Source: an uncultured bacterium
GTDB lineage: Bacteria; Patescibacteriota; Minisyncoccia; Moranbacterales; UBA2206
Reading direction: 5' to 3'
DNA: 42,679 nt
Assembly (NCBI GenBank): GCA_903841185.1
Contig: CAIMIV010000048.1
Span: 1-42,679 of the forward strand
The translations under genes and the position numbers were made by a program. Every line of letters begins with the position of its first letter. Position 1 is the stretch's first letter. Below the pieces are notes generated by a model, which saw only the letters and a program-made list of their open reading frames with translations, was not told the origin of the DNA and made no database searches. Below, in pieces: positions 1-42,679 of this stretch.

Positions 1-108
1 AATTCAATAGATGGATTTTTTGGAAAAACAAAAATGCTCTTGCAAGTCCATCGAGGACTAACGCAAGAGCGTAGATACAAAGTAATTCAAGAGATATTTA
101 GAGGATAA
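1..108 (+). CDS. C-terminal end of a probable DDE-type transposase (partial)
   Basis: An open frame runs from the first base to a TAA at 106-108 and encodes the last 35 residues of a protein cut off by the window edge. The tail is basic and contains NSIDGFFGKTK and, shortly after, HRGL. This resembles the end of DDE transposases, where a conserved acidic residue precedes FW/FF-G-x-x-K (ISXO2/IS1595-like or IS5-like). The family assignment is tentative. The main support is context: 27 bases downstream begins a sequence matching the end of 162-bp inverted-repeat elements found elsewhere in the window, so this could be the transposase of the full-length relative of those elements. Confidence 0.45.
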   Translation, partial: NSIDGFFGKTKMLLQVHRGLTQERRYKVIQEIFRG

Positions 109-134
109 AATCCTTACAAAAGTTCCATTAAGCC

Positions 135-194
135 GAAAAATTATATCTCAAAATCTGAAAATTTCGTTACGCAAATTATTGCGCAACAGGTCTA
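135..194 (+). repeat. Terminal repeat, partial copy of hairpin element family I
   Basis: About 60 bases match the right end of the 32068-32229 element almost exactly, including TGAAAATTTCGTTACGCAA and the terminal TTGCGCAACAGGTCTA. The left half of the 162-bp element is absent. A truncated probable transposase frame ends at 108 instead, so this may be the right end of a full insertion sequence. Confidence 0.7.
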
Positions 195-199
195 TTTTT

Positions 200-210
200 A
201 TTATACCACC
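200..210 (-). promoter_or_regulatory. Promoter-like extended -10 abutting the mobile-element end
   Basis: On the minus strand TGGTATAAT is followed by AAAAATAG, which runs directly into the family I terminal repeat. The same TGGTATAATAAAA string occurs before ligA and pilM. It points into the element, so it may be the promoter of a gene separated from it by the insertion. The rest of 211-347 shows no gene. Confidence 0.4.
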
Positions 211-347
211 TTTTAACAAAAAAAAAAACGGACGGGGGTGTGGATAAGTCACCACATGTCAGCAGATTAACATGTTAGCATTTAAACATCTGCCGCTAAA
301 AAGATCTGCAACTATTAATTACTACTCATTTAAAATTGAAGAATTTC

Positions 348-845
348 TTAGCGATTCTGAGGAAGATACTTTTTATATAGCTTAGATTTCGTAACCAGTG
401 GCATAACCCATTGCTTTATCACGATAAACACGGCCAGGGCGATGAGCAGACTGCCCAAGACATCCACCAAATGATGCACACCTGCTGCTACCCGTGACAG
501 TCCGACCAAGATAGTTAGCACTCCCAGTCCGATAGCCAGTTTTTTATGAAAAGCATAGATCAGCAAAGTGATGGCCGCGCAAATCAAAGTGTGGTCCGAG
601 GGAAAACCATTGTCCGCTACATGTGGAATTAGTGATGCAATGCCAGTTTGCACAAAGGGCCGTGGATTGTAATATATCATCCCTGCTATCTTTGCCGCCA
701 GATAAGTCAATGGTAACAAAATGGCACCCAATAGTGCTATCTGTTTTTGTGCTCCCCTAGCTTGCATTAAAAAATAGCTACCTGCCACTGCAATTATTAC
801 GAGATATAAATATTTGGCACCAAAAATAAATAGCATATTGCTCAT
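348..845 (-). CDS. PAP2-family membrane phosphatase (undecaprenyl-diphosphatase-like)
   Basis: A 165-residue integral membrane protein with about five hydrophobic segments. It carries the PAP2/acid phosphatase signature in order: KIAGMIYYNPRPF (motif 1, K-x6-7-RP), FPSDHT (motif 2, a PSGH variant with Asp in place of Gly), and SRVAAGVHHLVDVLGS (motif 3, SR-x5-H-x3-D). The family removes phosphate from lipid phosphates; in bacteria a common role is recycling undecaprenyl diphosphate for cell-wall synthesis at the outer face of the membrane. The substrate here is inferred. The gene stands alone. A weak promoter (TTGACT, 17 bases, GATTAT) lies within 846-960 upstream, and no Shine-Dalgarno sequence is seen. 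Confidence 0.85.
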   Translation of the reverse strand: MSNMLFIFGAKYLYLVIIAVAGSYFLMQARGAQKQIALLGAILLPLTYLAAKIAGMIYYNPRPFVQTGIASLIPHVADNGFPSDHTLICAAITLLIYAFHKKLAIGLGVLTILVGLSRVAAGVHHLVDVLGSLLIALAVFIVIKQWVMPLVTKSKLYKKYLPQNR

Positions 846-973
846 TGGGTTAGAGTTTCGCTAAATTAATATTAAAGCTTCTACAATCATAATCTCACCT
901 TTTTTTGCAATAGTCAAAAGTCCTCACCGAAAAAGGATCTAGTTTTCATCAAACCATCTACACCGGCTAATCA

Positions 974-3067
974 TTATTGCGTCTGCAACAAAAGTTTATT
1001 CACCGCCCCATTGGTCTGTTGCCATATTCCGGAAAACCAACCAGCGGAATTCTTTTTTTCGGTAATTGTTTCTGATGTAATTGTTGATTTTTCCGCTGGC
1101 ACTGCCTCTGCCGCAATTCCTTCCCGCTCCGTTTCCGCTCCCAACACCGTACTTGTCTCTACTACATTTTCTGCGGTCTTTTCTGGCAATATTTCCAAGG
1201 ATGCTTTCTCCGATGAATTTTCACCTTCCGCCTTTTGAGCAGCCAGCTCCGCCAGCACCTCTTGGCGCAATTCCTCTTTCACCTGCGCTTTCAGCGTGGC
1301 CACATCCTCCGGCGACAAATCCGCCAGAGTGATAGGCTTCTTTTCTTCCGATTGAATTGCTATTGTAGCATCCGTTTTTTCTGCATTATTTGCCAATGCA
1401 ACCGACTTGGATGACTTTGTCTCTGCCAGCATAGCGACTGGCACTGGATTTGCCCAAGCCCACATTTTGCCAGCTTGTTTTTGATAGACCTCCCCCTCTT
1501 TGATGCCCGTGGCTTTGGCGTAGCTGATTTTCTGCGCAATCTTTTTATCCGGTTGGCGCAATTCCACAAAACCAATCTTGTTGGGCAAGGAAAAGGCCGC
1601 CAGATCTGTCGTCAGCACACGCTCTTCCCCGCTTTTCAACACAAAGGATTCTCGAACGGGATGATTGGCCAGCTTTTTTTTGCTGGTGCCGGTGGCGATG
1701 CTCCAACCAGACAAGTCAATTTTCTTCTTGCCTTCATTTTTCACTGTGAGCGACTCCCCTTGCGCGTCTGCTCCCGGCGGATTCGGGGTTACTTTTGTGA
1801 TGGTCACTTTTTGCGGCGGCATTTTTTTCACTTGCACGGTGAAATTCTTGACCGAATTTTCCAGACTGCCTGTGAGCGTGAGTGAGCCGTCATATTTTCC
1901 TTTTTTCTTGTAGGTATGCGTGACATTTTGTTTGCGACTTTTCACGCCGTCCCCAAAGTCCCACAAATACACTACCGTCTCATCTGCGTCTCCCTTAGCC
2001 GAAAACAACACCGGCAGATTGGGATAGGCTTTTTTAGGAATTTTAGTCTGCTCTATTTGTGGAGCGTCACTGAACTGATTGGCTGCTCCAGGGGTCAGAT
2101 ATTTGCTCCAGCGATAACCGGAACCATCATAACTCAAGGAAGCACCTTCTTTGGAGGTGGCATAGGTGACGGCATCGAGCAGTTCACTCGTGGGAGCAAA
2201 AAGAGAAATGGTTTCATCGGTATTATTCAGCGAAAGCTTGCTTTTTTCCCGCGTCACTAAAAAATATGCCTGCTTAGGCAGCAGACTTCCGGCCGGCAAA
2301 ATATATTTTCCGGTAGCGGACGCATCATGCAGCACAAAGCCCGCGAGATCAATGTCCTCCGTCCCAAAATTATACAGCTCAATAAATTCATTCGCCTCGC
2401 CTTTTTCCTTGGGATTGGGAAACAGCTCATTGATGCGCACCGTGCCGCTTTGAACAGTTGAAGATGTGTCATCGACAGGCTGATCTATTTTTTTCTCCAC
2501 AATTGGCTTCTCATCCACCGTAGAATCATTCTGTGGAGTGGGAGTGAGCTGCGCTACAAAAAGATTTTTGACCACATCCCTTTCGATACTCGTATTGGCC
2601 GCTGGGTTAAGGGGATAAATTAGGCTGGGCATAAAGGGACTGGTGTGATCGGAACCATAAGTGACCGCATCCACTAATGCATTTTGTTTATCCAACAGCG
2701 CGATGCTATTATTGTCCGTAAGAGAAGTACTTGTAACAAATTGTTCTTCGGTAAACGCTTTAAATTTGCCAGCCGCATTAGCCCACAGCAAATATTTTTT
2801 CGCGGGAATGCTTATGCTCATATTGTCTGCCACGGAAAAATCTTTCACCGTGGATTCCGTGCCACTCTTGATTCTTTTTTTCAATTTCCAACCACTGATA
2901 TCTACCGGCTGACTAGTAGTGTTGTAGAGTTCGATAAAATCATCATCTGCCTTGCCTCCGCTAATCTGCACTTCATTAATGATCACTTCCGGCACCGCCG
3001 CCAGGGCTTGGGTGGCAGCCCAGCAAAAAATAATCCCCGATAGCAGAGCAATTGTGACATGGCGCAT
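974..3067 (-). CDS. Secreted lamin-tail-domain (LTD) and PKD-domain surface protein
   Basis: A 697-residue protein with an N-terminal signal peptide (hydrophobic ALLSGIIFCWAATQALA). Three LTD-like beta-sandwich repeats are visible, near residues 27-150, 208-325 and 416-530. They are marked by strings such as INELFPNPKEKGEANEFIEL and a following D-(L/I)-(S/A)-G-(W/F). A PKD-like domain with VVYLWDFGDG lies near 350-415. The last ~150 residues are low-complexity, rich in Glu, Ala, Lys and Ser, with no obvious membrane anchor or sortase motif. Such proteins in CPR bacteria are thought to be exported surface or adhesive proteins; no enzymatic motif is seen. The gene is monocistronic, and its exact role is unknown. 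Confidence 0.8.
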   Translation of the reverse strand: MRHVTIALLSGIIFCWAATQALAAVPEVIINEVQISGGKADDDFIELYNTTSQPVDISGWKLKKRIKSGTESTVKDFSVADNMSISIPAKKYLLWANAAGKFKAFTEEQFVTSTSLTDNNSIALLDKQNALVDAVTYGSDHTSPFMPSLIYPLNPAANTSIERDVVKNLFVAQLTPTPQNDSTVDEKPIVEKKIDQPVDDTSSTVQSGTVRINELFPNPKEKGEANEFIELYNFGTEDIDLAGFVLHDASATGKYILPAGSLLPKQAYFLVTREKSKLSLNNTDETISLFAPTSELLDAVTYATSKEGASLSYDGSGYRWSKYLTPGAANQFSDAPQIEQTKIPKKAYPNLPVLFSAKGDADETVVYLWDFGDGVKSRKQNVTHTYKKKGKYDGSLTLTGSLENSVKNFTVQVKKMPPQKVTITKVTPNPPGADAQGESLTVKNEGKKKIDLSGWSIATGTSKKKLANHPVRESFVLKSGEERVLTTDLAAFSLPNKIGFVELRQPDKKIAQKISYAKATGIKEGEVYQKQAGKMWAWANPVPVAMLAETKSSKSVALANNAEKTDATIAIQSEEKKPITLADLSPEDVATLKAQVKEELRQEVLAELAAQKAEGENSSEKASLEILPEKTAENVVETSTVLGAETEREGIAAEAVPAEKSTITSETITEKKNSAGWFSGIWQQTNGAVNKLLLQTQ

Positions 3068-3228
3068 AGTTTTATTTTTAGGCTCTGAGTTATTTTATTG
3101 CAGAACCTTATTAGCTTAATTTTTATTTAAAAAAAATATTTTGCAAACTATTCTATCTTTTCAATCGCAATTATCTTGCCTTTATTTTAGCAAATGTGCC
3201 AAAAAAGTAAATATGTTTTCAGCATAAC

Positions 3229-3260
3229 AAAAAAACTGACCTGAAAAATAGGACAGTTTT
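3229..3260 (-). terminator. Rho-independent terminator of the LD-carboxypeptidase/NUDIX unit
   Basis: On the minus strand AAACTGTCCT and AGGTCAGTTT form a ten-position stem with one mismatch around a 7-base loop, followed by a T-run. It lies 29 bases past the stop of the carboxypeptidase gene. Confidence 0.65.
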
Positions 3261-3288
3261 ATGAAAGACTAAAAAAAACATCATACCA

Positions 3289-4209
3289 TTATTCAACTGG
3301 AGCATCTAGAAGTTTAAATTCCATTTTTTCCGTATCGATTCGAGCCTTAGTGCCGATAGGAATGGTGTAGAAATTGGTGATATCATGCCCAAAATAATCC
3401 ACTTGGATAATGGGAAAATCATATTGTTTGGTCACTGCTAAAACTATCTCGTCAATGGGACGGTTATCTTCCGGATATTTTTTATCCACACACTCCGATA
3501 AGTGGCCGATGACCATCCCTGAAATTCTAGCCAAAACGCCAGCTATTTTCAACTCATGCAATTTGCAATCCAGCATAGCGGGAGAAAGATTAGTTTCTTC
3601 CCAAAACAAGATCGCCCCATCGAAATCAGGAGCATACTCGCCTTCGATGAGAGCATTTAGGATGGACAGATTGCCACCTAGCAGCGCCCCTTCGGCTTTG
3701 CCAGCTTTCAACACCCTCATCTTTTTTGGATAAGAATAGGTGCCGGCTTTTCCTGCCGTTAAACTCAAGAAAAAATCTTGCGCCTCTTTTGTGATGTGAG
3801 AAAATTCATAAGCATCTGGTCCGTGAAAAGTCACTAGCCCCGTTTTTGCATTCAATGCTAAAAGTAGGGTTGTGATATCGCTGTAGCCTAAAAATATTTT
3901 CGGATTATTTTTTACCAAATCATAATCAATCAACTCCAATATCTGATTGGCACTCGATCCGCCCGTAGCGCAAATAATCGCCTGCACTTCCGCGTCCGCG
4001 AACATTTCATTGAGGTCGTTCGCCTTCTGCTCCGGTGTTCCGGCGGAATAATAAAATTGCTGGTCTAAATTTTTTCCCAGCTTAATCTTGAACCCCATCT
4101 TCTTGAGATTTTCTATCCCTTGGTAAATTTCTTTTTCATACGGCCGCATCGGACGCGAAGGTGCGATGATACCGATAGTGTCTCCCAATTGTAATGTTTT
4201 TGCTTTCAT
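3289..4209 (-). CDS. LD-carboxypeptidase, peptidase family S66
   Basis: A 306-residue protein of the S66 family (LdcA/MccF type), serine peptidases that cut the L,D bond of murein tetrapeptides or related amide substrates. The start is placed at MKAKTLQLGDTIGII, because the usual N-terminal strand (L-x-x-GD-x-I-x-I-x-APS) begins there; an in-frame ATG 17 codons upstream adds non-family residues. Visible motifs are ICATGGSSANQ, GYSDIT (nucleophile Ser), the Glu-containing GAILFWEE stretch, and VDYFGHDITNF (probable catalytic His). It ends before a minus-strand terminator. The NUDIX gene upstream is separated from the longest possible frame by only 12 bases, so the two are probably cotranscribed. 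The role in wall turnover is inferred. Confidence 0.85.
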   Translation of the reverse strand: MKAKTLQLGDTIGIIAPSRPMRPYEKEIYQGIENLKKMGFKIKLGKNLDQQFYYSAGTPEQKANDLNEMFADAEVQAIICATGGSSANQILELIDYDLVKNNPKIFLGYSDITTLLLALNAKTGLVTFHGPDAYEFSHITKEAQDFFLSLTAGKAGTYSYPKKMRVLKAGKAEGALLGGNLSILNALIEGEYAPDFDGAILFWEETNLSPAMLDCKLHELKIAGVLARISGMVIGHLSECVDKKYPEDNRPIDEIVLAVTKQYDFPIIQVDYFGHDITNFYTIPIGTKARIDTEKMEFKLLDAPVE

Positions 4210-4272
4210 AGTTAAAATATAGCATATAATCATCTTATTGGAAAAATAGAAAATTTTCACAAGATGAGAAAA

Positions 4273-5040
4273 CTAAATTTCTAATTCTTTGATGATGTGC
4301 TCAAAAAGCGGCTGCATATATTCATCGAGTTTTATGCCATCCTGAGAAAAAAATTCCCTCAATTTGTCTTTTTCTTTCTTGAGAGTGATGATTTTCCCAA
4401 ATTCTGGACTCTCGTTATTCCCTATGAGCTTTTTCACAAAGTTATGATATTTTTCAAAAAATTCCTCTTTTGTTTCATTCAAGACGCATTTATACACCAC
4501 TGTCATTTTGTCTGTAGGGCCACCCTCCTTCAGATAGGCCTCCTTGAAATGGGCCATGCGAGAAGCGTCTGACAAATCAATATCCATCTCCTCCCTGAGC
4601 TCTTTTTCGATGCTATGTCTAAAGTCAAAATATTCACCCTTCAAGTCATCGTTATCAATGCCACCGCCACAAAGTTGATAGATGCCTGCCCGAGAAGTTT
4701 GTGATCCCATCTCGCCAAAAATCAAATATCCATCCGATGTTTCCACCAGAGCCGCCGCATGGATGATATGCACACCATCCTCATCCAGCGCTTCGACGTT
4801 TTGACAATAGAGGTAGTGAGCGTAATCGGTTTTTTCTACCAGAATATCTATCGCTTCGTCAGAAATATTTTTATGAGTCACTGTAAACACTTCTCCGCGC
4901 TTATAGGACTTTCCACTTTCAATAAGCTCCTTCCAATAGACATCAATCCTTGCTTGTATCTCTTCGGGCAACCGCACTTCCTGATTGCTGAATTTTACGC
5001 TTATTTTTTTTGTAATTGGCGTTACTTTGAAAGGTTTCAT
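4273..5040 (-). CDS. NUDIX hydrolase, first of three
   Basis: A 255-residue protein with a NUDIX-like box in its middle: GGGID, then a spaced HSIEKELREEMDID matching the R-E-x2-E-E core. The glycine-to-glutamate spacing is longer than the canonical 5 residues, so the loop is divergent. NUDIX enzymes cleave nucleoside-diphosphate-linked compounds using metal held by the REx2EE glutamates. The substrate cannot be read from sequence. N- and C-terminal extensions flank the box. Transcription probably starts at the extended -10 near 5130. No Shine-Dalgarno sequence precedes the ATG, unlike the two NUDIX genes further upstream. Confidence 0.75.
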   Translation of the reverse strand: MKPFKVTPITKKISVKFSNQEVRLPEEIQARIDVYWKELIESGKSYKRGEVFTVTHKNISDEAIDILVEKTDYAHYLYCQNVEALDEDGVHIIHAAALVETSDGYLIFGEMGSQTSRAGIYQLCGGGIDNDDLKGEYFDFRHSIEKELREEMDIDLSDASRMAHFKEAYLKEGGPTDKMTVVYKCVLNETKEEFFEKYHNFVKKLIGNNESPEFGKIITLKKEKDKLREFFSQDGIKLDEYMQPLFEHIIKELEI

Positions 5041-5129
5041 AGTTTTTTATTCATTTTGTTACAAGCTCTTTTTAATCCTATTCATGAGGGGCTTCCAGAC
5101 GGAATTTGTATTTTTATTTTCACATTCAC

Positions 5130-5138
5130 AGTATAGCA
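5130..5138 (-). promoter_or_regulatory. Extended -10 promoter for the 4273-5040 NUDIX gene
   Basis: On the minus strand TGCTATACT fits the extended -10 pattern TGnTATAMT, about 90 bases before the ATG. A weak TTGCGA-like -35 lies upstream. Confidence 0.5.
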
Positions 5139-5208
5139 CAAGGAATAATCTCGCAAATATTTATGCAGTTCTGTACTATGGATATCCCGACATAGAATTC
5201 TTTAAGGA

Positions 5209-5241
5209 ATATCCTGGGTGGTACTTGGTGTCAAGACTGTA
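5209..5241 (-). repeat. Intergenic repeat of the NUDIX island, copy 1
   Basis: On the minus strand CACCAAGTACCACCC followed by AGGATATTCCTTAAA matches a segment at 5926-5951 with a few changes. It lies just past the stop of the 179-residue unknown gene. Confidence 0.55.
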
Positions 5242-5268
5242 TTACCAAGAAATACACCGACAATTAAC

Positions 5269-5808
5269 CTAATCTATTTTTGTAACCTTATGACCCAAAT
5301 GCCGTTCCGTTTCCCATCCATCACCATTCTTAAAATGCCTTGTGTCAAAAACTGTATACCCCATAGTAGGGGTCAATACGGCCTTTCTTGATCCAACTAT
5401 CCCTCCTTCTTTATTATATATTGCAAGATATAAATTACGAGGATTCTCAACATCTGTAAATTTACGAATAATTTTCGACTCATCACTATTCAAACGCTCT
5501 ATGACGTACACTTTCTTCTTTAAATCTGGATTTTCAGCATGAATAGCATCCAAAACACGTCTACTTTCTTCATCACTAATTTCCAAAAATACCGTTATGT
5601 CTTGCAATTCATGTTGTTCTTCAGTTTTTGTTTTATATCTGGATGTACGACCATGATTATCATATCTATAGATTGAACCTTTCTCTGTTTCAAAAGAATG
5701 TCCTGCTAATCTGTCCATAGCCTCTTGCCTCTCTTTTTCATTTGAATTCAACTTCTTTATACTATCTCCAATTTTTGGTGCATTATATTGTTCAAGTGGA
5801 TTTGCCAT
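5269..5808 (-). CDS. Hypothetical protein, 179 residues
   Basis: I do not recognise this protein. It is hydrophilic, with no signal peptide or membrane segment. The first ~80 residues are rich in Lys, Glu, Asp and Arg and probably helical. The rest alternates short beta-like stretches (VYVIERLN, NLYLAIYN, GYTVFDTRHF) and ends in a charged tail. The gene has its own promoter (TGGTATAAT at 5842-5850) and no Shine-Dalgarno sequence. Related intergenic repeats flank it on both sides (5209-5241 and 5889-5951), suggesting that it moved or was duplicated as a unit with neighbouring accessory genes. Confidence 0.6.
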   Translation of the reverse strand: MANPLEQYNAPKIGDSIKKLNSNEKERQEAMDRLAGHSFETEKGSIYRYDNHGRTSRYKTKTEEQHELQDITVFLEISDEESRRVLDAIHAENPDLKKKVYVIERLNSDESKIIRKFTDVENPRNLYLAIYNKEGGIVGSRKAVLTPTMGYTVFDTRHFKNGDGWETERHLGHKVTKID

Positions 5809-5841
5809 TAATTTATTGATAACTTCTAGAATTATATTTTC

Positions 5842-5850
5842 ATTATACCA
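5842..5850 (-). promoter_or_regulatory. -10 promoter of the 179-residue hypothetical gene
   Basis: TGGTATAAT on the minus strand is an extended -10. The predicted start is about 30 bases before the ATG at 5808, giving a short leader. Confidence 0.5.
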
Positions 5851-5888
5851 TAATATAATAAAAACAAGGCTATTCTAGTATTGTTCAT

Positions 5889-5951
5889 TTGCGGGGACAA
5901 GTGAACGAGGTTATAATTTTTTTTAGGGAATACCCGGCGTGGTACTTGGTG
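5889..5951 (-). repeat. Intergenic repeat of the NUDIX island, copy 2 (longest)
   Basis: This copy joins both halves of the repeat. One half (CACCAAGTACCACG, GGGTATTCCCTA) is shared with 5209-5241. The other (TTATAACCTCGTTCACT, CCCGCAAA) is shared with 7051-7090. It lies between a terminator and the promoter of the neighbouring gene. Confidence 0.55.
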
Positions 5952-6010
5952 CTGAATTTATAGCATTAGAGTTGAGTTGGGTTAAAAATAATAATCTTTA
6001 TAAAAAAATA

Positions 6011-6045
6011 AAAACGTTCTAATATAAATCATTAGAACGTTTTTT
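6011..6045 (-). terminator. Terminator of the 6075-6869 NUDIX gene
   Basis: AACGTTCTAAT pairs perfectly with ATTAGAACGTT around a 7-base loop. T-runs on both strands could let it work in either direction. Confidence 0.75.
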
Positions 6046-6074
6046 ATAATACCTAGCTAGCTTGTAGCACCGTA

Positions 6075-6869
6075 TTATAAGTAATAAACCACTTCGGTCT
6101 TGAACGGATCACTCGGCAAAGACTCTCCATTACAATGCATCAAAACAAAAATAGCCAGCTTGAGATAGTAATTATCCGTGATAGGCGCCACTATAAAATT
6201 GCCTCTGGCAAAGGTGGCATTACTCACAGGCAATACAACACCATTCACAAATTCAATGCCTGACCCAGATACTGTTTCTGTTTTTTCAGTAAACATGTCA
6301 ACCAAATCCCTAGCTCTTATGCCGATAATAGCATCGAGCTCTGATTCCTGCATGCTATAGTCTGCGTAATCCCGATCCGTGATACAAATCGTCACATCTT
6401 GGAATTCTCTGTTGACAGTGTCTTTGGCTGGCTGAATACTTATTTTCTTTCTGGCTCCGAGATGCGTCAGATCGGAAAATCTTACATCCACACCCACCTC
6501 CTCTTTGATTTCGCGTATTACTCCATCTTCAAAGTTTTCACCGAAGGCAAAATGACCACCCACCAGACCGCTCATTTTCCCAGCGTTCACATCCTTTTTG
6601 TTGTTTCTTTTCTGAAAAATAATCAATGCATCTCCATCATCAAGTCTCTTCACATCAAAATGATGAAAGGCGCCATGGATATCACCTTGTTTGTGAATCT
6701 GCTTCCTGTTTTTAAGAATACCTGTTCCCACCCCTTTCTCATCAAGAATTTCAAAATACTCACTTCCCTCGCCCTCACATTCCCGAACGAAAACACTTAA
6801 TTCATGGCTTCCGTCCAGCACCCTTACTGCTTGATTGTTTTCATCAACTACCGTAAACACTTTTTTCAT
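6075..6869 (-). CDS. NUDIX hydrolase, second of three
   Basis: A 264-residue protein with a perfect NUDIX box: G-H-FAFG-E, seven residues, then REIKEEVGV (GX5EX7REUXEEXGU), near residues 104-126. The box sits in an IPP-isomerase/YfcD-like setting, with FHHFDVKRLDDGDALIIFQK before it. An N-terminal ~65 residues precede the NUDIX fold, and a C-terminal helical part follows. The family hydrolyses nucleoside-diphosphate derivatives; the substrate is unknown. The start is strongly supported: GGAGG lies 7 bases before the ATG. The gene has its own promoter (6944-6972) and terminator (6011-6045), so it is a self-contained unit, probably acquired. Confidence 0.85.
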   Translation of the reverse strand: MKKVFTVVDENNQAVRVLDGSHELSVFVRECEGEGSEYFEILDEKGVGTGILKNRKQIHKQGDIHGAFHHFDVKRLDDGDALIIFQKRNNKKDVNAGKMSGLVGGHFAFGENFEDGVIREIKEEVGVDVRFSDLTHLGARKKISIQPAKDTVNREFQDVTICITDRDYADYSMQESELDAIIGIRARDLVDMFTEKTETVSGSGIEFVNGVVLPVSNATFARGNFIVAPITDNYYLKLAIFVLMHCNGESLPSDPFKTEVVYYL

Positions 6870-6943
6870 AGCACTACCTCCAAAAATCTTGTTGATTGTT
6901 GACCTACTTGACCGCTAGCAAATTGTTAAAAAACCCATTTATT

Positions 6944-6972
6944 AAACTAACAATAAAGTATGCGTATGTCAA
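6944..6972 (-). promoter_or_regulatory. Promoter of the 6075-6869 NUDIX gene
   Basis: The minus strand shows TTGACA (6967-6972), a 17-base spacer, then TAGTTT (6944-6949). The leader is about 70 bases and ends with a GGAGG ribosome-binding site. Confidence 0.55.
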
Positions 6973-7018
6973 ATTAATACATCCCTGGACTCAAACTCCA
7001 AAACACTTTTTTCCCAAC

Positions 7019-7047
7019 AAAAAAAGGCCTTATTTAAGCCTTTTTTT
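7019..7047 (-). terminator. Bidirectional terminator-like hairpin
   Basis: AAGGC and GCCTT pair around CTTATTTAA, flanked by A- and T-runs on both sides. It is a second terminator downstream of the 7272-7817 gene. Confidence 0.55.
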
Positions 7048-7050
7048 AGT

Positions 7051-7090
7051 TTGCGGGACGTAGTGAACGAGATTATAACCTTTTTCAGGA
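7051..7090 (-). repeat. Intergenic repeat of the NUDIX island, copy 3
   Basis: TTATAATCTCGTTCACT and CCCGCAAA on the minus strand match 5889-5951. The CACCAAGTACC half is degenerate or missing here. Confidence 0.5.
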
Positions 7091-7169
7091 AATACGGAGG
7101 ATATTATTATATACCGAAATTCTAAAAACTCTTAAAATATTCCTATCACAGCTATCAATCAGATCCATA

Positions 7170-7210
7170 AAAACAGAAAACCCACCAAACGGAAGGTTTT
7201 CCGTGGTGGG
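7170..7210 (-). terminator. Terminator of the 7272-7817 NUDIX gene
   Basis: CCCACCA pairs with TGGTGGG, with an inner CGGAA/TTCCG stem. On the minus strand it is followed by TTTTCTGTTTTT. Confidence 0.75.
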
Positions 7211-7271
7211 CTAAAACTTTACAACAAGTGTTCTTGCGGGTGGTACAAATACTCAATTTACTGTCATTGGA

Positions 7272-7817
7272 TTATTTATTGCATTTATCAGCAAGCCAAT
7301 TGAAGTAAATTAATACCAAGTCAGCGAATCCAGCGGAGAGAAGCTTAGGCTCATTCTCTATAAGATTCCTCATCTTCTCAATACTCATGTACTGAACCGA
7401 CTTCACCTCCTTAGGGTCAATCTTCATATCTTCAATCTTGTATTCCCCCCTTACTTCCCAAAGGGTTATAAATCTGTTGTTTACACAAGGACCGACAGAA
7501 TTTACCCTATGCTTTGCTACTTTTATGAAGGCTGATTCTGGAATAGTCAGTCCAAGCTCCTCTTCAACCTCCCTGATCGCACCGCCAAGATAATTTTCCG
7601 TATAAGGGAAATGTCCGGAGGCAGAATAGTCCAACATGCCGCTATCCGCCCTCTCTTGCACAAGAATTTCATTCTCTGCATTTACTATCAAGACCGATGT
7701 CTCTCTGTGTAATCTTCCATCAGCATGGTTCTTCCGGAGATATGTTCCAATTTCGTTATCATCCTCATCAACGATTGAAATTATCTCATCAGGGTTATGC
7801 GCTACTAATGTGTCCAT
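7272..7817 (-). CDS. NUDIX hydrolase, IPP-isomerase/YfcD-like, third of three
   Basis: A 181-residue protein. LHRETSVLIVNAENEILVQ followed by SGHFPYTE and REVEEELGL gives a complete NUDIX box in the arrangement of IPP isomerase and YfcD-type hydrolases (LHR-x-x-x-V, Q-x-R, then GH). Typical length for the YfcD group is about 180 residues. A diagnostic active-site Cys of true type I IPP isomerase is not evident, so a hydrolase is the safer call. The start is chosen at the second ATG (7815-7817), because AAGGAGG ends six bases before it; the upstream ATG at 7821-7823 touches the ribosome-binding site. It has its own consensus promoter (8035-8062) and an unusually long leader of about 210 bases. 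Confidence 0.8.
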   Translation of the reverse strand: MDTLVAHNPDEIISIVDEDDNEIGTYLRKNHADGRLHRETSVLIVNAENEILVQERADSGMLDYSASGHFPYTENYLGGAIREVEEELGLTIPESAFIKVAKHRVNSVGPCVNNRFITLWEVRGEYKIEDMKIDPKEVKSVQYMSIEKMRNLIENEPKLLSAGFADLVLIYFNWLADKCNK

Positions 7818-7904
7818 ATTCATCCTCCTTTTTTCTGATTATTACTGAAGAACTTTTAGCTAATCTAGTATTATAATTATCATTTTCAACCACTCTCTAC
7901 AACA

Positions 7905-7930
7905 CTAACATTTCATAATCATTCCTCCTT
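7905..7930 (-). promoter_or_regulatory. Possible leader mini-ORF with strong Shine-Dalgarno
   Basis: Within the long leader of the 7272-7817 gene, AAGGAGG (7924-7930) is followed at 7 bases by ATG AAA TGT TAG, a three-codon frame (M-K-C), with an alternative in-frame ATG two codons earlier. It could be a regulatory uORF or just a remnant of a gene start. Confidence 0.25.
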
Positions 7931-8034
7931 AGTTATTTTTTTACAAAATATTGTGATTTCACCGCTAAATTAATTCTCGCATTGTCCATTCCCTATTTTA
8001 TTTATCTGAAATTGTTAAATAACCTGAATAATTT

Positions 8035-8062
8035 AGTATACATTATTTATTCTTTTTGTCAA
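8035..8062 (-). promoter_or_regulatory. Consensus promoter of the 7272-7817 NUDIX gene
   Basis: The minus strand shows TTGACA (8057-8062), a 16-base spacer, then TATACT (8035-8040). The 5' leader would be about 210 bases. Confidence 0.65.
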
Positions 8063-8082
8063 TACGATTAGCCTAAATAATA

Positions 8083-8115
8083 ACAAAAACAAGGCTCAAA
8101 TAAGCCTTGTTTTTA
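8083..8115 (-). terminator. Terminator of the tRNA operon
   Basis: AACAAGGCT pairs with AGCCTTGTT, with flanking A- and T-runs, six bases past the tRNA-Asp 3' end. Confidence 0.75.
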
Positions 8116-8120
8116 ATCTG

Positions 8121-8194
8121 CGGGGCCGGCCGGACTCGAACCGGTGACCTACTGCGTGACAGGCAGTCGCTCTAACCAACTGAGCTACGGCCCC
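8121..8194 (-). tRNA. tRNA-Asp(GTC)
   Basis: The acceptor stem GGGGCCG/CGGCCCC, D-arm GCTC/GAGC, anticodon loop CTGTCAC (anticodon GTC) and T-loop TTCGAGT are all visible. The discriminator is G and CCA is not encoded. It is the last gene of a minus-strand tRNA operon. Confidence 0.9.
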
Positions 8195-8195
8195 A

Positions 8196-8275
8196 TTTGG
8201 AAATTTTTAATTACCAATTTTTAATTTCTATTCGCCGCAGCGGATGAAAATTGTGAATTGAAAATTAAAAAGTTG
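8196..8275. repeat. A+T-rich intergenic repeat between tRNAs
   Basis: AATTTTTAATT, ACCAATTTTTAATTTC and the inverted GAATTGAAAATTAAAAAG form a low-complexity imperfect inverted repeat around GCCGCAGCGGATGAAAA. Similar AATTGGAAATTC-type sequence occurs inside ligA. Confidence 0.4.
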
Positions 8276-8282
8276 TTGCTTG

Positions 8283-8356
8283 TAGCAGGAAAGAGATTCG
8301 AACTCTTGACCTCAGCGTTATGAGTGCTGTGCTCTAACCAACTGAGCTATCCTGCC
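8283..8356 (-). tRNA. tRNA-Met(CAT), elongator (or Ile2)
   Basis: The acceptor is GGCAGGA/TCCTGCT (1-72 is G-U), the anticodon loop is CTCATAA with anticodon CAT, and the T-loop is TTCGAAT. The paired 1-72 position separates it from the initiator at 8527-8598. A CAT anticodon could also be a lysidine-modified tRNA-Ile2; this cannot be settled by sequence alone. Confidence 0.85.
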
Positions 8357-8388
8357 TCTTTTTTCCCTTAAATTTTAATCTACTAATG

Positions 8389-8510
8389 TTGCGGAGGTAG
8401 GATTTTTACCTGCCGATAGGTAGGCGAACCTACAACCTCATGGTTACCTGCCTGCCGGCAGGCAGGTGAGCCACGCGAGCTGCTCCCGCCTTGGCGGGAC
8501 TCTACTCTGT
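8389..8510 (-). pseudogene. Initiator tRNA-Met-like copy C with palindromes in three loops
   Basis: Compared with the intact gene at 8527-8598, this copy keeps the 3' acceptor, T-stem and anticodon stem, but carries three insertions. TCCCGCCTTGGCGGGA (8484-8499) replaces part of the D-loop. The 20-bp palindrome CCTGCCTGCCGGCAGGCAGG (8447-8466) lies within the anticodon between A35 and T36. A degenerate relative of the same palindrome (8403-8424) is in the T-loop. The 5' acceptor is degraded (ACAGAGTAGAG). It cannot be a normal tRNA unless the inserts are removed. Confidence 0.8.
8447..8466. repeat. 20-bp perfect palindrome, copy 1
   Basis: CCTGCCTGCCGGCAGGCAGG is inserted in the anticodon of tRNA-like copy C with no target duplication. 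Confidence 0.9.
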
Positions 8511-8526
8511 TATTTTTTCATTTTTG

Positions 8527-8598
8527 TTGCGGAGGTAGGATTCGAACCTACAACCTCATGGTTATGAGCCACGCGAGCTGCCATTGCTCCACTCCGCT
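8527..8598 (-). tRNA. Initiator tRNA-fMet(CAT), intact copy B
   Basis: A 72-base cloverleaf. The acceptor GCGGAG/CTCCGC leaves an A1-A72 mismatch, which is the hallmark of bacterial initiator tRNA. The D-arm is GAGC/GCTC, the anticodon loop CTCATAA, and the T-loop TTCGAAT. The anticodon stem CGTGG/CCATG has only two of the three usual G-C pairs at 29-31/39-41; the third is U-A. CCA is not encoded. The GIY-YIG gene upstream reads into its first 37 bases. Confidence 0.88.
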
Positions 8599-8831
8599 AT
8601 GTTTTTTAATGTTTCTTTTCCGCAACCAGATTTCCAATATTTTTCACGTACCCTAGCGGACTCCCTATTATCACATTTCTCTATTATTTTTACTTCAAAA
8701 CTACCTCTATTTTTTGTTGATCTTGTTTTTCCTCTTTTATGTTCAGCAACTCTTCTTTCTAGATCACTTGTCATTCCGACATATATTCTTTGACTCTCCT
8801 TAAAATATAAAGCGTATACTATATAATGCAT
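8562..8831 (-). CDS. GIY-YIG nuclease-domain protein reading into tRNA-fMet
   Basis: An 89-residue single-domain GIY-YIG protein: YIVYAL and RIYVGMT give the GIY..YIG strands, RR-x2-EH follows, and a Glu lies near REKYWKSGCGKE. The family cleaves DNA by one-metal catalysis; small stand-alone members are common in CPR and some relatives are homing endonucleases. The last 11 residues are encoded by the start of the intact tRNA-fMet gene, and its ATG lies 21 bases after truncated tRNA copy A, so it sits between two tRNA copies. The native C-terminus was probably about residue 78. Whether it is active or mobile is inference. Confidence 0.8.
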   Translation of the reverse strand: MHYIVYALYFKESQRIYVGMTSDLERRVAEHKRGKTRSTKNRGSFEVKIIEKCDNRESARVREKYWKSGCGKETLKNIAEWSNGSSRGS

Positions 8832-8851
8832 AACTCAATATTTAACATTTT

Positions 8852-8931
8852 GATTCGAACCTACAACCTCATGGTTACCTGCCTGCCGGCAGGCAGGTGA
8901 GCCACGCGAGCTGCCATTGCTCCACTCCGCT
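8852..8931 (-). pseudogene. Initiator tRNA-Met-like copy A, interrupted and 3'-truncated
   Basis: The 5' end through the T-loop matches the intact gene at 8527-8598 base for base, except for the exact 20-bp palindrome insertion between A35 and T36 of the anticodon. The sequence stops after GGTTCGAATC, lacking the 3' T-stem and acceptor strand, and continues into the GIY-YIG leader. It is the first transcribed element after the operon promoter. Confidence 0.85.
8878..8897. repeat. 20-bp perfect palindrome, copy 2
   Basis: An identical 20-mer to 8447-8466, at the same position of the tRNA anticodon loop in copy A. Confidence 0.9.
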
Positions 8932-8969
8932 ATAAATATAAAAACATACGCTATCGAAACGCTTTGTTT

Positions 8970-8998
8970 AGTATACCCAAACTAAACGGAACTGTCAA
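8970..8998 (-). promoter_or_regulatory. Consensus promoter of the tRNA operon
   Basis: The minus strand shows TTGACA (8993-8998), exactly 17 bases, then TATACT (8970-8975). The -35 overlaps the 3' end of the upstream membrane-protein gene. Confidence 0.75.
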
Positions 8999-9531
8999 TC
9001 AATTACTTGGAAACTGCGCAAAAATTCCTCATATTGACTCAAAACCCCCAAGGCATCGCTTTGCGACAACACGAAGTTGTCATCATGGATAATCTTGTTT
9101 CTCACCTGATGAGCCTGTTGCATGCCAGCCACATTCACTATGTGCTCTTCTGGAATTTTTTCCAAACGCTCACCGAAATTATCCCCTTTATAGCCCATCC
9201 CCTTCACAATCTCATCAATAAAATCATCCGCCTCAATCAAGGCCACTTTGTAGTCCACCGGATTAGCACTTTCCAATTTCCTCCTAATAACTTCCCATTC
9301 TTTTCTAGTTTTTTTCTTTTTATCAATAATGGCTCGCGGCACGTCCATCCCATAGAAGCCCTCCCGAATATTTCCGGCCACCCCTCGTTGAATGAGCAGC
9401 AGAACAATATCAATAAAAAGCACGAGCGTGTAGATGCCCAGGATAATTTTTACCGTCAAGAAAAAACCTGAATGATAGAACTTCAGCACTCCGGCATATA
9501 GACCCCCTGCGATAAAAACTGTTTCTTCCAT
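8995..9531 (-). CDS. Membrane-anchored protein with a HEPN-like RNxxxH motif
   Basis: A 178-residue protein. A membrane helix lies near residues 22-48 (FFLTVKIILGIYTLVLFIDI). A soluble helical domain follows, with a long charged segment (KKKKTRKEWEVIRRKLESAN) and, near residues 140-150, QQAHQVRNKIIHDD. That string contains R-N-x3-H, the R-x4-H signature of HEPN domains, many of which are metal-independent RNases. The match is short, so the HEPN call is suggestive only; a DUF-type scaffold is the alternative. It is encoded just upstream of the tRNA operon promoter, with no partner nucleotidyltransferase next to it. Confidence 0.55.
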   Translation of the reverse strand: MEETVFIAGGLYAGVLKFYHSGFFLTVKIILGIYTLVLFIDIVLLLIQRGVAGNIREGFYGMDVPRAIIDKKKKTRKEWEVIRRKLESANPVDYKVALIEADDFIDEIVKGMGYKGDNFGERLEKIPEEHIVNVAGMQQAHQVRNKIIHDDNFVLSQSDALGVLSQYEEFLRSFQVID

Positions 9532-9582
9532 TTTTTTGTTTTAATAAAAAATATCTAAGAGCGTTGAGATTATGAACAGGCC

Positions 9583-11043
9583 TTAAGCCTTGTCGGCGAT
9601 TTCATAGGCATGCGCTGTGCGCAACAGATTTTCCTCATCAAACCATTTAGCCATCAACTGAAAACCTTGCGGCAACGGCACTCCGTCCACCTCCACCAAC
9701 GGTCCCGGCACAGAAATCGCCGGCACACCCACAATGTTGGCCGTAATAGTGAAAATATCCGCTAAATACATCTCCAGAGGATCGGCGGTTTTTTCGCCAA
9801 TCTTGAAAGCCGGCGTTGGAGTGGTTGGCGTCAGAATCAAATCCACTTCTGCAAAAGCCTTTTCGAAATCTTGCTTGATGAGCGTACGCACTTTTTGAGC
9901 GCGCAAATAATAGGCATCATAGTAGCCGGAGGAAAGCGCATAGGTGCCCAGCATAATGCGTCTCTTTACTTCCGCTCCCAAGCCAAAGCGTCGGGAATCC
10001 AAATAGGTCTCAATCAAGTTGCGATCCTCCGGTACAAAATCCAGCACGCTGTTCACATGGTCTACCGCGCGCATGCCATATTTGATGCCGTCAAATCTTG
10101 CCAGATTGGAGCTGACTTCGCACGGCATAATAATATAATACACCGGCAAGGCATATTTGGCATAGGGCAATTCAATTTCCTTGATTTCCGCGCCCAATTT
10201 TTTGTAAGTTTCAATCACTGCTAGGATGGATTTTTTCGGTCCTTCGCCCAAGCCATCAATATATTCGCGGACAATACCAATGCGCAAGCCCCGCACCTTT
10301 CCGGTCAAATATTGCGTGTAGTCTTTGGCGGGACTCTTGGCACTCGTGCCATCCATTTTACTTTCTCCACTAATCGCTCCGAGGATAATAGCCGCGTCTT
10401 CTACGTTCATGGTAATTGGTCCGATTTGATCCAAACTGGAAGCCATCGCCATCGCCCCATAGCGCGAAACTCGGCCATAGGTGGGCTTCAACCCCACTAC
10501 GCCACAGAAAGACGCTGGCTGGCGAATCGAGCCTCCAGTGTCAGTTCCGAGAGCCCAAACAGCTTCGCCGGAAGCCACGGCTGCGGCTGAACCGCCAGAA
10601 GAGCCTCCTGGCACTCTTTCCAAATCCACCGGATTTTTAGTGGCGCCATAAGCACTTTTTTCCGTCGAGGAGCCCATAGCAAATTCGTCCATATTCACCT
10701 TGCCCAAAATCACCGCACCGGCCTCTTTGAGACTGGTCACTACACCGGCATCATAGGGTGCGATATAGTTATCCAAAATTTTGGAACCGGCCGTGGCGCG
10801 CACGCCCGCCACGCATAAATTATCCTTGACTGCTCCCGGGATGCCTTCCAAGATGCCAATCTCTTCTCCCGCGGCAATTTTTTCATCTACTTTTCTGGCT
10901 TGCGCCAAGGCCAGCTCTTTGGTCAAAGTTAAATAGGCATTTAAGTTTTTATCCTTTTCTGCGATGATGGCAAAATATTTTTCCGCCAGCGCCACCGCGG
11001 AAATTTCTTTGTTGACTAATTTTTCGTGTAATTCTTTTATCAT
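9583..11043 (-). CDS. gatA: Aspartyl/glutamyl-tRNA amidotransferase subunit A
   Basis: A 486-residue amidase-signature protein, the catalytic subunit of GatCAB. The complex converts misacylated Glu-tRNA(Gln) or Asp-tRNA(Asn) to the correct amide form, using ammonia from glutamine hydrolysed by GatA itself. The Ser-cisSer-Lys triad is visible: Lys in AVKDNLC, then PGGSSGGSAAAVASG and GTDTGGSIRQPASFCG. The start is set at MIKELHEKL; an upstream ATG would add 16 residues from an inverted repeat. gatC lies upstream on the same strand beyond that repeat; gatB is not in the window. No Shine-Dalgarno sequence is seen. Confidence 0.95.
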   Translation of the reverse strand: MIKELHEKLVNKEISAVALAEKYFAIIAEKDKNLNAYLTLTKELALAQARKVDEKIAAGEEIGILEGIPGAVKDNLCVAGVRATAGSKILDNYIAPYDAGVVTSLKEAGAVILGKVNMDEFAMGSSTEKSAYGATKNPVDLERVPGGSSGGSAAAVASGEAVWALGTDTGGSIRQPASFCGVVGLKPTYGRVSRYGAMAMASSLDQIGPITMNVEDAAIILGAISGESKMDGTSAKSPAKDYTQYLTGKVRGLRIGIVREYIDGLGEGPKKSILAVIETYKKLGAEIKEIELPYAKYALPVYYIIMPCEVSSNLARFDGIKYGMRAVDHVNSVLDFVPEDRNLIETYLDSRRFGLGAEVKRRIMLGTYALSSGYYDAYYLRAQKVRTLIKQDFEKAFAEVDLILTPTTPTPAFKIGEKTADPLEMYLADIFTITANIVGVPAISVPGPLVEVDGVPLPQGFQLMAKWFDEENLLRTAHAYEIADKA

Positions 11044-11045
11044 AA

Positions 11046-11169
11046 CGATATTCGATTCGAAACTACGAATGTAATGCGAATCTACAAACAATTTTTAAAA
11101 AATATATTTTTACATCTAATTTTCCTTATGCCGTTCGTAGATTCGCAAATGTTTCGTAGTTTCGTATCG
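11046..11169. repeat. Imperfect inverted repeat between gatA and gatC
   Basis: Left arm 11046-11085 and right arm 11137-11169 share CGAAACTACGAA and TGCGAATCTAC in inverted orientation, around about 50 bases of A+T-rich sequence. The element fills the whole gatC-gatA spacer, so the operon transcript would contain a long hairpin just before the gatA start. Confidence 0.7.
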
Positions 11170-11170
11170 G

Positions 11171-11452
11171 TCATAAAACACTTTTTACTTTATCATAATT
11201 ATCTTTTCTCTCCGGAAACAATTCCACGATACCGGTCTGGTTGTCAAAATCACTCTGCGCGTCTTGGCGCAAGCGGTTTTCCATGCCGGTGATGTGCGCT
11301 GTGGGTTCCACACCATCCACATTCACTTCTTTCAGCTGATCAATCCACTCCAAAACTGCGGACATTTCAGTGGCCATTTTTTCCGTCTCCTGCTCGCTCA
11401 TCCCAATGCGAGCCAGACCCGCAATATGTTGGACTTCTTTTTTGGTAATCAT
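11171..11452 (-). CDS. gatC: Aspartyl/glutamyl-tRNA amidotransferase subunit C
   Basis: A 93-residue protein of normal GatC length, the small belt subunit that holds GatA and GatB together. The family pattern is clear: an N-terminal VQHIAGLARIGMSEQE helix, LEWIDQLKEVNVDGVEPTAH in the middle, LRQD, and a C-terminal FPER tail. It lies immediately upstream of gatA on the same strand, separated by the 124-bp inverted repeat. It starts without a Shine-Dalgarno sequence. Confidence 0.92.
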   Translation of the reverse strand: MITKKEVQHIAGLARIGMSEQETEKMATEMSAVLEWIDQLKEVNVDGVEPTAHITGMENRLRQDAQSDFDNQTGIVELFPERKDNYDKVKSVL

Positions 11453-11460
11453 AATCTTTG

Positions 11461-11608
11461 TAATTTTTGAATTTTTACAATTTTTAAATTTTTAAATAAA
11501 TTTTAATTTTCAATTTCTAAACCAATCCATGTTAAGCAAGCTTAGATATCTAAAAATTTAGATTTAAGAAATTATTTACAAAATTATAAAATTACAAAAT
11601 TTAAAAAT
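11461..11608. other. A+T-rich spacer with simple inverted repeats
   Basis: The gatC-ligA gap is almost only A and T, with repeated AATTTTTAAATTT-like tracts and an ATCTAAAAATTTAGAT palindrome. No gene is seen. Confidence 0.5.
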
Positions 11609-14056
<2,448 letters not shown>

Positions 14057-14092
14057 TCATTCTACGTTCAATAAATCTAAAAACAATATCCA

Positions 14093-14521
14093 TTAGAATC
14101 CATTTGTTACACATCGACCAGGAGTCGCATTGTTACAGATAATAGTTTTGGCAGCAGTGGTTATATTAGTTGCAGTAAAACCATATGCTCCAGTGGCCTT
14201 ATTGATAGCAGTTGTCCAACCAGCTGTGAGTTGCCAATTATTATTAGCCAATGCTGGAAAAACTCCAACACTAACAGCTGCGTCAGTACAAACATTAGTA
14301 CCTCCAATTGCCGTTGGGGCACCCATTATACTCGTCTTACTATCTATACATACCAAGACGGTTGCCACGGTAGATGTCATCGCCGTTAATGCTGCTGAAT
14401 CATTCGCCTTAGTTCTTGCACTTTGCAATCCCACCAAAATGGCGGAAGCCAAAATACCAATGATGGCGATGACGATCAAAAGTTCGATCAAGGTGAACGC
14501 TTTCATAAATTTGTTTTTCAT
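14093..14521 (-). CDS. Type IV pilin (major-pilin-like), Ala at the cleavage site
   Basis: A 142-residue prepilin with a short leader MKNKFMKA followed by [19 protein letters not shown], the type III signal and N-terminal helix of type IV pilins. The residue before the cleavage point is Ala, where most prepilins have Gly. The globular part is small, rich in Thr and Ala, with several Cys that could form disulfides (including a C-terminal pair). It is the last gene of the pilus cluster, but has its own leader with CTAGAAAGGCGGGTGAA shared with the pilin at 17867 and a TATAAT upstream, so it is probably also transcribed alone. Confidence 0.88.
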
Positions 14522-14546
14522 ATTTATATTTTCACCCGCCTTTCTA
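14522..14546 (-). promoter_or_regulatory. Conserved pilin leader motif, copy 1
   Basis: On the minus strand AACTAGAAAGGCGGGTGAA precedes the ATG. The same 19 bases precede the pilin at 18265. It replaces a normal GGAGG. Confidence 0.6.
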
Positions 14547-14598
14547 GTTTTCTCTCGAGAGAGAATTTAATTTTCTTATCCGTCTCTTACCTTCTTTT

Positions 14599-14604
14599 AT
14601 TATA
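14599..14604 (-). promoter_or_regulatory. -10 element of the 14093-14521 pilin
   Basis: ATATATAATAAAAG on the minus strand contains TATAAT. The predicted leader of about 70 bases holds a TTCTCTCGAGAGAA palindrome and the GGCGGGTG motif. Confidence 0.45.
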
Positions 14605-14634
14605 TATCATTTTTCCAAATTACACAAAATGTTT

Positions 14635-15120
14635 TTATGGAGACCGTGGCACATCTGCACTCACTGCTCGTTGCGTTTTCCCCGGCACAATCCCAATTGC
14701 ATTTATGATGGTTATTTCAGAAAATTTAGTGCTGGTGTCATCACAGTCAACAGGATCCATTGTCGTAGAATCAGCAGCGTGTCGCTTCATTAATTGAATA
14801 GTATAAAATTTTCCATTTGCATCTGTTTTTATTATTTTTCCTGATGCATTATCACAAGAAACATCCCCGTCATGCCAACTATCACCATCAAATTTTTTAT
14901 CTGGATGTGGCGCTGCATATCCGGCCACAATCACCGCCAAGGTTTTTTCGATCCCAGTGTCAGCGCGTTGGTAGGCCACCAAGGAATCATTGGAGCTAGT
15001 GGACATGTTGTGACCAATATTAGACACGAAAATGATGCTCAAGGTCGTCACCAGGACAATTGACAAAATCATGATGGTGGTGACCAAAATGGAGCCTGAA
15101 TTGTTTTGCAGTTTTTTCAT
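14635..15120 (-). CDS. PilX-like minor pilus-assembly protein
   Basis: A 161-residue protein starting MKKLQNNSGSILVTTIMIL; an upstream start adding 33 residues would overlap the preceding gene. The N-terminus (GSILVTTIMILSIVLVTTLS) resembles PilX-type minor pilins, which lack the strict FTLIE and have G-S-x-L. A small Asp/Cys/Thr-rich domain follows. It probably primes or caps pilus assembly. It is transcribed with the PilW-, PilV- and FimT-like genes upstream, 7 bases after the PilW-like stop codon. Confidence 0.65.
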   Translation of the reverse strand: MKKLQNNSGSILVTTIMILSIVLVTTLSIIFVSNIGHNMSTSSNDSLVAYQRADTGIEKTLAVIVAGYAAPHPDKKFDGDSWHDGDVSCDNASGKIIKTDANGKFYTIQLMKRHAADSTTMDPVDCDDTSTKFSEITIINAIGIVPGKTQRAVSADVPRSP

Positions 15121-15127
15121 ATTTTTT

Positions 15128-15772
15128 TTAATTGCCGTTAACAAACCCATAATCCCGCAGAGACACACTGGACTGAATCGTCGCCGAGTCATTGCCACCC
15201 GTGCAATCCCCTTGATCACAAATCTTCATCGCTATCGTGACGTGACCGAGACTACCAGGAGGCCCAGCGCTTGTCGGCGTTGATGAAGTCACATCAAAAT
15301 GCAAACTATCTACTCCGCCACTAATCATCTTCCCTGCTGAAATCCATGGATGTGGATTAGAATTATCACAACTAGTTACGGTTATTGCCTCTGAATTATC
15401 AGACATAGTGGTGGTAGTCGCTATCTTAGTTTCCACTGTCACATCCTTTCCATTTAACTTATATCGAAAACAGCTACTTCGGGAATAGTCATAGAACTCA
15501 ATGCTCCCACCATTAGGGGTGAAAACCGAACTCATGCGCAAAGTCTTGGCCATGAGTTCCATGCCATAGCGAGCATCTTCCACGTCTTGTTGGATGGCGC
15601 GCACTCGGGCGCGCGAGCTAAGCATATCAAAAAAAGTCCCCATGATCACCAATGTCATCACCGTGAAAATAAACATGGCAACCACCGCCTCGATGAGGGA
15701 AAAACCCTGCCTGCCAGCTGATCCACAACTAGGCATGGCCCTTTTATTTGTTATTTTTTTACTTATTTTCAT
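15128..15772 (-). CDS. PilW/PulJ-like minor prepilin
   Basis: A 214-residue prepilin with a 23-residue basic leader ending in RQG, then FSLIEAVVAMFIFTVMTLVI. The long leader and the FSLIEA form fit the PilW/GspJ class of minor pilins. The soluble part has the helical R-x-x-Q-x-D-x-E-x-A-R-Y-G-x-E stretch typical of the class. It would join PilV-, PilX- and FimT-like proteins in the initiating tip complex. It is closely packed with its neighbours (7 and 21 bases). Confidence 0.8.
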   Translation of the reverse strand: MKISKKITNKRAMPSCGSAGRQGFSLIEAVVAMFIFTVMTLVIMGTFFDMLSSRARVRAIQQDVEDARYGMELMAKTLRMSSVFTPNGGSIEFYDYSRSSCFRYKLNGKDVTVETKIATTTTMSDNSEAITVTSCDNSNPHPWISAGKMISGGVDSLHFDVTSSTPTSAGPPGSLGHVTIAMKICDQGDCTGGNDSATIQSSVSLRDYGFVNGN

Positions 15773-15793
15773 TTTTTCCTAGATTCACCTTGA

Positions 15794-16312
15794 TTAATGT
15801 GCTCCCCAAGTCCCACTTAGAGTGACTTCGGTATAAAAACATTTTGTCACGGGATTACAATGATTTTCATCGGAATCAGGCATATCACCTCCCCAAGTCA
15901 CTTCACTAGTTATTTTCTTATCAGAGCCGTCAGCCGCCACAATTATTCTTCTCTTAAAAAGCTCTTCACTACCACGTTCATATAATCCATTACCATTCAG
16001 CTGCAAATTGTAATCAGTGCTATTTTCTACGTTATCCGCATGTTTATAATCAATCCTTCCACTTTGAATACCCACAAATGCACTTGCTGCGCCACTTAGC
16101 CAATTATTATCCCGGATATTACGCACCAGTTCAAGCCCTTCTTGCGCCAATTGTCCGGCGATGGTTTCGTTTCTCCGATTCATCGAATCGGCCATGCTCT
16201 GATTGATGAGACTGACCACTCCCAAAATGCCGATGGTGAACAACGCCGTGGAAAACAACACCTCAATGAGGGAAAATCCAGCGTTACTATTTATTTTTTT
16301 CTTGATGGTCAT
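15794..16312 (-). CDS. PilV/GspI-like minor prepilin
   Basis: A 172-residue prepilin: leader MTIKKKINSNAG, then FSLIEVLFSTALFTIGILGV, and further on AQEGLELVRNIRDNNWL, a motif found in PilV-like proteins of CPR and Gram-positive type IV systems. The Glu at +5 is present, so it should be processed by PilD and inserted in the minor-pilin complex. It lies 11 bases after the FimT-like gene and 21 before the PilW-like gene, in the same transcript. Confidence 0.8.
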   Translation of the reverse strand: MTIKKKINSNAGFSLIEVLFSTALFTIGILGVVSLINQSMADSMNRRNETIAGQLAQEGLELVRNIRDNNWLSGAASAFVGIQSGRIDYKHADNVENSTDYNLQLNGNGLYERGSEELFKRRIIVAADGSDKKITSEVTWGGDMPDSDENHCNPVTKCFYTEVTLSGTWGAH

Positions 16313-16323
16313 TTTTTTGTTGT

Positions 16324-16872
16324 TTAATTTTCAGTTACTTCTCCGGCAGCATTAATAGTAAGTGAAGTTGCCTCTCCTGCAGCACTAAAATTTATTGTTA
16401 AGGGTAGCAATGTGCCAGTATCGTTAGCATCCGTAACCGGAGCAAATGGAATATGGAAATATACCTTCGCTTTATTTACAACATCTGACATAGTCACGTC
16501 ATTATCCAAAACAAAATCACTACCCACTGGACTTTCGGTGCCTCCTGAATATCCATCATCTTCCAAGCATGTTTTGCCGGCTACTTTGGTATAAAAAATA
16601 TTGTAAGTATGATCATCGCTAAATTTAAACCCATAGCCGCACGGTGTGAATTCAACCCCACCCACTGTTTGAGTTTTTCCTTGCAGGGCGTAGCCTTGGG
16701 CCAAGCGGATGACCGTAGCCACTTCCCGTTGCGCCGCCCGCAAAGCGGCGTTGTGCCTGGATGATTGATAGGACTCAAAACCAGCGGCCGCCAAAATGCC
16801 CATAATCGCCATGACGACTAATAATTCTATCAGGCTAAACCCCCACTTTTTTCCCAAAAATTTCTGTTGCAT
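16324..16872 (-). CDS. FimT/GspH-like minor prepilin
   Basis: A 182-residue prepilin: leader MQQKFLGKKWG, then FSLIELLVVMAIMGILAAAG and ALRAAQREVATVIRLAQGYA, the helical pattern typical of the GspH/FimT group. The soluble domain has a Cys pair (residues in TPCGYG and KTCLED) likely to form a disulfide. It probably belongs to the pilus initiation complex; FimT proteins in other bacteria also bind DNA during uptake, which fits with comF nearby, but no DNA-binding motif is evident here. Confidence 0.8.
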   Translation of the reverse strand: MQQKFLGKKWGFSLIELLVVMAIMGILAAAGFESYQSSRHNAALRAAQREVATVIRLAQGYALQGKTQTVGGVEFTPCGYGFKFSDDHTYNIFYTKVAGKTCLEDDGYSGGTESPVGSDFVLDNDVTMSDVVNKAKVYFHIPFAPVTDANDTGTLLPLTINFSAAGEATSLTINAAGEVTEN

Positions 16873-16880
16873 ATTTTCTT

Positions 16881-16895
16881 GGAGGTTCAGCCTCC
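16881..16895. repeat. Small palindrome of the GGAGGTT-AACCTCC family
   Basis: GGAGGTTCAGCCTCC lies between pilD and the FimT-like gene. It resembles the doublet at 21706-21742. Confidence 0.55.
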
Positions 16896-16904
16896 ATTTT
16901 CAAT

Positions 16905-17711
16905 TTAAAACATAAATAAATCTAGATACCAATGCGCAATGGGCGCATACCAAAACAGGGTGATGATGGTGCCTAGCACCAAAAATGGGGCAAACGGCAA
17001 CTGACTGCCCATCTTTTTCTTCTTCGCCAGAATCAGTCCAATGCCGGTGAGCGCTCCAATGGAAAAAGCCAAGAGCAGCGCCAACAAAATGTTCGGCCAC
17101 CCAGTTAGCAATCCCAAAAGAATCACCAAATAGGCGTCGCCCATCCCCATCCATTTCTCCTTGCTCACCGCCACCATAGCAAAGAAAAAAGAGAAAGCCA
17201 CTGTAGCAGCCAACAAGCCGGAATAGGTCAAGAAATTGGTAATCTGCATACCGGCATGGATTTCTCGTCCTCCGTCAATGAAAAGCGTGAAAACGATAGC
17301 GCCAAAAATAGCTGACCACAACACAATGCTGGGAATTTCCATATACAAAAAATCATACACCAGAATCACCACCAAGCAAGAAAGCATGGCCAGATAATAA
17401 CCAGCGGTAATCCAAGAAAACAAGTCGGTTTCCTGAAAAAAATAGTGTCCCACTAGCACAAACAAGAGAGCGGTCATGACTTCCACGATGGGATATTGCC
17501 AAGAAATCTTGGCTTGGCAGGAGCGGCACCGAAATTTGAGCAAAATGAAACTGATGACCGGGATGTTATCATACCAAGCGATGGTGCTTTGGCAATGCGG
17601 ACAATGCGACCGGCCAGACACCAAAGTTTCCGCCACCCGCAAACGATAGACCACCACATTCAAAAAACTGCCAATGGCCAGACCGAGGATAAAAAAGATA
17701 AGTGGTGTCAT
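16905..17711 (-). CDS. pilD: Prepilin peptidase / N-methyltransferase
   Basis: A 268-residue polytopic membrane aspartic protease that cuts prepilin leaders and may methylate the new N-terminus. The cytoplasmic zinc-binding region (CPHC and CRSC, residues ~37-65) is intact. The catalytic aspartates are visible in VYDFLYMEIPS and GMGDAYL (the GxGD motif). About eight hydrophobic segments fit the family. It lies within the pilus cluster between a pilin gene and the minor-pilin set, so its substrates are all encoded next to it. Confidence 0.93.
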   Translation of the reverse strand: MTPLIFFILGLAIGSFLNVVVYRLRVAETLVSGRSHCPHCQSTIAWYDNIPVISFILLKFRCRSCQAKISWQYPIVEVMTALLFVLVGHYFFQETDLFSWITAGYYLAMLSCLVVILVYDFLYMEIPSIVLWSAIFGAIVFTLFIDGGREIHAGMQITNFLTYSGLLAATVAFSFFFAMVAVSKEKWMGMGDAYLVILLGLLTGWPNILLALLLAFSIGALTGIGLILAKKKKMGSQLPFAPFLVLGTIITLFWYAPIAHWYLDLFMF

Positions 17712-17739
17712 GGTGATTTTTTTAGTAAATTATATTTTA

Positions 17740-17829
17740 TGTGCCTCGCCTGCACTCTAACTTTTTTAGAATCTGTCGCTAGAGCACATACGAGGCTTGC
17801 CAATTTCGCCTAGGCGCTTAAATTGGCAA
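17740..17829. repeat. Two adjacent inverted repeats downstream of a pilin gene
   Basis: GCCTCG..CGAGGC with inner CACTCTA/TAGAGCA (about 17740-17796) is followed by TTGCCAATTT..AAATTGGCAA around CGCCTAGGCG (17797-17829). They may help end or stabilise the pilin transcript. No T-run follows, so a simple terminator is not claimed. Confidence 0.5.
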
Positions 17830-17866
17830 ACCAAAAACTCAATTTCTTCTTATGTCATCATGCTGA

Positions 17867-18265
17867 CTATAAGACTGTGCAAGTATCCAAAGCAAACGCT
17901 GTGCCTGCAGGTTTTTCATAGCCATTTTGAGTAATGACTATCCCATTACAGTTACTACCAGCTGTTGTGCTGGTTGGAGACACGCCAATCGCAAACGTCC
18001 CGTCACCAGTACATACAGCTGTACCAGCAGCGATAGTTGCTTTCGAGAAAGCTGGCAGAGTGATCGGTGCATTCGCAACAGCTCCGTCGCAAGTCATAAC
18101 ACCGGCGGAAGAGATACTGGACACTTCACCTTTGTAGGCAGCCACATTAGCCTTGGTTCTGGCGGAGTTCAAACTCACCAAAACGATAGAAGCCAAAATA
18201 CCGATGATCGCGATTACGATCAAGAGTTCGATCAAGGTAAAACCTTTCATCATTTTATTTTTCAT
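17867..18265 (-). CDS. Type IV pilin (major-pilin candidate)
   Basis: A 132-residue prepilin with the leader MKNKMMKG followed by [18 protein letters not shown], and SLNSARTKAN as in typical type IVa pilins. Gly precedes the cleavage site. A short C-terminal domain has four Cys. The strong, distinctive leader (AACTAGAAAGGCGGGTGAA) shared with the 14093-14521 pilin, plus hairpins downstream, suggests a separately and highly expressed gene. Which of the two pilins is the major subunit cannot be decided from sequence. Confidence 0.88.
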   Translation of the reverse strand: MKNKMMKGFTLIELLIVIAIIGILASIVLVSLNSARTKANVAAYKGEVSSISSAGVMTCDGAVANAPITLPAFSKATIAAGTAVCTGDGTFAIGVSPTSTTAGSNCNGIVITQNGYEKPAGTAFALDTCTVL

Positions 18266-18290
18266 ATATTCACCCGCCTTTCTAGTTTTT
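18266..18290 (-). promoter_or_regulatory. Conserved pilin leader motif, copy 2
   Basis: AACTAGAAAGGCGGGTGAA on the minus strand lies immediately before the ATG and is identical to 14522-14546 over 19 bases. Confidence 0.6.
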
Positions 18291-18367
18291 TGCTCTAAAA
18301 TTCTATCTTTAAAAAAATTTTAGGTCTTAGTTAATTATCTCTATTAAAAAAATCACATTTCTCTTTT

Positions 18368-18829
18368 TTAGTGACAGGCATTTTTGCTCACGTTGCAACT
18401 AATCGCCGTCTGTCCATTCTTGGTTGCTCCAAAAACATAGGTATCATCTATCAGGCCACTTTGGGCGGCCGTGATACTCCAGCCGGTTTTCGCCACTATA
18501 TCCGGCCACACGTTGGTATGCCCTGCCACCGCCGTTCCTGACCCGTCCGTGCAAATAGGGTGCCCAGCCACGAATCCGTCCGTTCCTCCGCCATCAATCG
18601 CACACATCGTCATCTCCGACATAACACTGGACAAGGTGGAAAGTGCCGAAGCTCGACTAGCCTTCTCCCTAGTTGAACCGAGACTGACCAGCACAATCGA
18701 AGCCAGAATGCCGATAATGGCAATGACCATCAACAGCTCGACGAGAGTGAAGCCCCGCCCATTGATCTGCTTCGCAGAATCTTTAGTTCGGAGGATAGGC
18801 GCAGTAAATTTATTATTATCTTCTTTCAT
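18368..18829 (-). CDS. Type IV pilin-like protein with a long leader
   Basis: A 153-residue prepilin. Starting at MKEDNNKF, the leader is 26 residues and ends in GRG before [19 protein letters not shown], longer than the 8-residue leaders of the two major-type pilins. The body has GSTREKASRASALSTLSSVM, an alpha-1 extension, and Cys near residues 76, 93, 144 and 151. The stop of pilC lies 10 bases upstream of the start, so it is probably translated from the pilC transcript. Its role may be minor or regulatory. Confidence 0.8.
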   Translation of the reverse strand: MKEDNNKFTAPILRTKDSAKQINGRGFTLVELLMVIAIIGILASIVLVSLGSTREKASRASALSTLSSVMSEMTMCAIDGGGTDGFVAGHPICTDGSGTAVAGHTNVWPDIVAKTGWSITAAQSGLIDDTYVFGATKNGQTAISCNVSKNACH

Positions 18830-18839
18830 TTTTCTAATC

Positions 18840-20057
18840 CTAGAGTTGACCAGCAATATTGTAGATGGGCATAATCACCGAAAAAGCCAGCACACCCACT
18901 GCTATTCCAATTATCACCATCAGCAATGGTTCAATCAAGGTCGACAAATTTTTGGCCATATCCAGAGCCTCCTTGTTATAAAATCTAGCCACGTGTTGCA
19001 AAACAGAGTCAATTTGACCGGATTCTTCTCCCACACGCACCATCTGAGAAACAATGGAGGGAATTTGATCGGGATATTTCTGCAACACCGCACTAATCGT
19101 CCCTCCCACTTTGATTTCATCGGCCGCTTTCAGAAAAATCTCCTCATACACCACATTACCCACCACCGAACTGACAATGGTGAGTGATTGAATAATCGGG
19201 ATGCCACCTGTCAAAAGCACTCCTAGATTATCGGCAAAACGGGAGACATACAAATATTTGTAGATGGTGCCAAAGATGGGCAATTTTATTTTTACCCGAT
19301 CCCATTCCTTGGATCCGTCTTCTGAATTGATATAATAGATGATCGCCGCCACGAAACCAATGATGATGAGCCCGACTGCCCACCAATAGTCTTTCATGAA
19401 ATCACTCAGAGCAATCACCATTTTAGTGTAGATAGGTAATTGTACTTTTGCCCCCAAGCCCTTTATCATCATGGTCAATTTAGGTAAAACCATAGTCATC
19501 ACTAAAAAACCAATGATAAAAAATACTATTAAAACAACTATCGGATACGTCATAGCTGATTTCACCTTGGAAGTCAGTTCATAATTTTTCTCGATATTAT
19601 CTGCGATATATTCTACTGACTTTCGCAGGTTGCCAGAAATTTCTCCGGCGTGCACAATATTGATAGAAAGAAGAGAAAAAACATTTTGATGTTTTTTCAA
19701 AGCATCCGAAAGCGCCATACCATCCTGAATGTCTCCCGCCATCTCCGTAATCACTTTTTGAAAATATTTATTTTCCATTTGCTCCTTGATAGCTATGAGA
19801 GCGGCAATAATCGGCACCTTGGCTTCAATCAAAATTGCTAGTTGCCGAAAGAAAATCATTAGCTCTTTTTGATTCACGCCATCAAAGTATCTGGACAAGG
19901 TCTTTTCTATGTCATGACTCTCTTTTTCAGTTGTCACGGAAAGCGGATAGAGTTGATTTTTTTGCAACAAGTCTACCGCCACCTCGGCATTAATGGCATC
20001 AATCACTCCTTCTTTTATTTCTCCATTTTTATTTCTGGCTTTGAAAACAAATTTCAT
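18840..20057 (-). CDS. pilC: Type IV pilus inner-membrane platform protein
   Basis: A 405-residue protein with two GspF/T2SF domains, each with a helical bundle and membrane segments (for example VVLIVFFIIGFLVMTMVLP and the C-terminal PLLMVIIGIAVGVLAFSVI). The N-terminal ~60 residues form the usual cytoplasmic K-x-x-G-E-I-x-E-G-V-I-D-A domain. It couples PilB and PilT ATPase movements to pilin insertion and removal. Its own -10 near 20120 suggests that transcription can restart here. Confidence 0.92.
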   Translation of the reverse strand: MKFVFKARNKNGEIKEGVIDAINAEVAVDLLQKNQLYPLSVTTEKESHDIEKTLSRYFDGVNQKELMIFFRQLAILIEAKVPIIAALIAIKEQMENKYFQKVITEMAGDIQDGMALSDALKKHQNVFSLLSINIVHAGEISGNLRKSVEYIADNIEKNYELTSKVKSAMTYPIVVLIVFFIIGFLVMTMVLPKLTMMIKGLGAKVQLPIYTKMVIALSDFMKDYWWAVGLIIIGFVAAIIYYINSEDGSKEWDRVKIKLPIFGTIYKYLYVSRFADNLGVLLTGGIPIIQSLTIVSSVVGNVVYEEIFLKAADEIKVGGTISAVLQKYPDQIPSIVSQMVRVGEESGQIDSVLQHVARFYNKEALDMAKNLSTLIEPLLMVIIGIAVGVLAFSVIMPIYNIAGQL

Positions 20058-20119
20058 TTTTTTATCTTAATTCCTCAAAAAAATTATTGACTCCAGATTT
20101 TGTTCCTTCCTATACATTT

Positions 20120-20125
20120 AGTATA
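20120..20125 (-). promoter_or_regulatory. -10 element upstream of pilC
   Basis: GTGTATACTAAA on the minus strand, about 65 bases before the pilC ATG. No good -35 is seen. Confidence 0.4.
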
Positions 20126-20166
20126 CACTATTTTTTGCAAAAAGCCTATCATCCGATGTGACGCAA

Positions 20167-21240
20167 CTAGCGCAACAGTGTCTGGAAACTGCTAGGCTCT
20201 TTGGCAAAAGACAATGCCGTGTCCAGCGAAACGACGCCTTGCCGCACCAGATTAGCCAGTGAGCGATCCATGGTCACCATCCCCTGATCCGAACTGGTTT
20301 CAATAACATTGTCTATCTGATAGGATTTGTCTTCGCGAATCAAATTTTCCACCGCATGATTTTTGATCATGATTTCTACTGCCGGAATTCTGCCACCATC
20401 CGCTCTGGGTACCAAGCGTTGAGAAATCACCCCTAACAGAGTGTTGGCCAATTGCGACCGCACTTGATTTTGTTGGTGTGAAGGAAAAACATCGATAATT
20501 CGATCAATGGTCTGCGCCGAGTCATTGGTATGCAAAGTCGCAAAAATCAGATGCCCGGTTTCGGCGGCGGTCATGGCGATGCTGATACTCTCCAAATCCC
20601 GCAGCTCGCCTACTAGAATCACGTTAGCATCTTCGCGCAAAACAGCCTTCAGGGCTGATTGAAAAGTCTTGGAATCCTGATACACCTCTCTTTGATTAAT
20701 AATACATTTATCTTGCTCATGCACATATTCAATCGGGTCCTCAATAGTGATAATGTGCTTTTCCTGCGTATGATTGATTTCTTGAATAAGTGCCGCCAAT
20801 GTAGTAGATTTGCCATGCCCCACGGGACCAACAACCAAAACCAAACCTTGAGTCACTTTCGTAAAGTCGTACAACATTTCCGGCATATTGAGCTCGTCCA
20901 AACGTTTGATTTCCCGGGGAATCAGCCGCATGGCCACACTGACATAGCCCTGTTGAAAAAAAACATTCACTCGAAAGCGCGCTTTGTCTTCAAAATTATA
21001 GGACAAGTCCACCTGCCCCTGGTCCAGGAATTTCTTCTTGTTCTCTTCTCCCATAATCACATCGCTCATTGTTTCGGTGTCTTCCGGCGTCAGCATTTTG
21101 TCTTGAGTGAGAGGAAACAACTTACCTTCGATGCGCAGAGTAGGATAGCGCCCCACTACCAAATGCAAATCTGAGGCGCCTTGTTGCGCCACTAACCGCA
21201 TTAAATTTTTGACTCGCTGCTCAGTGTGTAATGTTGCCAT
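20167..21240 (-). CDS. pilT: Pilus retraction ATPase
   Basis: A 357-residue hexameric motor that depolymerises pili. The Walker A is GPVGHGKSTT, with Val and His where most PilT proteins have Thr and Ser. The Walker B is VILVGELRDLESI, and the Asp and His boxes (TIEDPIEYVHE; TGHLIFATLHTNDSAQTIDR) are complete, and the C-terminal region keeps the usual RxxAxEIM-like helix as AVEIM. It lies between the response-regulator gene and pilC. It is probably functional despite the P-loop substitutions, because Gly-Lys-Ser-Thr is kept. Confidence 0.93.
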   Translation of the reverse strand: MATLHTEQRVKNLMRLVAQQGASDLHLVVGRYPTLRIEGKLFPLTQDKMLTPEDTETMSDVIMGEENKKKFLDQGQVDLSYNFEDKARFRVNVFFQQGYVSVAMRLIPREIKRLDELNMPEMLYDFTKVTQGLVLVVGPVGHGKSTTLAALIQEINHTQEKHIITIEDPIEYVHEQDKCIINQREVYQDSKTFQSALKAVLREDANVILVGELRDLESISIAMTAAETGHLIFATLHTNDSAQTIDRIIDVFPSHQQNQVRSQLANTLLGVISQRLVPRADGGRIPAVEIMIKNHAVENLIREDKSYQIDNVIETSSDQGMVTMDRSLANLVRQGVVSLDTALSFAKEPSSFQTLLR

Positions 21241-21265
21241 ATTATTTTTTTATTTTTACTAACTT

Positions 21266-21649
21266 TTAGGCCTTGGGTAAAAAGGTTCTAATTTTTTCCA
21301 AAACCTCCGAAGGTGTGAAATGTGACTTAATCAAATAGTCATTAGCTCCCAACTCTATCCCCCTGCCAATCTCATCTTTCTGACTGAGATTAGTCAGCAA
21401 AATAATAGGAATTTTATTCAGTTTTTCATCTTGCTTAATTTTCTCCAGTACTTCCAAGCCATTCACATACGGCATCAAGATATCCAACAAAATCAAATCA
21501 GGAACGAGCTCTCCTCCCTCCAATTTTTTCAAAGCCTCCATGCCATTCTCCGCACATACCACCTCAAAGCCCTCCCCCAATAGCTTTGTCTGATAGATGT
21601 CCATCACAAAAGCATCATCCTCGATTACCATAATAGTTTGTTTTTCCAT
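21266..21649 (-). CDS. CheY-like single-domain response regulator
   Basis: A 127-residue receiver domain with no output domain. The acidic pair is in VIEDDAF, the phospho-accepting Asp in LILLDILMP, the switch Thr in LLTNLS and the conserved Lys in YLIKSHF. It lies between pilB and pilT, with 25 bases to pilT, so it is probably part of the pilus transcript and acts on motor choice or twitching in the manner of PilG/PilH. No histidine kinase is present in the window. Confidence 0.88.
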   Translation of the reverse strand: MEKQTIMVIEDDAFVMDIYQTKLLGEGFEVVCAENGMEALKKLEGGELVPDLILLDILMPYVNGLEVLEKIKQDEKLNKIPIILLTNLSQKDEIGRGIELGANDYLIKSHFTPSEVLEKIRTFLPKA

Positions 21650-21705
21650 ATTTTTCTAAAAAAATTATTATTTCTATGACTTATACTAAATTAATTTCAA
21701 TCGTT

Positions 21706-21742
21706 GGAGGTTGAACCTCCATTTTAGGGAGGCTCAACCTCC
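21706..21742. repeat. Paired GGAGGTT-AACCTCC palindromes
   Basis: GGAGGTTGAACCTCC, seven bases, then GGGAGGCTCAACCTCC. Each is self-complementary, and they can also pair with one another. They lie between pilB and the response regulator, with a relative at 16881-16895. Confidence 0.6.
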
Positions 21743-21772
21743 TGAAGGCATAATTCCTAATTTTGCCAAAAA

Positions 21773-23419
21773 CTATTCTCCCTCCATTATACTACTATCT
21801 GTCACTCTTTCAATCTCCTCCAAAATAGTCATCCCTTTCAGCATTTTCAAAATGCCATCTTGCCGGATAGTCAAAATTCCCATTTTGTTTCTTTCTTCAG
21901 TTATTAAAATCTCATTCCCATTCTTCTCAATGATAATATTTTTCATGGCCTCCGTAATTTTCACCACTTCAAAAATCGCCAACCGACCTACGAGTCCCGT
22001 CTCATTGCAACCATCGCAGCCTTTTCCTTTGAAAAGAACTATTTTTTTGGACAAATCAATTCCGTATTTTTCCAATTCTTTTTTAGGGATATTGGCGATC
22101 TCTCTCATAATTTTTTCTTGCATCACGGCGGAAACTTCTATTTCTGATTTGCATTTCTCACAAATCCGTCGCACCAAGCGTTGCGCCATCACCAAACGCA
22201 GTGAGGAAGACAACAAAAAAGGTTCGATCCCCATATCCACCATCCGAGAAATACTGCCGATGGCGGTGTTGGTGTGCAAGGTGGAAAACATCAAATGCCC
22301 CGTCAGAGCGGCATGCACTGCCAGTTCCGCCGTTTCCGAATCACGAATCTCACCCACCATGATGACGTTGGGGTCTTGGCGCAAAATCGTCCGCAAACCG
22401 GAAGCAAAGGTGTAACCAATCTCCGGTTTGATTTGACTTTGATTTAAGCCCTCAATATTATATTCTATCGGATCTTCCAAAGTAATGATGTTTCTTTCCT
22501 CATTATTCAAAATTTTGAGCAAGCCATAGAGAGTGGTCGATTTTCCCGAGCCCGTCGGTCCCGTCATCAGAATCATACCATAGGATTCTTGGATAGCCAT
22601 TTTCACATGCTCCAGGGCAGAACCAATCATCCCCATAGATTCTATATTGCCCACGCCATTATCCTTATCCAGAATTCTCATCACCATTTTTTCTCCATTG
22701 ATAACCGGCAATGTTGAAACCCGAAAGTCTATCGGCTTTCCCTCGTGTATAATCCTAAAACGCCCATCTTGCGGCTTTCTTTTTTCGTCTATTTTCAAAT
22801 TAGAAAGGATTTTTATGCGGGAAACTACCACCGGACCAACTTCCTTGGGGATAGTGAGGCTCATGTGCAACACGCCGTCCACGCGAAACCGAACACGGAA
22901 ACCTTCCTCCATCGGCTCAATGTGAATATCACTGGCATGCCCTTCGATGGCGTGACTAATAATGACCTGCACCAATTTGGCAACAGGCGTATCTTTGATA
23001 AACTCCTCCTTCGCATCAATACTGTCCTTTTTTTGTTTTTTATCATCGCTAAAAATAATATCTCCCGCGACTGATTTGACAGCATTGTCCACAATTTCGC
23101 TGGAACTGCTATAAAACTTCATTAGCTCCTTAAAGGTCGCCTCGGAAACCAAATACAAAGCAATCTCTCTTTCATCTTTTTCGCTCATAAAACGCAGGGT
23201 ATTGAGAGCCTCAATGTTTTGCGGGTCTATGATGGCCACTTTGATCTTTTCCACATCACTCTCAAAAGGGAAAATCTTATTTCTCTCAGCTACCTCCTCT
23301 GAAATCAAGGAAATGGTATTTTCCTCAATTTTTTTGGGAAGTTTTTCCAAAAAATTCATCCCGAGTTCCTTGGCTCTCGCCATAATAGCACCATCTTTTT
23401 CGATATCCTCGTTTTTCAT
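21773..23419 (-). CDS. pilB: Pilus extension ATPase
   Basis: A 548-residue GspE/PilB-family motor. The start is placed at MKNEDIEKDG; a longer frame would overlap the upstream gene. An MshEN-like N-terminal domain (~1-140) is followed by the ATPase core with Walker A MTGPTGSGKSTT, Asp box TLEDPIEYNI, Walker B VIMVGEIRDSETAE and His box LTGHLMFSTLHTN. The four-Cys metal site of PilB (CEKC and CDGC) distinguishes it from PilT. It is 10 bases downstream of pilO. Confidence 0.93.
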   Translation of the reverse strand: MKNEDIEKDGAIMARAKELGMNFLEKLPKKIEENTISLISEEVAERNKIFPFESDVEKIKVAIIDPQNIEALNTLRFMSEKDEREIALYLVSEATFKELMKFYSSSSEIVDNAVKSVAGDIIFSDDKKQKKDSIDAKEEFIKDTPVAKLVQVIISHAIEGHASDIHIEPMEEGFRVRFRVDGVLHMSLTIPKEVGPVVVSRIKILSNLKIDEKRKPQDGRFRIIHEGKPIDFRVSTLPVINGEKMVMRILDKDNGVGNIESMGMIGSALEHVKMAIQESYGMILMTGPTGSGKSTTLYGLLKILNNEERNIITLEDPIEYNIEGLNQSQIKPEIGYTFASGLRTILRQDPNVIMVGEIRDSETAELAVHAALTGHLMFSTLHTNTAIGSISRMVDMGIEPFLLSSSLRLVMAQRLVRRICEKCKSEIEVSAVMQEKIMREIANIPKKELEKYGIDLSKKIVLFKGKGCDGCNETGLVGRLAIFEVVKITEAMKNIIIEKNGNEILITEERNKMGILTIRQDGILKMLKGMTILEEIERVTDSSIMEGE

Positions 23420-23429
23420 GTTGATTTTT

Positions 23430-24155
23430 TTATAATGCAAATATATTGCTTCTTCCAATAGCTCCAACATCAATACGCGGCATGTCAATGCTGGCTTTTT
23501 TGTGAATGTCATTCACAATGTCTGCATCGAATTGCCCACTGGCAAAAAAACTTTCATTCACCTTGTCGACTGTTTCTATTTTATTCAGATAGCTAAAGGT
23601 CATTTCCGCCTTCGCAGTTAATATATCCGGCGTTTCTGTGGTTCCTTTAGCTATGGTAAGAGTATCAAATCCATTCAACCTCTTGATAGTAGTCAGGGAA
23701 AACAAAAATTTTCTGATTTGATCATACTTGCCGGAAATCCCAATACTAGACTTGATTTTCCTCAACACATTCTTGTCAGCCGGTATTTCCTTTCCCAGGT
23801 CATCATAGAGAACTGCTACCGACTGCATCGCATCATCCTCGGCAAAACCAATCCCGGAAATCGCCACGCCACTCGCAGCTGCCAAAGAATTGATACTAGC
23901 CACTACATATTCATCTTGCTTTTTTTCCGGCAAATATTCGGTTATAGTTTTTTGGTAGGCAGCATTGCTATTGAGACTTTCCAGCAAGCTAGCCGCGTTG
24001 GACTTCTTGCTTTCAACATCAGCAAGTTTCTTATTAGCCTCATCTAACTTGGTCTGCATGACCTTCATGGCACTATATTCGGGGGCGATAATCCAAATAG
24101 CTATAACGAGGATGGCGACTATGGCCAGGGGAAACATTAAAATTTTTACTTTCAT
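23430..24155 (-). CDS. pilO: PilO-like pilus assembly protein
   Basis: A 241-residue bitopic membrane protein: one N-terminal membrane helix (residues ~4-26), a heptad-like coiled coil (~28-70, with KLDEANKKLADVESKK), then a ferredoxin-like periplasmic-side domain (ISGIGF, IGISGKYDQIRKFLFSL). This is PilO architecture, and its position after pilM and pilN supports it. It would dimerise with PilN to connect the cytoplasmic ring to the pilus. Sequence conservation is low, so the assignment rests partly on gene order. Confidence 0.8.
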   Translation of the reverse strand: MKVKILMFPLAIVAILVIAIWIIAPEYSAMKVMQTKLDEANKKLADVESKKSNAASLLESLNSNAAYQKTITEYLPEKKQDEYVVASINSLAAASGVAISGIGFAEDDAMQSVAVLYDDLGKEIPADKNVLRKIKSSIGISGKYDQIRKFLFSLTTIKRLNGFDTLTIAKGTTETPDILTAKAEMTFSYLNKIETVDKVNESFFASGQFDADIVNDIHKKASIDMPRIDVGAIGRSNIFAL

Positions 24156-24164
24156 TTTTTTATA

Positions 24165-24179
24165 AACTCCGTAGGAGTT
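24165..24179. repeat. Small palindrome AACTCC-GTA-GGAGTT
   Basis: A perfect 6-bp-arm hairpin in the pilN-pilO spacer, immediately before the pilO start region. It is another example of short palindromes in spacers of this cluster. Confidence 0.5.
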
Positions 24180-24193
24180 ATTTTTAAAATAGA

Positions 24194-24721
24194 TTATTTA
24201 CCAACAATAGTGACGGAAAATTCGATTCCTCCGCCTTCAGCATTCACTTTCGCATCCTTCAGAATGACCTCCGGAAAATATTCCGAATTCTTGAAACTAG
24301 CCACTTGCCTGGCCACCATATCATAATCCCCGGCGACACAGGTCAGTTCCATGGTCTTTTCCGCATCCTTATATCCAAAACTCTTAACCACCACTCCGGC
24401 CACTAAAAATTTCTCCACATTTAATATGGAATCTGTGGTGGAATTTCTCTGGTTGACTACTTCTTTTAGTTTAAAAATCCGACTCTGCAAATCAATGACA
24501 TCCATATTCCTTCCCGTCGTCAAATCTGCCAGAGCGGTAGTGTAGGCTGTCTCAGCTGTGGCTACGTCTGTAGTCAAACTTTTTTCTTTGATGACCAAAA
24601 AGGTAGCTATGCCAGCCATGCCAAGTAAGATAATAAAGGCGATAACCATACCTAGATTAACATTGGGAGATTCTCCGGTTGATCTATTCATTTGACCTGT
24701 GGATAAATTTATATTTGCCAT
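24194..24721 (-). CDS. pilN: PilN-like pilus assembly protein
   Basis: A 175-residue protein with INLSTGQMN near the N-terminus (PilM of other species binds a similar PilN motif, INLLP), one membrane helix (~23-45), a coiled coil, and a small alpha-beta domain. The INL motif is followed by Ser-Thr-Gly instead of Leu-Pro. Together with PilO it forms the assembly scaffold. It lies between pilM (37 bases) and pilO (38 bases). Confidence 0.8.
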   Translation of the reverse strand: MANINLSTGQMNRSTGESPNVNLGMVIAFIILLGMAGIATFLVIKEKSLTTDVATAETAYTTALADLTTGRNMDVIDLQSRIFKLKEVVNQRNSTTDSILNVEKFLVAGVVVKSFGYKDAEKTMELTCVAGDYDMVARQVASFKNSEYFPEVILKDAKVNAEGGGIEFSVTIVGK

Positions 24722-24758
24722 AATTATTTTTTAAAATTTATTTAAAGACATCCTTATT

Positions 24759-25871
24759 TTATTTTTTTGACTGCCCCTCTAAGCCGTTTAATGCCAACCC
24801 GACGGCCACTGAAAGATAGCTCCCCAATTCCGCCATGCGAGGTTGTAGCTTGCTGTCATATTCCACCCGGCTCAGAGGATTGCCGATAATTGCTTTGATA
24901 TTCAACGCCTTAGAAAAATATTCGTCCAAACCGCTCAGTCTGGCGGTGCCGCCGGAAAGAATGATTCCATCCAGAGCGGCCTCGTTGCCACCCTTGCCAT
25001 ACGCCTTCACCACCCGAGCCACTTCGCCAATAATCAGATCAATAACCGGAAACTTCATATTCGATTCAACAGAGAGAAAATTATTGGTGGCAATTTTTAG
25101 CTTTTCCGCTCTTTCCGCGTCCACATTAATGCTGCGCGCAATCACCTTAGTGATGTCTCTACCGCCAGCATCCATGTTCCGATTAGCCTTAATGACTCCT
25201 TTTTCCACCAGGATGATATTGCAGATCCGCGAGCCGATATCCACAATGACAAAATTTCCCTGGTCATTACCCACCAGCGATCGCACCAAGGAAAAACTTT
25301 CAATTTCAATAGAGTGTAGCTTTAGCTTAGTCGCCACAGCTAATTGCTCATATTTAGCCACCTTGTTTTTGGGAGCCGCCACCAAAAGAACTTCTAGTTT
25401 ACTTTCTTCATCATTTTCTTCTTCCGTTGCTGGCTTTTTTTCCTCCGCTACATTGCTCCTATCTAGTATTCGACTAGGGATTTCTTTCTTAATGACTTCC
25501 CAACTCAAGGCAACATCATCCAAAGACATCGGGATATATTTTTTAGCTTCAAAGCGGATAGCCTGATCTAGCTCTTTTTTTCCAATATTAGGAAATTCAA
25601 TCAGCGTGATGAGTCCTCCAAAAGAAGGGATAGAAAAAATAGCTTCCCGGGAAGAAAAATTCCCCTCCTTGAGCATTCTCTTCAAATACTCCGGCAAAGC
25701 CACTTCAAAATACGATTCCTTGATACCTCGGTCATCCAAAAGATTATCAATCGGCATCCAGGCGTAATTGACTAAACTGGGCTTATTGCCATTCATTTTC
25801 AATTCAACCATCTTCACGCTAGACGTGCCAATATCAATACCAATAAATTGTTTTTCACCAAAACCAAACAT
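24759..25871 (-). CDS. pilM: Actin-like pilus assembly ATPase
   Basis: A 370-residue FtsA/actin-fold protein: IGIDIGTSSVK is the phosphate-1 motif, NFVIVDIGSRICNIILV phosphate 2, and DGIILSGGTARLSGLDEYF the adenosine motif. It is the cytoplasmic ring partner of PilN. The start at MFGFGEKQF is typical of the family (F-G-x-x-x-x-I-G-I-D); the longer frame starts before the promoter -10 and would not be transcribed. It is the first gene of the pilus cluster. Confidence 0.9.
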   Translation of the reverse strand: MFGFGEKQFIGIDIGTSSVKMVELKMNGNKPSLVNYAWMPIDNLLDDRGIKESYFEVALPEYLKRMLKEGNFSSREAIFSIPSFGGLITLIEFPNIGKKELDQAIRFEAKKYIPMSLDDVALSWEVIKKEIPSRILDRSNVAEEKKPATEEENDEESKLEVLLVAAPKNKVAKYEQLAVATKLKLHSIEIESFSLVRSLVGNDQGNFVIVDIGSRICNIILVEKGVIKANRNMDAGGRDITKVIARSINVDAERAEKLKIATNNFLSVESNMKFPVIDLIIGEVARVVKAYGKGGNEAALDGIILSGGTARLSGLDEYFSKALNIKAIIGNPLSRVEYDSKLQPRMAELGSYLSVAVGLALNGLEGQSKK

Positions 25872-25913
25872 ATGTTTATTTTTTATTTTACACTTCTTTT
25901 TTTGTTCAGTTTT

Positions 25914-25922
25914 ATTATACCA
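25914..25922 (-). promoter_or_regulatory. Main promoter of the pilus cluster
   Basis: TGGTATAATAAAA on the minus strand, with an extended -10, about 45 bases before pilM. It is identical to the ligA promoter core. Confidence 0.6.
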
Positions 25923-25990
25923 CAATTTTTCTGGAAACAAAATTGTGCCTAGGGAAAGTTATCCACAGGTCTAGAAAAACCCTTTCTTGG

Positions 25991-26019
25991 TTGACATACC
26001 TCTGTTTTAAAAATACACT
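25991..26019 (+). promoter_or_regulatory. Promoter of clpC-comF
   Basis: TTGACA (25991-25996), 17 bases, TACACT (26014-26019). The predicted leader is about 22 bases and has no Shine-Dalgarno sequence. It is divergent from the pilM promoter. Confidence 0.65.
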
Positions 26020-26047
26020 ATTATAGATAATCATTTGTTATAAAAAT

Positions 26048-28528
26048 ATGCTAAATTCCAACTCCGCTCATATCCAAAAAGCTACCAGTCAAAAACTGAC
26101 TAATCACGCTAAGCAAGCATTGCTTGGGGCTGACCGGCTGGCGAAAAAATTCAACTATCCCGCTGTTAGCGCGCTGCATCTGCTCTATGCCATCTATTTG
26201 GAGCATGGCAGCCTGGGCAGCAACATCTTGAAAGATATCGGCGTAACGGAAAAGAGCTTCACCAAACTGCTCCCGTTGCAGTCCTTAGCAAAAAAAGCCA
26301 CCTCCCCGGAAAATAGCCTCGGTCATCTCCTCACCCGGGCCTATGCCGCGGCTAAAGAATTCCACTATGCCTATGTCGGCACGGAACATCTGGTCTATGC
26401 CATCATCCAATCCCCCGTTCAGGAAATTATGCAGGTGCTGCCCAAGGGCGACTTGAAAAACATCACCCAGACCGTCCACTCTTTTTTTGACCCCAACCAA
26501 TTTTCCAATATTCCTAAAATTTTTGACATTCCCGAAATTGTTACCGGCAAAAAATCAGCCAAAAAATCTTCCGCCACGCCCTTCATTGATAAGTTCTGTC
26601 TCAATATCAATCAAGAAGCGGCCGAAAAAAATGAAATCATTATTGGCAGAACCCAAGAAATCTCGCGTATGATCAATATCCTGGGCCGAAAAAATAAAAA
26701 CAATCCGCTCCTTATCGGAGAACCCGGCGTGGGAAAAACCGCTTTGGTTTCCGGACTAGCCCAACTGCTCAATTCCTCAGCTGTTCCACAGGCTCTGTAC
26801 CGCAAAAAAATCATGGGTCTGGACGTGGCGCAACTGATTGCCGGCACGGGTTTTCGGGGAGAATTTGAAAGTCGCTTGAAAGAAATCCTCAAAGAGGCCG
26901 CGCGCAACAAACATATTATTCTTTTTATTGATGAACTCCACACCATCGTCGGAGCTGGCAACATTCCCGGCAGCCTGGATCTGGCCAATATTATCAAGCC
27001 CGCTCTGGCGCGAGGCGAGGTGCAAATTATCGGAGCCACCACCTTTGCTGAATATAAAAAATACATCGAAAAAGATGTGGCTTTGGAACGCCGCTTTCAA
27101 CCGGTGGCCATCGGAGAACCTACGGCTGCCGAAACCAAAAAAATTCTGTTGGGTATTCGCCAGAATTATGAAAATTTTCATGATGTGGTCATCACAGATG
27201 AGGCTATCGACAGTGCCATTGAGCTGAGCGTGCGCTATATTCAAAATAGATTTTTGCCGGACAAAGTGATTGATGTCATTGATGAAACGGCTTCTCATAT
27301 CCAATCCCAACACAAGGTAGCTGATTTTTTACGCAGCATTGCTCAACTGGAAGATCAGCGAGTCGCCCTCTTGAAAGAAAAGGAAGCCTTAGTGGCATTG
27401 GAGGATTATGCTCAAGCTATTGTCTTGCGCGAAAGGGAAAAAGCCCTGGAAAATAAAATCCAAGATTTGCAAGCCAAGCATTTGGCTCACAAGAAAAAAC
27501 ATCCCTTGCCAATCAGTCCGCGAGACATTATGACTACCATTGCGCAAATAGCCAAAATTCCCCTGGAAAAAATCGCCCAAGAGAAAAATACTAAATTAAA
27601 AAATATCCAACAAGTTTTGGAACGGCAGATTATCGGCCAAAAAGAAGTCTTGGAAAAAATTGCCCACACTCTTTTGCGCTCCCAAGCGGGCATTGCCAAT
27701 CCGGAGCGTCCGATTGGATCGTTTCTTTTCCTCGGTCCGACCGGCGTCGGCAAAACTATGACAGCTAGCACGCTAGCCAAAGAATTTTTTGCGCACAACC
27801 AATCCCTGATTCGCATTGATATGAGCGAGCTCACCGAAAGACACAGCGTCTCCTCGCTCATTGGTTCTCCGGCCGGCTATATCGGCTATGGCGAAGGTGG
27901 CCGCCTGACAGAAAAGGTGCGAAGAAACCCGCATTCTGTGATTTTGTTTGACGAAATCGAAAAAGCCCATCCGGATGTTTTCAACATTCTCCTGCAAATC
28001 TTGGAAGACGGCGTCCTGACTGACGCGGAAGGCACACGGGTGGATTTCAAAAACACCATCATCATCCTGACTTCCAATATCGGCACCATGGATTTTGTCA
28101 ACGCTGCCAAGATCGGTTTTGATTCGGAAGAAAACAAAAATAGTGTGCAGAAAAAATTTGAGGCCATCAAAAAACATACTTTGGCCGAACTGGAAAAAAC
28201 CATGCGACCGGAGCTGCTTAATCGCCTGGATCACATCCTGGTTTTCAATTCACTAGGTGAAAAAGAAATTCAGAAAATCACCCACAATGAAGTGGTCAAG
28301 TTAGTGGCGCGCATTGCCACGCAAAAAATAAAAGTGACTACCACTAAAGAGGTCATCACTTTTATCGCCCAAAAAAGTCTGGCCGCCAATCAAGGGGCGC
28401 GGCTGGTGCGCAAAAATATCCAAGAACTGATGGAAAATCCCATCGCCGAGATGATAGTGTATGAGAAAGTGAAAAATGCTAAAATCAGCATTAGTGTTGT
28501 TGAAGGAAAATTGAAATTCCAATGTTAG
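26048..28528 (+). CDS. clpC: ATP-dependent Clp protease ATP-binding subunit
   Basis: An 826-residue HSP100 unfoldase of the ClpC/ClpA class. Two Clp_N repeats (~1-145) are followed by AAA1 with Walker A GEPGVGKTAL (~residue 223) and the IILFIDELHTIVGAG Walker B. A short M-domain-like coiled coil (~437-480) and AAA2 with GPTGVGKTMT (~565) and VILFDEIEKAHPDV follow. A loop with KIGFDSE (~687) offers the IGF tripeptide used to dock ClpP. It unfolds substrates for ClpP, which is not in this window. Its stop overlaps the comF start by 7 bases. Confidence 0.92.
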   Translation: MLNSNSAHIQKATSQKLTNHAKQALLGADRLAKKFNYPAVSALHLLYAIYLEHGSLGSNILKDIGVTEKSFTKLLPLQSLAKKATSPENSLGHLLTRAYAAAKEFHYAYVGTEHLVYAIIQSPVQEIMQVLPKGDLKNITQTVHSFFDPNQFSNIPKIFDIPEIVTGKKSAKKSSATPFIDKFCLNINQEAAEKNEIIIGRTQEISRMINILGRKNKNNPLLIGEPGVGKTALVSGLAQLLNSSAVPQALYRKKIMGLDVAQLIAGTGFRGEFESRLKEILKEAARNKHIILFIDELHTIVGAGNIPGSLDLANIIKPALARGEVQIIGATTFAEYKKYIEKDVALERRFQPVAIGEPTAAETKKILLGIRQNYENFHDVVITDEAIDSAIELSVRYIQNRFLPDKVIDVIDETASHIQSQHKVADFLRSIAQLEDQRVALLKEKEALVALEDYAQAIVLREREKALENKIQDLQAKHLAHKKKHPLPISPRDIMTTIAQIAKIPLEKIAQEKNTKLKNIQQVLERQIIGQKEVLEKIAHTLLRSQAGIANPERPIGSFLFLGPTGVGKTMTASTLAKEFFAHNQSLIRIDMSELTERHSVSSLIGSPAGYIGYGEGGRLTEKVRRNPHSVILFDEIEKAHPDVFNILLQILEDGVLTDAEGTRVDFKNTIIILTSNIGTMDFVNAAKIGFDSEENKNSVQKKFEAIKKHTLAELEKTMRPELLNRLDHILVFNSLGEKEIQKITHNEVVKLVARIATQKIKVTTTKEVITFIAQKSLAANQGARLVRKNIQELMENPIAEMIVYEKVKNAKISISVVEGKLKFQC

Positions 28529-29268
28529 AAATATTAACCCAAGTAAAGAGTTTTGTCCTGGACACCCTCTTCCCCATCAATTGCCTCTATTGTGGACAGG
28601 AGGATGTTTGGCTGTGCGAGGCTTGTCAAAAAAATATTGAATTGCTGTCTTTTCAAAAATGTCCGTTGTGTGAAAAAACAATCACAGAAAGCGGGACTGT
28701 CTGCAGGAGCTGCAAAGCCGACTCCAAGCTTGACGGCTTGCTGGTGGCCACGCACTACAAAGATAATCAGCTGAGCAAACTCATTCATCTCTATAAATAT
28801 AAATTTATTGAAGACTTGCATCTCCCCTTAGGAAAATTGTTAGTCCGGATTATCGCACAATCCGATCTCCCCCTGCCGGACATGCTAGTGCCGGTTCCGC
28901 TGCACCCCCGCCGTTTGCGCTGGCGCGGTTTCAATCAATCTGCTCTCCTGGCTGATTACATTGGAAAAAATCTGACTGCCGGTTTTGAAATTACCATCCA
29001 TACAAACATCCTGCACCGAAAAAGATATACGCCGCCGCAGATGAAAATCAAAAAATACGCGGAAAGGATAGCTAATCTGCAACAGGCTTTTTCCCTGAGC
29101 AAGAAAGCCGTGACAGATATGCCCAGCTTGCTCCAAGGCAAAACCATTCTCCTAGTGGACGACGTGGCCACCACCGGCACCACTCTTTTTGAATGTGCCA
29201 AAATCCTGAAAGCCGGCGGAGCCAAAAAAGTTTTTGCTGTGGTGATTGCCAGGCAAGAAATGGAATAG
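28522..29268 (+). CDS. comF: ComF-family phosphoribosyltransferase-like protein
   Basis: A 248-residue protein: an N-terminal double zinc finger (CLYC, CEAC, CPLC and CRSC, residues ~21-67), then a PRTase fold with VPVPLHP, RGFNQS and the PRPP loop ILLVDDVATTGTT. ComF is needed for DNA uptake in naturally competent bacteria, and its presence beside a full type IV pilus cluster fits with that role. It overlaps the end of clpC, so translation is coupled. Confidence 0.9.
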   Translation: MLEILTQVKSFVLDTLFPINCLYCGQEDVWLCEACQKNIELLSFQKCPLCEKTITESGTVCRSCKADSKLDGLLVATHYKDNQLSKLIHLYKYKFIEDLHLPLGKLLVRIIAQSDLPLPDMLVPVPLHPRRLRWRGFNQSALLADYIGKNLTAGFEITIHTNILHRKRYTPPQMKIKKYAERIANLQQAFSLSKKAVTDMPSLLQGKTILLVDDVATTGTTLFECAKILKAGGAKKVFAVVIARQEME

Positions 29269-29272
29269 CGCT

Positions 29273-29695
29273 CTAGAATATAGTTTTAAATTCTTCTACT
29301 AATGGTTTTATCTCAGCATCAGTGAGAAAGATTTTATCTTCCGGCGAGCGATGAAAAACGTGCTGATTTTTCACGCCATCCTCCGCATATCTGGGCATGA
29401 TATGAAAATGCAAGTGGAACACGGTTTGCCCGGCAATGGCGCCTTCATTGAAACCATAATTGAAACCGGCCGGTTGCAAATAGGCCTGCAATTTTTTCGA
29501 CACCAATTGCACCGTTTGCAACAGACTGGCGAGCTCTGGGGCTGGCAATTCTCGAATCCCTTCCACGTGGCGCTTAGGCACCACCAAACATTGCCCTTTG
29601 GTTTTAGGACTCAAGTTGTAGAAAACCCATTCATTTTCTGTTTCTAGGATAGTTTGTTTAGCGATGATTTCCGGAGTGCAAAAAGGGCAACTCAT
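29273..29695 (-). CDS. HIT-family (histidine triad) nucleotide hydrolase
   Basis: A 140-residue protein with the triad FHLHFHIMPRY near residues 94-104 (H-x-H-x-H) and the usual V-P-K-R-H upstream. The N-terminal CPFC suggests a zinc site found in a HIT subgroup together with the His residues. The family cleaves nucleotides joined to other groups (AMP-lysine, Ap4A and similar). It is 24 bases downstream of the ABC ATPase gene and convergent with comF (4-base gap). Confidence 0.88.
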   Translation of the reverse strand: MSCPFCTPEIIAKQTILETENEWVFYNLSPKTKGQCLVVPKRHVEGIRELPAPELASLLQTVQLVSKKLQAYLQPAGFNYGFNEGAIAGQTVFHLHFHIMPRYAEDGVKNQHVFHRSPEDKIFLTDAEIKPLVEEFKTIF

Positions 29696-29719
29696 ATTAT
29701 TATATTTCTTAGATTTTAT

Positions 29720-30385
29720 TTATTCCTTCACCAGAATACCATCTTTCAGATTGATATGTCGAGCAGCAAAGCTAGAAGTGAATGTGTCATGTGTTACCAA
29801 AATAATGGTTTTTCCCTCTTCATTGAGCTGCTTGAAAATCTGCATCACATCCTGACCGGACTGACTGTCTAAATTACCAGTCGGTTCATCTGCCAAGATA
29901 ATTTCCGGATCATTGATGAGTGCTCTGGCAATGGCCACCCGTTGCCGTTGCCCGCCGGAAAGCTCGCTGGGATAATGATGCAGTCGATCACCCAAGCCAA
30001 TTTTTTCCAAAATCTCCTGCGCTTTGGCTATGTCTTCACTACCAGCATAGAAACTAGGCAGGGACACATTCTCCAAAATACTCAAATCCGGAATCAAATT
30101 GAAACTCTGAAAAACAAAACCAATGTGCTCATTGCGCACTTCTGCCAACTCATCTTCTTCCATCCGAGAGACATCTTTGCCATCCAAAAAATAGGCGCCC
30201 TGCTCCGGAGTGTCCAGGCACCCCAACACGTTCATGAGCGTCGTCTTGCCTGATCCGGACGGACCCATCAGTGCCACAAATTCCCCCCGGCCAATCTCCA
30301 TATCAATACCTTTGATAACGGGAATAAAAGTCGATCCTAGCTGATAGCCCTTGTGAATATTTTTTAGAGAAATTAACTTTTCCAT
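29720..30385 (-). CDS. MacB/LolD-type ABC transporter ATPase
   Basis: A 221-residue ABC ATPase: Walker [13 protein letters not shown]-loop FVFQSFNL, signature [15 protein letters not shown], Walker [15 protein letters not shown]-loop ILVTHD. Its sequence type and length fit the LolD/MacB/FtsE group, which powers mechanotransmission through MacB-fold permeases. It lies three bases downstream of the membrane-fusion gene and is cotranscribed with the permease upstream. Confidence 0.93.
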
Positions 30386-30388
30386 AAT

Positions 30389-31567
30389 TTATTTTATGAT
30401 TACTACTTCCTCCCCAGCACTAAGACCGGATTTGATTTCCACTTGTTTGCCATTCGTAAATCCTGTTTGCACTTCTTTTTCCGCAAAATTGCCATCCTGT
30501 TTCACAATCACCATTTGATGACCCGATTTATTTTTCACTGCCGCACTGGAAATCAAAAGCACATCCCGCACCTCACTAGAAACCAAATCTGCCGAACCCG
30601 CCATATCGCTCAATAATTTAGCCTCCGCACCGTCAAAGGCAATAATCACTTTGTAGGTAGCCAAATCATTAGAATCCAATTCTGCCACCGGAGAAACAAA
30701 AACAACGTCCCCTGCAAACTCACGTTCCGGATAGGCATCTAGCTTGATATAGGCCTTCATATCGGCGGTTATCTTTAAAGCTTCCACATCCTCCACATTC
30801 GCCTCAAACCAAAAACTCTGCGAATTGATCAAGGTTATAAACGGCGCGGCTGCATTTTGGTTGTTCAAATAGATACTGCCTACTGCCCCATTAATCTGCG
30901 CTACCATTGCCCCGTCAACCGGAGCCACAATCTGAAAGTCCCCATAACCATTTCTAGACTGCTGATAAGCAGCACTATTTTTATCCACCTGATACAGCGC
31001 ACTCTGATAGCTCGCTTCCACCTGTTCCAATTGCTTTTTAATATTCGCGACATCTGCCTCTGCCAGCTTCACCTTCACCTTTTGCGCCAAAGCCTGGGTA
31101 GAGTTTTTTCCTTCCGCATCCACATATTCATCATACAAATCATCTTCAGCACTTAGTCTTTTTTTAGCATATTCATAAGCCTTCTCTTTGATAGCATAAT
31201 CTACACCATCCGCAGAAAGATTATCCTTATTCAGCACACTGGCATTCAAATCTGCCTTGGCTTGCGCTAATTTATTATCTTCACTGCTAGTGTCCAGTTG
31301 AGCTAGAATTTGACCTTTTTTGATACTATCGCCCAATTTCACATTCAATTTATTAATAACGCCTGATTCCAAAAATCCCAATTTCCAAGTGTCAAAAAGC
31401 ACACTGCCATCCACGCTAAGGGCGGTTTGAATATTTCCTCGCGCCACTTTTTCCGTCGCGTATTCTAATTTTGCAACCTTGCTGCCTAAAACGCCAAAGT
31501 AGCTCAAAGCGGCATATCCCACGCCAGCCACAACTATCACACTGATTAATATTTTAATCTTTTTCAT
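30389..31567 (-). CDS. Membrane-fusion (HlyD/MacA-like) protein
   Basis: A 392-residue exported or anchored adaptor. The N-terminal membrane segment (ILISVIVVAGVGYAALSYFG) is followed by the split lipoyl-like motif (VNGSV-like SVDGSV and VKLGDSIKKGQILAQLD), a long helical hairpin (~85-200), a beta-barrel and a C-terminal membrane-proximal domain (GLSAGEEVVIIK). In this group it works with a MacB-type permease to export peptides, lipids or signals. It has four bases to the lipoprotein gene and three to the ATPase gene, which marks one operon. Confidence 0.88.
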   Translation of the reverse strand: MKKIKILISVIVVAGVGYAALSYFGVLGSKVAKLEYATEKVARGNIQTALSVDGSVLFDTWKLGFLESGVINKLNVKLGDSIKKGQILAQLDTSSEDNKLAQAKADLNASVLNKDNLSADGVDYAIKEKAYEYAKKRLSAEDDLYDEYVDAEGKNSTQALAQKVKVKLAEADVANIKKQLEQVEASYQSALYQVDKNSAAYQQSRNGYGDFQIVAPVDGAMVAQINGAVGSIYLNNQNAAAPFITLINSQSFWFEANVEDVEALKITADMKAYIKLDAYPEREFAGDVVFVSPVAELDSNDLATYKVIIAFDGAEAKLLSDMAGSADLVSSEVRDVLLISSAAVKNKSGHQMVIVKQDGNFAEKEVQTGFTNGKQVEIKSGLSAGEEVVIIK

Positions 31568-31571
31568 ACAG

Positions 31572-32057
31572 TTATATTCCTTTTATTTTTATCGCCTCTA
31601 TTTGACCTTCCTTCATCCACACGGACACATATCCTCCTTTTTTTAAATCTGCGTAGGTAGCTGCGACGGAGTTGCCACTACCATCCCCCGTGCCTTTAGA
31701 AATTGCTACTCCTACCGGTACCACAATGGACACATCCTCGGTCTTGGCATTAGCCGTCTCTTGTGCTTTGAGCGCTTGCCGCGCTTCTTGGGTCATCTTT
31801 TGGCGTTCGGCTTTCTTCTTAGCCAGCTCTTCTTCTGTCAAAACAGGTTGCCCGATTTCATTTTTCACCATAAGCTTATTGCCCTCCATAGAAGAAATTA
31901 CACCATTGATTTCAGCTGGCCTAGTGGGTGTCATTACTTGATTATTACTCACTATGGCAGATAGCTTTTCTGCTTCTTGCGCCTCTGGAGATGTTGCGCA
32001 GCCGGACAGAAAAACTACGCCGGTCAAAAGTAAGGTTGTGGTTAGGATTTTTTTCAT
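31572..32057 (-). CDS. Small lipoprotein of the export operon
   Basis: A 161-residue protein with a lipoprotein signal: MKKILTTTLLLTGVVFLSGC, with lipobox L-S-G-C at Cys20. The mature part has a small beta-strand section (INGVISSMEGNKLMVKN), an alpha-helical Lys/Glu/Ala-rich middle (KKKAERQKMTQEARQALKAQ), and a VxVPVGVAISKG end. No family is recognised. Its position in the MacB-like operon suggests an accessory role in the export complex. Confidence 0.65.
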   Translation of the reverse strand: MKKILTTTLLLTGVVFLSGCATSPEAQEAEKLSAIVSNNQVMTPTRPAEINGVISSMEGNKLMVKNEIGQPVLTEEELAKKKAERQKMTQEARQALKAQETANAKTEDVSIVVPVGVAISKGTGDGSGNSVAATYADLKKGGYVSVWMKEGQIEAIKIKGI

Positions 32058-32067
32058 TTTTTTATAT

Positions 32068-32229
32068 TAGACCTGTTGCGCAATAACTTACTATTGCAAT
32101 TTCCATATTTTGGTCAAATTTTCCAAAAATTTCCTTGGATTAGCTACGGCTAGTCCGCAAAAATTGTTTGAAAAATTATGCCGCAAAATCTGAAAATTTC
32201 GTTACGCAACTTATTGCGCAACAGGTCTA
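32068..32229. mobile_element. Hairpin element family I, copy 1 (162 bp, TA-flanked)
   Basis: It begins TAGACCTGTTGCGCAATAA and ends with the inverse TTATTGCGCAACAGGTCTA. The halves are imperfectly complementary along the whole length, so the element folds end to end. There is no coding capacity. It sits between the MacB-like permease gene and the lipoprotein gene, whose operon it splits. The copy at 42154-42315 is the same length in opposite orientation. Confidence 0.85.
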
Positions 32230-32287
32230 CTTAAATTATTTATGACTTACGTATTTAAATTTCATTTACCACATTTTACCAAAAAAA

Positions 32288-33505
32288 TTATTCGTAGCGC
32301 AAAGTGTCCACCGGCTTCAATTGGGAAGCTTTCACTGCCGGATAGTAGCCAAAAAACACACCAATCCCCACGGTAAACAATGCTGACATGCCATAGCTCC
32401 ACCACACAAAAATAATATCCATGCCATAGGCTCTCAGGGCAAAAAAGATTCCCGTCGCCAACAGCAATCCCACTCCAGCACCCACCCCGCTTAAAATAAT
32501 CGACTCTAATAGGAACTGCAACATAATATAATATTTTTTCGCCCCGATAGCTTTGCGGATGCCAATTTCCTTAGTCCGTTCCTTGACAATGATATGCATC
32601 ACATTCATAATCCCAATCCCGCCCACTAACAGCACAATCAGTCCCACACTCCCCAAAAGAAAGGACATGGTCTGGGCGCTATCTTTGGCAGCCTGCACAT
32701 TCACTCCCATATCCCGCAGACGAAAATCTTCTGTCATCCCAGGACGAATGCCATGTGCTTCGCGCAAAATCTTGCCTACGTCCGTCATTGCTGCATCGAT
32801 TACATCCACACTTCTGGCTTCCAAGTTCAGATTAAACTTGCCATTCTTGCCCAGGACATATCGATAGGAAGAAGAATAGGGCAACATAATGCTATCATCA
32901 ATGGAAGTCGGCCCAATAGAGCCACCTTTGTATTTAGCTACCCCAATAATTTCAAATTGTTTTTTTCCAATCGTGATTTGAGTGCCCACTACATCAGCAT
33001 CTACACTGCCATATAATTCCTCTGCCACCGTCGCTCCCAGCACAGCCACTTTAACATTTTCCTCATCTTCCTCTGCCTTGAAAATACGGCCTTTATTGAT
33101 TTCTATGTTGGCCACCTTGAAAAAATCTGCCGAAGTTCCCAAAATCCCAGCTTGATAGGAATTTCCTTGCCCCGTCGCCTGAACCTTGCCAGTCAATTGC
33201 GGAATGGCCTGAGAAATATATTCACTGGCCAGAACCTTTTCAATGTCAGCTACATCTAATTTGGAAATTTGCCCATCCGTGGACGGCGCATTAACCAAAA
33301 TAGTGGTGACATTCATATTGGAATATTGTTCCTCAATTTTAGCTCCAGCCCCGCTGCCCAGTTCGATTACCAGCACAATGGTAGTCGCTCCAATAATGAT
33401 TCCTAGGGAAGTCAGAAAAGAGCGAAATTTGTTGCTACGCAAACTTCTCCAGGCTAGAGCGATTATCTTGATTTGCATTTGCAATAAGGAAATTTTTTTC
33501 TTCAC
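32288..33505 (-). CDS. MacB-like ABC transporter permease
   Basis: A 405-residue permease: a first membrane helix after SLRSNKFRSFLTSLGIIIGA, a large extracytoplasmic MacB_PCD domain (~50-270), then three C-terminal FtsX helices (LLVGGIGIMNVMHII, RTKEIGIRKAIGAK coupling motif, VGIGVFFGYYPAVKASQLKP). The E-I-G-I-R-K-A-x-G motif contacts the ATPase. It is separated from the ATPase and adaptor genes by the lipoprotein gene and the 162-bp mobile hairpin. Confidence 0.92.
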   Translation of the reverse strand: MKKKISLLQMQIKIIALAWRSLRSNKFRSFLTSLGIIIGATTIVLVIELGSGAGAKIEEQYSNMNVTTILVNAPSTDGQISKLDVADIEKVLASEYISQAIPQLTGKVQATGQGNSYQAGILGTSADFFKVANIEINKGRIFKAEEDEENVKVAVLGATVAEELYGSVDADVVGTQITIGKKQFEIIGVAKYKGGSIGPTSIDDSIMLPYSSSYRYVLGKNGKFNLNLEARSVDVIDAAMTDVGKILREAHGIRPGMTEDFRLRDMGVNVQAAKDSAQTMSFLLGSVGLIVLLVGGIGIMNVMHIIVKERTKEIGIRKAIGAKKYYIMLQFLLESIILSGVGAGVGLLLATGIFFALRAYGMDIIFVWWSYGMSALFTVGIGVFFGYYPAVKASQLKPVDTLRYE

Positions 33506-33520
33506 AACAACTAACTAATT

Positions 33521-34336
33521 TTAATTAAATAATTTGAAGGCCCACCCAAGCAAACTAAAAACATTATTATTGCCCTCTGCCAAAGCTGTTTTCAATTGCG
33601 TGCTCACCTGCTCCATGCTTTGCAACTGCTCCGTCAACAACAATTTATCTGCGGCGTCTGTTGTTTGCGACTCTATCATTTGCAATTGTTTTATTTTTTC
33701 CTCGTGTTGCGTTAGCCTTGATTTAATCTCTGTTAAAAGATCCTGGTCTGATCCCATAAAAAACTTAACTAACCCGCTTCTCCGTCCAGCTGCCTGTAAA
33801 TTTTTCTGGATTAAATTTTGCGCGACTACTTGCTCTTGCTGCATCACGGCCACTCGACTCTCTAATTCAGGATTTTTATAACGACGCATTATTTGCCCGG
33901 CACTTTCTTGTTGTCGCAATCCTTGCTCGTCATTTAAACCAGCCTCTTCCGGACTCACCAATCCCATTCCTGGATTATGAACACCTTGCTCCTCCGTTTG
34001 CCCCAGCCCATTTGTCTGAGGACTTTGCATGTTAGTCTGATTCCCACTGCCATCTTGTACTGGCATATGACCGCCATTAGGCGTACCATCACTATCCACA
34101 TCTCGCATATTAGCATTGGTTTTAGCATAATCATCATCCGCTCGATTCAAAATTCCGTCACCGTCCGCATCTTCCAATCCATCCTCTATCCCGTTTTTAT
34201 TTATATCCCTCCTATTTTGACCTTGCATACCACCGCCTCCCTGGCCGTCACCACCTTGTGCTAAAGAAGATTGAGCGGTAAGCGCACTGATTGCAATCAG
34301 CATACCCATGGTTATAATATATTTTTTCTTGTTCAT
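33521..34336 (-). CDS. Secreted protein with Ca-binding-type DxDxDG repeats
   Basis: The start is taken at MNKKKYIIT, giving 271 residues with a signal peptide (GMLIAISALTAQSSLAQ). The mature N-terminus is Gly/Gln-rich, then has DINKNGIEDGLEDADGDG and DVDSDGTPNGG, EF-hand or thrombospondin-type-3-like calcium loops. A helical Gln/Glu-rich second half (e.g. QQEQVVAQNLIQKNLQAAG, KIKQLQMIESQTTDAADKLL) could form a coiled coil. It ends 15 bases before the permease gene, so it may be a substrate or partner of the exporter. The function is unknown. Confidence 0.6.
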   Translation of the reverse strand: MNKKKYIITMGMLIAISALTAQSSLAQGGDGQGGGGMQGQNRRDINKNGIEDGLEDADGDGILNRADDDYAKTNANMRDVDSDGTPNGGHMPVQDGSGNQTNMQSPQTNGLGQTEEQGVHNPGMGLVSPEEAGLNDEQGLRQQESAGQIMRRYKNPELESRVAVMQQEQVVAQNLIQKNLQAAGRRSGLVKFFMGSDQDLLTEIKSRLTQHEEKIKQLQMIESQTTDAADKLLLTEQLQSMEQVSTQLKTALAEGNNNVFSLLGWAFKLFN

Positions 34337-34408
34337 GTTTTTAAAATTTCCAATCGATTTATTTTTATTTCTAAATCCCATATAAGAGAGGAGTGTGCCT
34401 CCTCTCTT

Positions 34409-34414
34409 AGTGTA
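34409..34414 (-). promoter_or_regulatory. -10 element of the 33521-34336 gene
   Basis: TAGTGTACACTAAG on the minus strand contains TACACT, giving a leader of about 65 bases. Confidence 0.4.
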
Positions 34415-34420
34415 CACTAT

Positions 34421-34849
34421 TTATTGCAATTTATCACACTGTCCGTCCCCGTTGGCGTCCACAAAATTTCCTCCCTTGTTCTGCCCTCGTTGTCCGGCGT
34501 GCATGCCGCGTCCTTGGCCGTTGCCGCCACCTTGGCCCAGCCCCAGTTCCGCACGGATAGCGGCCGCTTCAGTAGTTTTTCCGTCCAGCATCAACTGATG
34601 CATTTCGGCAAACCGCGCAAAATTTTGTTCAGTCACCTGACGCACCGCTCCTCGATCTCCCATTTGCGCTTTCCAAGCGGCATAATCCTTGTTTTCAAAA
34701 GCTTTTAACATAGTTGCGTGTCTTTCGGGAGTATAATTTGGCCCCGTCTTGGTGGCGTCTCCCTGATAAGCATAGACACCTGTCGCAATTACCGCCGCTC
34801 CTAGCAAAGCTAATGCGCTTGTGCCCAGAATAATATTTTTCTTATTCAT
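34421..34849 (-). CDS. Small secreted protein with a C-terminal DxNxDG loop
   Basis: A 142-residue protein with a signal or anchor segment (MNKKNIILGTSALALLGAAVIATGVYA). The helical middle (ATMLKAFENKDYAAWKAQM, then FARFAEMHQLMLDGKTTEAA) resembles small CPR proteins of the DUF2680/Spy-like style. A Gly-rich run precedes FVDANGDGQCDKLQ, a possible calcium loop with a Cys. It is first in the chain leading to the exporter operon. Confidence 0.6.
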   Translation of the reverse strand: MNKKNIILGTSALALLGAAVIATGVYAYQGDATKTGPNYTPERHATMLKAFENKDYAAWKAQMGDRGAVRQVTEQNFARFAEMHQLMLDGKTTEAAAIRAELGLGQGGGNGQGRGMHAGQRGQNKGGNFVDANGDGQCDKLQ

Positions 34850-35037
34850 TGTTTTTTGTGTCTTGATTAACTATTTTCTAAAAAAATAATTAATTTCGAC
34901 TTTCCTTAAATTGTTTATAATGCGCTAGCACCATGTATAACGAGCGCCAGTCAAAAAGTTTTCATTCCGACTTTTATATTTTTAAATAACTACCCCATAT
35001 CCCATATTGAGTTTAAGCCCTGAAATAGCAAGCCAGA

Positions 35038-35066
35038 TTGACATTCCTCTGCCATTTTGCTAATCT
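35038..35066 (+). promoter_or_regulatory. Consensus promoter of the DapB-like gene
   Basis: TTGACA (35038-35043), exactly 17 bases, TAATCT (35061-35066). The leader is about 47 bases. Confidence 0.7.
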
Positions 35067-35119
35067 GAGTCATTCCATAGTTGTTTTACAACCGTAGTCT
35101 AACCAAGGAGACAGAAGAA

Positions 35120-35953
35120 ATGAAAAAGATAATTCCTGTAATGATTAATGATCCATCTGGCAATATGGGAGGTTTGGTTGAAATCGCTCTTTCACAGCGC
35201 GATGATATTAAAATCATTCCCGATTCCCTGACCGGTTTTTCCAGGACGACTCACTACCACCGCGGTAGAGTTAACATCCAGCTTCATGCACCACATGAAC
35301 ATGTCAAAATTATGCAAACAGTGTCCGAAAGATGGCGTGATGTTGGCCTTATTGCTATCGACTTCACTCAGCCAATCAGTGTGGAGAACAATGTGAGGCT
35401 CTACTGTGCCCACAAAATTCCCTTTATCATGGGAACCACCGGTGGAAACCGCATATCACTCCCCCATTTGGTGGAGGCTTCCGAAATATCGGCGGTCATC
35501 GCCACCAACATGTCCGCTCCGGTTGTCATGCTGGTGGATATGATTATCTATGCCGCCACGAATTATCCTGGCACGCTCAAGGACTGGGAAATCCGTATCG
35601 TGGAAAGTCATCAAGCCAAAAAACAAGACATCAGTGGTACCGCCCTGACTATCGGCGAGATTATGAAAGGCCTAGGCGTCAAATTCATCGGTCCGGAGAA
35701 CATCCGTGCCATCCGTGACGAAATTGAGCAACTGTTGATGGGTATCCCTCGATCTGCTCTTGGTGGTCACGGTTGGCATAAATATTCCCTGCTCTCTCCC
35801 GACGGCAACGTCATGTTGGGTTTTGAGCACAACATCAATGGCCGCGACACCTATGTGGACGGCACCTTGAAAGCCCTGGATTTCCTGGTGAAAAAAATCA
35901 CCGAAGGCTCCAAGGGGCAATGTTTTTCCATGCCAGACGTGATGCATGGCTAG
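35120..35953 (+). CDS. dapB: Dihydrodipicolinate reductase-like protein, plant-type
   Basis: A 277-residue protein. The start is fixed by AAGGAG eight to nine bases before the ATG at 35120. DapB reduces dihydrodipicolinate in the lysine/diaminopimelate pathway. Visible motifs: DPSGNMGG (nucleotide loop, in place of G-A-x-G-R-M-G), IDFTQP, GTTGG, ATNMSAPV and ESHQAKKQDISGTA (in place of the bacterial E-x-HH-x-x-K-x-D-x-P-S-G-T-A), then FEHNINGRDTYVDGT. The ESHQ form without the His-His pair is like the plant/Chlamydia type. No other lysine gene is near. A biosynthetic role is uncertain; it has its own promoter and terminator. Confidence 0.75.
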   Translation: MKKIIPVMINDPSGNMGGLVEIALSQRDDIKIIPDSLTGFSRTTHYHRGRVNIQLHAPHEHVKIMQTVSERWRDVGLIAIDFTQPISVENNVRLYCAHKIPFIMGTTGGNRISLPHLVEASEISAVIATNMSAPVVMLVDMIIYAATNYPGTLKDWEIRIVESHQAKKQDISGTALTIGEIMKGLGVKFIGPENIRAIRDEIEQLLMGIPRSALGGHGWHKYSLLSPDGNVMLGFEHNINGRDTYVDGTLKALDFLVKKITEGSKGQCFSMPDVMHG

Positions 35954-35988
35954 CTGGGGATAACATTTCCCCAAAGAATAAACACCTC

Positions 35989-36026
35989 AAGGAGGGTTCG
36001 TGAGAATCCTCCTTTTTTATTTTTTG
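35989..36026 (+). terminator. Terminator of the DapB-like gene
   Basis: An 11-bp stem (AAGGAGGGTTC/GAATCCTCCTT, one G-U) with a GTGA loop, followed by TTTTTATTTTTT. Confidence 0.88.
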
Positions 36027-36035
36027 AAATAAGCA

Positions 36036-36065
36036 TTGACATTTGTATCGTACCTGTGTCATACT
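36036..36065 (+). promoter_or_regulatory. Promoter ahead of the HelD-like gene
   Basis: TTGACA (36036-36041), 18 bases, CATACT (36060-36065). The 36066-36389 leader contains no gene, but holds the 163-bp family II hairpin. Confidence 0.5.
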
Positions 36066-36180
36066 GGAGTTAATAAGGTCTTCTTGCAAATAGTTAGCTC
36101 AAATATCTTGCTTCAAAAATCGCTTTAACATTAGAACGAATAAATTGCGTCCAAAATGCGATTTATGCCAAAAAATGTTC

Positions 36181-36343
36181 TAGAGCCTGTTCAAAATACT
36201 TGTTTTCTGCTGCAATTTCCCGATTTCGGCTGCAAAAAGCTCATCGCTCGTCGCCATATCTATAGATATGACTCCTTTCGATTCACTTTTTTCGCTCGAA
36301 ATAGGAAAATTTCGCGACGAAAAAAGACTTTAAACAGGCTCTA
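36181..36343. mobile_element. Hairpin element family II (163 bp, TA-flanked)
   Basis: It begins TAGAGCCTGTTCAAA and ends TTTAAACAGGCTCTA. The arms are imperfectly complementary through to a central perfect palindrome CATATCTATAGATATG (36255-36270), which lies exactly at the midpoint. A block CGAAATTTTC sits at the same offset from the end as in family I, so the families are related. It lies in the leader of the helicase gene. Confidence 0.85.
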
Positions 36344-36389
36344 AAAGCGGTTTTTTTAATTATTAGACACCAAGTCTATTTGAACTTCT

Positions 36390-38198
36390 ATGAACAAAGA
36401 AAAAATATTAGCTGATGCCAAAAATCATCTGGAAAAAGTTGGCACGCGCATTCAAGACGCCGGTAAGCAATTAGCTGGCACCATCACTCGCGATAAAGCC
36501 GTCTACACCACCCTGACCAACGCTGACAAAATCGTGGCTGATCAAGTGCAAAAATATAACGAAAAAAGAGTGGATGAATTGGCCCACTTGCAAGGCTCGC
36601 CCTATTTCGTGCGCTGTGACGTTATCTATGACCAAGAAGAGGCGGTCACTTCGCTCTATTTCGGAAAATTCGGTTTTCAAGAAGAATCCATCTACTCCTG
36701 GGTGGTGCCGGCTTCCGGCATGCGTTTTGAAAATCCCGGTCAGGTCAGTTATCGACTGCCCGACGGCAAGACGCAAGCAGCCCAACTCTTGCGCAAAGAC
36801 CAATATATGATTACTCATGGCCAACTGAAATTCCTCTCCACAGAAACTACAGATGAGTCGCGCCAACTAGTCTTCCAAGAATATTTTTCTAATCGCAAAA
36901 CCAGCTTCGCCTTGCCGGAGATCGTCGCCCAAATGGAAAAAGCCCAAGACCAAGTTATTCGCGCCCACCACGTCGGACCCTTTCTCATCTCCGGCCCGGC
37001 CGGCAGCGGCAAAACCACGTTGGCGCTTCATCGCGTCGCCTATCTGACGCAATCCCCCGACTTGTCTGACAAATATCCCAGCAAATCCATCATCGTTTTC
37101 GTCCAAGACCAGGGTACCAAGAAATATTTTTCACAACTCCTGCCGGAGCTGGGCATCAACGACGTCCAGATCACCACTTTTCCGGAGTGGGCGCTTGCTA
37201 TTTTGAAAATCAATGTCACCTTTTCTCCGCGTTATGGAGCAAATGAAGAAGAAAAAGATTTATATGAACTGGCCAAATTAGCGGCTCTGCGAAAGCATCG
37301 GCCAACAACCGATATTGGCTTTCCCTTGCTGGAAAAAATCTACGCCACCCATTTCGATGCACGCCAGCAGAAAATGTTCCGGCAACAAAAACTCCGCAAA
37401 ACCCTAGACAAAATCGATCTCACTCTGCTTTTGAAAAATCGCCTGGAAAAAAACAGACAACTGGAACGCATAGAAGAATATTTGGTGGAAACCCAAAATG
37501 GCCAAATCATCCAAAAGCAAACCAAGACTATTTTGCGCTATTCCTTGGCGGTGATTGATGAGTTTCAAAACTATCTTCCGGCGCAGTTGCAAATCATCAA
37601 TTCCTGCCTTGATGAAAAAAACAAATCCACTCTTTATGTCGGTGATATGGCGCAACAAGTCCATTTTGGAACCCTCAAGCACTGGGATGAAATCAATGAA
37701 GACATCCATCAGACCCGCCAAGTGGTGTTGAGCAAAGTCTATCGCAATACTAAAAATATTTTGACCTTCATTCAAGGTCTGGGCTATTCCATTGAACTGC
37801 CGGAAGGTCTGAAAGACGGTCCGCCTGTCGCGCAGCTACTGACCTCCGGACCGGCACAAGAGATGGCCTACATCCAAAAAACCTTAGCCAAATCCCAATT
37901 TCAAAGCGCGGGCATCATCGCCAAAGAACAATCCTATCTGACTGCGTTCGCAACGGCCTTTTCCGCCCAAGAAAAAATTCACATCATGACGATGAATGAA
38001 GCGCAGGGCGTGGAGTTTGACATGGTGTTTTTAGTCGGGATGAGCAGCGACCTGTTCCAGGCGCAGTATACGGAAGAGATGCCACAAGCAATCTTGGACG
38101 AAAAAAGGAAAATCAACCGAGACCTGCTTTATGTCGCCCTGACCCGAGCCATCTCGGAACTGCATATTTTAGGCAAAGATAAATTGCAAAGTTTTTAA
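36390..38198 (+). CDS. Short HelD-like UvrD/Rep-superfamily helicase
   Basis: A 602-residue SF1 helicase-like ATPase. The N-terminal ~180 residues begin with a helical pair (MNKEKILADAKNHLEKVGTR.., VQKYNEKRVDELAHLQGSPYF), as in HelD, and continue into a beta-rich domain. The ATPase starts with EKAQDQVIRAHHVGPFLISG and Walker A GPAGSGKTT (~residue 201). Walker B-like AVIDEFQNY, motif III YVGDMAQQ, motif V MTMNEAQGVEFDMVF and motif VI YVALTRA are all present. HelD proteins recycle stalled RNA polymerase; typical length is ~770, so this is a compact form. Being a generic UvrD-type helicase is the alternative. Confidence 0.82.
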   Translation: MNKEKILADAKNHLEKVGTRIQDAGKQLAGTITRDKAVYTTLTNADKIVADQVQKYNEKRVDELAHLQGSPYFVRCDVIYDQEEAVTSLYFGKFGFQEESIYSWVVPASGMRFENPGQVSYRLPDGKTQAAQLLRKDQYMITHGQLKFLSTETTDESRQLVFQEYFSNRKTSFALPEIVAQMEKAQDQVIRAHHVGPFLISGPAGSGKTTLALHRVAYLTQSPDLSDKYPSKSIIVFVQDQGTKKYFSQLLPELGINDVQITTFPEWALAILKINVTFSPRYGANEEEKDLYELAKLAALRKHRPTTDIGFPLLEKIYATHFDARQQKMFRQQKLRKTLDKIDLTLLLKNRLEKNRQLERIEEYLVETQNGQIIQKQTKTILRYSLAVIDEFQNYLPAQLQIINSCLDEKNKSTLYVGDMAQQVHFGTLKHWDEINEDIHQTRQVVLSKVYRNTKNILTFIQGLGYSIELPEGLKDGPPVAQLLTSGPAQEMAYIQKTLAKSQFQSAGIIAKEQSYLTAFATAFSAQEKIHIMTMNEAQGVEFDMVFLVGMSSDLFQAQYTEEMPQAILDEKRKINRDLLYVALTRAISELHILGKDKLQSF

Positions 38199-38276
38199 TC
38201 ATACTCTTCCCGTGATCCTTCTTTCCGCCACACCAGTAAAAAACAAAAGGGACTAACAATCAATCCTAAAAAATTT

Positions 38277-38316
38277 AAAAGCAGCCGATATTATTTTATA
38301 ATACGACTGCTTTTTT
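38277..38316. terminator. Bidirectional terminator between convergent genes
   Basis: AAAAGCAG pairs with CTGCTTTT, enclosing an inner TATTAT/ATAATA helix, with A- and T-runs on both sides. It serves the helicase gene (+) and the MFS gene (-). Confidence 0.82.
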
Positions 38317-38323
38317 AAAACTT

Positions 38324-39508
38324 TTATACTGCCCTGTGCTTGATGAGTTGTGCTAAACTCACCATCCCCAAAATTCCGAACGTCAAGCCACTAACCAAGA
38401 GCGCTGTCTGCAAAGAAAAGTGCTCACTCACCCAGCCCATAATCGGACCAACGATGGAGAAAATTAATCGGGCAATCAAATTTTTAATGGAAAAAATAGT
38501 GGCTCGATCTTTCTCCGGAATGCGCAGATTAATATAGCTTCTCATAATCGGCTCATTCAATCCCCGGGCGATATAGAAAGGGATGATAAATATTGAGGAC
38601 CAAACAAACGCCGTGGCTCCGAGAAAAAAATATCCGATAACAGCAGAGACCAGCATTAACAACATGCATGTTTTTTTCTTCAGCCATTTTTCCACCGCAT
38701 ACGCCTTATAAGAAGCCAAAGCTCCGAAAGCCAGGAGTCCGGCCCAACCTAGCCCAAACAAAGGAGTTGGAATACCAGTTAGCGCCCAATAGACCTGGAC
38801 AAACCAAACCATATTGAGCGTGGCCGCACTGATAACCGAGGAAAACCACAAGAAACTTTTCACCTCTTTATGATCATGCAGAGAAAATCGCATCACTCGC
38901 CACAAGGTCAACAAACTGCTTTCACGTTTGATGATTGTTTGTTTCTGAGGTTCTTTCAGGGTCAGTGCCACCAAGATAACTAGAGAGGAAAAAGCCGCAT
39001 CAAAATAGATTGGTAATCTCAAGCTGATTGTTGCCAGAATTGTGCCACCAATCAAGCTAGTAAACCCCTCCGATAACATTCCAATGCCTCGGCTATTGCC
39101 CTCCAACGCAATACCTTGTCCACTAGCCAGGAACTCTTTTTCCGTATCGAGCAAAAGAGCGCTGTCAGCTCCGGAAACAAAACTCATTCCCAGGGCAAGC
39201 ACCGTTTCCGCCAACAGAAAACCATAGAATCCGTGCGCTACAGCATAGAGAGAGAATCCCAGTGTGGAAAAAACGCCACCTAAGACTATAGATCTCTTTC
39301 TTCCGTAGTTATCAGCAAAATAACCGGTAGGGATTTCAAAGGCCATAGCGGCCACTGAAAATAAAGCTTGCAAAATAATCGCATCCTGGAGATTCACTCC
39401 GTTTTGGGCAAAAAACAATATAATAATTGAAATGCTAAACATGCCGTTGCGAATCGCCCTGATGATACAAATTTTTCGAAAATTACCCGCCACTGCGTTT
39501 TTTTCCAT
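38324..39508 (-). CDS. Major facilitator superfamily transporter
   Basis: A 394-residue protein with about 12 hydrophobic segments. The loop 2-3 motif is GYFADNYGRKRS (G-x-x-x-D-x-x-G-R-K/R), the MFS signature, and a related PIMGWVSEHFS occurs in the second half. The substrate is not deducible; the family often exports drugs or metabolites. AAGGAG lies seven bases before the ATG, so its ribosome-binding site is canonical, unlike most core genes here. A terminator-like hairpin precedes it. Confidence 0.87.
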   Translation of the reverse strand: MEKNAVAGNFRKICIIRAIRNGMFSISIIILFFAQNGVNLQDAIILQALFSVAAMAFEIPTGYFADNYGRKRSIVLGGVFSTLGFSLYAVAHGFYGFLLAETVLALGMSFVSGADSALLLDTEKEFLASGQGIALEGNSRGIGMLSEGFTSLIGGTILATISLRLPIYFDAAFSSLVILVALTLKEPQKQTIIKRESSLLTLWRVMRFSLHDHKEVKSFLWFSSVISAATLNMVWFVQVYWALTGIPTPLFGLGWAGLLAFGALASYKAYAVEKWLKKKTCMLLMLVSAVIGYFFLGATAFVWSSIFIIPFYIARGLNEPIMRSYINLRIPEKDRATIFSIKNLIARLIFSIVGPIMGWVSEHFSLQTALLVSGLTFGILGMVSLAQLIKHRAV

Positions 39509-39562
39509 GATACTCTCCTTGCTGGGTTAAATGGAAGATTGTAAAAGAACTTTTTTGCCAAA

Positions 39563-39594
39563 CAAAAACCCGGTTTTTGTTTAACCGAGTTTTT
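39563..39594 (-). terminator. Terminator-like hairpin upstream of the MFS gene
   Basis: AAAACTCGGTT pairs with AACCGGGTTTT (one G-U) around AAACAAA on the minus strand and is followed by TGTTTGG. It lies 55 bases before the MFS ATG with no obvious gene upstream that it ends, so it may be an attenuator. The remaining 39595-39840 is A+T-rich and I see no gene in it. Confidence 0.45.
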
Positions 39595-39841
39595 CCGAAG
39601 AAGTATTTAAAATCTTTTTATTGCATTAGATATAAAATATTATTCCGACAGACACAGTTAAACAAAATTTCTTTTGCCATTGGACAGGTAAAATACACGC
39701 CATCAATCCAGGCGGAGTGTTTATCCCTATTCAATTGTGTTCTGTATTGCTGCATAAAAATATTTTAACATTTATACTTGTCTATTTAATAACATGCTTT
39801 AGAATTATTGTCAAATATTTTTGGCTCTATGCTACAAAACA

Positions 39842-39879
39842 AAAAAACATACCATCAATAACAATGATATGTTTTTTTA
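39842..39879 (-). terminator. Terminator of tRNA-Ser(GCT)
   Basis: AACATA-x-CAT pairs with ATG-x-TATGTT; a T-run follows on the minus strand. Confidence 0.6.
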
Positions 39880-39885
39880 GAATCT

Positions 39886-39950
39886 CTCCTTCGCAACAAC
39901 CTACTGGCGGACTGTGTCCGCCGTAGCTCGCTGCTTCGGCGAGCGAAGGA
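39886..39950. repeat. Nested palindromic repeat at the tRNA-Ser 3' end
   Basis: The outer arms CTCCTTCGC/GCGAAGGAG enclose two inner hairpins, GGCGGAC-TGT-GTCCGCC and GCTCGC-TGCTTCG-GCGAGC. It directly abuts the last acceptor base of tRNA-Ser(GCT). Confidence 0.75.
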
Positions 39951-40034
39951 GGAAGAGGTGGGATTCGAACCCACGGTCCCTTACAGGACAACTCGTTAGC
40001 AGTGAGTCCCTTTCGGCCACTCAGGCACTCTTCC
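39951..40034 (-). tRNA. tRNA-Ser(GCT)
   Basis: A class II tRNA with acceptor GGAAGAG/CTCTTCC, anticodon loop CTGCTAA (anticodon GCT), a long variable arm (TGTCCTGTAAGGGAC) and T-loop TTCGAAT. The base after the acceptor is T, where serine tRNAs normally have G73 (the tRNA-Ser at 42040 has G); the palindrome begins exactly here. Confidence 0.88.
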
Positions 40035-40068
40035 ACGGCATTTAATTGTGCTTTCCAACACTTCGTTA

Positions 40069-40097
40069 AGTTTACCAGATATTTTTTCTAATATCAA
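40069..40097 (-). promoter_or_regulatory. Promoter of tRNA-Ser(GCT)
   Basis: The minus strand shows TTGATA (40092-40097), exactly 17 bases, TAAACT (40069-40074). Confidence 0.65.
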
Positions 40098-40172
40098 GGG
40101 TTCGGCTGCGCAAGGAACTTCTTTCCGCATATTAAGCCTTATATACAACAAAAAAACGCCCAAAACCAGCGA

Positions 40173-40201
40173 TTGACGCTACCCCCGCCCGGTGCTATAG
40201 T
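40173..40201 (+). promoter_or_regulatory. Strong promoter of the zinc-ribbon gene
   Basis: TTGACG (40173-40178), exactly 17 bases, TATAGT (40196-40201), with TGC before the -10 (extended). The leader is about 129 bases. Confidence 0.7.
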
Positions 40202-40276
40202 CTCTCTAGAGGTGATGAGACCAAATTAGTTTTATTTAGAATATAGATAAGCTATAGCGTAGGTCACCAAAAACTG

Positions 40277-40326
40277 AACCCGCCTGCGCATTAAGCTACG
40301 GCGAGGCAAAGCTAGAAAGGCGGGTT
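40277..40326 (+). promoter_or_regulatory. Leader hairpin sequestering the GGCGGG motif
   Basis: AACCCGCCT (40277-40285) pairs perfectly with AGGCGGGTT (40318-40326), closing a 32-base loop. The right arm contains the GCTAGAAAGGCGGGT motif shared with the pilin leaders and ends 10 bases before the ATG. A cis-acting control element is plausible. Confidence 0.5.
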
Positions 40327-40336
40327 ACTATACAAA

Positions 40337-40582
40337 ATGGCTTATCAAGACAACGGTGGAGCAAGAGCACCCCGACAAATGTTTGATATCTCAGCAATGA
40401 ATATCACATGTTCCGAGTGTGGCACTCCCATCACAGAACTACCTTTTGAACCAACTAAGAAGGAAGATGGAACATTAGGAAAACTTTTCTGTTACGAATG
40501 TAACAAGAAGAGAAATGCTGACAAACCCAGAAGAGGCGGATTCGGCGGAGGAAACAGCTTTGGAGGAGGAAGAAGATTCTAA
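40337..40582 (+). CDS. CxxC-CxxC zinc-ribbon protein with RGG-like tail
   Basis: An 81-residue protein. ITCSECG and LFCYECNKK give two CxxC knuckles about 25 residues apart, forming a zinc ribbon. The C-terminus GFGGGNSFGGGRRF with preceding RRGG resembles RGG-type RNA-binding tails. Small proteins of this type are widespread in CPR and of unknown role; an RNA- or ribosome-related function is inferred. It has a strong promoter, a long GC-rich leader and a strong terminator, which suggest high or regulated expression. Confidence 0.82.
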   Translation: MAYQDNGGARAPRQMFDISAMNITCSECGTPITELPFEPTKKEDGTLGKLFCYECNKKRNADKPRRGGFGGGNSFGGGRRF

Positions 40583-40600
40583 CTCTCCAATTTCAGATAA

Positions 40601-40634
40601 AAAAAAGGTCTCGAGCAATCGAGATCTTTTTTTT
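40601..40634 (+). terminator. Terminator of the zinc-ribbon gene
   Basis: A 12-bp stem AAAAGGTCTCGA/TCGAGATCTTTT (one G-U) with a GCAA tetraloop, then a T-run. Confidence 0.88.
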
Positions 40635-40647
40635 ATCGAACTTTCTA

Positions 40648-40733
40648 TGGTGTCCTTGGGAGGAATCGGACCTCCGGCCTCTTGGACCGCCCCGTAAAGT
40701 CGCTGTGCTCCTACGGGGTAAACAACCAAACGC
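40648..40733 (-). pseudogene. tRNA-Arg-like copy C: 3' half with palindrome in the anticodon loop, CCA encoded
   Basis: The 3' half of a tRNA is clear: CGGTCCAAG, T-arm GGAGG-TCCGATT-CCTCC, acceptor strand CAAGGAC, A, CCA. The anticodon loop is split between G34 and C35 by a 33-base element (40690-40722) with CCCCGTA/TACGGGG arms. The D-arm and 5' acceptor are missing. It is immediately downstream of the intact gene. Confidence 0.75.
40690..40722. repeat. CCCCGTA-TACGGGG palindromic element
   Basis: CCCCGTAAAG..CTACGGGGTAAA is inserted at the same anticodon-loop position as a different element in pseudogene copy A (40845-41035). Confidence 0.7.
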
Positions 40734-40745
40734 GTGGTCTTATTG

Positions 40746-40818
40746 TGTCCTTAGCAGGAATCGAACCTGCGACCTTCTGGACCGCAACCAGACGCTCTAT
40801 CCACTGAGCTATAAGGAC
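40746..40818 (-). tRNA. tRNA-Arg(GCG), intact copy B
   Basis: The acceptor is GTCCTTA/TAAGGAC, the D-arm GCTC/GAGC, the anticodon loop TTGCGGT (anticodon GCG, reading CGC), and the T-arm GCAGG/CCTGC with TTCGATT. The discriminator is A; no CCA is encoded. Confidence 0.9.
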
Positions 40819-40864
40819 ATATTTCATTTTGGTTTAAATTTAATACCTGCGACCTTCTGGACCG

Positions 40865-40928
40865 TCCGCCTCGGCCTGTCTCGCTTGGCGCTTGCCAAGG
40901 TGGACGAGTTCGCCTCGAACGAGACGGG
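40865..40928 (-). repeat. CCCGTCTCG/CGAGGCGGA element, copy 3
   Basis: It has the same ends as the two ligA copies, with a longer centre containing CTTGGC-AAG-CGCCAAG. It is inserted in the tRNA-like anticodon loop. Confidence 0.75.
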
Positions 40929-40941
40929 CAATCAAACGCTC

Positions 40942-40961
40942 CCTGCCTGCCGGCAGGCAGG
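40942..40961. repeat. 20-bp perfect palindrome, copy 3
   Basis: The identical 20-mer is inserted between A and G of the D-loop of the tRNA-Arg-like copy A with no duplication. Confidence 0.9.
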
Positions 40962-40974
40962 TATCCACTGCTTG

Positions 40975-41023
40975 TCCGCCTCGGCGAGTTCGCCTCGAAC
41001 GAGACGGGTCCGCCTATGGCGGA
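40975..41023 (-). repeat. CCCGTCTCG element copy 4 plus TCCGCC-ATA-GGCGGA palindrome
   Basis: 40975-41008 carries the conserved CCCGTCTCG and CGAGGCGGA ends with a TTCGAGGCGAA hairpin centre. A second palindrome follows at 41009-41023. Confidence 0.72.
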
Positions 41024-41049
41024 AGCTACAAGGACTTTTTTTCACTGCT

Positions 41050-41212
41050 TAGGCATTGTAACAAAATAAATTGTGCAAGTCCGTGCTCATGTTTGCGTCA
41101 GATTTGTTTAAAAAAATTGGAAAATGTATCAGTATACTTTGAGGATTTTTTTAAACAAAGATGTCGTGAAGATGGGTGCGAAATTGTATAATTTATTTTG
41201 TTACAGTGCCTA
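41050..41212. mobile_element. Hairpin element family III (163 bp, TA-flanked)
   Basis: It begins TAGGCATTGTAACAAAATAA and ends TTATTTTGTTACAGTGCCTA. The arms also share CAT, CG, CA and TTTGTTTAAAAAAAT blocks down to a GTATCAGTATAC-like centre. The length and TA ends match families I and II. It lies between the tRNA-Arg copy A and the 3' end of the membrane-protein gene. Confidence 0.85.
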
Positions 41213-41221
41213 TCTAGCCTA

Positions 41222-41848
41222 CTATATTCTGAACAATCTTTCAAGTGTTTCCACAATATTATGTTCTTGTTTGATTTCTTCCACATTTTCCAATAGCGCT
41301 TCCCGGATGGTTACCGGATTTTCCTCACCGATGGGAATGTGCATATACGGCGTAATCAGGCTGTGCATGTGCAAACTAATCACCTTGGAACCATCTTCTT
41401 CATAGAAAATCCAAAAGGATTTGATGCGGTCATATTCAAAAATCTCTTTGCCGGCAATCACCCCGTCTTCGGTGATCATAAAATCCAGAATTCGCGGTTC
41501 TTTTTCAATATAGGAATACCCCACCACGCCAATCAGAATGAACGTGATGGCCATGATCGGACTGTTGACATAGATAGCATAGGCCACAATGGCCACCAAA
41601 ATCAACGCCAGATACACAAACCAGCGTTTATCCTGCTCATACACTTCAAACTCCGGGGCCACCCAGTGTTGCAAAGCGCCTTTGGCATGTTGCGCGATGA
41701 TTCTGCGATTAGCTTCTTCATCCATAGCATGCCCAGCTCTTTCCTCCGGCGCTATTTCTTCAGGCCTTTCTTGTTCACGCGAAAAAAAATCCTCCACCTG
41801 ATGCGCTCTTTTTTCAACATTATTTTTTCTAAAACCATCTAGCGACAT
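41222..41848 (-). CDS. Conserved two-helix membrane protein
   Basis: A 208-residue protein. A hydrophilic, Glu- and Arg-rich N-terminus (~1-70) precedes two adjacent membrane helices (WFVYLALILVAIVAYAIYVN and SPIMAITFILIGVVGYSYI), then a PH-like beta domain (ILDFMITEDGVIAGKEIFEY, SFWIFYEEDGSKVISLHMHS). The layout matches a conserved CPR hypothetical family; I cannot assign a function. No catalytic motif is seen. It is transcribed alone. Confidence 0.65.
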   Translation of the reverse strand: MSLDGFRKNNVEKRAHQVEDFFSREQERPEEIAPEERAGHAMDEEANRRIIAQHAKGALQHWVAPEFEVYEQDKRWFVYLALILVAIVAYAIYVNSPIMAITFILIGVVGYSYIEKEPRILDFMITEDGVIAGKEIFEYDRIKSFWIFYEEDGSKVISLHMHSLITPYMHIPIGEENPVTIREALLENVEEIKQEHNIVETLERLFRI

Positions 41849-41956
41849 AGCTTTGCATAAACCTTATTCATTTACCTTTCCATCTTAGCATATTTATTCC
41901 ATACTCAAAAGCTTTTTCTTAGCTAGTGTTTCAAACCCCTAAATTATCCCTTCGGG

Positions 41957-41985
41957 TTTACAAAATTATCTTTAAATGCTACCAT
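41957..41985 (+). promoter_or_regulatory. Probable promoter of tRNA-Ser(TGA)
   Basis: TTTACA (41957-41962), 17 bases, TACCAT (41980-41985), about 48 bases before the tRNA. The elements are weak. Confidence 0.35.
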
Positions 41986-42039
41986 AAATTGGTGATTTAA
42001 TGGGAATCACGAGACCCACGGATTTTACAATTTATACAT

Positions 42040-42126
42040 GGAAGAGTGCCCGAGTGGTTGAAGGGAACAGTCTTGAAAACTGTCGAACCTGAAAGGGTTC
42101 CGTGAGTTCGAATCTCACCTCTTCCG
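42040..42126 (+). tRNA. tRNA-Ser(TGA)
   Basis: A class II tRNA with acceptor GGAAGAG/CTCTTCC, anticodon loop CTTGAAA (anticodon TGA), a long variable arm (GAACCTGAAAGGGTTC), T-loop TTCGAAT, and G73. No CCA is encoded. The family I hairpin lies 27 bases downstream. Confidence 0.92.
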
Positions 42127-42153
42127 CTATGGTGCGGGGTCGCGAAAAACTAT

Positions 42154-42315
42154 TAGACCTGTTGTTTGATAAGTTGCGTAACGAAATTTTCAGATTTTGC
42201 GGCATAATTTTTCAAACAATTTTTGCGGTTTAGCCGTAGCTAAGCCAAGAAAATTTTTGGGAAATTTGACCAAAATATGAAAATTGCAGTAGTAAGTTAT
42301 TACACAACAGGTCTA
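42154..42315. mobile_element. Hairpin element family I, copy 2 (162 bp, TA-flanked)
   Basis: An inverted copy of 32068-32229, identical in length and with TAGACCTGTT/AACAGGTCTA ends. Differences are scattered, with an altered inner end (TTTGATAAG) on the left and TTACACAAC on the right. Confidence 0.87.
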
Positions 42316-42340
42316 TTGTACTGAAAGGTACCAGAGATTC

Positions 42341-42679
<339 letters not shown>

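Follow-up and report, generated by a model that had tools for sequence, protein, structure and literature searches.

Four full-length hairpins in the window, by which we mean the whole 42,679-nt stretch of DNA analyzed here, are copies of transposed elements. We put at roughly two in three the probability that these are non-autonomous MITE-like elements, mobilized in trans, in which folding of one strand into a hairpin is under selection. Their mobile, MITE-like nature, proposed in an earlier note on this DNA, is borne out by 5-bp target-site duplications (TSDs), by many copies, and by the absence of one element, E3, from the orthologous site of a congener. Our results show that the elements are multi-copy and intergenic, are ~157–161 bp long, and consist of imperfect inverted repeats along their entire length.

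Hairpin elements in the window

The four TA-bounded hairpins described in the earlier note were all confirmed in the sequence. E1, E2, E3, and E4 occupy 32068–32229, 36181–36343, 41050–41212, and 42154–42315 (162, 163, 163, and 162 bp, respectively, TA included) and form 60–61 Watson–Crick pairs per 76–78 aligned pairs from end to end. The elements proper and associated features are listed below.

135..194, + strand: right-hand portion of one more family I copy, broken by an insertion sequence, at the left end of the window
32065..32069, no strand: TATTA, the 5 bp to the left of E1; to the right (32228–32232) stands TACTT, a decayed duplication
32070..32227, − strand (best-folding strand): E1, family I hairpin element of 158 bp, TA/TSD excluded; matches itself at 100%
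36183..36341, − strand: E2, family II hairpin element, ends GAGCCTG...CAGGCTC; same superfamily as family I
40816..41209, no strand: ~394 bp missing at the orthologous site of same-genus genome G001; includes E3
41052..41210, + strand: E3, family III hairpin element; sequence unrelated, size and architecture alike
42151..42155, no strand: left 5-bp TSD of E4, TATTA; the right copy (42314–42318) is TATTG (4/5 match)
42156..42313, + strand: E4, family I hairpin element in the orientation opposite to E1; flanks TATTA/TATTG

RNA MFE z-scores relative to dinucleotide shuffles were −7.7 (+) and −9.6 (−) for E1, −3.5 (+) and −10.1 (−) for E2, −13.2 (+) and −7.7 (−) for E3, and −8.8 (+) and −5.0 (−) for E4. 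The MFE itself was −65.8 (−) vs −52.3 (+) for E1, −69.3 (−) vs −42.1 (+) for E2, and −76.2 (+) vs −42.6 (−) for E3. We used two covariance models, R1, trained on family I only, and R2, trained on 51 diverse relatives. R2 matched E1 on the − strand (E = 3.3e-29), E4 on the + strand (E = 1.5e-29), and E2, which is itself among the 51 training sequences, on the − strand (E = 2.4e-19). With one of them reversed, E1 and E4 are identical at 149/162 positions (92%) and are thus copies of one family; close relatives of E2 lie on other contigs of the genome (C16, C3, C59, C57, C38, and C44).

At the orthologous site, contig C37 of G001 matches query positions 10442–10516 and 10911–11540, and these matches are separated by 14 bp in G001. 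The ~394 bp containing E3 are also missing in G004 and G018. An unrelated insertion sequence interrupts the family I copy at 135–194; its 3′ end occupies positions 1–139 of the window, and its 8-bp duplication, GAAAAATT, is in common with contig C26. This insertion sequence was rejected as the parent of the hairpins, as it has ends GGCTTAATRGAA and an 8-bp duplication and has simply landed in a copy of family I.

Families, ends, and conserved length

Of the three families distinguished in the earlier note, family III remains separate, whereas families I and II, as judged by their common core, are one superfamily; family III alone is unrelated in sequence. Ten further copies of family III beyond E3 were found in 6 genomes, and its size and architecture equal those of superfamily I/II despite the unrelated sequence. 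The fixed length across divergent families that the note pointed out therefore extends further than the window, holding genome-wide, phylum-wide, and in family III. Other copies of this length class are present in the genome, with 22 full-length family I copies (E1 and 21 others), 21 of them identical in length.

Subfamilies are distinguished by their ends, which are of GACC, GGGAC, and GAGCC types. The terminal TA is mostly part of a 5-bp duplication, TANTA, so that the element proper is shorter than the TA-to-TA length, measuring ~157–159 bp for GACC-type ends and 160–161 bp for GGG-type ends. Each end consists of an ~18-bp outer arm that varies among copies, followed by an inner box that is conserved throughout the phylum, with small differences between the left and right sides (TACTGCAATTTCCATATTTTGG at one end, CGTWACGAAATTTTCAGATTTTGAG inward from the other). 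Variability is 0.14 in the presumed terminal repeats vs 0.05 in the interior. Internally deleted copies of 36–132 bp exist in several genomes, indicating that full length is not strictly needed for persistence, and symmetric internal deletions occur at the hairpin tip. Palindromes of 36 bp, considered as a separate family, look like deletion derivatives that join the two arms, although they may also be mobile by themselves. We found no conserved ORF belonging to the element.

Insertion duplicates five base pairs

Insertion of superfamily I/II elements, which our TSD tests cover, duplicates 5 bp, with the sequence TANTA for GACC-type ends. In each of three sets, the 5-bp flanks showed significant identity (z = 4.5, 4.8, and 2.8). 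In one Magasanikbacteria genome, perfect 5-bp duplications flanked 11/26 copies, compared to a shuffled mean of 0.8 and maximum of 4. A 2-bp TA duplication, as the earlier note had supposed, does not agree with these data: in the GGG-end set TA is not involved in the duplication, and a 5-bp duplication fits all three sets. Nor did we find evidence for the note's suggestion that one transposase type moves the families.

Covarying arms and preferential folding of one strand

The two arms of the hairpin vary together. In family I, 25 cells were changed on both sides, compared to 6.9 ± 2.4 in shuffled data (0/500) and 1–2 in slid data, and among the 51 diverse elements 112 cells covaried, compared to 30.4 ± 5.2 when shuffled (0/500) and 21–36 when slid; the copies share ancestry, so these cells do not count as independent, and shuffling leaves the relatedness of copies in place. 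At pair 8/156 of family I, within one genome, we observed GC in 10 copies, AU in 5, CG in 2, and UA in 1. Pairing is not strictly maintained, as pair 13/150 is unpaired in 8/22 family I copies. The outer arms covary most strongly, and conserved interior mismatches persist across the phylum.

The same strand folds better in 22/22 family I copies (−62.9 vs −41.6 kcal/mol), most copies from other genomes show the same preference, and 11/11 family III copies favor one strand, by 14–38 kcal/mol. In a strand-neutral alignment, mismatches read on the weaker strand were A·C in 606 cases vs G·T in 309, counts that shared ancestry again makes non-independent. Because mismatches are mostly G·T on one strand and A·C on the other, one strand nearly always folds better; part of this asymmetry lies in core mismatches inherited by every copy of a family. 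Constant size in unrelated families together with a one-strand folding bias is not known from ordinary small transposons.

Only 1/113 copies lies inside an ORF. Orientation with respect to neighboring transcription is random (34 vs 40), which led us to reject a function of read-through RNA within neighboring transcripts. Arm covariation, together with a one-strand bias that holds regardless of neighboring transcription, suggests selection on a hairpin formed from one strand, as ssDNA or element-specific RNA, in the element's own life cycle.

A model for mobilization and its alternatives

In the model that we favor, the inner boxes would be binding sites of a putative trans-acting transposase, which would cut with a 5-bp stagger, the outermost bases being the probable cleavage site. 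Mobilization or amplification may then pass through a single-stranded stage, either ssDNA from one strand or the element's own transcript, that requires folding. Such a stage would select for arm pairing, for tolerance of G·T or G·U on that strand, and for a fixed overall length. A bolder proposal, which we hold only tentatively and think rather improbable, is that these hairpins represent a class of mobile elements that is common among Patescibacteria and can spread only when one strand folds into a full-length hairpin of set size, with ssDNA or RNA as the intermediate, yet duplicates 5 bp on insertion. If true, this would be a transposition route that joins hairpin recognition with staggered integration and was reached independently by two unrelated families. 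With a constant size, arms that covary, and folding of one strand in combination, a hairpin-based transposition intermediate becomes directly testable.

It is possible, although we doubt it, that these are ordinary MITEs, left over after internal deletion from insertion sequences whose inverted repeats were long. In that case the hairpin would be a by-product, the arms would be alike because matched ends recognized by different transposases founded subfamilies, and a few mismatches in the ancestors, inherited by chance, would account for the strand bias. This explanation accords with the patchy distribution, the bursts of many copies, the inverted repeats, and the 5-bp duplications, as well as with the distinct ends of the subfamilies and the part of the mismatch bias that sits in the shared core. 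However, the founding of subfamilies poorly explains the matched-partner variation at pair 8/156, the supposed terminal repeats vary more than the interior, unrelated family III has equal length and strand bias, and a parent with the same ends was not found. Specifically, no pair of half-elements surrounds a gene in this genome, no convincing autonomous parent occurs in the 666 kb of the Magasanikbacteria genome that was examined, and the ORFs that neighbor copies in various genomes are of housekeeping type, with no recurrent transposase; as high-copy insertion sequences break these assemblies, a missing parent is no proof of absence. DDE_Tnp_1 and rve transposases were rejected as candidates, being absent or inconsistent among hairpin-rich genomes, and no insertion-sequence-like ends were found around their loci. 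An unlikely explanation is that the arms owe their likeness not to selection but to a mutational process, for example repair acting on a hairpin intermediate or template switching in a quasi-palindrome. The peak of covariation in the outer arms and the symmetric deletions at the hairpin tip, expected of replication slippage on hairpins, are consistent with such a process, but it should also erase the interior mismatches that are conserved phylum-wide, and it predicts no G·T-rich strand.

We consider it very unlikely that the host keeps the hairpins as stand-alone structured non-coding RNA genes or as cis-regulatory elements (terminators, attenuators). Intergenic location and a best-folding strand with G·U pairs and covariation would suit such roles, but the TSDs by themselves largely refute them, and near-identical bursts, patchy presence, random orientation to neighbors, and the lack of an Rfam match also argue against them; an Rfam covariance-model search gave only tRNAs above the gathering score, with weak sub-threshold matches to plant miRNA precursors. 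Least credible of all is an origin as Tn3-derived inverted-repeat miniature elements (TIMEs), which are non-autonomous and have 5-bp duplications. The hairpin elements share these two properties and have ends that start with G, but they differ in pairing over their whole length, Tn3 transposase was detected in 0/17 hairpin-carrying genomes and in both of two control genomes, and the inner boxes are presumably unlike Tn3 repeats.

In integron attC sites, too, a single DNA strand folds into a hairpin, in which the bulges are conserved but the stem sequence is poorly so. They offer a mechanistic analogy only, as the hairpin elements lack cassettes and have target duplications; no attC boxes (RYYYAAC/GTTRRRY) were seen in them by eye. 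Bacterial MITEs (e.g., Correia elements, ERIC, RUP, and QMITEs) are short, non-coding, AT-rich, intergenic, and multi-copy; they carry inverted repeats, duplicate their target, and have transcripts predicted to form stem-loops (PMC10969869). The hairpin elements are likewise short, non-coding, AT-rich, intergenic, and multi-copy, with terminal inverted repeats and, in superfamily I/II, target-site duplication, and their transcripts would form stem-loops. Unlike MITEs in general, however, they pair over their whole length, keep that length throughout a phylum and in two families of unrelated sequence, and have arms that covary within a family and one strand that consistently folds better, and no parent insertion sequence was found for them; their 5-bp duplication also differs from the 2-bp TA duplication of the Correia/RUP type. 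REP/REPIN sequences with RAYT transposases are palindromic and subject to strand-specific hairpin recognition (PMC3733652). Palindromy and a strand-specific hairpin are shared features, but REPs are 20–40 bp with a GTAG tag, whereas the elements here are ~158 bp with 5-bp duplications, and GTAG-tagged palindromes of 20–40 bp were not found in their sequences.

Distribution in Patescibacteria

Elements of the same kind were detected by R1 in 20/114 relatives and by R2 in 43/380 genomes that evenly sample the phylum of the ultra-small Patescibacteria, with nearly all R2 matches 153–162 bp long. A scan of 84,980 species for the exact pattern placed the element almost only in Patescibacteria, and a viral origin was rejected after 0 matches among 2.9 million viral contigs. 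Full-text literature searches for the combination returned no mention of MITEs in the Candidate Phyla Radiation. Presence among genomes is patchy, with bursts of near-identical copies, and the elements provide a phylum-wide, readily recognized marker that reveals transposition in genomes regarded as streamlined. The Magasanikbacteria genome (0.9 Mb) contains dozens of copies (203 arm matches vs 1 in the control), 28 of them complete within the 666 kb examined. The hairpin elements break assemblies, and many contigs of this genome stop inside a hairpin copy.

The hairpin elements and their families

Re-examination of the sequence found four hairpins with exactly the properties that the earlier note had described, listed here by their better-folding strands:

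32070..32227, minus strand: E1, family I
36183..36341, minus strand: E2, family II
41052..41210, plus strand: E3, family III
42156..42313, plus strand: E4, family I

On at least one strand of each, the minimum free energy lay far below that of dinucleotide shuffles (best-strand z of −8.8 to −13.2). E1 and E4 are members of one family in opposite orientation, with 149/162 positions identical. The proposed separation of families I and II was not borne out: the conserved boxes of E2 are common to elements of other genomes (for example G047, G088 and G108) that R1, a covariance model trained on this genome's family I copies alone, detects at E of about 1e-7 to 1e-10, and families I and II thus form one superfamily. 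E3 is unrelated in sequence to the other families (E = 0.23 with R2, a covariance model of 51 diverse relatives). Rfam contained no family matching the hairpin elements.

This 1.34-Mb genome carries 22 full-length family I copies, 21 identical in length and one off by 1 bp, with a mean column identity of 95%, which upholds the earlier suggestion of a fixed length. It also holds a single interrupted copy, along with several remnants and palindromes of about 36 bp that consist of arms only.

Transposition with a 5-bp target-site duplication

Superfamily I/II elements are transposed and duplicate 5 bp of target. We set element boundaries by the ends alone and compared left–right flank identity with shuffled pairings; in two cross-genome sets, identity exceeded shuffles solely at a length of 5 bp, with z = 4.5 for 35 GAC-type elements and z = 4.8 for 11 GGG-type elements (5 perfect duplications vs 0.42 expected). 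In G114, a Magasanikbacteria genome, 11/26 copies had perfect 5-bp duplications (shuffled mean 0.8, maximum 4) and 16/26 matched at 4/5 or more positions. The 5-bp signal was weaker for family I of this genome (z = 2.8, with a 7-bp value of z = 3.0 also appearing), whose copies are more diverged. TANTA is the typical duplication at GACC-type ends; the TA that had been read as the element boundary is part of it, and the element proper is therefore 157–159 bp (160–161 bp for the GGG type). E3 is absent from the same-genus genome G001, where the matches flanking it lie 14 bp apart, compared to 394 bp here.

Anatomy of the element

Either end has a G-starting terminus of 1–4 bp, followed inward by an arm of about 14 bp that varies among copies and subfamilies, and then by an inner box kept phylum-wide, TACTGCAATTTCCATATTTTGG at one end and CGTWACGAAATTTTCAGATTTTGAG reading inward from the other, so that the two ends are alike yet distinguishable. 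The apical region is free to change in sequence at constant total length. Shorter derivatives have lost the tip from both arms, and some copies of about 181–183 bp are explained by palindromes of about 20 bp (CTGCCTGCCGGCAGGCAG type).

What is apparently another small class of repeat in these genomes consists of short GC-rich palindromes (CCTGCCTGCCGGCAGGCAGG, TCCGCCAGCTGGCGGA; window 40940-40962 and 42341-42362; genome stretches L096, L086, L118, L049, L050 and L054). They lie between genes and also within some hairpins, to which they add about 8–21 bp. Arm-only mini-palindromes of 36–57 bp recur in several genomes and could be deletion derivatives or mobile themselves; at least one (L044) is bordered by a perfect 5-bp repeat, TAATA.

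Arm-only mini-palindromes in stretches from genomes
L041: 1985-2020 and 7785-7820
L042: 2723-2758
L044: 2368-2403
L046: 556-591
L376: 3988-4040

Range across genomes

R1 found relatives in 20/114 genomes, this genome included, and R2 in 43/380 genomes sampled evenly across the phylum, nearly all at 153–162 bp. Scanning the exact two-box pattern in 84,980 species, one genome each, gave at least 80 stretches; among the matches listed, almost all bore the labels of Patescibacteria lineages (Falkow-, Magasanik-, Azam-, Moranii-, Yanofsky-, Uhr-, Peregrini-, Staskawicz-, Lipton-, Doudna-, Sungiibacteria and others) or of unnamed bacteria, the exceptions being one bin labelled Elusimicrobia and one 0.7-Mb bin labelled Lysobacteraceae. 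The latter (JAACEG01, OTbin.42), with dozens of hairpin arms (stretches L181, L185, L187, L203, L225, L228, L229 and L250), has a size that suggests a mislabelled Patescibacterium. Viral contigs gave no pattern match. G114 had 203 arm matches vs 1 for a reversed control pattern, and 28 complete copies within the 666 kb examined; many of its contigs terminate within a copy, and all copy counts are thus lower bounds.

Covariation and strand preference

Family I varies more in the outer arms (0.14) than in the interior (0.05), and 89.8% of its arm cells are paired. Cells changed on both sides, a count that, like the strand counts below, is inflated by shared ancestry left in by the shuffle controls, numbered 25 in family I, compared to 6.9 ± 2.4 in shuffles (0/500) and 1–2 when slid, and 112 in the helices of the 51 diverse elements, compared to 30.4 ± 5.2 and 21–36, respectively. 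The same strand folded better in 22/22 family I copies (mean −62.9 vs −41.6) and in most copies from other genomes, and the sequence-unrelated family III showed a one-strand preference in 11/11. Mismatches on the weaker strand were more often A.C (606) than G.T (309) in a strand-neutral alignment, with 172 vs 84 in the arms alone. Because ancestry inflates these counts, we place the probability that hairpin selection acts on these elements at about 0.7 and not above. The stable strand matched the direction of adjacent transcription in 34 cases and opposed it in 40; the cause of the preference is thus most likely to be sought in the cycle of the element itself rather than in read-through transcripts.

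Comparison with known systems and possible mechanism

In form, these are MITEs (non-autonomous inverted-repeat elements) by the defining features of short length, non-coding sequence, inverted repeats, duplication and multiple copies (PMC10969869); they have no known parent. Our search of a literature library found no report of MITEs in Patescibacteria. A Correia/RUP-type TA element was rejected, as the duplication is 5 bp and TA only part of TANTA; REP was rejected on size and tag, and a TIME (Tn3-derived miniature element) on the transposase PF01526, which was found in none of 17 hairpin-carrying genomes. Across hairpin-rich genomes that family, PF01609 and PF00665 were either missing or inconsistently present, and genes beside copies included no recurrent transposase gene. 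Most likely, the inner boxes are bound by a putative trans-acting transposase, which would make cuts staggered by 5 bp at the G-starting ends. The element would be single-stranded at some stage, as ssDNA or RNA, and would then have to fold, a requirement that would preserve pairing between the arms, wobble pairs being tolerated, and hold the size. In how they work the elements may, by analogy, be nearer to systems that recognise hairpins, such as RAYT/REP (PMC3733652).

Other features of the window

A further long imperfect hairpin at 11053-11169 (117 bp in total, 37-bp arms 81% complementary) did not match the model of these hairpin families. Pieces of a tRNA gene (ACCTGCGACCTTCTGGACCG...) mixed with palindromes at 40816-41049 adjoin E3 and are absent from the same-genus genome. 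Positions 1-139 are the 3′ end of an insertion sequence present in many copies (its transposase C-terminus is IDGFFGKTKMLLQVHRGLTQERRYKVIQEIFRG and its right end ...TTCCATTAAGCC); the same 3′ end occurs at 9 contig ends, and the 5′ end (GGCTTAATAGAA, zinc-ribbon CPKCGK) at 7 others. This insertion sequence interrupts a family I hairpin, at which it duplicated 8 bp (GAAAAATT), suggesting that the left edge of the window is continuous with contig C26.
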